This document shows, one piece after another, positions 1 through 41,752 of a DNA stretch of 41,752 nt. Source of the DNA: Clostridia bacterium (GTDB lineage Bacteria; Bacillota; Peptococcia; DRI-13; SM3-B62); the NCBI GenBank assembly GCA_018433675.1, contig JAHDQS010000030.1, forward strand, positions 1 through 41,752, written 5' to 3'. Under the pieces are notes generated by a model. The model was given only the letters and a program-made list of their open reading frames with translations. It was not told the DNA's origin and searched no databases. The position numbers and the translations under genes are program-made. Positions within the stretch are counted from its first letter, which is position 1. Every line of letters starts with the position of its first letter.

Positions 1-127
1 ACTTCACTCCCATGTAATCTACTGAACTTTTTTGCATTTTTTTGTATTTCATTGAAATACATTTTTGTCCAGTTTATTCATGGTGCTATTGTCTCACAGG
101 TTTTCTATGTTTCCTATGTGTCGGAAG

Positions 128-140
128 TTTTGACGCTTAC
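128..140. repeat. Candidate right terminal inverted repeat of an IS66-family element
   Basis: The 13 bases TTTTGACGCTTAC are nearly the reverse complement of GTAAGCGTAAAAT, which starts at 272. IS66 elements typically begin with GTAAGCG and end with CGCTTAC, so an element lying to the left (mostly outside the window) may end here. Positions 1-127 are A+T-rich and hold no recognisable gene. This is inferred from the short terminal motif only. Confidence 0.4.
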
Positions 141-148
141 GAATAAAT

Positions 149-187
149 AGGAGCGGGGCTAGTTCATTATGAATTCGCCCCGCTCCT
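149..187. terminator. GC-rich hairpin, possible bidirectional terminator
   Basis: Perfect 11-bp inverted repeat AGGAGCGGGGC (149-159) and GCCCCGCTCCT (177-187) with a 17-base loop, followed by TATATTTAA. The stem is strong and the T-rich tail is short. It lies between two putative IS ends and may insulate them or be part of a mobile-element remnant. Confidence 0.5.
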
Positions 188-271
188 ATATTTAACATAC
201 ATCCGGCAAGAAGGCTCCCGCCTCTAAATCACCTTGCTCACGCAAGTGAGAGCGTAGGCAGGAGATGAATT
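188..271. other. Structured non-coding spacer between IS ends
   Basis: No gene is visible. A small hairpin CTCAC-GCAA-GTGAG sits at 238-251, and CTCCCGCCT (207-215) can partly pair with AGGCAGGAG (256-264). The combination resembles the structured right ends of IS200/IS605-type elements, but no tnpB remnant is present, so the assignment is weak. Confidence 0.25.
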
Positions 272-310
272 GTAAGCGTAAAATACACGCGTACCTACTA
301 CCTGTTTAAA

Positions 311-607
311 TCAAAAAAAGCCGTCATTGGCAATATTCTTTAAATCGTTATATTGTTTTCGGATCAGTTGTTTAAATTCCTTATCTGACAATCCATCGCC
401 AACGTCTACGGCGTCTTCTGAAAGCAAGTCATAAAATAATTCGGCATATTCCCTGTGTTCCCGCACCATTTTTTTGTAGCGTGCTATAATTTCAGTTTGG
501 AAATCTAAGTCGAATATGTATCGGGGAGTCTTACCTGATAGATAATCCTCAATCATTTTCATCATATAATCAATATTCGTTGCCACGTTAGTCTTCCCCC
601 CGCGCAT
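311..607 (-). CDS. Small acidic IS66 passenger protein, 98 aa, function unknown
   Basis: Intact 98-codon frame that starts inside the last codons of the tnpC relic (overlap 588-607) and ends just before the element terminus at 272. The product is rich in charged and aromatic residues (motifs IEDYLSGKTPRYIFDLDF, REYAELFYDLLSED) and has no membrane segment. From memory, small proteins of this type accompany many Firmicutes IS66 transposases downstream of tnpC, which fits the position here. An inner start at the double Met (residues 15-16) is possible. Its role in transposition is unknown. The uninterrupted frame beside a broken transposase may mean recent decay. Confidence 0.6.
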   Translation of the reverse strand: MRGGKTNVATNIDYMMKMIEDYLSGKTPRYIFDLDFQTEIIARYKKMVREHREYAELFYDLLSEDAVDVGDGLSDKEFKQLIRKQYNDLKNIANDGFF

Positions 608-1178
608 ATTTTCCCGGTCTTGTATCTTCTGGTTGCGGTGTAAATACCTTCTCAGGCAAAGATGTGCTACCGGGTAAGAAGTCCTTGATTGCGCTCACAA
701 TAAGGCTGTAATAAATAGCGCTAGCCTTTGCACCGTTTGGTGTGTTGGCAAAAAGCCAATTTTTTCGTCCAATAACAAATGGCTTGATGTTGCGTTCTGC
801 ACGATTATTTGAAATTTCCAGATCGTATGCAATTTACTGCCGCAATCTGGACAAACACAGTCCTTGGCTGGCAGCTCGTGTTCAATCACCTCAACAGGCA
901 AGTCCTGCGGCAATTTGTCCGTTGTAAGGCGTGTTCGTTTACGATAATGCGTTTTTACTTCGGTAAGCTCCGGCTCCGGCGTGATCATGTCGGAGCTTGA
1001 TTCGGCCTCGTTGAATATGGACATCTGGGTGCCATCTGTCTGTTCGCTTGATACGCCAAATTGCTTATGTTTCGCAAGACGAATATGCGACATAAGCCAC
1101 TGTATTTGCTGCTCTAGTTCAGTAATCCTGCTCAACTATGATAAGCAGTTTTTCTGCCGACATTTCTTGTGTTTTCAT
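588..1178 (-). pseudogene. IS66 transposase TnpC, frameshifted and internally deleted
   Basis: The N-terminus (MKTQEMSAEKLLIIVEQD) begins at the ATG at 1178. It continues in another frame from about 1125 (ITELEQQIQWLMSHIRLAKH, a leucine-rich coiled coil), then passes the acidic linker and the zinc-binding CVCPDCGS region. At about 818-826 the reading jumps to a third frame that gives the typical IS66 C-terminus (LEISNNRAERNIKPFVIGRK, NWLFANTPNGAKAS). Everything between zinc finger and C-terminus, including most of the catalytic domain, is missing. The sequence therefore shows at least one frameshift and one large deletion. The product cannot be an active transposase. Confidence 0.8.
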
Positions 1179-1307
1179 AAGAAAATTACACCAGAAAAAC
1201 CGCATAACATCAAGGCTACGGACATTTCTGGGGGGCATATTTTTATGAGATTTGCCGCTCGAAAACTTCTTTCCCCTTAAGCTTTTTTTCCAGCTTTGCT
1301 CCTTCAA

Positions 1308-1608
1308 TCAAATAGGACAGCTCTTTGACCTCAACATACGACAGACTTTTTGTAGCAGGTCAGGGTTCGTATCAAAAGCTACGGTTATACGGCAATCTTT
1401 GATTTCAATATCCAGTGTTTCTTTCAGTTCTTGGACCTGCGCAAGCTGCATCCATCCTTGGGGTGCATAATTCGCGGACTCTCCCAGTTTTGCGAGCTCC
1501 GTACAGGTAACCTTTCGCAGTTTATGCTGCCAATAGAAATATTTGTTTCTGCTTATTTCCTTCGCTTGGCAAAAATCCTTTTTAATTGTGATTGTACTTC
1601 TTTCGGGG
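1308..1608 (-). pseudogene. IS66 TnpA-like fragment
   Basis: The minus-strand frame reads DFCQAKEISRNKYFYWQHKL and later DTNPDLLQKVCRMLR. This matches the general pattern of IS66 TnpA (a helix-turn-helix with the YYW-x-KL motif, then a C-terminal PELLxxVCRxLR segment). No start codon or complete N-terminus is visible, and a stop precedes the frame near 1610. No tnpB follows; tnpC begins about 130 bases downstream. The piece is best read as part of the same decayed IS66 element. Confidence 0.55.
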
Positions 1609-1632
1609 CCCTTGTTCTATGTGATGATATCT

Positions 1633-2862
1633 TTAACACAAAGAAAAATAGTAGATTTTAAGTGTTTCCCCAGGGACGTGGCAAGAAAAAGCGTAATTGT
1701 CAGAGGATTTGAGAACATCACCAATATACTTAAACTCAAAGGTCTTATTTGGTATAGAAGAATAAATCCCATGTAAATACTCAAAGCTGTGTGTTTGAGA
1801 AGAACATTCAGGATACTTTTTTTGAATTAACCTTTTAGACCGTGCATGTTGCGTATAAGCCATAAAAGCGCCCAAAATGTAAAAATCAGGAGTGTAATAT
1901 TTTTGTGTATCCCGCAAAAATGTGTTTTCGTGGTACAGCATATGCTCATTCTCTCCAAAGAAACTAATCAAAAGATCAACACAATGGTGCTTTATTGGGT
2001 AGCTGGTGGATGCATCTGCAATAAACAGTATATTTAACTCTAAGCCAAGCAACTCGATAAGTTCTTTATACATAAAGAGCGTTTCAGGGAATTTATCAAT
2101 AAATATATAGAGGCAATCGGTTTTTAATTCCTTCAAATGATTATATAAGTAAAAACAGCCATTAATATTAGCCTCTAAGGCCACTTTTGGCTGTATTGAT
2201 AAATTTCGAAGTTTATTTATTAATAGATCTGAACAGGTACGAAAATGTATACTAAATTCTTCATTTAAATTTCGATATAATTCCCTTTTAAGATCTGGTT
2301 TGTCATATTCTCCAATATAAAGGTTTTGCGTTAAAACGATACCGTTTTCTATACGCGCTTTGTAACCACAAATACAACTTAATTCTCCGGAATTAATATA
2401 TTTATAGTTCATCTTGGCCTGTTCAATATCCAGTGTAGTTCCACAATTTGGACAAGCCAAATATTGTAGAGCCATTAAAGGCACACCTAATTTATTTCTT
2501 TTTCCCTGATTTATATCGGTTAGCTTATTGATTTCCTCACTGATAATTTGATGAGATTTCTGTTTAGACTTTATTTCGAGTGTTAATTGACTTTGTTTTT
2601 TTTGTAAAAGATAAATATACTCATTTATTATTTCTGGCTCAACCCAGTTCGAGAAAAATCTGAGTGAAAAAACATGTTGAATTTCTTTAAGGCTAAAACC
2701 CATGGTTTTTAGTTTTTTGATGATTTCTAAATCATCTATATCGCGTTGCGTAAAATCTAACAAACTACCCTGTAATTTGGGTAGTAGAAGTCCTATTTTT
2801 ATATAGTAGCGTATGGTATCTTTAGGTACACCGCTTAAAGCAGATAACTTGCCTATTTTCAT
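1633..2862 (-). CDS. MerR-type regulator fused to zinc-ribbon and methyltransferase-like domain
   Basis: The start is the ATG at 2862, preceded by GGAAAGGGTG. The first 75 residues are a MerR winged helix (MKIGKLSALSGVPKDTIRYY, then GFSLKEIQHVFSLR), followed by a coiled coil (about 85-130). At about 135-180 lies a CxxC...CxC zinc-ribbon pattern (CPNCGTTL...LSCICGYKARIENGIVL), like the Trm112/RlmA-type fingers in front of some methyltransferases. The remaining 220 residues have the layout of a Rossmann methyltransferase, but the SAM-binding glycine motif is degenerate (VALEANINGCFYLYNHL). The gene diverges from the C26/TRAP operon and likely controls it. The ligand may be sensed by the degenerate domain; this is inference. 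It ends against the IS66 relic, so slight truncation is possible. Confidence 0.7.
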   Translation of the reverse strand: MKIGKLSALSGVPKDTIRYYIKIGLLLPKLQGSLLDFTQRDIDDLEIIKKLKTMGFSLKEIQHVFSLRFFSNWVEPEIINEYIYLLQKKQSQLTLEIKSKQKSHQIISEEINKLTDINQGKRNKLGVPLMALQYLACPNCGTTLDIEQAKMNYKYINSGELSCICGYKARIENGIVLTQNLYIGEYDKPDLKRELYRNLNEEFSIHFRTCSDLLINKLRNLSIQPKVALEANINGCFYLYNHLKELKTDCLYIFIDKFPETLFMYKELIELLGLELNILFIADASTSYPIKHHCVDLLISFFGENEHMLYHENTFLRDTQKYYTPDFYILGAFMAYTQHARSKRLIQKKYPECSSQTHSFEYLHGIYSSIPNKTFEFKYIGDVLKSSDNYAFSCHVPGETLKIYYFSLC

Positions 2863-2946
2863 CAGTACCACACCCTTTCCTGAGTTTTTTTTATCATAAA
2901 TAGTACTATTCGTCAACAACTACAATAAACCAATTTATAAAATCCA

Positions 2947-2960
2947 TGGAGTACACTCCA
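2947..2960. promoter_or_regulatory. Palindrome TGGAGT-AC-ACTCCA, candidate MerR-type operator
   Basis: Perfect 6-bp arms with a 2-base centre, in the intergenic region between the MerR-like gene and the peptidase C26 gene. MerR proteins bind such dyads. A half-site CTCCAC recurs at 3057-3062. Which promoter it controls is not clear. On the minus strand it lies just upstream of a TATAAA-like element (about 2935-2940). Confidence 0.4.
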
Positions 2961-3147
2961 CGTTCTTGATATTTTATTTATGATAATACTTCGAATGTGA
3001 CTAATTTCATGAAAAGAGCAATAAAAATAAAAAATAGTATATTGACATTGATAAATCTCCACAAACTAAAATAAATAATAAGAAGAGTGTGTGGTCGTGT
3101 TGTAATTAATTCGAAATATTTTATCTTAAGAAAGGTGGGATGTAATA

Positions 3148-3177
3148 TTGACTGGAGAAGTTTTTACCCGGTATATT
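3148..3177 (+). promoter_or_regulatory. Candidate promoter of the C26/TRAP operon
   Basis: TTGACT (3148-3153), an 18-base spacer, then TATATT (3172-3177), ending 46 bases before the C26 start codon. An alternative lies upstream: TTGACA (3042-3047) and TAAAAT (3067-3072) with the 19-base spacer typical of MerR-activated promoters. The sequence alone does not decide between them. Confidence 0.4.
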
Positions 3178-3223
3178 CGTACTTAAGCATCTATTAGTTA
3201 ACTTATAATAAAGGATTGATCTG

Positions 3224-3973
3224 ATGAAACCCTTGATTGGAATTACCTGCAATTACACCCCAGAGAGCACTGTCGGCATAATAACCGGATTTGGACTTTC
3301 CGGGCAGCATTGGCATATGCTATCAAACGAATACATACTTGCCATAGAAAAGGCCGGCGGCATTCCAGTAATTGTGCCTATGTGTGACGATATTCAAACG
3401 GGAATGGATTTGGTTGCTCGTCTGGACGGTATATTGATCTCTGGCGGTAATGATGTTGACCCCTGTCTTTACGGTGAGTTAATTACCAAAGAAACAGGCA
3501 ATCTCTCCCCTCGGCGGGACCAGATAGAAATGAATGTAGTTCAGTATGTAATAAAAAAGCTAAATATCCCAATATTAGGGATTTGTCGGGGAATCCAGTT
3601 AATTAATGTCGCTTTCGGCGGTACAATATACCAAGATTTAGAGAAGAGCGGCTACAGAGAGCATTTTTTGGCAAGAGTACCTATGAACCACTATGTTCAT
3701 ACTGTCAATCTTGTAGAAAATTCCCTGATTCAGCGGATTATTGGAAGTACAAATTTAAAGGTCAATTCCTATCACCATCAAGCAGTTAAAAAAGTAGCTG
3801 ACGGTTTTGTTGCTACAGCGTTTTCAGAGGAGGGCGTAATTGAAGTTATTGAAATGCCCGGCGACCGATATGTATTGGGTATCCAGTGGCATCCCGAGAT
3901 GCTTTTTGACTGTGGAATTAACCAGCAAATATTCAGGTCATTTGTTTCTTCTTGTGCATTAAATTTAAAATAG
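3224..3973 (+). CDS. Peptidase C26 / gamma-glutamyl-GABA hydrolase-like class I amidotransferase
   Basis: This 249-residue protein has the full class I glutamine-amidotransferase fold of the C26 family (PuuD-like): MKPLIGITCNY at the N-terminus, the oxyanion strand ISGGNDVDP, the nucleophile elbow GICRGIQLINVAFGG with Cys121, and the His223/Glu225 pair in QWHPEM. Such enzymes split gamma-glutamyl amide bonds in the cytoplasm, for example gamma-glutamyl-GABA in putrescine breakdown. Length is normal. AAAGG precedes the ATG. It is the first gene of an operon with a TRAP transporter (DctQ starts 13 bases after the stop), which suggests that the imported compound or a derivative carries a gamma-glutamyl or similar amide. 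The actual substrate is unknown. Confidence 0.85.
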   Translation: MKPLIGITCNYTPESTVGIITGFGLSGQHWHMLSNEYILAIEKAGGIPVIVPMCDDIQTGMDLVARLDGILISGGNDVDPCLYGELITKETGNLSPRRDQIEMNVVQYVIKKLNIPILGICRGIQLINVAFGGTIYQDLEKSGYREHFLARVPMNHYVHTVNLVENSLIQRIIGSTNLKVNSYHHQAVKKVADGFVATAFSEEGVIEVIEMPGDRYVLGIQWHPEMLFDCGINQQIFRSFVSSCALNLK

Positions 3974-3986
3974 GCAGGTGATAAAC

Positions 3987-4544
3987 ATGGGTGCTTTGAA
4001 GTGGATTAATAATCTTATATCTAAAATTGAGGTATTTATTCTAAGCTGGAGTATTATTTTCATTTCAATAATTCTAATCAGCAATTCACTTGGAAGGGTC
4101 GTATTTAGCCGTACCTTATCGTTTGCAGAAGAGATGGGCCAGTTATTAATACTTATTTTAACTTTTTGGGGAGCAAGTAATGGTGCAAGGTTAGGACGTC
4201 ACATATCTATGACGGCTGTTTTCGATGCAGTGCCCTTTAAATTGAAAAAGATATTTTTATATGTATTATTAACCGGTACATCGGCGTGTCTGTTTTATCT
4301 TACCTATTTAAGTATAGGATATGTTTTTAAGGTATATACGCTAGGAAGAGTTACGCCAGCATTATTTATTCCATCATGGATCATTTATTCTGTTATGCCG
4401 CTGGGTTTTTTCCTAACGGCGATACAGTATTTGTTAACTTTTTGCCTGAATATAAAACACAAGGATACTTTGTACATTGGATCTGAAGAAAAAATAGACA
4501 ACACGAATAAAAATGAAAGTATATCCTCAACCTCGTTATTATAA
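3987..4544 (+). CDS. dctQ: TRAP transporter small permease subunit (DctQ family)
   Basis: About 185 residues with four hydrophobic helices. The DctQ family pattern SFAEEMGQLLILILTFWG and GRHISM is visible at about residues 45-80. DctQ joins the large subunit DctM in the membrane and helps the binding protein dock. The start is set at the ATG at 3987 because AGGTG lies six bases upstream; a GTG nine bases earlier is possible. The last 25 residues form a polar, Asn/Ser-rich tail. The dctM gene follows after 26 bases, with its own GGAGG. Confidence 0.88.
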   Translation: MGALKWINNLISKIEVFILSWSIIFISIILISNSLGRVVFSRTLSFAEEMGQLLILILTFWGASNGARLGRHISMTAVFDAVPFKLKKIFLYVLLTGTSACLFYLTYLSIGYVFKVYTLGRVTPALFIPSWIIYSVMPLGFFLTAIQYLLTFCLNIKHKDTLYIGSEEKIDNTNKNESISSTSLL

Positions 4545-4570
4545 AAGGTTGAAATAATGGAGGCATAAAA

Positions 4571-5854
4571 ATGGTAACAGTGTTATTGGTGCTGATGTTC
4601 GCATGCCTTATACTAGGATTCCCTATGTTTTTATGTATGATTGTCCCATCATTAGTAGTTCTGTTATATTATTTTCCCTCATTAGACATATCACTTCTTA
4701 TGCAACAAGTAATTTCTGGAATTTCATCATATGTACTTTTGGCGATACCTATGTATATTTTCACAGCTGATATCATGTGTGCAGGTGAGACAACAAAAAG
4801 ACTACTTGATTGGATTGAAAGTATAATTGGGCATGTTCATGGGGGTTTAGCAATTACTGGCGAAGCCACATGTACTCTTTTTGGCGCAATATCAGGTTCT
4901 ACTATGGCCACCCTGGTTACAGTTGGTAAACCAATGCGTCCGTCATTGCTAAAAGGAGGATACAATGATTCCCATACAACGGCCATGTTGATGAGTTCCG
5001 CTAATATTGCCCTCCTTATTCCTCCAAGTATAATGATGATTTTATATTGTGTAGTTACCGGTACTTCTGTAGCCGAATTGTTTTTGGCCGGGATTGGGCC
5101 AGGAATATTCATTTTTATTTGTTTTGCTGTATATGATTATTTTTACGCAAAACGCCGGAATCTGCCGACAAGACCAAAAGCTACTTGGAAAGAACGTTTT
5201 CAAACCTTTAAAAAAGCATTCCTTACACTTGGTTTGCCGCTCATCATTCTGGGAGGCATATATTCCGGTATGACAAGCCCTACTGAAGCGGCGGCAATAG
5301 CAGTTTTATATGCTTTGATTCTCGAAGTATTAGTTTATAAATCAATTACCTGGAAAGACATTCCCAAGATATCCTATTCAACAGGTTTAGTAACCGGTAT
5401 TGTTTTTATAATTGCCGCTACAGGTCAGGCATTTTCCTGGGCTATTACCTTTGCCAATATACCGAATATAATTACTGAAACATTACTTGGACCAGATCCT
5501 TCAGCCTTAGTAGTTATGTTTGTATGCAGCCTGATCTTTCTTGTTGCTTGTATGTTTGTAGATTCCATACCGGTAGTCCTTATTGTGGTCCCGATAATCT
5601 TCCCTGTAGCGGTGAAAGCAGGTGTTAATCCCATACAACTAGGTATTATTGTTACGCTTCAATCTGCTATTGGGGCTATTACACCTCCATTTGGATGCAA
5701 TATCTTTACAGCTTGTGCCATATGGAATCTAAAATTCCAAACTGTAATCAAAGGATTGGCACCATATATATTAATTTTTGTTGTTGTTGCCCTATTAATG
5801 ATTTTAGTACCAGAGCTTTCCTTGTGGTATAAGTTTTTTAATCTTGGCTTCTGA
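4571..5854 (+). CDS. dctM: TRAP transporter large permease subunit (DctM family)
   Basis: 427 residues and about 12 membrane helices, normal for DctM. Family motifs are visible: LFGAISGSTMATLVTVG near residue 98, PPSIMMILYCVVTGTSVAELF near 155, TSPTEAAAIAVLYAL near 235, and the C-terminal TLQSAIGAITPPFGCNIF. DctM is the sodium-coupled channel that moves the substrate from the binding protein into the cell. GGAGG lies eight bases before the ATG. It forms an operon with dctQ upstream and the binding-protein gene 134 bases downstream. DctM sequence alone does not reveal the substrate. Confidence 0.93.
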   Translation: MVTVLLVLMFACLILGFPMFLCMIVPSLVVLLYYFPSLDISLLMQQVISGISSYVLLAIPMYIFTADIMCAGETTKRLLDWIESIIGHVHGGLAITGEATCTLFGAISGSTMATLVTVGKPMRPSLLKGGYNDSHTTAMLMSSANIALLIPPSIMMILYCVVTGTSVAELFLAGIGPGIFIFICFAVYDYFYAKRRNLPTRPKATWKERFQTFKKAFLTLGLPLIILGGIYSGMTSPTEAAAIAVLYALILEVLVYKSITWKDIPKISYSTGLVTGIVFIIAATGQAFSWAITFANIPNIITETLLGPDPSALVVMFVCSLIFLVACMFVDSIPVVLIVVPIIFPVAVKAGVNPIQLGIIVTLQSAIGAITPPFGCNIFTACAIWNLKFQTVIKGLAPYILIFVVVALLMILVPELSLWYKFFNLGF

Positions 5855-5988
5855 AAATAAACTTGGCTATTGAGCCGTGAAAATTAGGTTTAAGGAGGGA
5901 TGCTGAGGAAGTTTATACTTGGGAATATTTTTGGCTACACCATAGTATTTTCCGGAAAAAGATCTAATCAAAGAAAGGGTGAGGAAAA

Positions 5989-7059
5989 ATGGTTAAAAAA
6001 TTTAGTATTTTGATGTTATCGATTCTAATTCTATTTTCTTCTTTGATTTTGGGTTGTTCTTCAAAGCCGAATGCTACCGAGAACAATACCGGAGGTAATA
6101 CTCAGGTTCAAACATATGAATGGAAATTTGCTCTGGAAGAAGTGTCTGGCGGTCTGCAAGATATTTATGCTAAAAAGTTCAAAGAACTCATAGAAAAGAA
6201 TTCAAATGGTAGAGTTAAAGTAAACATTTACTATCTTGGCCAATTAGGCGATGGTGCAAATCAATTTGAGCTTGTTCAAAATGGGGCGATACAGCTTAGT
6301 TTTATGTCTACTGGGGCTACCGGTACATTAGTCCCGGAAGCGAACTTTTTTTCGATGCATTTCTTATTCCCGAGCGATATAGCTAAAGCCCAAGAATTAA
6401 TGTATAACAGCAAAGCAATAAACGAGACACTAAAATCAGCTTATCTAGCTAAAAATTTCAACATACTGGATTGGATACAAGAAGGATATTGTCAGTTTAC
6501 AGGTAATAAATTGGTAAAAACGCCTTCAGATTTTAAAGGTTTCAAAATGAGAATTATGGTGTCGCCCTTAATTGCTGCACAGTTCCAGGCATATGGTGCT
6601 GATACAATCAATATGCCATTTGCGGAAGTCTACAGTGGGTTACAGTTAGGGATGGCTGATGGGCAAACCAACCCCATAAGTCTTATTGAAGAAATGAAGT
6701 TTTATGAAGTACAAAAATACCTGATGATGATTAATTCAGAATTAGGGGTAATAGCCCTTGGCAGTAATGCCCAATGGTGGGACGAGTTGCCTGACGATTT
6801 GAAGAAAGTAGTTAAAGACTCAATTTTGGAATTGAGACCATATTACCTCGAACAAGTAATAAAGGTGGAGAATGAACGGCTTGAAAAAATGAAGGAAACA
6901 AAAATGGAAATTGTCGAGTATACCAATGAAGAAAGGGATGCATTTAGAAAAGCAGCCAGAACTGACGCAGTGTTAAATAAGTATATTGAGATAGCTGGAC
7001 CAAATGGAAAAACATTGATGGACCAATTTTTCCAAGAATCAGAGTCATACTTTAAATAA
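5989..7059 (+). CDS. dctP: TRAP transporter substrate-binding lipoprotein (DctP family)
   Basis: 356 residues. The N-terminus is a lipoprotein signal (Lys-rich start, hydrophobic core, lipobox LILGC with Cys23), so the mature protein is tethered outside the membrane. It has the DctP features AKKFKELIEKNSNGRVKVNI, the conserved arginine in GFKMRIM (which binds the substrate carboxylate in characterised members) and DGQTNPISLI. The substrate is therefore probably an organic or amino acid with a carboxylate; its identity is not visible. GGTGAGG precedes the ATG. The gene ends at a long stem-loop (7067-7115). The high abundance usually needed for a binding protein may come from that element or from its own promoter in the 134-base gap. 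Confidence 0.92.
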   Translation: MVKKFSILMLSILILFSSLILGCSSKPNATENNTGGNTQVQTYEWKFALEEVSGGLQDIYAKKFKELIEKNSNGRVKVNIYYLGQLGDGANQFELVQNGAIQLSFMSTGATGTLVPEANFFSMHFLFPSDIAKAQELMYNSKAINETLKSAYLAKNFNILDWIQEGYCQFTGNKLVKTPSDFKGFKMRIMVSPLIAAQFQAYGADTINMPFAEVYSGLQLGMADGQTNPISLIEEMKFYEVQKYLMMINSELGVIALGSNAQWWDELPDDLKKVVKDSILELRPYYLEQVIKVENERLEKMKETKMEIVEYTNEERDAFRKAARTDAVLNKYIEIAGPNGKTLMDQFFQESESYFK

Positions 7060-7066
7060 TAAAAAG

Positions 7067-7115
7067 TTGGACTTAAGGCTTACTTAACGAATCATTCAGT
7101 AAGCCCTAAGTCCAA
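7067..7115 (+). terminator. Long stem-loop after dctP, without T-tract
   Basis: Arms 7067-7084 and 7098-7115 pair over 18 positions with one mismatch, with a 13-base loop. No run of T follows (TCAACAACTAAAA), so it is either a weak terminator or an mRNA-stabilising 3' structure that still allows read-through to the next gene at 7210. Confidence 0.6.
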
Positions 7116-7209
7116 TCAACAACTAAAAAAAGTATTGCTAATTCCTTAGATTTCGGTATTTATAATTCCGCTGATGAATTATTTCAAAAGATTTGAAGGA
7201 GGAAATACA

Positions 7210-8259
7210 ATGGATATAAGTGTAGAACAAGTAAGCTTTTTAATGCCAAGAATACTTCGCATCTGTGGCAGGTTGCATATGGTTGGGGCTAGTACTCTTG
7301 TTAATAATTTCGGGCCGGATGGTGAATTAATGGTAAGGCAATGGTTAAGGCGGTTCGGTTTTTGGCGGGGAAAAGAGATGCGTAAAGGCCATATGTCACT
7401 CGGGCTTCCTATAAATGTCGAAACACTAATGAAGAACTGGGATAGTGCTGCTTCATTTCATTTAGAAGAGAAATGGAAAACAGAGGCTTACTTCTCTCCT
7501 TATAATGTAAAAACGCCCAGCAAAAGAGATGAAGGCGGATGTCCTATGTCAGACCCCTGGATTGAAAATGACTTTTGGCAATGGGGACATGTCCTATGTG
7601 ATGAGTTGCATATCCAAATCGCCAGGGGATATCATCCTGATGCTGTAGTCGTTATTCCTGTTTGTATAATGAAAAGGGAAGATAGGTGTGAATTCAACTG
7701 GGTTATGCCCCCTGATGCGAGAAAGCCGGAACCAATTGATCCGTATCCGGGACAGGATGTCTTAAATGACTGGAAAATTAATAACGAAAAGGATAAAGCG
7801 GTTAAATGCCTCAGACGTTCGATGCGCGTTGCTGCAGCCCGAAGCTATTTTCTATGGGAGGTCCTTTCAGAGTATCGTCCTATGGAAGCTGTAACAGTAT
7901 TTAATAGAATTATGAAGGAGTGGGCAGCTAGTCGGGCAACTGCTCTAAAGAAAGAGATAGAAAGCAACGGATGGGGAACGGATGCAAACAGTCTGCTGTC
8001 ATACTATGACTATCCTTACGAGATTGTTTGGGGAATAAATAAGGAAGTTAAACCTAATGGAATCGAAATAGAGGTTTCATACTGTCCTTTTGCCGAGACA
8101 TGGGGTTGGCTTGGAGGCTTGAACAGCATGCAACCCTACTGTGAAAACTGTTATTCGGTAATGTCTTCAAATGGCAATCCCAAGCTTACTGCAAATGTTT
8201 TAAAGTGTAAGACTAGAGGGGATAAGAACTGTCTAATTCATATTAAAAAAGCCGATTGA
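7210..8259 (+). CDS. L-2-amino-thiazoline-4-carboxylate hydrolase-family protein
   Basis: The start is the ATG at 7210, because GAAGGAGG lies just upstream; the frame is open for 12 codons before it. The 349-residue soluble protein has the Cys-rich C-terminal pattern of the ATC hydrolase family: YCPFAETW, then YCENCYSVM, a NP dipeptide and GDKNCLIHI. The N-terminal half (LMVRQWLRRFGFWRGKEMRKGH) resembles the helical part of the same family, so it may be a duplicated or extended form. In the known family, ATC hydrolase opens the thiazoline ring to N-carbamoyl-L-cysteine, and the family has many members of unknown role. Its place after the TRAP genes suggests it acts on the imported compound. 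The family call is from memory of the motif pattern. Confidence 0.6.
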   Translation: MDISVEQVSFLMPRILRICGRLHMVGASTLVNNFGPDGELMVRQWLRRFGFWRGKEMRKGHMSLGLPINVETLMKNWDSAASFHLEEKWKTEAYFSPYNVKTPSKRDEGGCPMSDPWIENDFWQWGHVLCDELHIQIARGYHPDAVVVIPVCIMKREDRCEFNWVMPPDARKPEPIDPYPGQDVLNDWKINNEKDKAVKCLRRSMRVAAARSYFLWEVLSEYRPMEAVTVFNRIMKEWAASRATALKKEIESNGWGTDANSLLSYYDYPYEIVWGINKEVKPNGIEIEVSYCPFAETWGWLGGLNSMQPYCENCYSVMSSNGNPKLTANVLKCKTRGDKNCLIHIKKAD

Positions 8260-8370
8260 TTTTATTTAGAAGTCCACAAATAATTAAAAGCAGCTCTTTT
8301 TCAATTGCAGGGGTAATCCAAGATGAGGAGTAAACAGACACTATTATGATTGCATTTTAAAAATGATTAT

Positions 8371-8404
8371 GCTACTTTCTGCTTGCAGATAAGTAGCCTT
8401 CTTT
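8371..8404 (+). terminator. Probable rho-independent terminator
   Basis: GCTACTTTCTGC (8371-8382) pairs with GCAGATAAGTAGC (8385-8397) with one bulged base, followed by CTTCTTT. It separates the ATC-hydrolase-like gene from the decarboxylase gene, which therefore probably has its own promoter or depends on read-through. Positions 8260-8370 hold no gene. Confidence 0.6.
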
Positions 8405-8455
8405 ATATACTAACTTGTAGCCTTTGTTATTTTTTGAAGGGAGTGAAATCTAAAT

Positions 8456-9874
8456 ATGAAAAGTAAAAACAAATGTGCAAGTGATATTCTTAGAAAAGAA
8501 GCTCTGGACTTTGACCTTTTGGAACGGGCAAAAAACCATACCTTTGATTATATGAAAAACATTCTTTGTCAACCGGTATTTCCAAATAATATGTCTTTGG
8601 AGGCTTTAAACGTTTTTAGGGAGCCTCTTCAGGAAGAGCATGGCGATCCTTATGAAATTATTGACTTATTGCATAAAAACGGTTCACCGGCTACAGTTGC
8701 ACAAACAGGTGGCAGATATTTCGGATTTGTAAACGGAGGCATTACTCCTGTTGCTCTGGCAGCAAAGTGGTTGTCAGATGCTTGGGATCAAAACACCGCC
8801 TTGTATGTTATGTCTCCTATATCATCTACCCTGGAAGAGATATGCGAGAAATGGCTTATAAATCTGTTTAATCTTCCTGATGATTCAGCAGCCGGGTTTG
8901 TTGGAGGTAGTTCCGCAGCAACACTTTGTGGATTGACTGCCGGAAGAAATACTTTATTAAATAACCTCGGTTATGATGTAAGTACAAAAGGACTTTATGG
9001 GGCACCTGAAATCCGTGTTATATTGGGAGAAGGAGCCCATTCCACAGTATACAAGGTGCTTTCGATCCTTGGGCTAGGGAGTGAACGTTTGATAAAAATT
9101 CCCACTGATGAGCAAGGGCGAATAATAACAGACTATGTCCCGGAACTAGATAATCATACATTGTTGATACTACAGGCAGGCAACGTAAATTCAGGTGCCT
9201 TTGATGATTTTGAAACGTTGTGCCCCAGGGCGAGGAATGCGGGCGCATGGGTTCATATCGACGGGGCTTTTGGTTTATGGGCAGCGGCTTCTGAAGAATT
9301 AAATCATCTTACAAAAGGCGTCGAACTAGCTGATTCATGGTCAGTTGATGCCCACAAGACCTTGAATGCGCCCTATGACAATGGAATTATTATGTGCCGA
9401 AACCGTTATGCATTAATAAACGCTCTTCATATGACAGGTTCTTATATCATTTATAGTAATCAACGGGATGGAATGCTTTATACACCGGACATGTCACGCA
9501 GAGCGAGAATCGTTGAACTCTGGGCAACCTTAAAGTCGCTTGGTAAAAGAGGTATTTCGGAACTTGTTCATGATTTGCATAACAAAGCAGTATATTTTGC
9601 CAACAAATTGAAGCAGAATGGTTTTGAAATAAAAAATGATGTTTGCTTTAATCAAGTTCTAGTCTTTTTTTCAAGTTCTCACAAAACCGAACTTATTTTA
9701 AAAAAAATTCAGGATTCCGAAGAGTGCTGGTGCGGTGGAGCTAAGTGGCAAAATCAATCAGTCCTTCGGATAAGCGTTTGTTCATACCGTACAACCTACG
9801 AAGATATTGACCGTTCTGTTCAAACTTTTATTAGGGCAAAAGAAGAAGTATTAAAAGAACTCCTACTTTGCTAA
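8456..9874 (+). CDS. Pyridoxal-phosphate-dependent group II decarboxylase
   Basis: 472 residues, normal for the glutamate/tyrosine/aromatic-amino-acid decarboxylase family (aspartate aminotransferase fold I). The cofactor loop is GGSSAATLCGLTAGRN, the PLP-stacking region is ILGEGAHSTVYK, the PLP-binding Asp lies in VHIDGAFG, and the Schiff-base lysine is K301 in SVDAHKTLN. The usual sequence is DPHK; here an alanine replaces the proline. GAAGGGAG precedes the ATG. These cytoplasmic enzymes remove the alpha-carboxylate of an L-amino acid (or in some branches act as lyases), so it may work on the product of the upstream hydrolases. Substrate specificity cannot be read from the sequence. It converges with the tetR relic 26 bases downstream. 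Confidence 0.85.
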   Translation: MKSKNKCASDILRKEALDFDLLERAKNHTFDYMKNILCQPVFPNNMSLEALNVFREPLQEEHGDPYEIIDLLHKNGSPATVAQTGGRYFGFVNGGITPVALAAKWLSDAWDQNTALYVMSPISSTLEEICEKWLINLFNLPDDSAAGFVGGSSAATLCGLTAGRNTLLNNLGYDVSTKGLYGAPEIRVILGEGAHSTVYKVLSILGLGSERLIKIPTDEQGRIITDYVPELDNHTLLILQAGNVNSGAFDDFETLCPRARNAGAWVHIDGAFGLWAAASEELNHLTKGVELADSWSVDAHKTLNAPYDNGIIMCRNRYALINALHMTGSYIIYSNQRDGMLYTPDMSRRARIVELWATLKSLGKRGISELVHDLHNKAVYFANKLKQNGFEIKNDVCFNQVLVFFSSSHKTELILKKIQDSEECWCGGAKWQNQSVLRISVCSYRTTYEDIDRSVQTFIRAKEEVLKELLLC

Positions 9875-9900
9875 TCTATTAACTATTTTTATATTTGTTG

Positions 9901-10462
9901 TCATAGACACACCCTCCTATCAACCAGTTTGCTAAACACCCGGTTCATAATCCGTGCCATCTTTTCAGGAGACTCCCTGTCCTCTTGGTTAATCCACCGC
10001 TTGAGCATACTGTAGCCACCGTATACAATGAAATCGTAAATATAGTCTGCTTCCGGCTGAACGTTGACATCTGGAATGACTTTCTTCAATTGCTCATGGA
10101 TTGTCGGCAGGTATAACAATTTTTGGGGAAACTCCGAATCAACATTGGAATTGATCAGCATTCGGATTAAGTCTATATTCTTGCCGATAAAATTCAAAAT
10201 ATTAATCAGATTTGTGTGGTCGGAATCTGGTCTCTGATCCGATGGTACAGAATCGCTGCAGGGCAAATTGTTTTCAATCCGCATCAGCACCTCGTCTTCT
10301 ATCTCTTTTAACAGATCGAACTGTGATCCGTAATACTTGTAAAAGGTTGAGCGGTTAATGCCTGCCTTCAAACAGAGATCCCTAATAGAAATACTGTAGA
10401 TACTTTCTGTCTTTAATATTTCGATCAGGCTTTCCCTTAATAGGTGCTTTGTTAGCCGGACA
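9901..10462 (-). pseudogene. TetR/AcrR-family regulator lacking its start
   Basis: The frame contains the TetR helix-turn-helix (RVRLTKHLLRESLIEILK, SISIRDLCLKAGINRSTFYK) and a ligand domain to about 185 residues. No start codon exists upstream of the DNA-binding region: a TAA stop lies in frame at about 10463, where the sequence becomes plus-strand RND-pump sequence. A start at the TTG at 10371 would remove half the DNA-binding domain. The native N-terminus was thus lost in a rearrangement whose junction lies near 10425-10460. Proteins of this kind usually repress an adjacent RND efflux operon, pieces of which lie just next door. Confidence 0.7.
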
Positions 10463-10885
10463 CGTTTTTAGCCTAATCGGATCAATTGTTATGATGCAGA
10501 TTTTGGGGATTTCAATCAACTTGATTTCCATGTTGGGCTTTCTAACCTTAGTGGGGACCGTTGTAAACAATGGCATCTTGTTTATCGACACGACAAATCA
10601 GCTGAAACAGAAAATGCCGGTGAAAGATGCTTTGATTGAAAGCGGTGTTATCCGGTTGAGGCCAATCCTGATGACGACACTTACCACAGTCATTGCAATG
10701 ATTCCCGTGTCCTTGGCAAAGGGAGGAAATACCGGTATGATGAGCGGCTTGGCCATTGTCATCATAGGTGGTCTTATCGCATCAACACTTTTGATTCTTC
10801 TGTTTCTTCCTAATTTTTACCTCCTTATTGCCGGTAAGAAGGCAGCAACCCTGGGCTTAAAAGCCGCTGAGAAGGAACAACTGAA
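10425..10885 (+). pseudogene. RND efflux pump, C-terminal fragment
   Basis: About 150 codons match the last membrane half of an AcrB-type pump: FPLIGALLAG, ISINLISMLGFLTLVGTVVN, NGILFIDTTNQL, RLRPILMTTLTTVIAMIPVS and a final helix ending in LPNFYLLIAGKK. The usual protein has over 1000 residues, so most of the gene is gone. There is no ribosome site. At about 10885 the sequence switches, in another frame, to a membrane-fusion protein. The frame then runs into a stop at 10931. Confidence 0.8.
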
Positions 10886-11239
10886 ATCGGTATTATTATT
10901 GTTGATAATTCTACCAACCTGTTCAAAGTAAAAGCTATGCTGGCCGACGCAGCAGATCTTCCCGACGGCACGACTGTGGAATTAACTACGGTAACCCATG
11001 TAGCGGATAACTCAGTTTTGATTCCCTATGATGCGCTATACTTTGAAGGTGGCAATGCCTATGTCTATGTGTCACAAGATGGAAAAGCCGTGAAAAAGTT
11101 GGTAACTGTCTACCTATACAGCACAGATATGGCTGCGCTTTCGGCCGGTCTTTTTGCAGGACAAGAAATTATCACCACTTGGGCTCCCACCTTAAAAGAC
11201 GGCACGCTAATCAAAACTTCAACGGAAAAAGAACAGTAA
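10886..11239 (+). pseudogene. RND membrane-fusion protein (AcrA/HlyD-like), C-terminal fragment
   Basis: The frame opens with IGIIIVDNSTNLFKVKAML and continues through VLIPYDALYFEGGNAYVYVS and GLFAGQEIITTW, the C-terminal barrel of an RND adaptor. The N-terminal lipoyl and hairpin parts are absent. In intact operons the adaptor gene precedes the pump gene; here it follows, which shows deletion or recombination between two copies. No ribosome site precedes the ATG at 10937. Confidence 0.75.
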
Positions 11240-11354
11240 CAGGCATCGATGGTGTCTATTTGCTCTACCAAATAGATTGGAAGATCGCCGTGCCTTTCGC
11301 GTTGGCTTTGAAATATCGAATTATTTATGAAGGTACGATACTTGTTCTATACTC

Positions 11355-11507
11355 CTAGCGCAGGATAAAGGAAATGTCCTTGGCAAAGTTGGTTCTTTTG
11401 TCCATCATCGAAAGCAGAATGCCGTCAATGGTCAGCTTGGGATTGATCTGCCGCCTGACTCTGGCAATAGTCTGTAAAAGCTGTATCATTCCTTTGGCGG
11501 GCAGATT
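11355..11507 (-). pseudogene. ParA/Soj-type ATPase, C-terminal relic
   Basis: 51 minus-strand codons read NLPAKGMIQLLQTIARVRRQ, then INPKLTIDGILLSMMDKRTN and FAKDISFILR before a TAG stop at 11355. This is the typical end of a ParA-family partition ATPase, in particular of plasmid or integrative-element type. The upstream portion has been replaced by the EamA gene, which reads this stretch in another frame. Positions 11240-11354 show no gene. Confidence 0.65.
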
Positions 11508-12354
11508 TTCTATCCTTAAGCATTTCCCCTATATAGTTTGAACCAAATATCATAATTCCGCCAATAATTTGAGGGAAAGTTAATGTCTCTCCGACAAAGA
11601 TTACACTGAATAAAATACCAAATAAAGGTTCTAAAAAACTGTAGGATACTATTTCGACAGATTTCATATGTGTATAGAGGGAAAAGAAAATTGTATAGGC
11701 CACACCTGTATGTAATACACCTAATAGAATGGTATAAATAACTGCCCTAGCATCTAAGTATACAACCATTAAAATATTTCCATCAATTAATACAAAAGGC
11801 AGTAAAACAATCATCGCTGCAAATATTTGCACAAAGGTGGCCGTTTGATTATCCACCCTGACTTTAATACTGCGGTTAATAAGCACAATGGTTGCGTAAA
11901 GCATCCCTGAAATAGCACTAAGTGCCAGCCCCATGAATCCGTAACCATCTAATAAATTATGGCCAACAATCAGTAAGAGACCTAGAAACGAGATGGAGAT
12001 CACTGCAATTTGAACCTTTGAGATAGTCTCTTTCAATACCTGTGGTGCAGCTATCATTACGTATACCGGGCACATATTGTAAATCATAACGGCAGATGAA
12101 ATACTAGTATGTTTAAACCCATAAAACAAAGTTAACCAGCCAAAACCCAGTAATACACCTGAAATAAGATAAGGTTTTATAAGCGGCCATTTCACATTAT
12201 TTTCTTTTTTCATTTTCATTACAACAAAAAGGACTGGCAGTGCGATAAATGCCCTCAGAAAGGCCAAGCTTAAAGCTGACAATGGAATGGATCTTGTAAA
12301 AACGCCCAGACTCCCCCACATAATCATGACAAGTAACAATTTAATTCTATTCAT
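11425..12354 (-). CDS. EamA/DMT-superfamily transporter with foreign C-terminus
   Basis: The start is the ATG at 12354, with AAGGAG seven bases upstream; the open frame extends upstream without a ribosome site. Of 309 residues, about 280 form ten membrane helices with the two EamA repeats (MWGSLGVFTRSIPLSALSLA; later YTIFFSLYTHMKSVEIVSYS and FLEPLFGILFSVIFVGE). The last 28 residues after GEMLKD are out-of-frame reading of the ParA relic, so the native tail has been lost. Members export or import metabolites such as amino acids; the substrate here is unknown. The frame ends 71 bases before the AraC gene, which precedes it in the same direction (stop at 12426), so the two may be co-transcribed. 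The core looks intact and may be functional. Confidence 0.75.
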   Translation of the reverse strand: MNRIKLLLVMIMWGSLGVFTRSIPLSALSLAFLRAFIALPVLFVVMKMKKENNVKWPLIKPYLISGVLLGFGWLTLFYGFKHTSISSAVMIYNMCPVYVMIAAPQVLKETISKVQIAVISISFLGLLLIVGHNLLDGYGFMGLALSAISGMLYATIVLINRSIKVRVDNQTATFVQIFAAMIVLLPFVLIDGNILMVVYLDARAVIYTILLGVLHTGVAYTIFFSLYTHMKSVEIVSYSFLEPLFGILFSVIFVGETLTFPQIIGGIMIFGSNYIGEMLKDRKSARQRNDTAFTDYCQSQAADQSQADH

Positions 12355-12425
12355 AGACGAACTCCTTATCTTTGCTAACTCTAGATTAGCTAAATAATAA
12401 GGAGTTGTATTGTATAAAATTGACA

Positions 12426-13157
12426 CTATCCCTTTAATTGCTCTATATATGCCCCCGGGGTAATACCATACATTTTTTTAAATTCCCGAATCAAATGGGC
12501 TTGGTCATAAAATCTCAATTCCTCACATATATTAAACACGTCTACACCTTTATTCAACAACCTTTTTGCCTCAGCAACCCGATATTGTAAATGGTATGCG
12601 GCAGGGGTGGTTATATATTGCTTCTTAAAGTTCCTGTTGATCGAAAACTTATTTAATCCGGATATCTGCTGAAGCTTATCTAATGTTATGTCTTCCCTCA
12701 CATGATTTAATATATAATCATGAATCGTTTTAATAATTATACTTGTATTTGTAGCAGCAGTTTCAGTAGTGCTTTTTTCTCCTAACTCCAGCAATAAATC
12801 AATAAGTATATTTTCCAATGTGTTTGGAACCTTTTCTATTAGCAATTGTTGAATAAAGCCTTTTAACTTCCAGGCTTGATTGCCTGTCAACTTTTTTGCT
12901 TGACTAAAACTTACTACACCACTGTAGTAACCGGGATCAAGAAATAGCATAATATATGTCCAGTGATTAATATTATTCGGCGCACATCTGTGAGTCATTA
13001 ATGGAGGTATAATGACACCATCACCTGATCTATAATGAATTATCCTGTCGTTCAATGTTAAGTCAGTGGATCCTTCTAGGATATACCCTAATGAAAGTTC
13101 ATTATGGACATGAGGTTTATAAGCATGGGGGTCGTTTCTGCATAGCTTGATTTCCAC
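12426..13157 (-). CDS. AraC-family transcriptional regulator with cupin sensor
   Basis: 243 residues. The N-terminal half is a cupin-type ligand domain (HVHNELSLGYILEG...GDGVIIPPLMTHRC). The C-terminal 100 residues hold the two AraC helix-turn-helices (DKLQQISGLNKFSINRNFKK and FNICEELRFYDQAHLIREFK, then YGITPGAY). The start is a GTG directly after a TAA stop in frame, so no longer N-terminus is possible; no clear ribosome site is seen. The EamA exporter gene follows in the same direction and is the likely target, a common AraC/EamA pairing. Effector unknown. Confidence 0.85.
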   Translation of the reverse strand: MEIKLCRNDPHAYKPHVHNELSLGYILEGSTDLTLNDRIIHYRSGDGVIIPPLMTHRCAPNNINHWTYIMLFLDPGYYSGVVSFSQAKKLTGNQAWKLKGFIQQLLIEKVPNTLENILIDLLLELGEKSTTETAATNTSIIIKTIHDYILNHVREDITLDKLQQISGLNKFSINRNFKKQYITTPAAYHLQYRVAEAKRLLNKGVDVFNICEELRFYDQAHLIREFKKMYGITPGAYIEQLKG

Positions 13158-13424
13158 TTATTATCTGCTGTGACTATACTAATTTCCAACCTGTGAACTT
13201 CCGATTCTTTTTATAATTGTACTATAATTTGTTCATTGCGATGACATATTTTACAAGAACATATTTTTTAAGAAAGTGTCAGACACAAGCAGTTTAGGCA
13301 GGTTGTCTACTATGGTGAACATGACCACCCTCTTTTATGGTGCGTCATTTATTTAAGTACATCCGAATTAATTTGAAGTTAACAATCACTTTTATAGCGT
13401 CTCCGTTTTCTTGCTACACTACGC

Positions 13425-14381
13425 TTACGCTATCATTGTTTTTGCAATATCAACTATATCCCCGACCACAGCGCTGGCAGTGGGGAGTTTTCCTGCGCCC
13501 GGACCATAAAACATAACCTGACCAACGTTGTTGCAATTTAAAACGATTGCATTATTCACATCCTCGACATTATATAGTGGATGAGATTCGTTAATAAGCG
13601 TAGGGCGTACACTTGCAATCAATTTATCCCCTTGCATTTTACTTGTAGCAATTAATTTTATTTTTGCCCCAGACTCAAAGGCCTTTTCTAAATTATCTAA
13701 AGTGATATTCTGTATACCTTCTGTGGGGATTTTCCGATAGTCTATAAACTTGTTAAACGCAAGGGAAGAAAGAATAGCCAATTTTCTCACTGAATCATAG
13801 CCTTCAATATCTGCGGCTGGATTAGCTTCGGCGTACCCATTTTTTTGCGCTGCTTTCAAAGCATCGGCAAAACTTATTTTATTTGAAAACATTTGACCTA
13901 AGATGTAATTGGTGGTTCCATTAAGGATGCCTTCAATAGATTCAATTTTATTTGCTTCCAGACTTTCTTTCATGGACTTGATAATGGGAATTCCTCCACC
14001 AACACAAGCCTCATAAAGATAACAAACCTTATTTCTATTTGCAATATCAAATAATTCCGGACCATGTGCAGCAACCAGTTCTTTATTTGAAGTCACGACA
14101 TGTCTTTTAGAGAGAAGAGCCCTTTTAGAAAGCTCATAGGCAATACCTGTTCCTCCAATAGTTTCAACAATAATATTTACATCGGTATCGTTAAAGATAT
14201 CATCAGCTTTTTTTGTAATAATACTCGCAGCGGGATGATCGGGAAATTCCCGGATATCTAAGATATATTTTACATTTAGAGATTGAGCGGTCTTATTTTT
14301 TAAGTGTTCCGGATTATTTGTTATTATCTCCCATACCCCTGAGCCGACCGTGCCAAAACCAAATATTGCTAAATTCATCAT
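13425..14381 (-). CDS. hom: Homoserine dehydrogenase, short form without ACT domain
   Basis: 318 residues. The N-terminal nucleotide-binding motif is IFGFGTVGSGV. The central catalytic signature is NGTTNYILGQM and GYAEANPAADIEGYDSVRKL, and the chain ends right after the catalytic domain (ASAVVGDIVDIAKTM). Many bacterial enzymes carry a C-terminal ACT domain for threonine feedback, missing here. It reduces aspartate semialdehyde to homoserine for threonine and methionine synthesis. The ATG at 14381 is preceded by GGAAAGGGG; another ATG follows at once. It is the last gene of asd-aspartokinase-hom, 47 bases after the kinase stop. No thrB/thrC follows. Positions 13158-13424 downstream hold no gene. 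Confidence 0.92.
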   Translation of the reverse strand: MMNLAIFGFGTVGSGVWEIITNNPEHLKNKTAQSLNVKYILDIREFPDHPAASIITKKADDIFNDTDVNIIVETIGGTGIAYELSKRALLSKRHVVTSNKELVAAHGPELFDIANRNKVCYLYEACVGGGIPIIKSMKESLEANKIESIEGILNGTTNYILGQMFSNKISFADALKAAQKNGYAEANPAADIEGYDSVRKLAILSSLAFNKFIDYRKIPTEGIQNITLDNLEKAFESGAKIKLIATSKMQGDKLIASVRPTLINESHPLYNVEDVNNAIVLNCNNVGQVMFYGPGAGKLPTASAVVGDIVDIAKTMIA

Positions 14382-14428
14382 ATAATAACCCCTTTCCAAT
14401 CAGATTAATGATGGCCTTTTGTACACTT

Positions 14429-15589
14429 TCAACAAACTATAAGTTTTCTTGCAAAGTGATTAAATAATAATCTTAGTGCATGGTAGGACTGATTCGGCGA
14501 AACGGCCCAAGCACCGCCGCAAGGCAAATTAAAAAAAACCTGCGCCACAATACCCTTGCTATTCAAAACTTGTTCAACTTTTGTCTTGGATAAATCTTCC
14601 GCCGGATTCCATACTAAGGTGAGCAAATCACATTCAGCCGAGAGAGAATATCTGATATCTCCAGGCCATTTCTCTGGTTGTAGAGGAGCCTGTACCGCCA
14701 GATAAGACCCGTCCTCATCTTTCTGATAATACATTTCATCCACTGCTAGCCTTTTTAATGTTTCAGGAGTATTATGTTCCTTTATCTTAAGTATAAAGAT
14801 GTTCTTCAAAAGAGAGGCCCCGTATATTCCTCCTATACTTTCACCGTCACTTCCCACAAGAGTACCTGAACTATCGTCAAATGTGGAGCGGACCATAAAT
14901 GGCTGATGATAATTGATCGCCGTTTTTACTGCCCTGTGATATATGACCTTGGCCCCTGCCTTAGCCAAAAAGTGCATTGAGTAAAAATCTATACTCTTGA
15001 GGTAAGGGGCTTCTGGTATTATACGCGGGTCGGTAAAGGCAATACCGGGTACATCAGTGTATATCTCAACAAGGTCGGCCTTCAGCTCTCCACCAAGGGC
15101 AATGGCCGTAGTATCGCTGCCGCCACGGCCCAGGGTAGTTATCTTGCCATTCTCTGTCATGCCCTGAAACCCTGCCAATACAACAATCACTCCCTTCTCT
15201 AAGGCCTGGCGGATTTTCTTTGGGTTAATCTCTCTAATTTCTGCATTGTTGAAATTACAATCAGTAATGAACCCGGCCTGAAAACCAGTCATGGGACAAG
15301 CTTTATACCCTTTTTGTTCCAGGGCGTGGGCTACTATGCAAGCAGTTATTATTTCACCGCAGGAAATCAACAAATCTTTGGTTTCCCGACGCGGCCCAGG
15401 TCCCACCTGCTCCAACATTTCCAGGAAAGTATCAGTGGCATAAGGTTCGCCTTTCCTGCCCATAGCCGAGACAACTACTACTACGTCATTTCCCTGCTTC
15501 TTGGCTCCGATAATTTTCTCCAGGACCTGATTACGCTTTTTTGGTGTATTTACCGAAGTGCCACCATACTTTTGGACAATTATGGACAC
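14429..15589 (-). CDS. lysC: Aspartokinase (aspartate 4-phosphotransferase)
   Basis: 386 residues, GTG start with AAGGGGG upstream, three bases after asd. The kinase motif VQKYGGTSV is at residues 5-13, and the nucleotide and aspartate loops VLAGFQGMTENGKITTLGRG and GSDTTAIALGG are intact. The C-terminal 125 residues occupy the place of the ACT regulatory pair. They are divergent (IFILKIKEHNTPETLKRLAV; LLTLVWNPAEDLSKTKVEQV), so feedback control may differ from the classic lysine/threonine type. The symbol is by function; which isoenzyme it corresponds to cannot be told. The enzyme makes aspartyl phosphate for Asd. The genes form a tight operon. Confidence 0.9.
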   Translation of the reverse strand: MSIIVQKYGGTSVNTPKKRNQVLEKIIGAKKQGNDVVVVVSAMGRKGEPYATDTFLEMLEQVGPGPRRETKDLLISCGEIITACIVAHALEQKGYKACPMTGFQAGFITDCNFNNAEIREINPKKIRQALEKGVIVVLAGFQGMTENGKITTLGRGGSDTTAIALGGELKADLVEIYTDVPGIAFTDPRIIPEAPYLKSIDFYSMHFLAKAGAKVIYHRAVKTAINYHQPFMVRSTFDDSSGTLVGSDGESIGGIYGASLLKNIFILKIKEHNTPETLKRLAVDEMYYQKDEDGSYLAVQAPLQPEKWPGDIRYSLSAECDLLTLVWNPAEDLSKTKVEQVLNSKGIVAQVFFNLPCGGAWAVSPNQSYHALRLLFNHFARKLIVC

Positions 15590-15592
15590 TCG

Positions 15593-16618
15593 TTATACCC
15601 CCTTAAGCCAATTCTTTTCTACAAGTAGTTCAGCTATTTGAACCGCGTTCAGGGCTGCACCCTTGAGCAGGTTGTCTGCTACAACCCACATGTTCAATCC
15701 GTTGCCAACCGTAAAGTCCTTACGTATTCGCCCCACAAAAGTCTTACCGGTATCTTGGCAGTATATCGGCATAGGATAGACGTTATTAGCGGGATTGTCC
15801 ATTACTTTCACCCCGGGGGCCTGATCCAGAATAGCTCTAATTGTGGAAATATCGGGTAGGGGTTTCTCGGTTTCAATATTGATAGCCTCAGAATGGCAAC
15901 GTAAAACAGGCACCCGCGCTGCTGTCGGCGCTACCATTATATCCGGATCTCCCAGGATTTTTCTGGTTTCATTTAACATTTTCATTTCTTCCTTGGTATA
16001 TCCATTATCCAGGAAAGAATCAATATGAGGCAGAACATTTAATGCTATCTGGTGGGGGTAAATGTTAACGGGTATTTTCTGTCCACCTGTGTATGCGGTG
16101 ATCTGATTGTTCAGTTCTTCGATGGCTGGGAGGCCTGAACCGGAAACAGCCTGATATGTGGAAACAACTATTCTTTTAATTTTAAACCTGTCATGTAGCG
16201 GCTTTAAGGCTACCAGCATTTGAATTGTAGAGCAGTTGGGATTGGCAATTAAGCCTTTATGCTGCTGGGCAGCCTCGGGATTGACCTCCGGGACCACAAG
16301 GGGAACCCAAGGTTCCATACGGAAAGCGTTGCTGTTGTCAATAACGACGGTTCCTTCTTCAACAGCGATAGGTGCTAAAGCCAGACTGGCTCCTTCCCCT
16401 GCGGAAAACAGGGCAATATCGATACCCCGAAAAGCCCTCTTTTCGGCAGTCTTAACAACCAGAGGTTCTCCCTTAAATAAGACAGTTTTCCCTTTGTTTT
16501 TACTTGCATCCAACGGTATTACTTCAGTATAAGGCAAGGTCGATTTTTCCAAGGTGGCAAGCATTTGTGTGCCAACTGCACCCATGGCACCTACTACGGC
16601 TACACTTAATTTCTCCAT
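15593..16618 (-). CDS. asd: Aspartate-semialdehyde dehydrogenase
   Basis: 341 residues from the ATG at 16618; an in-frame extension of ten codons has no better ribosome site. It shows the NADP-binding motif VAVVGAMGAVGTQML, FSAGEGASLALAP, VIDNSNAFRM, the catalytic cysteine C129 in IANPNCSTIQ, and the substrate loop QAVSGSGLPAIEEL. All residues expected of an active enzyme are visible. It reduces aspartyl phosphate to aspartate semialdehyde, the branch point to lysine, threonine, methionine and dipicolinate. First gene of asd-aspartokinase-hom; promoter at 16677-16705, with a LysR gene divergent. Confidence 0.95.
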   Translation of the reverse strand: MEKLSVAVVGAMGAVGTQMLATLEKSTLPYTEVIPLDASKNKGKTVLFKGEPLVVKTAEKRAFRGIDIALFSAGEGASLALAPIAVEEGTVVIDNSNAFRMEPWVPLVVPEVNPEAAQQHKGLIANPNCSTIQMLVALKPLHDRFKIKRIVVSTYQAVSGSGLPAIEELNNQITAYTGGQKIPVNIYPHQIALNVLPHIDSFLDNGYTKEEMKMLNETRKILGDPDIMVAPTAARVPVLRCHSEAINIETEKPLPDISTIRAILDQAPGVKVMDNPANNVYPMPIYCQDTGKTFVGRIRKDFTVGNGLNMWVVADNLLKGAALNAVQIAELLVEKNWLKGV

Positions 16619-16676
16619 AATTATAACCATTCCTTTCACTTCGCTCAAGACAGAATACGGGATGTAACCTAATTAA

Positions 16677-16705
16677 ATTTTAAGCGAGGGAGTTCAATCT
16701 GTAAA
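16677..16705 (-). promoter_or_regulatory. Promoter of asd-aspartokinase-hom
   Basis: Read on the minus strand: TTTACA (16705-16700), 17 bases, TAAAAT (16682-16677), about 60 bases before the asd start. The weak -35 box next to a dyad at 16711-16732 fits a LysR-activated promoter. Confidence 0.6.
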
Positions 16706-16710
16706 ACGAA

Positions 16711-16732
16711 TTGATTTGATGGAAACAATCAA
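16711..16732. promoter_or_regulatory. Dyad TTGATT-N10-AATCAA, candidate LysR site
   Basis: The arms are 16711-16716 and 16727-16732. The T-N11-A style spacing and position between the two divergent promoters, just upstream of the asd -35 box, are typical of LysR recognition sites. The regulator would be the product of the gene at 16799. Inferred from position and symmetry only. Confidence 0.5.
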
Positions 16733-16741
16733 AATATCAGA

Positions 16742-16770
16742 TTGACTTCGGTATTTGATTTCCATACAAT
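16742..16770 (+). promoter_or_regulatory. Promoter of the divergent lysR gene
   Basis: TTGACT (16742-16747), 17-base spacer, TACAAT (16765-16770), 28 bases before the LysR start codon. Good match to the vegetative sigma consensus. The dyad at 16711-16732 lies directly upstream. Confidence 0.6.
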
Positions 16771-16798
16771 AAAGGCAAAGAAGGAAGGAGGATATCTG

Positions 16799-17707
16799 AT
16801 GGAAATTCGGAATTTACATACGTTTTTGCAAGTGGCATTGATGCAAAACTTCACTCAGGCCAGTCGTATTTTGGGGTATTCTCAATCCAATGTCAGTGCG
16901 CAAATCCGGCAGCTGGAGCAAGAGGTTGGAGTGCCTCTGTTTGACCGTATTGGCCGGGGTGTCGCCTTGACACAATACGGGCAGGAGCTGATTCCTTATG
17001 CCCAGAGCATTGTTTCCACCGCAATACAGATGGAGAGCTTTATGCGTTCGGAGATAGCGATGGGCGGTACGATTAGAATCGGAATAGTGGAGTCTGTGTT
17101 TGAAATGTTCTTTGAAGCCACTATCCAGCGATATCGGCAGCGGTTCCCACAAGTTAAGATCGAACTGACCGTGGATGCAACGCGCACATTGCAAGAATTG
17201 CTCCGAAAAAACCAGCTTGACATGGCTTGTCTGATTGACGATCCGCTGTCTCAGACGGAATGGGTCTGCTGGCACACATGGCAGACACAAATCGTAGTTG
17301 TAGCTAATCCCACCAACCCGTTGACTACAAAGAAGCGTGTGCAGCTAAAAGAGCTGGAAACGCAAGAATTTATTATGATGGAGGAATCTGCCCCATACAG
17401 TGTCCACTTCCTGCATGACATGGCAAACCAGAGGATTGAAATACAATCCTTTATCAAAATGCAAAACGCAGGCATGGCGCGCCAATTGGTGGAGCACGGA
17501 AACTATGTCTCCGTTTTGCCATATTATACGGTAAAAGAAGCCGCTGCAAAGGGGCGTATTGCGATCCTTCAAATTCCAGGCTTTGAGCAGCATCAGACCG
17601 TACAACTGATTTTACACCGGAACAAAGCCGTTACACCGCAAATGAGGGGATTTTTGGAAGATATGTACACAGAGTTAAACGCATTTTTTGCGATCCAACA
17701 TATGTAG
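16799..17707 (+). CDS. LysR-family transcriptional regulator, divergent from asd
   Basis: 302 residues from the ATG at 16799, which has AAGGAAGGAGG seven bases upstream. The N-terminal winged helix is complete (MEIRNLHTFLQVALMQNFTQ, ASRILGYSQSNVSAQIRQLE, GVPLFDRIGRGVALT), followed by a periplasmic-binding-protein-like effector domain from about residue 90 (GTIRIGIVES). It is divergent from asd-aspartokinase-hom with a shared dyad. It probably controls that operon, perhaps with an amino acid or pathway intermediate as effector, which is inference. It ends at hairpins and a bidirectional terminator. Confidence 0.9.
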   Translation: MEIRNLHTFLQVALMQNFTQASRILGYSQSNVSAQIRQLEQEVGVPLFDRIGRGVALTQYGQELIPYAQSIVSTAIQMESFMRSEIAMGGTIRIGIVESVFEMFFEATIQRYRQRFPQVKIELTVDATRTLQELLRKNQLDMACLIDDPLSQTEWVCWHTWQTQIVVVANPTNPLTTKKRVQLKELETQEFIMMEESAPYSVHFLHDMANQRIEIQSFIKMQNAGMARQLVEHGNYVSVLPYYTVKEAAAKGRIAILQIPGFEQHQTVQLILHRNKAVTPQMRGFLEDMYTELNAFFAIQHM

Positions 17708-17712
17708 ATAGC

Positions 17713-17750
17713 GCAACCAGAGCAATCAAAAGAACCGTCCCTCTGGTTGC
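17713..17750. repeat. REP-like palindromic repeat unit
   Basis: GCAACCAGAG (17713-17722) and CTCTGGTTGC (17741-17750) pair perfectly. Bases 17727-17748 are identical, in reverse complement, to 33665-33686. The second copy carries a longer hairpin. Repeats with a GGGACGGTTCTT core occur dispersed in intergenic DNA of several Clostridia (from memory). Confidence 0.65.
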
Positions 17751-17767
17751 CAAAACGAAATAAAATC

Positions 17768-17809
17768 AAGAGTCCCGGTTTTCTAAAAGCAGAAAACCGG
17801 GACTCTTTT
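17768..17809. terminator. Bidirectional rho-independent terminator
   Basis: A 17-bp perfect stem (17768-17784 with 17791-17807, core AGTCCCGGTTTTCT) and a 6-base loop, with T-rich sequence on the plus side and A-rich sequence before it. It serves the converging lysR gene and the large surface-protein gene. Confidence 0.9.
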
Positions 17810-17840
17810 CAGGGTAGTACTATTTGTTCTATTGCTTCAA

Positions 17841-20800
17841 TTATTGTTCTCCAAGTTGGATAAATGTCCCGTCATAATCAACAAATAGTATGGGGCGGGT
17901 GATTCCGGCTACTATCTTCCAGTATGTGCCGTCAGTATCATCATCATAATCAAACTCCCAGTATAATAGAGGAGCTGTCCCGGTGCTCGTCATGTCTGCG
18001 ATATCATACCCATCAAGATTCCAGTGCTCAGTACTTGATATGGCACTGCCGTTAACCGTCATATTCTGATTGGCGTAGTTGCGATCCAGTTGCGAACCGC
18101 CTTCACTAACTCCTGATGTACTGCTGCCCAGTATTCTGTGAACGTTTGTAGTTCCTGCGACAGAAGGATTAAATGCCAGTTGATCAATTATCCTACAATT
18201 ATCGCCGGCAACTTGACTATATACTCCTACTATACCGCCGACGCTGTCGACACCTGAGACACTACCGGTTGCATAAGATTTGTACACCAGAACATCCCAC
18301 TCGATGCTTCCGGCTAAGCCTCCGACATTATTATTGCCAGTTACATCACCCGTTGCATAGGCATTTTTTATTGCCGCATTACCAGTCTGATCGTAGCCAT
18401 CAAAACCTTGATAAACATCTCCAACCAACCCGCCGACGTTATTATAACCAGAGACATTTCCTGCGGCATAAGATGCATGTATCTGAGCTCCGTCATAAAT
18501 ACCGCCGGCCAAACCACCGACATGATTGGCACTTGTTCCGGTACCTGTCACTCCTACTGTTGAATAGGAATATTTGATAGTTGGGTCTACACTGCTTCCA
18601 CTGAACCAGCCCACTAAGCCGCCAAGATACATACCATCACCGACTACGCTTCCCGTTGAATAACAGAAGGAGATGTAGGTATCCAATACATCTGCTACCA
18701 GTGCGGCTACTTCTCCGCTACCGGTGACATTTACATCTAGCAAGCCCAAATCTGAGATCACCGCACCACTTGTCGCGCCAAAGAGCGCTTGATAATCTTC
18801 TGTTGGCCGGTTAATAAACAGATTACTGATGGTTTTGCCATTGCCGTCAAAGCTGCCGGAAAATTGGGTTGTATCACAATCTGTTATGGGAAGCCAGCCG
18901 ACACCTGTTGTAAACTGGGTCTTAATACTTTCTGAACTGTTTCCGTCACCGTTCCAATCTGTTCCCGTGGCCGCAGGATCAGTATAGCTGCTATCCGCAC
19001 TAAAATCTAAATTGTTCATGAGAATATAGTAGTCGTCAAGTTCCCAGGCCTGACCGGAGGCAGCATGGGTTTGGCCAATGCTGGCTAAATCCTCAATTTT
19101 GGATATCTTCCAGGGGTCTGCTTCAATACCGGAACCATAGGCAGATCCCAGCACCGTAATACTTAACTGACCTTTGACTATTGTTTTACCGGTGGAATCA
19201 TCTATTACCCGATAGCTTATGATTGTATCCCCTGGTGCTACTGCTGTGATTACACCTGTACCGGTATTAACTGTTGCTTTAGAAGTATCACTTGACTGCC
19301 ATTGAATTGTTTGGCCGCTGGCTGCCGGAGTAAATCCTGTTGGTGTTACATCCCCTGCACCAAGTTGTACCGTTCCTATCTCAAAGGTATCAACTGTTGC
19401 CGCTTCGTGTACTGTAATCAGTTGTTGGCCTTTGGCGACCACTCTACCGGTACTGTCTTCAAGCACTTGATAACTGATTGTGGTATCTCCTGGTGCTACT
19501 GCTGTGATTACACCTGTACCGGTATTAACTGTTGCTTTAGAAGTATCACTTGACTGCCATTGAATTGTTTGGCCGCCAGCTGCTGAAGTAAATTCTGTTG
19601 GTGCTACATCATCTTCGTCCACTTGTACTACCCCTATGGATGGATGGTCGATAGTTGCGAGGGCGAAGACCTGAATTTCAACTTTATTGGTAACCTCTCC
19701 AACAATGTAGCGGATTACCGTCGTACCCGGTGCTTGTGCAGTTACAACTCTTGAGCTTGAATCGATTGTGGCAGCTGTTTCATTGCTGGATGTCCAGCTG
19801 AGTGTACCCGCTTCGGTAGTTGAAGCCGTTCTAGTTAAAACTTCCCCTATTTGCAACACATTAGCAGGTGTATCTAAACCTGTTATTTCTGCACCCAGTT
19901 CGAGGGTAGTAACCTCTATGAACCCACTGGGTTCTGAGGCGGGTTGACCACCTGCTGCCTTGAATCTTGCTGCAAACCTATGCTGCGTTCCGGGGTCTAA
20001 ACCTTCAATTACATTGGTAAGGCTATCCCCCCACCAAAATTCCGGCCATACTCCCGTAACATCATTATAGATACTCATTGCATATTCAAGATCTGCAAGA
20101 TTTTCCTCAGCCGAGCAGGCTAATACGACCGTGTCTTCGGTTCTGCTTGCTAAGGTTGGTGTTGAAGGTGTTGCCGGGGCTGCTGCTGCCGTTACAGTCA
20201 GATTGTTCGTTGCAGCAGTTTTACCGGTTGCATCATGGGTTATCGTTACCGGGTTTCCATTGTGGCTTGCTGCCGTCAGTGTTGAGCCGTTGGCCGGATT
20301 AGCTGTGTAGCCCACCGCTGTACCGTCTGTGAATGTTGCGGTTGCTGTCGAACCGTCATTGTTGGTTTCGGTTATTACCATTCCATCCAACGCTAAGGTG
20401 TCATCTGTCGTTTCCGTATAGCTCATCTTTGTTGGTTGTGTCGTTACGGCGATACTGTCCACAGCCAAGGCTCCGGTTTCCGCAAAAGTCACGGTAAAGC
20501 TTACAGTGTTACCTACGCCTGTGCCTGTAGTCGTGGTAGTACCTACAGAGTCCGCACTTGCCACCGTCGGAGTGAAGGCTGCTGACTGGAACTCTTTGGC
20601 GTTCTTCGAGGTTAATTCCAATGTTGCTGTATAGACGGTTGCTGCCTTGAATTTGCTGCCGGCTGTTAGGTCTTCGTTCCAGGTTACATTTGTTACGATA
20701 AAGTCAGCGTTGCTTGTTGCTGCTTCTACTGCGGCTGTATCCTGGGGAGTTTCTCCTAAGACCGGAGCTGTAATCACAACTGCTGCGGCTGTGATGTCCA

Positions 20801-22580
20801 CCGGATCTGCTGCCGCTATTCCTATACTCACAGCATTTCCCGCAATTTCGCTGGTAAGGGCCGTTGCATTTGGCTGGATACTTAAAGTTCCGGGTGCCGC
20901 GGTGCCGGTGAAATCAAAGGTAGCACTTGTAGCTGTTCCCGGCGCATCATGCAGTGAAATATTGTCAACAGTCAGGCCTGTAGTGCCTGTGTCTATTGTC
21001 CAATTGGCTTCAGTTGTGGCCCCTGCGGCATATGTATCCCCTGTTAAGCCGATAACCGTGTTTGGATTTGATGCGCCATCATCGATTGGTGTTGCTGTTG
21101 TGGCTGCCTTGACGGTTACTGCGGCTGTTGCGGTTTTTGTTGCGTCTGCAGCCGAAGTCGCAGTTATATTTGCTGTTCCTGCCGCCACCGGTGTTACTAC
21201 ACCGCTTGCTACCGTTGCCACGTTTGCAGCACTTGATGACCATGTAACATTGATATTTGTCGCATTGGCCGGGCTGACACTTGCCGTGATTGTTCCCGTC
21301 GCCCCGCCTGCTGTCAAACTCAAGGTTGTTGGGGTAACACTTACGGAGGTTACAGCAACAACAGTAGGTTCATCACTGCTGTCATCACTACTTCCACCGC
21401 CGCCTCCGACATAACTGGTGTCATTCGATGAGGGGGGAGTAGTGGCAGGCTCATTTGCGGGAGGTTCCACCCCCGGGGCGGTATTAACATTCGGTTGGGT
21501 TGTGGTTGAAATAACGACATCATCTGCGTTAACATTTGCTGTTGTTACTTCACCGTCACCTTTGACGGTTGCTGCCTTATTCAGGGTAACAGTAGTTACT
21601 TTTGTTCCTTCGGCAACGGTAACGGTTGCCGTGTTGTTGACAACAATATTTTCAATCGTAGTCTGTCCCTGGGTAGATACCACCGCATCCGCTGCGGTTA
21701 CTTCAACATTAGAAAAGGTACCTTCTAAGATGACCTCTTCTCCTGCCTGCCCGGTGGCTACAACCACATTCACCCCTTGAGCGTTGGTGGTTACAACCCT
21801 GGTTCCACCGTCGGGGGTGCTTTCAATAACAAGATTACCCCGGAAAGAGCCTCCGTTGATATGGATGCTGTTCTTACCGCCGCCTCTGACAAAAGTGTCC
21901 CCCAGAACACTAATATTCTCCAGGAAAACGTCCCCGTCTCCGACGGACTCTGCTATAATCAGGTTGCCTTTGATTACTTTGTTCTGTAATCTTACATCAG
22001 CTGCCGCCACCGTAACATTGCCTGCTATGGTTTCAGATCCCTGGGTTGGACCATAAATCCCTTCTTCATCATAGGTTTCCGAGTAACCGTAGAAATCTAC
22101 GCTTCTGGTTGAGTCATTCCACTCATAACCTACACTCAATGCTTTGGCTAAGAAGGAAATAGGCAGCATGGTGCGTCCACCGCCACCGCCGATATCTTTG
22201 ATTTCAGCGGCGGTATCCATCATCAAGATTTTACCGTTGACATTCAGTTGTTTACTTCCGATTTTGATAATGATAAGGTCATCATCCCTGCTGATTCTCA
22301 CTGTTTGCTCCTCCGGAAGCCAGACAGCACTGTCTGTACCTAGTGCAGGCGCGACAAATGCTACCGGTACTAACGTTCTGTCGTCTTTTATGTATGGTGC
22401 CACATCCGTAGTCACATTTTGGGTACCCTTTTGATAGTCCTGCTGACCGATTGTAAAAGTGACGATCTGCTCAGATCCTTTCGCCTGCTCGGTTGCAAGC
22501 GTATTAAATGACAACATTGAAAGGATCATGACGGACAACATTACAAATGTCAGTCTTTTGTTTCTTTTCAAACTTCCCAT
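17841..22580 (-). CDS. Large secreted mosaic surface protein (CuAO-N1, Ig-like, FN3-like, GLUG)
   Basis: 1579 residues; AGGTGGAG precedes the ATG. Domains in order: signal peptide (1-30, ending near LATEQA); a copper-amine-oxidase N1-type domain (about 35-160; IKDDRTLVPVAFVAPALG, RTMLPISFLAKALSVGYEW); a regular valine-rich beta-solenoid-like stretch (170-370); a Gly/Ser/Asp linker (386-402); a BIG2 Ig-like domain (405-490; SVSVTPTTLSLTAGG); Ala/Thr-rich domains (495-795); an FN3-like domain (797-887); three BIG2 domains (890-1145); and a GLUG region (1150-1579; repeats like NNVGGLAG). No LPXTG motif or SLH domain is seen, so the mode of anchoring is unknown. The likely role is adhesion or envelope binding. 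It diverges from a LytS/LytTR pair that may control it. Confidence 0.85.
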   Translation of the reverse strand: MGSLKRNKRLTFVMLSVMILSMLSFNTLATEQAKGSEQIVTFTIGQQDYQKGTQNVTTDVAPYIKDDRTLVPVAFVAPALGTDSAVWLPEEQTVRISRDDDLIIIKIGSKQLNVNGKILMMDTAAEIKDIGGGGGRTMLPISFLAKALSVGYEWNDSTRSVDFYGYSETYDEEGIYGPTQGSETIAGNVTVAAADVRLQNKVIKGNLIIAESVGDGDVFLENISVLGDTFVRGGGKNSIHINGGSFRGNLVIESTPDGGTRVVTTNAQGVNVVVATGQAGEEVILEGTFSNVEVTAADAVVSTQGQTTIENIVVNNTATVTVAEGTKVTTVTLNKAATVKGDGEVTTANVNADDVVISTTTQPNVNTAPGVEPPANEPATTPPSSNDTSYVGGGGGSSDDSSDEPTVVAVTSVSVTPTTLSLTAGGATGTITASVSPANATNINVTWSSSAANVATVASGVVTPVAAGTANITATSAADATKTATAAVTVKAATTATPIDDGASNPNTVIGLTGDTYAAGATTEANWTIDTGTTGLTVDNISLHDAPGTATSATFDFTGTAAPGTLSIQPNATALTSEIAGNAVSIGIAAADPVDITAAAVVITAPVLGETPQDTAAVEAATSNADFIVTNVTWNEDLTAGSKFKAATVYTATLELTSKNAKEFQSAAFTPTVASADSVGTTTTTGTGVGNTVSFTVTFAETGALAVDSIAVTTQPTKMSYTETTDDTLALDGMVITETNNDGSTATATFTDGTAVGYTANPANGSTLTAASHNGNPVTITHDATGKTAATNNLTVTAAAAPATPSTPTLASRTEDTVVLACSAEENLADLEYAMSIYNDVTGVWPEFWWGDSLTNVIEGLDPGTQHRFAARFKAAGGQPASEPSGFIEVTTLELGAEITGLDTPANVLQIGEVLTRTASTTEAGTLSWTSSNETAATIDSSSRVVTAQAPGTTVIRYIVGEVTNKVEIQVFALATIDHPSIGVVQVDEDDVAPTEFTSAAGGQTIQWQSSDTSKATVNTGTGVITAVAPGDTTISYQVLEDSTGRVVAKGQQLITVHEAATVDTFEIGTVQLGAGDVTPTGFTPAASGQTIQWQSSDTSKATVNTGTGVITAVAPGDTIISYRVIDDSTGKTIVKGQLSITVLGSAYGSGIEADPWKISKIEDLASIGQTHAASGQAWELDDYYILMNNLDFSADSSYTDPAATGTDWNGDGNSSESIKTQFTTGVGWLPITDCDTTQFSGSFDGNGKTISNLFINRPTEDYQALFGATSGAVISDLGLLDVNVTGSGEVAALVADVLDTYISFCYSTGSVVGDGMYLGGLVGWFSGSSVDPTIKYSYSTVGVTGTGTSANHVGGLAGGIYDGAQIHASYAAGNVSGYNNVGGLVGDVYQGFDGYDQTGNAAIKNAYATGDVTGNNNVGGLAGSIEWDVLVYKSYATGSVSGVDSVGGIVGVYSQVAGDNCRIIDQLAFNPSVAGTTNVHRILGSSTSGVSEGGSQLDRNYANQNMTVNGSAISSTEHWNLDGYDIADMTSTGTAPLLYWEFDYDDDTDGTYWKIVAGITRPILFVDYDGTFIQLGEQ
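19231..19317. repeat. 87-bp exact direct repeat, copy 1 (within surface-protein gene)
   Basis: The same 87 bases recur at 19489-19575, 258 bases away. They encode the QTIQWQSSDTSKATVNTGTG portion of two adjacent BIG2 domains. Full identity at the DNA level points to recent duplication or gene conversion between domains. Confidence 0.85.
19489..19575. repeat. 87-bp exact direct repeat, copy 2
   Basis: Second copy of the repeat at 19231-19317. The flanking parts of the two domains are clearly diverged, so only this core is homogenised. Confidence 0.85.
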
Positions 22581-22688
22581 TTGACTCCACCTCGTTAAAT
22601 TTCTTTTCTTAAATTATACTTAGAATTGCATTTGTCTTGTTTGAAAGGCAACGAATCCGCAAAAAAACAGCGTAAAACGTAAAAAAAA

Positions 22689-22706
22689 CGGTGTAAACGG
22701 ACACCG
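22689..22706. promoter_or_regulatory. Dyad CGGTGT-AAACGG-ACACCG, candidate operator
   Basis: Perfect 6-bp arms with a 6-base centre, in the 224-base region between the surface-protein gene and the kinase gene. Nearby are repeated ACG-TAAAA stretches (22668-22690). It could bind the LytTR regulator or form a short hairpin. Symmetry and location are the only evidence. Confidence 0.35.
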
Positions 22707-22804
22707 CATTCGTAATGTGGTATTTAAATATGCTAGAATGAGAATGACAGGATAACTCTGCAAATACAGGTAAATAGCAAAACCGATAACGCAAATGGGG
22801 AAAA

Positions 22805-24724
22805 ATGATGAAAAAATACAATAAATATGTTATTCATGTTTTAATACTCTCCCTGGTTTTAGTTGTTGTTGCTACTGAATGGCAGAATTTTATAAACAAC
22901 AGGGGGCTAGAAAAAACTGAGCTTAAAGCTCAGCAGGGTATACTTGATTTATCTGAGTGGGATTTTGATGAGAGACCTTTACATACACTTGATGGAGAAT
23001 GGTGCTTTTTCTATCAAAAATTCATAAAACCGGACGGGGAAGATATCTTGCCTGACGGATTTATTCGCGTTCCCGGTTTGTGGAATTCCTTCCGATATGG
23101 CGGAGAGGAAATAGGTGCTTTAGCACATGGCACATACAGGCTTAAGGTGCTGCTTCCCCCTGACAGCAGAGAAAAATTTGCCTTGAAGGTCTCGGATATG
23201 TCTGGCAGCTATCGGCTTTTTGTCAATGGCACTGAGATTTCCTCCAACGGGGTCATAGGAACAAGTCGGCAAGAAGAAAAACCCCAGTGGAAACCGTTGG
23301 TTAGGAGTTTAAACACAAATTCAGATGAGTTGGATATTGTGGTCCATGTCTCTAACTATCACCATATCAAGGGGGGAATGTGGGAATCCCTTGTACTGGG
23401 CACAGAAGAAGCAATTTATAAAAACAGGGAATTAAACCTTTTGGTGAGTTTAGTCGTAAGCGGTGTTTTGTTTATTTCAGTCTATTATTACCTCATTATT
23501 TTTGCAGTAATACAAAGCAATATGGCAAGCCTTTATCTGGCTGCATTTTCCTTCATGGCCTGCTTAAGGGAGCTTTTTGTCAGAGAGGTTGCCATCCTTT
23601 TGCCTTTTCCGAACTTATCCTTTGACCTCATAGCAAAACTGGAATATCTAACGGTGCCTTCAGGACCCTTATTACTGGCGTTAGCCGTATATAGTCTATA
23701 TCGGGGATCGTTTCCCAAGAAAGTTTTACAGGTCATTGTGACTGTATTTGCCTTCTATATGGTAATTATCCTTTTGACTCCTTTGAAAATATTTGCTGTG
23801 CTGATGGACCTATACATAATCCTTTTCGTCGTTACTGTTGTTTATTTGATTTATGTCGTTGCCAAAGCCGCTAAAAGCAGAAGGCCCGGTGCAGGCACAC
23901 TGTTATTCGGTATGCTCTTTCTGTTTTTGACTATTCTTTTAGATATAGGGTATTTTTACAAGCTTCATAATAATTACGATCTTTCCTACACCTTTTCCAT
24001 TGGTCTAATCATCCTTATCCTTTGCCAGATGAACTCATTGTCTTTATATATTGCCGAAGTATCCCAACGCGCTCAGCAATTGGCTAAAACAGAAATGGCG
24101 TTTTTACAAGCACAGATAGTACCTCATTTTCTGCATAACACACTTAATACCGTCATTCATCTTACCAGGGAATCTCCGGAAAAGGCTCGCGACCTGCTCG
24201 TTGAACTAAGCAATTATTTACGGGGTAAATTCAATTTTGACTTATATAAGAGAAATACATCAGTTTCTCTAAAGTATGAACTGGATATCGTTAAATCATA
24301 TTTAGCCATCGAAATTGTCCGTTTTAATGACCGCTTGGAAATAGAATACAGAATAGAAGAACAGGCTTTAAATTGCAAAATCTTGCCCTTTCTCCTTCAG
24401 CCTCTGGTTGAAAATGCCGTCAGACACGGGTTTAAGAATAAGTCTGATAACTGCCGTCTTGTTATTTCCGCTATGGTTCAGCAAAATAGCCTAATACTTT
24501 CTGTTGCTGACAATGGAATGGGAATGCCAAAGGAGAAGATACTGGCTTTGACTAAAGCCGATACTAATGAGCATGGGACAGGACTTTACAATATAAACCA
24601 ACGCTTAAGTGCTGCTTATGGAGCAAATCTTAGTATTTCCAGTGAAATAGATAAAGGGACCACAATTAGCATTACGATCCCATCAAGGAGTGATCCAAAA
24701 CATGTTAAAGGCAGTATTGATTGA
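22805..24724 (+). CDS. 7TM-DISM sensor histidine kinase of the LytS/YehU type
   Basis: 639 residues. An N-terminal helix (8-24) is followed by an extracellular jelly-roll domain (about 40-205; LDGEWCFFYQKF, HGTYRLKVLLPP, YRLFVNGTEI), the 7TMR-DISM arrangement. About seven membrane helices follow (215-420). The cytoplasmic kinase core has the phospho-accepting H441 in QIVPHFLHNTLN (His replaces the usual Tyr after the Leu), then LLQPLVENAVRHGF, VADNGMGMP and GTGLYNINQRL. The extracellular fold is often carbohydrate-binding. GGGG precedes the ATG; a second ATG follows at once. The response regulator gene overlaps its end by 23 bases. The pair is divergent from the large surface-protein gene. 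Confidence 0.9.
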   Translation: MMKKYNKYVIHVLILSLVLVVVATEWQNFINNRGLEKTELKAQQGILDLSEWDFDERPLHTLDGEWCFFYQKFIKPDGEDILPDGFIRVPGLWNSFRYGGEEIGALAHGTYRLKVLLPPDSREKFALKVSDMSGSYRLFVNGTEISSNGVIGTSRQEEKPQWKPLVRSLNTNSDELDIVVHVSNYHHIKGGMWESLVLGTEEAIYKNRELNLLVSLVVSGVLFISVYYYLIIFAVIQSNMASLYLAAFSFMACLRELFVREVAILLPFPNLSFDLIAKLEYLTVPSGPLLLALAVYSLYRGSFPKKVLQVIVTVFAFYMVIILLTPLKIFAVLMDLYIILFVVTVVYLIYVVAKAAKSRRPGAGTLLFGMLFLFLTILLDIGYFYKLHNNYDLSYTFSIGLIILILCQMNSLSLYIAEVSQRAQQLAKTEMAFLQAQIVPHFLHNTLNTVIHLTRESPEKARDLLVELSNYLRGKFNFDLYKRNTSVSLKYELDIVKSYLAIEIVRFNDRLEIEYRIEEQALNCKILPFLLQPLVENAVRHGFKNKSDNCRLVISAMVQQNSLILSVADNGMGMPKEKILALTKADTNEHGTGLYNINQRLSAAYGANLSISSEIDKGTTISITIPSRSDPKHVKGSID

Positions 24725-25445
24725 TGATGAGTTGATTGCCCTCAAGGAACTGAAGCTGCAATTAGAGAATTCCGGCAAGATTCAAGTCATAGAATCCTTT
24801 GCCAATCCTTTGGAAGGCTTCTTGAATCTATCTGTTCTTAAGCCTGATGTGGTTTTTTTGGATATTGATATGCCGGAAGTAAGCGGTATTTATCTGGCAG
24901 AGCAAATAATGATCACTTATCCTGAGATAAGGATTATTTTTGTCACGGCTTTTGATCAGTATGCCATCAATGCCTTTGAGCTTAACGCCGTGGATTACAT
25001 CCTCAAGCCGGTCACTTTAGACAGGATTAAAAAGGCTGTTTCTAAACTGGAAGAAAAAATCGCCCAGAGAATAGAGTCAGATTTTTATTCTTTGAGTAAT
25101 CAGTATGAAGAGTCAGTTAAGAAGTTTTTTATTCATGAGCAAGATAATATAATACTTTTGAGCATAAAGGACATCTATTATATTGAAGCAGAGAATAAAA
25201 CTGTACGTATTCGTACTAAGAACAGAAAATACAGTTCAAACCACCCCATAAACTATTATCACAGGAAGTTGAAGGATCTGAATTTTTTTCAGGCACATCG
25301 TGGTTATTTGGTTAATCTTGATAAGGTCAGTGCAATCATACCAAAGATAAATTACTCATTTGATATCAAGCTGGCAGATATTGACGATATTGTTCCGGTC
25401 AGTAGAGCGCGTATCAAGTTGCTAAAACAACTATTGGAGATATAG
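24702..25445 (+). CDS. LytTR-family response regulator
   Basis: 247 residues. The receiver domain (1-120) has the acidic DDE cluster, phospho-acceptor D54 in VVFLDIDMPEVSG, Thr in FVTAFDQY and the lysine in YILKPV. The LytTR DNA-binding domain follows (about 143-245; IKDIYYIEAENKTVRIRTK, FFQAHRGYLVNLDKV). The ATG at 24702 is preferred, with AAGGAG 11 bases before; a GTG at 24690 is possible but abuts that site. The gene overlaps the kinase gene, so translation is probably coupled. It converges with the GGDEF/EAL gene, 25 bases between stops and no terminator in between. Confidence 0.93.
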   Translation: MLKAVLIDDELIALKELKLQLENSGKIQVIESFANPLEGFLNLSVLKPDVVFLDIDMPEVSGIYLAEQIMITYPEIRIIFVTAFDQYAINAFELNAVDYILKPVTLDRIKKAVSKLEEKIAQRIESDFYSLSNQYEESVKKFFIHEQDNIILLSIKDIYYIEAENKTVRIRTKNRKYSSNHPINYYHRKLKDLNFFQAHRGYLVNLDKVSAIIPKINYSFDIKLADIDDIVPVSRARIKLLKQLLEI

Positions 25446-25470
25446 CATGAATTTAATATATTTATTGCTG

Positions 25471-28371
25471 TTACATTTTAATGCCTTCTTTTGGTCTGCC
25501 CAGAAAGAACCCCTGTCCATAATCAACGCCAATTGTTTTTAATACATTAAAAACAGCTTCGTTTGCAACAAATTCTGCAATGGTTTTCATTCCAAGGGTG
25601 TTGGCTATAGTATAGATGGCCTGAATTAAGGCACGGTGAACGGGCTCTTTGTCCGCATTTTCGACAAAAGAACCGTCAAGCTTAATATAATCTACAGGAA
25701 GAGTTTGGAGATAAGAAAAAGACGAAAAACCTTTCCCAAAATCATCTAAAGCGAAAAGACATCCTAGTTTTTTAAGCTTGTGTATCCAATTTTCAGCTCG
25801 TATTAAATCTTGAACTGCTGCTGTTTCTGTGATCTCAAAGCCCATTCGGGAAGGGGCTATGCCGCTTTCGCGAATGTAGGATTCAATTCTCTTCAATGCT
25901 GTGTCATCACTAAGCGTTACTCCTGAAAGATTAACAAAAAGCTTGCTTTTAGGGAATGCACATAGAACGTTTAACGAGGATTTTACCACCCAGAGATCAA
26001 TTTGTGACATCAGACCAAAGCTTTCTGCGACCGGAATAAATTCATATGGATGGATTATCTGTCCATTTTGATCTTTAATACGGATTAGGGATTCATAGTG
26101 AAGTATTTTTTTATCTTTAATTTTAAATACCGGTTGAAAATGAAGTACAAAGCCATCTTCCTGCAGCGCATTTTTTATAACGTCAAGTATCCGGTTAGTT
26201 TCAGTCAATCTATTTACCGGATCATCTTTGGGTTCGGCAAAGGCAACCCTGTTTCGGCCTCTTTCCTTGGCTTTATAAAGTGCTGTATCTGCCAGAGCAA
26301 GGCATCTTTGATAGCATAGAGTGCCGTCGATTATGGCTATGCCAACACTTATACTTAAATTTAAACGAAAACCATGCGTAATCAGGTTTAATTTGCTTTC
26401 CCATACCGCACGGCGGAGTTTCTCCGCTACTGTTTCGGCTTCTTGAAACGGAGTATCTTCCAGTAGTACGGCAAACTCATCTCCACCTAACCGAGAAAGA
26501 AAAGCGTTCTTTGGCAGATTTTCAAAAAAAACATCGACCAGAGCAATTAGTAATTTATCACCTGTTTCATGTCCAAACGTGTCGTTGATCAATTTAAAGT
26601 TGTCAAGGTCAATAAAAAGAAGAGCACCATTTTTTCCTGTTTTTGCTTTTTTTATTATTATTTTTAGGATTTTCTCCAGTTGATATCTGTTGGGTATGTT
26701 GGTAAGGGCATCATGGCTGGCCTGATATTGCAAGGCTTTTTCTATCTGTTTACGTTTCCAGTACATACCTACCATTTCTGCCGCTACCCGCAGAGCTTTT
26801 ATATCTTCATCGGACCATTTTCGTATTTTCTCAGTATCGTCAAATCCCATAAAACCATTTAACTTTCCATCAGTTGAATTAATGGGAACAACAATAAGGG
26901 ATTTTATTTTTTGAGCTTGAAGAATTTCTTTTTCTGCGGCAGCGTAAGAAGGAAGGATATCAACATTAGGAATATTAATGTTTTCTTGGTTTTCTAGTTT
27001 TTTCATCCACCAGGGAAATATATTGGAATCCAAATTTTGAAGGTTCTCTATTTGAGGTTCTGTTCCGACACTGCACCATTCAGCAACATTGTCCATTTTG
27101 TTTCCGTTATCCCTCATTCGAAAAATATAAGATCGGTTGACAGCAACAGCTTTCCCCAGAATCTTTAATACTTTGGTAAGATTAGCTTTGCCTGGAGATA
27201 CAAGCAATCTAGAAGCTTGAGCAATTGCCGCCTCTAAATCAATTCTATGTCTGATAGATTCTTCCATTCTTTTTTGAGTTGTGATATCAGATGCAATCCC
27301 AACAATTCGCACAACCTGGTCTTTGGAATTCTTAATCGGGATTAAAGAAGTATTAAAGTAGGCAAGTCCTGTAGGAAGTTTTAATACCTCCTCATAACTA
27401 ATCGTAGTACCTTTCTTACAACAAAGACTATAATTATTAATCAATATATTAGCGAGTTCCCGATCGAAAATTTCTTCAACAAATTTTCCTGATACCTCTT
27501 CGCTTTTAAATCCTATTGATTTCTCCTCAGCAGGGTTAAACATTAGATATTTAAATTTATGGTTCTCTATGACATCAACCAGAAAAATACAATCGGAAGC
27601 GTATTCGAAAATGTCACGGTATCGTTGATTGCTTTCTATTAAAGCCTTTTCCGCGTCATAACGTTGTGTTATATTCCTGATTGTTGTAATATGTACATTC
27701 TGTTCGTACCAGGCAAGGCGTTTGGAGGTTATTTCAACAGGAAAGATTGTTCCATCTTTTTTTCTATGCCAGCGTAAGGGGATACAAGTCATACTTTCCT
27801 TGGTTGCCTGTCGGGTTTTATCCGGCTCGGAGGAGATGTCTGTGTTTTTCATAGCGAGCAGTTCTTCTTTAGAGAAGCCATAAAGTTCAGATGCAGCTTC
27901 ATTGGCTTCTATAATTTGTCCGGTTTTATTATCAGTAAGGAAAATAGCTTCTGCTATCAAAGAAAAAAGCTGGCGGTATCCATCTTCGCTTTCCTTTGAT
28001 AATTTTTCTGTTTGTTTTCGTGTTGTTATATCTATTACAATCATTAATTTGCCGTCAAATTCACCGTTTTCATTATGAAAATAACTATAAGATGTAATTG
28101 TCCAAATTCTCGAGCCGTCTTTGCAACAAAACTCAGTATCAGCTTGTCTAGGAGCAGAGTGTTTGCTCGTTTGATTTATTATAGTCAGTTTGGTGGATTT
28201 ATCAGCCAAATAATCAGTAAAAGGTTTTCCAATCAGTTCTTGTTTAGAATATCCTAACATTTCAGCCGTTTTATCATTCACATAGGAAGTGATATTATTG
28301 CTATCCGTGATCCAGATCCCTACTTGAGCAGTTTCCACAATTCGCAGATACATATTGTTGCTGTCTTGCAT
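25471..28371 (-). CDS. PAS-PAS-PAS-GAF-GGDEF-EAL cyclic-di-GMP enzyme
   Basis: 966 residues from the ATG at 28371 (AAAGGGGG eight bases upstream). Three PAS domains (about 5-120, 130-245, 250-375), a GAF domain (385-540), a GGDEF domain (555-710) with intact LGGDEF at 628-633 and an EAL domain (725-960). The EAL signature is YESLIR, with the catalytic Glu kept. NLSG, FEITETA, DDFGKGFSS and YIKLDG are present, and the late Glu is in AEFVANE. Both activities may therefore exist. No membrane segment is seen, so it senses cytoplasmic signals. It stands alone between convergent genes; its target process is not evident, although the surface protein next door is a plausible output. Confidence 0.93.
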   Translation of the reverse strand: MQDSNNMYLRIVETAQVGIWITDSNNITSYVNDKTAEMLGYSKQELIGKPFTDYLADKSTKLTIINQTSKHSAPRQADTEFCCKDGSRIWTITSYSYFHNENGEFDGKLMIVIDITTRKQTEKLSKESEDGYRQLFSLIAEAIFLTDNKTGQIIEANEAASELYGFSKEELLAMKNTDISSEPDKTRQATKESMTCIPLRWHRKKDGTIFPVEITSKRLAWYEQNVHITTIRNITQRYDAEKALIESNQRYRDIFEYASDCIFLVDVIENHKFKYLMFNPAEEKSIGFKSEEVSGKFVEEIFDRELANILINNYSLCCKKGTTISYEEVLKLPTGLAYFNTSLIPIKNSKDQVVRIVGIASDITTQKRMEESIRHRIDLEAAIAQASRLLVSPGKANLTKVLKILGKAVAVNRSYIFRMRDNGNKMDNVAEWCSVGTEPQIENLQNLDSNIFPWWMKKLENQENINIPNVDILPSYAAAEKEILQAQKIKSLIVVPINSTDGKLNGFMGFDDTEKIRKWSDEDIKALRVAAEMVGMYWKRKQIEKALQYQASHDALTNIPNRYQLEKILKIIIKKAKTGKNGALLFIDLDNFKLINDTFGHETGDKLLIALVDVFFENLPKNAFLSRLGGDEFAVLLEDTPFQEAETVAEKLRRAVWESKLNLITHGFRLNLSISVGIAIIDGTLCYQRCLALADTALYKAKERGRNRVAFAEPKDDPVNRLTETNRILDVIKNALQEDGFVLHFQPVFKIKDKKILHYESLIRIKDQNGQIIHPYEFIPVAESFGLMSQIDLWVVKSSLNVLCAFPKSKLFVNLSGVTLSDDTALKRIESYIRESGIAPSRMGFEITETAAVQDLIRAENWIHKLKKLGCLFALDDFGKGFSSFSYLQTLPVDYIKLDGSFVENADKEPVHRALIQAIYTIANTLGMKTIAEFVANEAVFNVLKTIGVDYGQGFFLGRPKEGIKM

Positions 28372-28551
28372 TGAGCTTCCCCCTTTGCTCAATTATCTCT
28401 GTCCTATACGTGCTCCTTTCCAGATCAATATATATTTGTCAGTGCTGTTTCTCGCCGGGATTAATTTTAAACTTATTGTACCATAAAAAACCAGCAAACG
28501 CAGTACATGCAAATGATTTGCGTTCTATCATGTAACAGCTATAAAAGAAGA

Positions 28552-28572
28552 AATCCCAGACAAGCCGGGATT
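28552..28572 (-). terminator. Terminator after the toroid-like protein gene
   Basis: On the minus strand AATCCC-GGCTTGTCT-GGGATT followed by TCTTCTTTT. It lies 15 bases past the stop of the gene at 28588. The rest of 28393-28587 holds no gene; the promoter of the GGDEF/EAL gene must lie there. Confidence 0.65.
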
Positions 28573-28587
28573 AAATTAGAGTTTAAC

Positions 28588-30201
28588 CTATCTATTTTTA
28601 AATTCAAAAACAATGAAGATTTGGGGGATTTGCAAGATATCAAAGCCAAGGACAATAAGTCGGTTGTTCTTTTGCATAAACTCATTTGCCGTTTCCGATG
28701 GAAATTCATCTTTACAAACGAGAACTTCTCCTATTTCCAAGGCGTTTACACTTTGTAAAGCTGTCTCTTTGGATACCCAATTTCCCATACTTTGTGAAGT
28801 GGTATTAAGCCAATGTTTAGTTTTAGGGAAAAAATCCACTATATCCAAAACAGGGGTTTGATGGGGATAGAAAACGGCGAAAACTCCGGATGTTAAATCC
28901 CCGAAATCAGGAACGATATTATAGAAACGGAGAGAATTGATTTTGCGGTTATCAGTGATTATCGTAAGAGCGTTTTCTGTAAGACTCGAAACCTTGTGAA
29001 TACCAAGGTCAATTATATCATCTTCGGGATTTCCCCATAGATATCTTTGTTTTTCAGCAGAAAAAAAACCTAGGCCGGTAAGTTCATTTGTTTTTCCGCC
29101 TGTTCCGTCCAAACTGGCATGTTCCGAATCAGGGTAATGGCTGAAAGCTCCTTCGTCGGAAACATAATATTTTTCGAAGATGATTCTCACATAATCTTCA
29201 ATCAAACCTTTTGCCGTAGCCTTATCGTTATCCGAAGCTTCCCGCCATAAATATCTTGTCAGCATGATTGTTCCTTTCCCCATTTTCAACGACCATTCAT
29301 GCCAAAGAGACAAATCATCATCAGCAGGCAGGGGTTCAGACATAACTTCCAAGGCAGTTTTGAAGAGTTCCTTCTTATACCGCGAGGGAAATGATTTGTT
29401 AATGTCATTGCCGTTTCTGTCGATAAAGGTCTTGATGACGGAAGCCGTGTTATTCAAATCCTTTTTCAACAGTTGGCCATCTTTTCTTGATTTAGGGCCC
29501 CAAAACCCGGTTTGCGGGTCCTGATTATCATAGAACCATTGCAGTAAAGCTTGCTTCCATTCAGGGGAAAAGTCATACAAATCGTATTTTCCAATAACCC
29601 CTTCCCCGTTGTAGAAGCTCAATAAGCTTCTGGCAAACACAAAAGTGGTTTGGGGCAGCTTAGAAGCGATCCATCCCACATTGGAAACATCGTCTAAAAA
29701 AAATTGCAGCTTTTCAGGTGTGTTTATCTCATTCAGGTATTTCAAAGGGTATTTCAGGCGTAAGGGCTGTCCTGTCTCGGCGGCCAGTGCGGCAAGATGG
29801 GATAAGATATTCTCCGTAGGTTCGTTATAGGTGCAATATGGATAGGAAGCATCCATAAAGGCTCCGGTTTCAGGGTTCTGAAGATTCAAGTAGAAATCCG
29901 ATTCCTCTTCCTTACTTGCAAATTTCGGTATCTTGATTAATCCTTCCCTTGTTTTTAGCTGATTGTGCAGTTTTCCCAGTTGTGATAATGCTGTGTGGTA
30001 TTGGCCATGATCCAACCAGTATGCCATTGCCATCATCTTGAATTCAAAGTCGGCCATATAATAGCCTTCTTCCTGAAGTTCTTTGTTCATGCGAAACAAA
30101 TCTTTTATTTGTGTTTTGACATGAAAGGCGGTAAAGACAGTAAAGATGGCTAAAACCAGTATAAACATTAAACTGATGAAAATTATTTTTTTATGTCTCA
30201 T
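28588..30201 (-). CDS. Membrane-anchored protein with alpha/alpha-toroid-like repeats, unknown function
   Basis: 537 residues. A single N-terminal helix (residues 5-27) anchors or exports it; the rest is outside the membrane and helical. Two segments have the glycine-containing turn seen in prenyltransferase/terpene-cyclase and other alpha/alpha-toroid proteins: NLQNPETGAFMDASYPYCTY near 110 and FYDNQDPQTGFWGPK near 228. No catalytic DxDD or metal-binding signature is evident, so enzymatic activity is not proposed. GGGAG precedes the ATG. It lies directly behind the terminator of the NarL-type two-component operon, with only about 30 bases left, so its expression probably depends on read-through. 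A sensing or cell-envelope role is possible but unproven. Confidence 0.7.
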   Translation of the reverse strand: MRHKKIIFISLMFILVLAIFTVFTAFHVKTQIKDLFRMNKELQEEGYYMADFEFKMMAMAYWLDHGQYHTALSQLGKLHNQLKTREGLIKIPKFASKEEESDFYLNLQNPETGAFMDASYPYCTYNEPTENILSHLAALAAETGQPLRLKYPLKYLNEINTPEKLQFFLDDVSNVGWIASKLPQTTFVFARSLLSFYNGEGVIGKYDLYDFSPEWKQALLQWFYDNQDPQTGFWGPKSRKDGQLLKKDLNNTASVIKTFIDRNGNDINKSFPSRYKKELFKTALEVMSEPLPADDDLSLWHEWSLKMGKGTIMLTRYLWREASDNDKATAKGLIEDYVRIIFEKYYVSDEGAFSHYPDSEHASLDGTGGKTNELTGLGFFSAEKQRYLWGNPEDDIIDLGIHKVSSLTENALTIITDNRKINSLRFYNIVPDFGDLTSGVFAVFYPHQTPVLDIVDFFPKTKHWLNTTSQSMGNWVSKETALQSVNALEIGEVLVCKDEFPSETANEFMQKNNRLIVLGFDILQIPQIFIVFEFKNR

Positions 30202-30233
30202 TTCAACATCTCCCTCATTGTTGTGTACAAAAT

Positions 30234-30274
30234 AAAAACCCCCTCACCTTTATGTTAAAGATGAGGGGGTTTTT
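30234..30274 (-). terminator. Strong terminator between response regulator and toroid-like gene
   Basis: Arms 30234-30246 (AAAAACCCCCTCA) and 30262-30274 (TGAGGGGGTTTTT) pair perfectly over 13 bp with a 15-base loop. On the minus strand a T-rich tail follows. It ends the two-component operon and may attenuate the gene at 30201. Confidence 0.9.
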
Positions 30275-30302
30275 GCACATCATACTAAAGACACGGTTTT
30301 CT

Positions 30303-30965
30303 CTACCTTAAGTCATGAATTCTTTGAGTCAGCAGTGCCAATTGGGTCCTGTCCCTTATCTTTAGTTTGGCCAAGAGACTACTGATATGATTTTTTACTG
30401 TTCCCTCGACAATAAACAGTGCAGAAGATATTTCAGCGTTGGAAAAACCCTTGCCGACCAATTTTAAGACTTCCTTCTCCCGATTAGTCAGTTGAGAAAT
30501 ATCATAATCAGACAAATTATCCTCGGCAGACTTCTCATCCTGGTCGGCTATTTTTGCGAGAATTTTTTGAGTCACCTCAGGATGCAGGCAGACTCCGCCG
30601 CCATGAACGACCCGGATGGTTTTACATAGTTCCTCGGGCTGCATATCTTTGAGCAAAAATCCTTTGGCGCCCTTTTGCAATCCTTGGATAATAAGCATAT
30701 CTTCATTAAAAGTAGTCAAAATTAGAACATCGGTATGTGGAAAGAGACGAGTGATTTTTTCGGTAGCCTCAATCCCATTCATCACAGGCATCCGTGCATC
30801 CATCAGAACTATATCGGGAGAATTTTGTTTACAATAGTCCAAAGCCTCCCGTCCATTGCGACAGCAACCTATAACTTCAAAATCTTTCTCAAGCTGCAGG
30901 ATGGTATTCAGTCCTTCACAGACAATAGGCTGGTCATCAACAATCAGAATTTTTATCTTCTTCAT
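30303..30965 (-). CDS. NarL/LuxR-family response regulator
   Basis: 220 residues. The receiver domain has D10-D11, the phospho-acceptor D56 in IVLMDARMPVMNG, Thr in LILTTFNE and the lysine in FLLKDMQPEEL. The LuxR-type helix-turn-helix is at about 152-215 (LTNREKEVLKLVGKGFSNAE, GTVKNHISSLLAKL). Its start overlaps the kinase stop by four bases (translational coupling). A terminator follows. The target is unknown; the toroid-like gene just downstream is one candidate. Confidence 0.95.
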   Translation of the reverse strand: MKKIKILIVDDQPIVCEGLNTILQLEKDFEVIGCCRNGREALDYCKQNSPDIVLMDARMPVMNGIEATEKITRLFPHTDVLILTTFNEDMLIIQGLQKGAKGFLLKDMQPEELCKTIRVVHGGGVCLHPEVTQKILAKIADQDEKSAEDNLSDYDISQLTNREKEVLKLVGKGFSNAEISSALFIVEGTVKNHISSLLAKLKIRDRTQLALLTQRIHDLR

Positions 30966-32110
30966 TTCTGGACTCCCATCTTCTTATTTATATGACCGGT
31001 GATTTTAAAGCCTTCTCCTGGTTGTGATTGGAAAGAAATGCTGCCGTTGAGTTCGGCAATCCTTTCCTTCATGGATTCTAGGCCGTTTCCCGTTTCGATT
31101 ATATTTGTTCCTCTCCCATCGTCACAATAAGAAAAAGAAATCTCTTCCTGATTGCCGGAAATAAAAATATGTGCATGTTTGGCATTGGCATGACGTAGGG
31201 TATTGGTGATAGTCTCTTGGAAGATGCGATATAAAGTGAACTTTTCTTTATTTGATAAGCAAAGACTTTGCGGCTTCAGATCAAGTTCGATCTGCAAGCC
31301 GGTTAAAGCCTGTGCGTTGCAAATCATTTCGTTAAGACGGGGAGTAAAATCAAATTCGAAATCTGTTTTTCTATTTTCCGAAACGAGTTCCCTAATGGCG
31401 TTAAACGCCTTTCGGGAAACTTGCAGGGCTTTATCCCAGTACGTCTTTGCGGTTTCAGGGTCATGGTCGGTCAGCTTTTTTCCTGCTTCGAGAGTCAAAA
31501 TCAAGCCGGTGAGGTCATGACCGAGGCTGTCGTGGATCTCGCCTGCGATTCGCCGCCGTTCAGCTTCGGAAGCGAGTTCTTCACTTAAGGACATGCTTTC
31601 GTTCAGTTGAAGGTTGATGTATTCAAGCTTCTTTGTCAGCTTCTCATAGGCCAGTTTTTGTTCCCTTTGCCGTCTTTCGCTCAGTACCAAAACAAATACA
31701 AATCCATACAGCAATATTTCGGCAAATCCCAAAAATTGCAGTTGCCCTGTCTCCCTTAATTCAAACAGGGCAAAAGAGCCCACGCTGGCTACTGTGGCAA
31801 GCAGTGCGTAAATAACGAAGAAAGGCTTAGGTAATATCGCTGTTCCTTCCATGAGGTAAACCATAAAAAGCTTATCAAAACCGGCACTTTTCGGAAACAT
31901 GCCAACAAGGACAGCCAACAGTAAATCCAGCGACAGGGTAATCATATTTACGTTTGTTTTTGCATATCTGTGATAACTCCGCCAAAAACCACTGGCTAGA
32001 ATAGCGAGGACAATTGTTACCAGCGGTAAACTGAACGAAGTTTTTTGCAGGATTCTAATCAAAAACCAGGAAAACATAATTATTTTTGCCCCGGTTAACC
32101 AGATAAACAT
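30962..32110 (-). CDS. NarL-type (HisKA_3) membrane sensor histidine kinase
   Basis: 382 residues. About five to six membrane helices span residues 5-145, without a large outer loop, so the signal may be sensed in the membrane. A coiled coil follows (147-185). H193 in RRRIAGEIHDSLGHDLTGL is the phosphorylation site, and the ATPase has FQETITNTLRHANAKH, YCDDGRG and GNGLESMKERI. GAGG precedes the ATG. It is the first gene of a two-gene operon with the NarL-type regulator and is divergent from the MerR gene at 32261. Similar layout to DesK/LiaS kinases, which sense membrane state; here that is only an analogy. Confidence 0.92.
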   Translation of the reverse strand: MFIWLTGAKIIMFSWFLIRILQKTSFSLPLVTIVLAILASGFWRSYHRYAKTNVNMITLSLDLLLAVLVGMFPKSAGFDKLFMVYLMEGTAILPKPFFVIYALLATVASVGSFALFELRETGQLQFLGFAEILLYGFVFVLVLSERRQREQKLAYEKLTKKLEYINLQLNESMSLSEELASEAERRRIAGEIHDSLGHDLTGLILTLEAGKKLTDHDPETAKTYWDKALQVSRKAFNAIRELVSENRKTDFEFDFTPRLNEMICNAQALTGLQIELDLKPQSLCLSNKEKFTLYRIFQETITNTLRHANAKHAHIFISGNQEEISFSYCDDGRGTNIIETGNGLESMKERIAELNGSISFQSQPGEGFKITGHINKKMGVQK

Positions 32111-32260
32111 GATTCAACCTCACAGGTATTTTTACACAATTAGTTCTCTTTTAAGGTCCAAATATCCTTTATGTTAAGTATATTTCCAACGATGGTGGCA
32201 GGGGGAATAGTCTCTATGCTATGATGTATCTGATTGATTCCGAAAAGAAGGTGTGTAATC

Positions 32261-33082
32261 ATTTTTAAGATAGGAGAGTTTTCAAAATTAACACAAGTAT
32301 CGATTCGGATGTTGAGATATTATGATGAAACAGGTCTTTTAAAACCGGCGCAGATTGATAAATTTACCGGTTACAGGATATATTCCGTTGAACAGATTCC
32401 TATTTTACATAGGATTATTTTTTTACGGGACTCGGGATTCAATGTCTCGGAAATTTCGGTTGCCATTAGTAATTGGGACAATGAAGCCATAACCGCACAG
32501 CTCAAAGAAAAGCAACGGGAGATAGAGGCGAGCATAATGCTGGAGAAGGAAAAATTAACGAAAATCGCTGTTGCTATCAATGATATCCGTGAAGGCAACA
32601 TCTCTACACATTGCAATGTATCTCTAAAAAGTGTACCTTCCTATCAGGTTCTGTCGCTGCGGGAGGTTATCCCCAATTATTTTTGTGAGGGAGCGTTATG
32701 GAAAAAATTATATGACTATATGAATAGCAACAATATCCATCTGTCGCAACCCGATAATTCTTTTGCCATTTACCACGATGAGGAATATAAAGAAAATGGT
32801 GTCGATGTCGAGGTATGCGTGGCCGTCGATGAGATGGGGATAAGTAAAAACGGCTTTACCTACCGGGAAACAGAAAAGGTAGATATCATGGCCTGTGCAA
32901 TGGTATATGGACCCTACGAAAATATCACGGGGGCTTACAAAGATTTTGCCTTTTGGCTTGCCCATCATAACCAATATAAAATGCTGGGGCAAAACAGGCA
33001 AATATGTCATCGAGGTCCATGGAACGAGAAAGAAGCGGACAAATACCTTACCGAAATCCAAATACCCGTAGTTAAACAGTAA
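32261..33082 (+). CDS. MerR-family regulator with GyrI-like effector domain (BmrR type), probable ATT start
   Basis: 273 residues if read from the ATT at 32261, which follows AAGAAGG by nine bases and gives the usual MerR N-terminus (IFKIGEFSKLTQVSIRMLRY). The only upstream canonical codon, TTG at 32234, has no ribosome site, and a GTG at 32251 is in another frame and stops at once. The winged helix (1-70) and coiled coil (75-110) are followed by a GyrI-like ligand domain (115-270; SLKSVPSYQVLSLREVIPNY), as in multidrug-sensing BmrR/BltR. It probably responds to a bulky hydrophobic or cationic compound. No efflux gene is adjacent; the TrmO-like gene follows after 90 bases. Confidence 0.82.
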   Translation: MFKIGEFSKLTQVSIRMLRYYDETGLLKPAQIDKFTGYRIYSVEQIPILHRIIFLRDSGFNVSEISVAISNWDNEAITAQLKEKQREIEASIMLEKEKLTKIAVAINDIREGNISTHCNVSLKSVPSYQVLSLREVIPNYFCEGALWKKLYDYMNSNNIHLSQPDNSFAIYHDEEYKENGVDVEVCVAVDEMGISKNGFTYRETEKVDIMACAMVYGPYENITGAYKDFAFWLAHHNQYKMLGQNRQICHRGPWNEKEADKYLTEIQIPVVKQ

Positions 33083-33171
33083 GCTCCTTGTTATGGGGGG
33101 GATGACTCTCACATGGTGTCAGGGTTTAACCTCATATTTGTAAGCAACAAAAAACAAGGAGGTCGTTGACC

Positions 33172-33648
33172 ATGGAGAAGTTTAAGGTAAAACCGGTCGG
33201 TAAAATCAGTATTTGCGAGGAAGGTTTTTTCTTAGAGGTATCTAAAGAGTATGTTTCCGCATTAAAAGGACTGAATGGGTTTTCTCATTTAAGCGTTCTT
33301 TGTTGGTTCCATGAATGTGACAATGAAGAAGGCAGAAGTATTTTGCAAGAGTCCTCCCCTTATAAAAGGGGGCCGGAGTTAATGGGAATGTTTGCAACCA
33401 GATCACCAGCCAGACCGAATCCCATCGCCTTTAGTGCGGTACAGGTCATTAGTATAGACTACGAAAAGGGCAGGATCCAAATAGCTTATATCGATGCAAA
33501 CGATGGTACGCCGCTTCTGGACATAAAGCCTTATACGCCAAGTATCGACAGAGTTGAAAGGCCGGGTGTTCCTGATTGGTGCAGTCATTGGCCCCAAAGT
33601 TGTGAAGAATCCGGTAATTTTAAATGGGAAGATGAATTCAATTTTTAG
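33172..33648 (+). CDS. TrmO (TsaA)-family tRNA methyltransferase-like protein
   Basis: 158 residues from the ATG at 33172 (AAGGAGG eight bases upstream). The TsaA/TrmO signature is clear: GLNGFSHLSVLCWFH, GMFATRSPARPNPIAFS and LLDIKPYTPSID. Characterised TrmO proteins use SAM to methylate N6-threonylcarbamoyladenosine at position 37 of tRNA-Thr. This is a short, single-domain member, and related archaeal and bacterial copies exist next to metal or cofactor genes. The enzymatic role is therefore likely but not certain. It ends at a hairpin repeat. Confidence 0.8.
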   Translation: MEKFKVKPVGKISICEEGFFLEVSKEYVSALKGLNGFSHLSVLCWFHECDNEEGRSILQESSPYKRGPELMGMFATRSPARPNPIAFSAVQVISIDYEKGRIQIAYIDANDGTPLLDIKPYTPSIDRVERPGVPDWCSHWPQSCEESGNFKWEDEFNF

Positions 33649-33664
33649 TTTTAATAAACTTAAT

Positions 33665-33717
33665 AACCAGAGGGACGGTTCTTTTGGTATTTTAACCATA
33701 AGAACCGCCCCTCTGTT
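33665..33717. repeat. REP-like hairpin repeat, possible terminator
   Basis: Arms 33665-33688 and 33695-33717 pair with few mismatches (core CAGAGGGACGGTTCTT). Bases 33665-33686 are the reverse complement of 17727-17748, a 22-base exact match. Located after the TrmO-like gene. Positions 33718-33886, up to feoA, show no further gene. Confidence 0.65.
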
Positions 33718-33886
33718 ACTTCCTCTCCCTCCGGCACCTCCTGTGGTACTTCTGCTCGGAAGATCTTTCGGACAGACACCGAATAAAAGCCTTGTTCATA
33801 TTTTACTATTAGTCAAAGTTAAACACGTGAAACATTATTACTCTACACTTTGCCTGTTTAACATAAAAGAGGGAGGAATTCTATTT

Positions 33887-34129
33887 ATGAAAGAAAAGCT
33901 AATACCTTTGCATATGCTATCCCCGGGCAGTTTTGGGAGAGTGACCCAACTAACAGCTCGCGACAACTCCAGAAGAAGGATGCTTGATCTGGGTTTCATT
34001 AACAACACAATAGTAGAAGCATTGCAAAAAAGCCCTTCCGGTGATCCTACCGCGTACCAGGTTAGGGGAGCAGTAATTGCTCTTCGCTCGGAAGAGGCCT
34101 CCAATATTTTGGTCGAGTGTTTTTCTTAG
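33887..34129 (+). CDS. feoA: FeoA-domain iron transport protein
   Basis: 80 residues with the SH3-like FeoA fold: PLHMLSPGSFGRVTQLTARD, RRRMLDLGFINNTIVEAL and YQVRGAVIALRSEEASNIL. The ATG at 33887 has GGGAGG nine bases upstream; the frame is open for 111 more codons upstream, but those run through the hairpin repeat and the previous gene's end. FeoA assists FeoB in ferrous iron uptake. feoB begins 16 bases after its stop. Confidence 0.92.
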   Translation: MKEKLIPLHMLSPGSFGRVTQLTARDNSRRRMLDLGFINNTIVEALQKSPSGDPTAYQVRGAVIALRSEEASNILVECFS

Positions 34130-34145
34130 GAGGGTGGGCAAGGAG

Positions 34146-36239
34146 ATGTTTGAAGTTAAGCTTGACTCACCCTATGACCTTGTCATCGCTTTAGCCGGGA
34201 ATCCTAATACGGGGAAAAGCACAGTTTTTAACAGCTTAACGGGATTAAAGCAGCATACGGGAAATTGGCCGGGCAAAACAGTTACTAATGCCCAGGGGAA
34301 ATATCGACATAAAGGCAGAAGCTTTGTACTTGTTGATTTGCCGGGAACCTATTCCTTATTTGCAAGCTCCGTTGAAGAAGAAGTGGCCCGTGATTTTATC
34401 TGTTTTGGCAGACCTCATGCCACAGTGGTGGTCTTAGACGCCACCTGTCTGGAAAGAAATCTTAACCTGGCTTTACAGATAATTGAAATAACCGATAAGG
34501 TTGTGGTCTGTGTCAATCTGATGGATGAGGCGAAAAGAAAGAAAATTAATATAGACCTGGCAGGGCTTTCAGCAAAACTTGGGGTGCCGGTGATAGGAAC
34601 TAATGCCAGAGACGGAACAGGTCTTGCCGATTTAAAAGATGCTGTCTTTAAAGTAGCTACAGGAGAAATAATCGTTGATCCCATGAGAGTTGAATATGAC
34701 AGGAATGTGGAAAGGGCGGTAGAGATCCTAGAACCAATAGTGAAAGAATCGGTAAACGGGGAGATAAGTTCCCGTTGGCTCTCCTTGCGCCTTTTGGACG
34801 GAGATAGAACCCTATTAAAATCATTAGACCATTATCTGGGTTTTGAGCCGAATAAAAAAGAAAGACTATCAGAAATACTGGTTTCCGTCAGAGATGTAAT
34901 AAACTTCGAGGACATCAGGACCAAAGACCGTTTAGTCGAAAGTATTGTTAAGCTGGCAGAAGATATCTGTGCTGAGACAGTAACCTATGAAACCAAACAG
35001 CATAACGCCCTGGACAGAAAGATAGATAGTATCCTTACTTCCAAAGCTTTCGGCATTCCCATTATGCTGGTACTGCTGGGTATGGTTTTCTGGATTACGG
35101 TTGAAGGAGCCAATGTGCCTTCAGCTATGCTGGCAAGGGGTTTTAATTATCTGGAAGAACAGCTTACAGCATTATTTATGGCTTGGGATTCTCCTGCCTG
35201 GCTCCATGGTATTCTCGTGCTCGGAATTTATAAAACCCTGGCCTGGGTAGTTTCCGTAATGCTACCCCCTATGGCTATTTTCTTTCCGCTATTCACTTTG
35301 CTGGAGGATCTGGGTTATTTACCGAGGGTGGCTTTCAATTTGGATAGTTTCTTCAAACGGGCTTGTGCCCACGGCAAACAGGTTTTGACCATGTGTATGG
35401 GATTTGGTTGTAATGCCGCCGGTGTTATTGCCTGCCGCATTATTGATTCTCCCCGTGAGCGTCTGATTGCAATAATCACAAATAATTTTGTGCCCTGTAA
35501 CGGACGTTTCCCCACCTTAATAGCCATTGCTTCCATTTTTATCGCTTATAATATGGGGGGATTTAAAAGCATCGGAACTGTTCTAAGCGTCCTGTTCGTA
35601 GTTGTATTGGGGGTTGTCCTTACCTTGGTAATCTCCAGAATCCTTTCCAAAACAGTTTTGAAAGGTCTGCCATCTTCATTTACCCTGGAACTTCCGCCCT
35701 ACAGAAAGCCTCAGGTGGGCAGGATCATTGTGCGTTCGATTTTTGACCGTACGCTCTTTGTCCTGGGTCGAGCGGTAGTGGTAGCAGCCCCTGTCGGAGC
35801 GGTTATTTGGATAATGGCAAACGTTACGATCGGTGATTCGAGTATTCTTAATCATTGTGCAAGTTTTCTTGATCCTTTTGCCCACTTATTGGGGCTGGAC
35901 GGTTTTATCCTGATGGCTTTTATCCTCGGACTGCCGGCCAATGAAATTGTAATCCCCATCTTGATTATGAGCTACATGTCTCAAGGAGTGATGTTAGAGC
36001 TGGAATCCCTTGAGTCTATGCGACAGCTATTCGTCGAAAATGGCTGGACTTGGCTTACCGCTGTTTGCACCATGCTCTTTGTACTAAACCATTGGCCTTG
36101 TGCAACAACGCTTTTGACCATTCGGAAGGAAACCCAAAGCCTTAAATGGACCGTTATATCATTTCTGGTTCCTACCATAACAGGTGTCATCATCTGCTGC
36201 ACCGTGGCACAGCTTGCCTCTCTGCTGGGTTTGGTTTGA
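34146..36239 (+). CDS. feoB: Ferrous iron transporter FeoB
   Basis: 697 residues. The N-terminal GTPase has G1 GNPNTGKST (18-26), G3 DLPGTYS and G4 NLMDEA, followed by a helical spacer domain. The membrane part has two Gate motifs, FPLFTLLEDLGYLPRVAFNL and later LPANEIVIPILIMSYMSQ, and the Cys-containing MCMGFGCNAAGVIACRII typical of Fe(II) transport. The start is the ATG at 34146 (AGGAGG 11 bases upstream); a longer frame would overlap feoA. No feoC was found. The DtxR/MntR-like gene follows after 59 bases in the same direction, forming feoA-feoB-regulator. Confidence 0.96.
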   Translation: MFEVKLDSPYDLVIALAGNPNTGKSTVFNSLTGLKQHTGNWPGKTVTNAQGKYRHKGRSFVLVDLPGTYSLFASSVEEEVARDFICFGRPHATVVVLDATCLERNLNLALQIIEITDKVVVCVNLMDEAKRKKINIDLAGLSAKLGVPVIGTNARDGTGLADLKDAVFKVATGEIIVDPMRVEYDRNVERAVEILEPIVKESVNGEISSRWLSLRLLDGDRTLLKSLDHYLGFEPNKKERLSEILVSVRDVINFEDIRTKDRLVESIVKLAEDICAETVTYETKQHNALDRKIDSILTSKAFGIPIMLVLLGMVFWITVEGANVPSAMLARGFNYLEEQLTALFMAWDSPAWLHGILVLGIYKTLAWVVSVMLPPMAIFFPLFTLLEDLGYLPRVAFNLDSFFKRACAHGKQVLTMCMGFGCNAAGVIACRIIDSPRERLIAIITNNFVPCNGRFPTLIAIASIFIAYNMGGFKSIGTVLSVLFVVVLGVVLTLVISRILSKTVLKGLPSSFTLELPPYRKPQVGRIIVRSIFDRTLFVLGRAVVVAAPVGAVIWIMANVTIGDSSILNHCASFLDPFAHLLGLDGFILMAFILGLPANEIVIPILIMSYMSQGVMLELESLESMRQLFVENGWTWLTAVCTMLFVLNHWPCATTLLTIRKETQSLKWTVISFLVPTITGVIICCTVAQLASLLGLV

Positions 36240-36298
36240 TACTATGTCATATAAATGACCGGGGGTAATAGAATTAGGTACAGGATGGGGGGATGAAC

Positions 36299-36781
36299 AT
36301 GGTTTCTCAAGACAGAAAGTTTTATACGGTTCGTGGTTACTCATTGCAGAGCCAAGATGAGGATATTCTTACACCCAGTATGGAAGATTATCTGGAAATG
36401 GCTTACCGTTTGGGAAAGGCTAAAGGGTATACCCGGATTAGTGATCTGGCCGAAGCATTAAACGTTCAACCTCCATCTGCCAGTAAAATGGTGCAAAAGC
36501 TTGCGGAAATGGGTTATTTAAACTACGAAAGATACGGGGTTGTTGAATTTACCGAGAGAGGACGGAAAAGCGGTGAGTATTTACTTAAACGTCACGAAAC
36601 AATCGAGAAGTTTCTGACAATGATCGGTGTCGTCACTAATACGCTGGAAGATACGGAGAAAATCGAGCATAATATCAGCGAGGAATCCTATAAGCATATA
36701 ACTCTGTTTTTGCAATTCATGCAGAAAAAACAGAGTTGGCTAGAAGAGTATAAGGTTTTTTTAGCTGAAAAAGCAAAATAA
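36299..36781 (+). CDS. DtxR/MntR-family metal-dependent regulator
   Basis: 160 residues from the ATG at 36299, six bases after GGGGGG; an earlier ATG at 36293 directly abuts that site. The winged helix (MEDYLEMAYRLGKAKGYTRI, PPSASKMVQKLAEMGYLNYE) and dimer domain are present; the C-terminal SH3-like domain of DtxR is absent, as in MntR. By alignment with B. subtilis MntR from memory, the metal ligands are D30, E33, H99, E120, E123 and H124, all conserved. Aspartate at the first position is the manganese-type residue, whereas iron-type DtxR has Met there. The location after feoAB nonetheless suggests control of iron uptake. A 20-residue polar N-terminal extension precedes the fold. Confidence 0.88.
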   Translation: MVSQDRKFYTVRGYSLQSQDEDILTPSMEDYLEMAYRLGKAKGYTRISDLAEALNVQPPSASKMVQKLAEMGYLNYERYGVVEFTERGRKSGEYLLKRHETIEKFLTMIGVVTNTLEDTEKIEHNISEESYKHITLFLQFMQKKQSWLEEYKVFLAEKAK

Positions 36782-36830
36782 CTAAGAAGCTGACTCATAC
36801 ACAACCATTTTCCTTGTATTATCGGAATGA

Positions 36831-36881
36831 CCCCTTGCATTTATAGCATAGGGGGGTATACTATAAATGCAAGGGGGGTAT
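36831..36881. promoter_or_regulatory. csoR-copA promoter/operator with 16-bp inverted repeat
   Basis: CCCCTTGCATTTATAG (36831-36846) and CTATAAATGCAAGGGG (36861-36876) form a perfect inverted repeat with a 14-base centre. The G-tract motif GGGGGGTAT occurs at 36851-36859 and 36873-36881, as expected for CsoR-type sites rich in G/C tracts. TTGCAT (36836-36841) and TACTAT (36859-36864) with 17 bases between could be the promoter. The second G-tract also serves as the csoR ribosome site, so repressor binding would block both. Confidence 0.7.
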
Positions 36882-36885
36882 GGAA

Positions 36886-37188
36886 ATGGATTACCAAGGT
36901 AAAGGTAAAAGAAGTTGGGATGATGAAAAAGCGGCCCAAGAGCTAAGTGTCCGTTTGAACCGGATTGAAGGGCAAGTAAGGGGAATAAAAAAAATGATAG
37001 AGGAAGGAGTTTACTGCGATAATGTCTTGAATCAAATCGCTTCGGCCCAGTCGGCCTTAAACGGCGTTGCCAAACTACTTCTGGAGAAACACATGAAGTC
37101 TTGCATCAAGGGTCAACTGCAGGCCGGCGACGACGAAGTTATAGATGAATTGACGAAGACAGTATTCAGATTAATAAACAGAGGCTAG
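36886..37188 (+). CDS. csoR: Copper-sensing repressor CsoR
   Basis: 100 residues from the ATG at 36886 (GGGGGG eight bases upstream); a preceding in-frame ATG at 36880 overlaps the ribosome site. The all-helical DUF156 fold shows [20 protein letters not shown] and [19 protein letters not shown]. The Cu(I) ligands are C44, H69 and C73, the C-H-C set of copper sensors (RcnR-type nickel sensors have an extra N-terminal His). As apo-protein it represses; copper releases it. copA starts 16 bases downstream, and the operator lies directly upstream. The pair forms a self-regulated copper export operon. Confidence 0.95.
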
Positions 37189-37204
37189 AGAAGAGAGGTG
37201 TACT

Positions 37205-39598
37205 ATGTTGGAAAAAACTTATGAGCTGAAATTAACACTTCCCATTTCCGGCATGTCGTGCGCCGCTTGCTCGGCCAGGGTAGAAAAAGGACTGCGTCGC
37301 CTGGTTGGGGTTTTGTCAGCGGACGTCAACCTGGCGTTGGAAAAAGCGACGATCAGTTATAACCCGCAGCAAATCACGCCTGACAACTTTGTTAATCAAA
37401 TAAGGGAGATGGGTTATGATGTCAGGGCAGAAACTATGAAACTGCTGGTTACGGGAATGTCCTGTGCGGCTTGCTCCGGAAGGGTTGAGAAGCAACTCGG
37501 TTCCTTATCCGGTGTGAAGGAAGCAGTTGTTAACCTGGCTACCGGTGAGGCCAGGATAAAATATATTCCCGGTTTAATTTCCATCCGGGAAATGCGCAAA
37601 ATGATAGAAGACCTTGGTTATGGGACTCATTTAACAGAGGATCTGTCAGTTACCGAAAAAAATGAAGCTCAGCGCCAAGAATTGCGGATAAAAACAATCA
37701 GGTTTGTCGGGGCTGCTCTTTTATCCCTGCCTTTTTTAGGGATGATGCTGGACATGCTGTTCGGTTGGAGGCAATATACGTTGGGGCCTTGGGTGCAACT
37801 GCTTTTGGCCACGCCGATTCAGTTTGGAGCCGGTTGGCAGTTTTACCGCGGAGCCTATCATGCGCTGAAAACCGGCGGGGCCAACATGGATGTCCTGGTA
37901 GCGCTGGGTACTTCGATGGCTTATTTTTACAGCCTAATATCTTTGTTGGCCGGCTGGGGACACTACTATTTTGAATCATCGGCCATACTTATTACATTAA
38001 TCCTCTTGGGAAAACTCCTGGAAACCATAGCGAAAGGGAAAACCTCCGAAGCCATCAAAAAACTGATGGGGTTGCAGGCCAAAACTGCTCGTATTCTGAG
38101 GGCTGGAGGGGAAGAGGATGTTCCCATTGCTGAGGTTCAAGTGGGGGACATCGTTCTGGTACGACCGGGTGAGCGGATTCCGGTAGACGGCATAATCCTG
38201 GAGGGTCATTCGTTTGTTGATGAATCAATGCTTACCGGGGAAAGCCTGCCTGTGGAAAAACAACCGGGAGATAAAGTGGTGGGAGCTTCAGTCAACCACC
38301 AAGGCAGCCTTACTTTTAGAACAGAAAAAGTGGGGGGCGATACCGTCCTGGCTCAAATCATTCGCTTGGTGGAAGAGGCCCAGGGATCCAAGGCCCCTGT
38401 CCAGCGTCTGGCCGATAAGGTTGCCGGGATCTTTGTACCGGCTGTCATGGCTGTTGCCCTGGTAACCTTTATAGTTTGGTACCTAAACGGCGCGGGATTT
38501 AGCGATTCTTTAATGCATATGGTCACGGTGCTGGTTGTTGCCTGCCCTTGCGCCTTGGGATTGGCCACACCTACGGCTATTATGGTAGGAACAGGGGTGG
38601 GTGCCGAAAAAGGCATTCTCATCAGGGGTGGCGAGTATCTGGAATTGGCAGGCAAAATAGACACCGTCGTTTTGGATAAAACAGGAACCCTTACTAAGGG
38701 CATACCTGCTGTGACGGATCTTTATACCTTGCCTTTCTTTGAGGAAAAAGAATTGCTGGGGATAATCGCCTCGGCAGAGAAAAAATCGGAACATCCTCTG
38801 GGGAGGGCTATTGTCCGGCGGGCCGAAGAAGTCGGAGCACCTTTAAGGGAAATAGGCATATTTCAAGCTATACCGGGACAAGGGATTTATTTTAAGATGG
38901 GGGATGAAACATGGTATATCGGTAATGAGGCTTTGGCCGGGTCCCAAAAAATAGATATATCAGCGGTAGCGGAGCAAAAGAATCGTTGGGAAAAAGAAGG
39001 GAAAACCGTGATGCTAGTCATGACGGATAAAAAAGTGGCGGGATTAATAGCGGTGGCGGATACCATTAAAGAGCATGCCGCTTCTGCAATTGCTCAGCTT
39101 AGGCAAACGGGATTGGATATTTATATGTTAACGGGGGATCAGCGGCAAACGGCCGAAACTATAGCGCGGCAAGCGGGTATTGAAAAGGTCATTGCCGAAG
39201 TCCTGCCTGAGAATAAGGCTCGCGAAATCCAAAAGCTTAAAGATGCGGGCAAGATAGTAGCTATGGTGGGTGATGGGATTAACGATGCCCCGGCTTTGGC
39301 TGTGGCTCATGTAGGTATGGCGATGGGCAGTGGAACGGATATAGCCAAAGAGAGTGCTCCCCTTATTCTTACCCGTTCGGATATACAGGCTGTTGCTTCC
39401 GCTATTCGCCTTTCGCGCCAGACATTGCGCAAAATCAAACAGAATTTGTTTTGGGCTTTTGTATATAATCTTGTTTGTATTCCCTTGGCGGTGTTTGGTA
39501 TTTTCACACCCATCATGGGAGGAACGGCCATGGCTTTCAGTTCGGTATCGGTGGTGACTAACTCCTTGCTGTTAAGGCGCTATAATCCGGACAATTAA
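37205..39598 (+). CDS. copA: Copper-exporting P1B-type ATPase CopA
   Basis: 797 residues. Two N-terminal heavy-metal domains each carry GMSCAAC (residues 16-22 and about 88-94). Eight membrane helices are visible. The metal channel motif is [15 protein letters not shown] (CPC at about 446-448), with N and S residues in the last helices ([26 protein letters not shown]) as in Cu(I)-transporting P1B-1 pumps. The catalytic motifs are [13 protein letters not shown] (Asp near 490), SEHPLG, MLTGDQ and [10 protein letters not shown]. It pumps Cu(I) out of the cytoplasm. GAGAGGTG precedes the ATG. The whole sequence looks intact. No separate copZ chaperone gene is nearby. Confidence 0.97.
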
Positions 39599-39635
39599 AG
39601 GTAGTAGCATTGATTTAGAATATTTGGTCTTGACA

Positions 39636-39683
39636 TTGATTGTTTTGTAAAAACACCGTATAATCATAGCATAAAACTATGCT
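39636..39683 (+). promoter_or_regulatory. Promoter and dyad upstream of the second lysR gene
   Basis: TTGATT (39636-39641), 17 bases, TATAAT (39659-39664). Just downstream lies the dyad AGCATA-AAAC-TATGCT (39668-39683), covering the probable transcription start and 12 bases before the LysR start. Consistent with autorepression by the gene product. Confidence 0.6.
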
Positions 39684-39695
39684 TGAGGTAATGAG

Positions 39696-40616
39696 ATGAC
39701 ACTCCAACAACTGAAATACATCATCAAAATAGTTGAATGCGGTTCAATTACTGAAGCCGCTAAACAGCTTTTTATCACACAACCCAGTCTTTCCACGGCA
39801 GTTAAGGAGCTTGAAAAAGAACTGGGAATAGAGATTTTTTACCGCACAAACAAAGGCATATCATTATCTCTTGATGGTACTGAGTTCCTAGCATACGCAC
39901 GTCAAATTATAGAACAGGCAGAACTGATGGAACGGCGTTATATGGGGAAAAAGCCTTCAAAACAGCTTTGTTCAATTTCCACCCAACACTACGCTTTTGC
40001 TGTCAATGCTTTTGTTGAATTACTTTTAGGCTTGGATGTAGATGAGTACGAGTTTACACTTCGTGAGACAAGAACATATGAGATTATCGAAGATGTTAAA
40101 AATTTACGCAGTGAAATCGGCATCATATATTTCAGTGATTTCAACGAAAAGGTTCTTAATAAATTGCTAAAAGAAAACCACTTAGTATTCAATCTTCTTT
40201 TTGAAGCCGATCCGCATGTTTTTATCAGTTCAAAGCATCCCCTGGCCGAGAACACATCAGTTACTCTTGCAGATTTGGAGAATTACCCTTTTCTTGCCTT
40301 TGAACAAGGTGAGTATAATTCTTTTTATTTTTCGGAAGAAATTCTTAGCACTGTTCCTCGCAAGAAAACAATTCATGTCAGTGATCGTGCCACACTCTTT
40401 AATTTATTAATTGGCTTAAACGGATACACTATCTGCTCGGGAGTTTTGAGTAGCGACCTCAACGGAGACAATATTATTTCCGTGCCGCTGATAACAGATG
40501 AACGAATGCGTATTGGCTGGATTGCAAACGAAAAAACTCACCTGAGTTTACTGGCTCTTGATTATATTTCGAAGTTGAAACGACTGATTTCCGAATATGG
40601 ATATAATGTACATTAA
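39696..40616 (+). CDS. LysR-family transcriptional regulator
   Basis: 306 residues; TTGAGGTAATG lies before the ATG. The N-terminal winged helix is typical (MTLQQLKYIIKIVECGSITE, AAKQLFITQPSLSTAVKELE, LGIEIFYRTNKGISLSLDG), with an effector domain from about residue 95. Its target is not obvious: the next gene on the same strand is a Phd-Uma2 fusion with its own promoter and operator, and copA is upstream with its own regulator. LysR proteins with this N-terminus often control sulfur or cyanate-type genes, but no such gene lies in the window. Confidence 0.9.
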   Translation: MTLQQLKYIIKIVECGSITEAAKQLFITQPSLSTAVKELEKELGIEIFYRTNKGISLSLDGTEFLAYARQIIEQAELMERRYMGKKPSKQLCSISTQHYAFAVNAFVELLLGLDVDEYEFTLRETRTYEIIEDVKNLRSEIGIIYFSDFNEKVLNKLLKENHLVFNLLFEADPHVFISSKHPLAENTSVTLADLENYPFLAFEQGEYNSFYFSEEILSTVPRKKTIHVSDRATLFNLLIGLNGYTICSGVLSSDLNGDNIISVPLITDERMRIGWIANEKTHLSLLALDYISKLKRLISEYGYNVH

Positions 40617-40819
40617 ATGGTATGAAACAAGCAGCGTGTTTATTGCTTTGTAGATCCGAATACACAACCAAGATATTCTGATATTTCTTCAAAATATCTT
40701 TTATAGTATTTAATAATAGTTTCAATCGAATCAAAGACGATATTATCATCAATTTGATGGCGCTATTTGGAGGACGAAATCAGGCCAATGCAGACGGAGC
40801 ACACCAAATGGAACAACTC

Positions 40820-40848
40820 TTGACATAAGCAGATCCCTTAAGTATACT
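40820..40848 (+). promoter_or_regulatory. Near-consensus promoter of the Phd-Uma2 gene
   Basis: TTGACA (40820-40825), 17-base spacer, TATACT (40843-40848). The palindromes follow at 40851. The region 40617-40819 shows no gene; it contains a short open fragment ending MEQLLT at about 40826 that is not recognisable. Confidence 0.75.
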
Positions 40849-40850
40849 AA

Positions 40851-40877
40851 TTTTAGCTAAAATAAAATATTAGCTAA
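40851..40877. promoter_or_regulatory. Paired palindromic operator TTTTAGCTAAAA / TTAGCTAA
   Basis: TTTTAGCTAAAA at 40851-40862 is a perfect palindrome. A second TTAGCTAA core is at 40870-40877, so the centres are 17 bases apart. The pair covers the likely transcription start and lies just before the GGAGG ribosome site. Phd/YefM antitoxins autoregulate through paired palindromes of this kind, so self-repression by the fusion protein is expected. Confidence 0.7.
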
Positions 40878-40894
40878 AATGGAGGTGAAATTCT

Positions 40895-41614
40895 ATGGAA
40901 ATACCATCAACAGAAGCCCAAAACAATTTTGGTCAGTATTTGAAACTGGCACAGTTTGAAGACATAATAGTGACAAAGAACGGGAAAAGGGCCGTAGTCA
41001 TTAAAAAATATCAAGATACAATTAAAAACTGTTTTAATGTGGCAGAAGAGGCCGAAAACTATGACTGGAAGAACGAGAGGATATCCTATCAGGATTTCCT
41101 GAAGCTTTCTGAAGAGAGTGAGAATCGCTATGAGTATATCGATGGGGAAGTATACCTGCTGGCCTCCCCGTCATATGACCATCAAAACATTATCTTGGAA
41201 CTGGTCAATATGTTCTACAACTGGTTTAAAGGGAAGAAATGCAGGCCGCTGACCGCGCCTTTTGATGTGACGCTGACTAAAAATAACGAGAAAAATGTTG
41301 TACAACCGGATATCATTGTGATTTGCGATACTGAGAATATCAATGAAAAGGGCAGATACACAGGTATACCCACCTTAGTGGTCGAAGTCTTATCTGAATC
41401 GACACAAAAAAAGGACATGCTGAAAAAGCTGAATCTCTATTTATGCAGCGGAATCAAAGAGTATTGGATCGTTAACCCATGGCGTAAAGAGGTGTATACA
41501 TACTGTTTCGCTGAGCAGGATATTAAAGAACACCGTGTTTACAAAAAAGCAGAGACTGTGGAATCTATGACCTTTGAAGGTTTGGAGATTTCACTGGAAC
41601 AGATATTTTCGTAA
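40895..41614 (+). CDS. Phd/YefM antitoxin domain fused to Uma2-family nuclease-like domain
   Basis: 239 residues; GGAGGTG lies before the ATG. Residues 1-45 are a Phd/YefM-type DNA-binding and dimerisation module (EAQNNFGQYLKLAQFEDIIV, TKNGKRAVVIKKY). A linker (46-62) leads to a Uma2 (DUF820) domain of the PD-(D/E)XK nuclease superfamily at 65-239: RYEYIDGEVYLLASPSYDHQ, QPDIIVICD with D139, TLVVEVLSEST with E164, then KLNLYLCSGIKEYWIVNP. The acidic residues of the active site are therefore present. Uma2 proteins are abundant in cyanobacteria and some Firmicutes, with no settled role. Joining an antitoxin-like domain to a nuclease-like domain in one chain suggests a self-controlled protein or a DNA-targeted nuclease. 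No separate toxin gene is adjacent. Confidence 0.82.
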   Translation: MEIPSTEAQNNFGQYLKLAQFEDIIVTKNGKRAVVIKKYQDTIKNCFNVAEEAENYDWKNERISYQDFLKLSEESENRYEYIDGEVYLLASPSYDHQNIILELVNMFYNWFKGKKCRPLTAPFDVTLTKNNEKNVVQPDIIVICDTENINEKGRYTGIPTLVVEVLSESTQKKDMLKKLNLYLCSGIKEYWIVNPWRKEVYTYCFAEQDIKEHRVYKKAETVESMTFEGLEISLEQIFS

Positions 41615-41752
41615 TCGGGTAGGAGGCTACCCATTACTTGAGTAGCCGACCTCCCACAGAACCGCACGTACCGTTCGGTATACGGCTCCTCCCAAGTTTA
41701 CACACGAACAGACTCGTAGTAATCGAGAAAATCAAAATATCCAGCCTTCTTA
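41615..41752 (-). mobile_element. Group II intron, 3' end (partial)
   Basis: On the minus strand the sequence contains domain V (41688-41659): GAGCCG and CGGTTC arms around ACC-GAAC-GGT, with the AGC catalytic triad. Domain VI is the stem GGCTAC...GTAGCC (41647-41625). The 3' boundary is at about 41615, immediately after the stop codon of the Phd-Uma2 gene. The intron continues beyond the window. It lies antisense to that gene. Confidence 0.8.
41698..41752 (-). CDS. Group II intron reverse transcriptase/maturase, C-terminal end (partial)
   Basis: The minus-strand frame reads KKAGYFDFLDYYESVRV and then stops (TAA, 41700-41698), the usual end of an intron-encoded reverse transcriptase/maturase (LtrA-like). 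Only 17 codons lie in the window. It sits directly upstream of domain V, the normal layout with the ORF in domain IV. This supports the group II intron call. Confidence 0.7.
   Translation of the reverse strand, partial: KKAGYFDFLDYYESVRV

Follow-up and report, generated by a model that had tools for sequence, protein, structure and literature searches.

The window, a stretch of 41,752 nucleotides, is contig 18 of a 3.0-Mb Clostridia bacterium genome in 58 contigs. We describe a run of six plus-strand genes at 3224–9874 and the regulator that diverges from them. An earlier note on this DNA had listed the six as a C26 hydrolase, DctQ, DctM, DctP, an ATC-hydrolase-like protein and a PLP decarboxylase. 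An ORF check finds all six open reading frames in place, and a Pfam search of the window confirms the family of each, a family being called where the score exceeds the Pfam curated cut-off.

The run begins with a Peptidase_C26 family hydrolase (3224–3973; 214.5 bits), in which alignment with PuuD and Lin1909 identifies the catalytic residues C121, H223 and E225. The dctQ gene for the TRAP small membrane subunit (3978–4544, with a start that may instead be at 3987; Pfam DctQ 73.1 bits) follows after 4–13 bp. Next on the plus strand come dctM, for the large membrane subunit (4571–5854; Pfam DctM 376.9 bits, with TIGR00786 also over its cut-off), and dctP, for a solute-binding, lipoprotein-like subunit (5989–7059; Pfam DctP 240.7 bits, TIGR00787 over its cut-off). 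A tandem PF14196 (ATC_hydrolase-like) protein is encoded at 7210–8259 (54.1 bits against a cut-off of 28.1); its longest reading frame opens at 7174, and the start at 7210 is more likely because a putative ribosome-binding site, AAGGAGG, lies at 7196–7202. The last gene (8456–9874) encodes a group II PLP decarboxylase (Pyridoxal_deC 127.7 bits) with K301 in a DAHKTLN motif, a lysine that is invariant in four aligned relatives.

The divergent regulator (1633–2919, minus strand) proves to be a MerR-family protein (Pfam MerR_1 56.6 bits) with a long C-terminal extension: its DNA-binding domain is followed by a Cys4 zinc-ribbon-like segment and a methyltransferase-like C-terminal domain. Judged by the ribosome-binding site, its more likely start is at 2862 (MKIGKLS...). 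A palindrome scan of the MerR/C26 intergenic region gives a perfect palindrome, TGGAGTACACTCCA (2947–2960, no strand), as a candidate operator. An IS66 transposase fragment (695–1135) and a C-terminal AcrB fragment from a broken RND gene (10449–10931) bracket the region, and a short membrane-fusion-protein-like fragment lies at 10937–11239. These flanking fragments suggest past rearrangement, and the region between the IS66 fragment and the broken RND gene is consistent with gene traffic.

Transcription units

The short C26-dctQ spacing, with dctM and dctP on the same strand, makes C26-dctQ-dctM-dctP (3224–7059) look like one operon. Directly 3' of dctP is a very stable plus-strand hairpin (7066–7116; RNAfold −24.2 kcal/mol, z −8.0), and none of 200 shuffles is equally stable. 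Because a T-tract is missing on the plus strand, it may act as an attenuator or stabilise the 3' end instead of being a classical terminator; for the same reason, transcription of the operon may yet include the PF14196 gene. A gap of 196 bp separates that gene from the decarboxylase, and a weaker hairpin (z −2) lies upstream of the latter. We infer a division into separate transcription units. Consecutive genes on one strand are not in themselves evidence of a single transcription unit or of a single pathway. The promoter scan is uninformative, with 28 sites observed and 31 expected.

MerR regulator and C26 hydrolase

Of all linkages at the locus, that of the divergent MerR/C26 pair is the most clearly conserved; the pair recurs in one other genus. 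There, at locus L128 of genome G329, a full-length MerR homologue (40% identity end to end) diverges from a C26 gene whose product is 45% identical to that of the window and is its nearest relative in the C26 tree (support 84/91). The palindrome at 2947–2960 has no counterpart at L128, and a shared MerR operator was rejected on that ground.

For the part after the MerR DNA-binding domain, the closest match to the predicted fold is RlmA(I) (Foldseek E 1.4e-8), which combines a zinc ribbon with a class I methyltransferase fold; the C-terminal part of the regulator resembles both. At the position of the glycine-rich SAM loop, the window protein reads EANINGCF and the L128 homologue ESNVNGVF. This degenerate sequence makes it likely that the methyltransferase-like domain is a non-catalytic sensor. 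Under the terms tried, no paper on MerR-methyltransferase fusions was found. More distant MerR homologues in several genomes lie near amidohydrolase and permease genes, as read by eye.

Most genomes of the phylum, 344 of 398, encode C26 proteins. The window enzyme shares its family and its Cys-His-Glu residues with PuuD and other Peptidase_C26 hydrolases of gamma-glutamyl amides. Unlike PuuD, it has no adjacent polyamine (Puu) genes and appears to be operonic with a TRAP importer. It scores 105 bits against the cut-off of 266 for the PuuD gamma-glutamyl-GABA hydrolase equivalog; a gamma-glutamyl substrate is therefore conjectural, being based on family membership.

In the tree, the window C26 and its best relatives form a six-member group (support 92/92, with moderate support on the root side). 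A transporter gene adjoins all six, a linkage noticed after the fact, and five transporter families are represented: TRAP in the window, a Na/Ala symporter, the DcuC family twice, a Liv-type ABC system (read by eye) and the Na/H antiporter family. Few transporter-like neighbours are seen at the other C26 loci viewed, which were read by eye once the pattern had been noticed. No second genome was found with C26 directly beside dctQMP, so the C26-TRAP partnership itself is drawn from the spacing in one genome; a literature search under the terms tried gave no paper joining C26 and TRAP. A tentative extension, which we think less likely than not, is that the transporter-linked C26 group makes up a modular uptake and amide-cleaving system, so far undescribed, with interchangeable importers. 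In two genera it would carry the MerR-methyltransferase-like regulator, and here it would use an ectoine-type TRAP importer, C26 taking the place of the EutD and M20 hydrolases that accompany the relatives of that importer.

TRAP transporter

The dctQ, dctM and dctP genes are contiguous and their products all exceed the Pfam cut-offs, which identifies a TRAP (DctPQM) system. DctP falls in a clade of 17 with TeaA, UehA and 4pfi (support 100/100), apart from other DctPs; the tree supports membership of the clade, not the placement of DctP relative to TeaA and UehA inside it. DctP groups with Bacillota DctPs from other genomes of the phylum (97/96), and TeaA and UehA form a long branch of their own. 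No DctP orthologue was found in the other genome of the genus, where the best match has 29% identity. No paper naming structure 4PFI was found in the literature.

The DctP clade and the three-subunit make-up are common to the window system and to UehABC/UehPQM and TeaABC (PMC5924519, PMC13188858). The accompanying genes differ: where close relatives of the transporter have EutD-like, M20 and sometimes EutA-like genes, the window has C26 and MerR. Fourteen related TRAP loci were read at length; an EutD-like M24 hydrolase is present in 12, an M20 amidohydrolase in 13 (one of them weak) and an EutA-like protein in 6. In Bacillota, clusters composed in this way and including UehPQM have been described as putatively catabolising ectoine (PMC13188858). 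The window contains no EutD, M20 or EutA gene, and the genome encodes no EutD-like protein near the cut-off (best 82.8 bits, cut-off 613). Ectoine catabolism was rejected as the pathway of the locus because EutD is missing, and ectoine is kept as a rival for the transporter ligand. The EutD-like relatives in genomes G016 and G011 score 452–480 bits, also below the curated cut-off. Since the EutD-like proteins adjacent to the closest related transporters miss this cut-off, ectoine is not certain even for those transporters.

It is reasonable to suppose that the imported compound contains an amide or a cyclic C-N bond, because the C26-TRAP spacing is operon-like, a regulator diverges from the pair and TRAP systems of this clade usually lie beside amide- or ring-opening hydrolases. 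If this holds, the TRAP clade, commonly taken to be specific for ectoine, would transport amino-acid derivatives with amides or rings more broadly, and the hydrolase encoded next to a given transporter would indicate the derivative that it carries.

PF14196 protein and PLP decarboxylase

The PF14196 protein shares its family and conserved cysteines with AtcB, the ATC hydrolase of Pseudomonas. It differs in having two PF14196 units in tandem, with three cysteines kept in each half, and no characterised close relative; it may be an enzyme or a ligand-binding protein. Matches among 398 genomes of the phylum occur in only nine others, all weak. A scan of a collection of genome contigs with exact peptide patterns, which reaches close relatives only, gives no match, and neither do plasmids. 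The AlphaFold model has a mean pLDDT of 66 and is good only for about residues 20–180, so that fold matches concern the first domain. For this domain, structure comparison gives matches of moderate score (Foldseek best E 0.009; VIA Z up to 8.0) to TRAPP Bet3, to H-NOX and to the phenol sensors PoxR, MopR and DmpR; its predicted fold thus resembles the V4R/Bet3/phenol-sensor type. PF14196 had already been linked with the V4R and HNOB sensor domains in a study on signalling proteins of archaea, which also noted a shared Cys cluster (PMC5847659). The fold match is in line with that study, although similarity of fold does not establish function. The thiazoline ring opening that the earlier note attached to this gene had been transferred from one characterised enzyme, and the predicted fold is akin to V4R-type domains that bind ligands. 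Caution is in order: PF14196 should not be read as a hydrolase from its name.

Three further PF14196 genes, each with a single domain, are found on contig 34 of the same genome at about 148–173 kb (loci L092 and L093). Their neighbours are an M20 hydrolase, SDH_alpha-type (cysteine desulfidase-like) genes, two RidA genes, an aldehyde dehydrogenase and an Amidohydro_3 protein, a setting more likely than the window to fit ATC-type chemistry.

The decarboxylase shares the Pyridoxal_deC family and the PLP-lysine motif with the aspartate, diaminobutyrate and tyrosine group II decarboxylases. Unlike these, it belongs to a separate, widespread subfamily often found beside a MocR-type regulator, and it misses all NCBIfam equivalog cut-offs (best 99.6 against 606 bits). 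Within the phylum, three genomes carry close relatives (74, 69 and 61% identity), each among unrelated genes. A scan of 84,980 species, with one genome per species, gives 80 best loci from many phyla (53–76% identity; 1.28 Mb in total, some with short flanks), and none of the 80 has a C26, DctP, DctQ or ATC-like match nearby; the only other matches around them are one DctM at 28% and one partial MerR. The commonest neighbour is a divergent MocR-type regulator, directly upstream at 16 of 78 loci (L162, L163, L164, L167, L168 and L171 are among the MocR-neighboured loci). One such adjacent regulator was tested; its best score is with the model for EhuR-type MocR, the ectoine regulator, below the cut-off.

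The decarboxylase is thus probably not part of the C26-TRAP unit. The earlier note had counted it as a member and proposed a gene-neighbourhood search for conserved co-occurrence; for this gene there is no co-conservation, the outcome that the note itself had named as speaking against its reading.

Functional model and alternatives

The reading that we prefer, while giving it only about an even chance, confines the functional unit to 1633–7059: MerR divergent from C26-dctQ-dctM-dctP, serving import and amide hydrolysis, with PF14196 and the decarboxylase as apparently unrelated neighbours. Outside the cell, the TRAP system of the TeaA/UehA clade would pick up a small carboxylated nitrogen compound, which it would bring in by ion symport, a direction and energetics that we infer from the TRAP family. 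The C26 Cys-His-Glu triad would then hydrolyse a gamma-glutamyl-type or similar amide bond of the imported compound; the products would be one amino acid plus either an amine or another amino acid. Control of the operon would lie with the divergent MerR protein, whose methyltransferase-like domain is the probable sensor. The core operon consists of known modules in an unusual combination.

Three other explanations were weighed. The first is the model of the earlier note: all six genes would form a single island for the uptake and breakdown of one compound, built on an amino-acid core and containing an amide or cyclic C-N/C-S bond, with decarboxylation as the last step. The genes are adjacent, on one strand and within 6.7 kb, all of the families are compatible with nitrogen-compound catabolism, and a species-specific assembly would be compatible with the comparative data. 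Against this, the hairpin and the gaps interrupt the run, the predicted fold of PF14196 is sensor-like, and at none of the 80 best loci do the decarboxylase relatives lie near C26, DctP, DctQ or ATC-like genes. The other genome of the genus, which has no recognisable synteny with the window in an empty-site comparison, lacks the ATC-like gene and the decarboxylase as well as a DctP orthologue, and in no genome examined are the C26-TRAP operon, the PF14196 gene and the decarboxylase all present together. We therefore regard the single island as quite improbable. What survives of it is the import of an amide or cyclic C-N compound, in keeping with the C26-TRAP spacing and the hydrolases of the related clusters (12 and 13 of 14), while the membership of the decarboxylase finds no support; the case warns against building pathways from same-strand proximity alone.

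Alternatively, the transporter might bring in ectoine or hydroxyectoine, as UehPQM and TeaABC do, for osmoprotection or nutrition, with C26 as an incidental operon partner. The DctP clade and the putative ectoine clusters around its Bacillota relatives (PMC13188858) would fit, but TeaA and UehA sit on their own long branch, the best EutD-like score in this genome (83 bits) is far from both the cut-off and the G016 and G011 relatives, and the EutD-like proteins beside the closest transporters fall short as well. We consider this rather unlikely. Much the same holds for the proposal that gene traffic has joined C26, dctQMP, PF14196 and the decarboxylase with no shared function, even between C26 and TRAP. 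The bracketing IS66 and AcrB fragments, the occurrence of the C26-dctQMP pair in no other genome seen and the different usual context of each part speak for it, but the C26-dctQ gap of 4–13 bp and the transporter beside every C26 gene of the group count against it, and we hold it to be unlikely. The C26-TRAP unit under MerR control stays our preferred reading.

Farther along the window, on the minus strand at 17841–22580, lies a gene for a repeat-containing protein of 1579 aa, of secreted or surface type.
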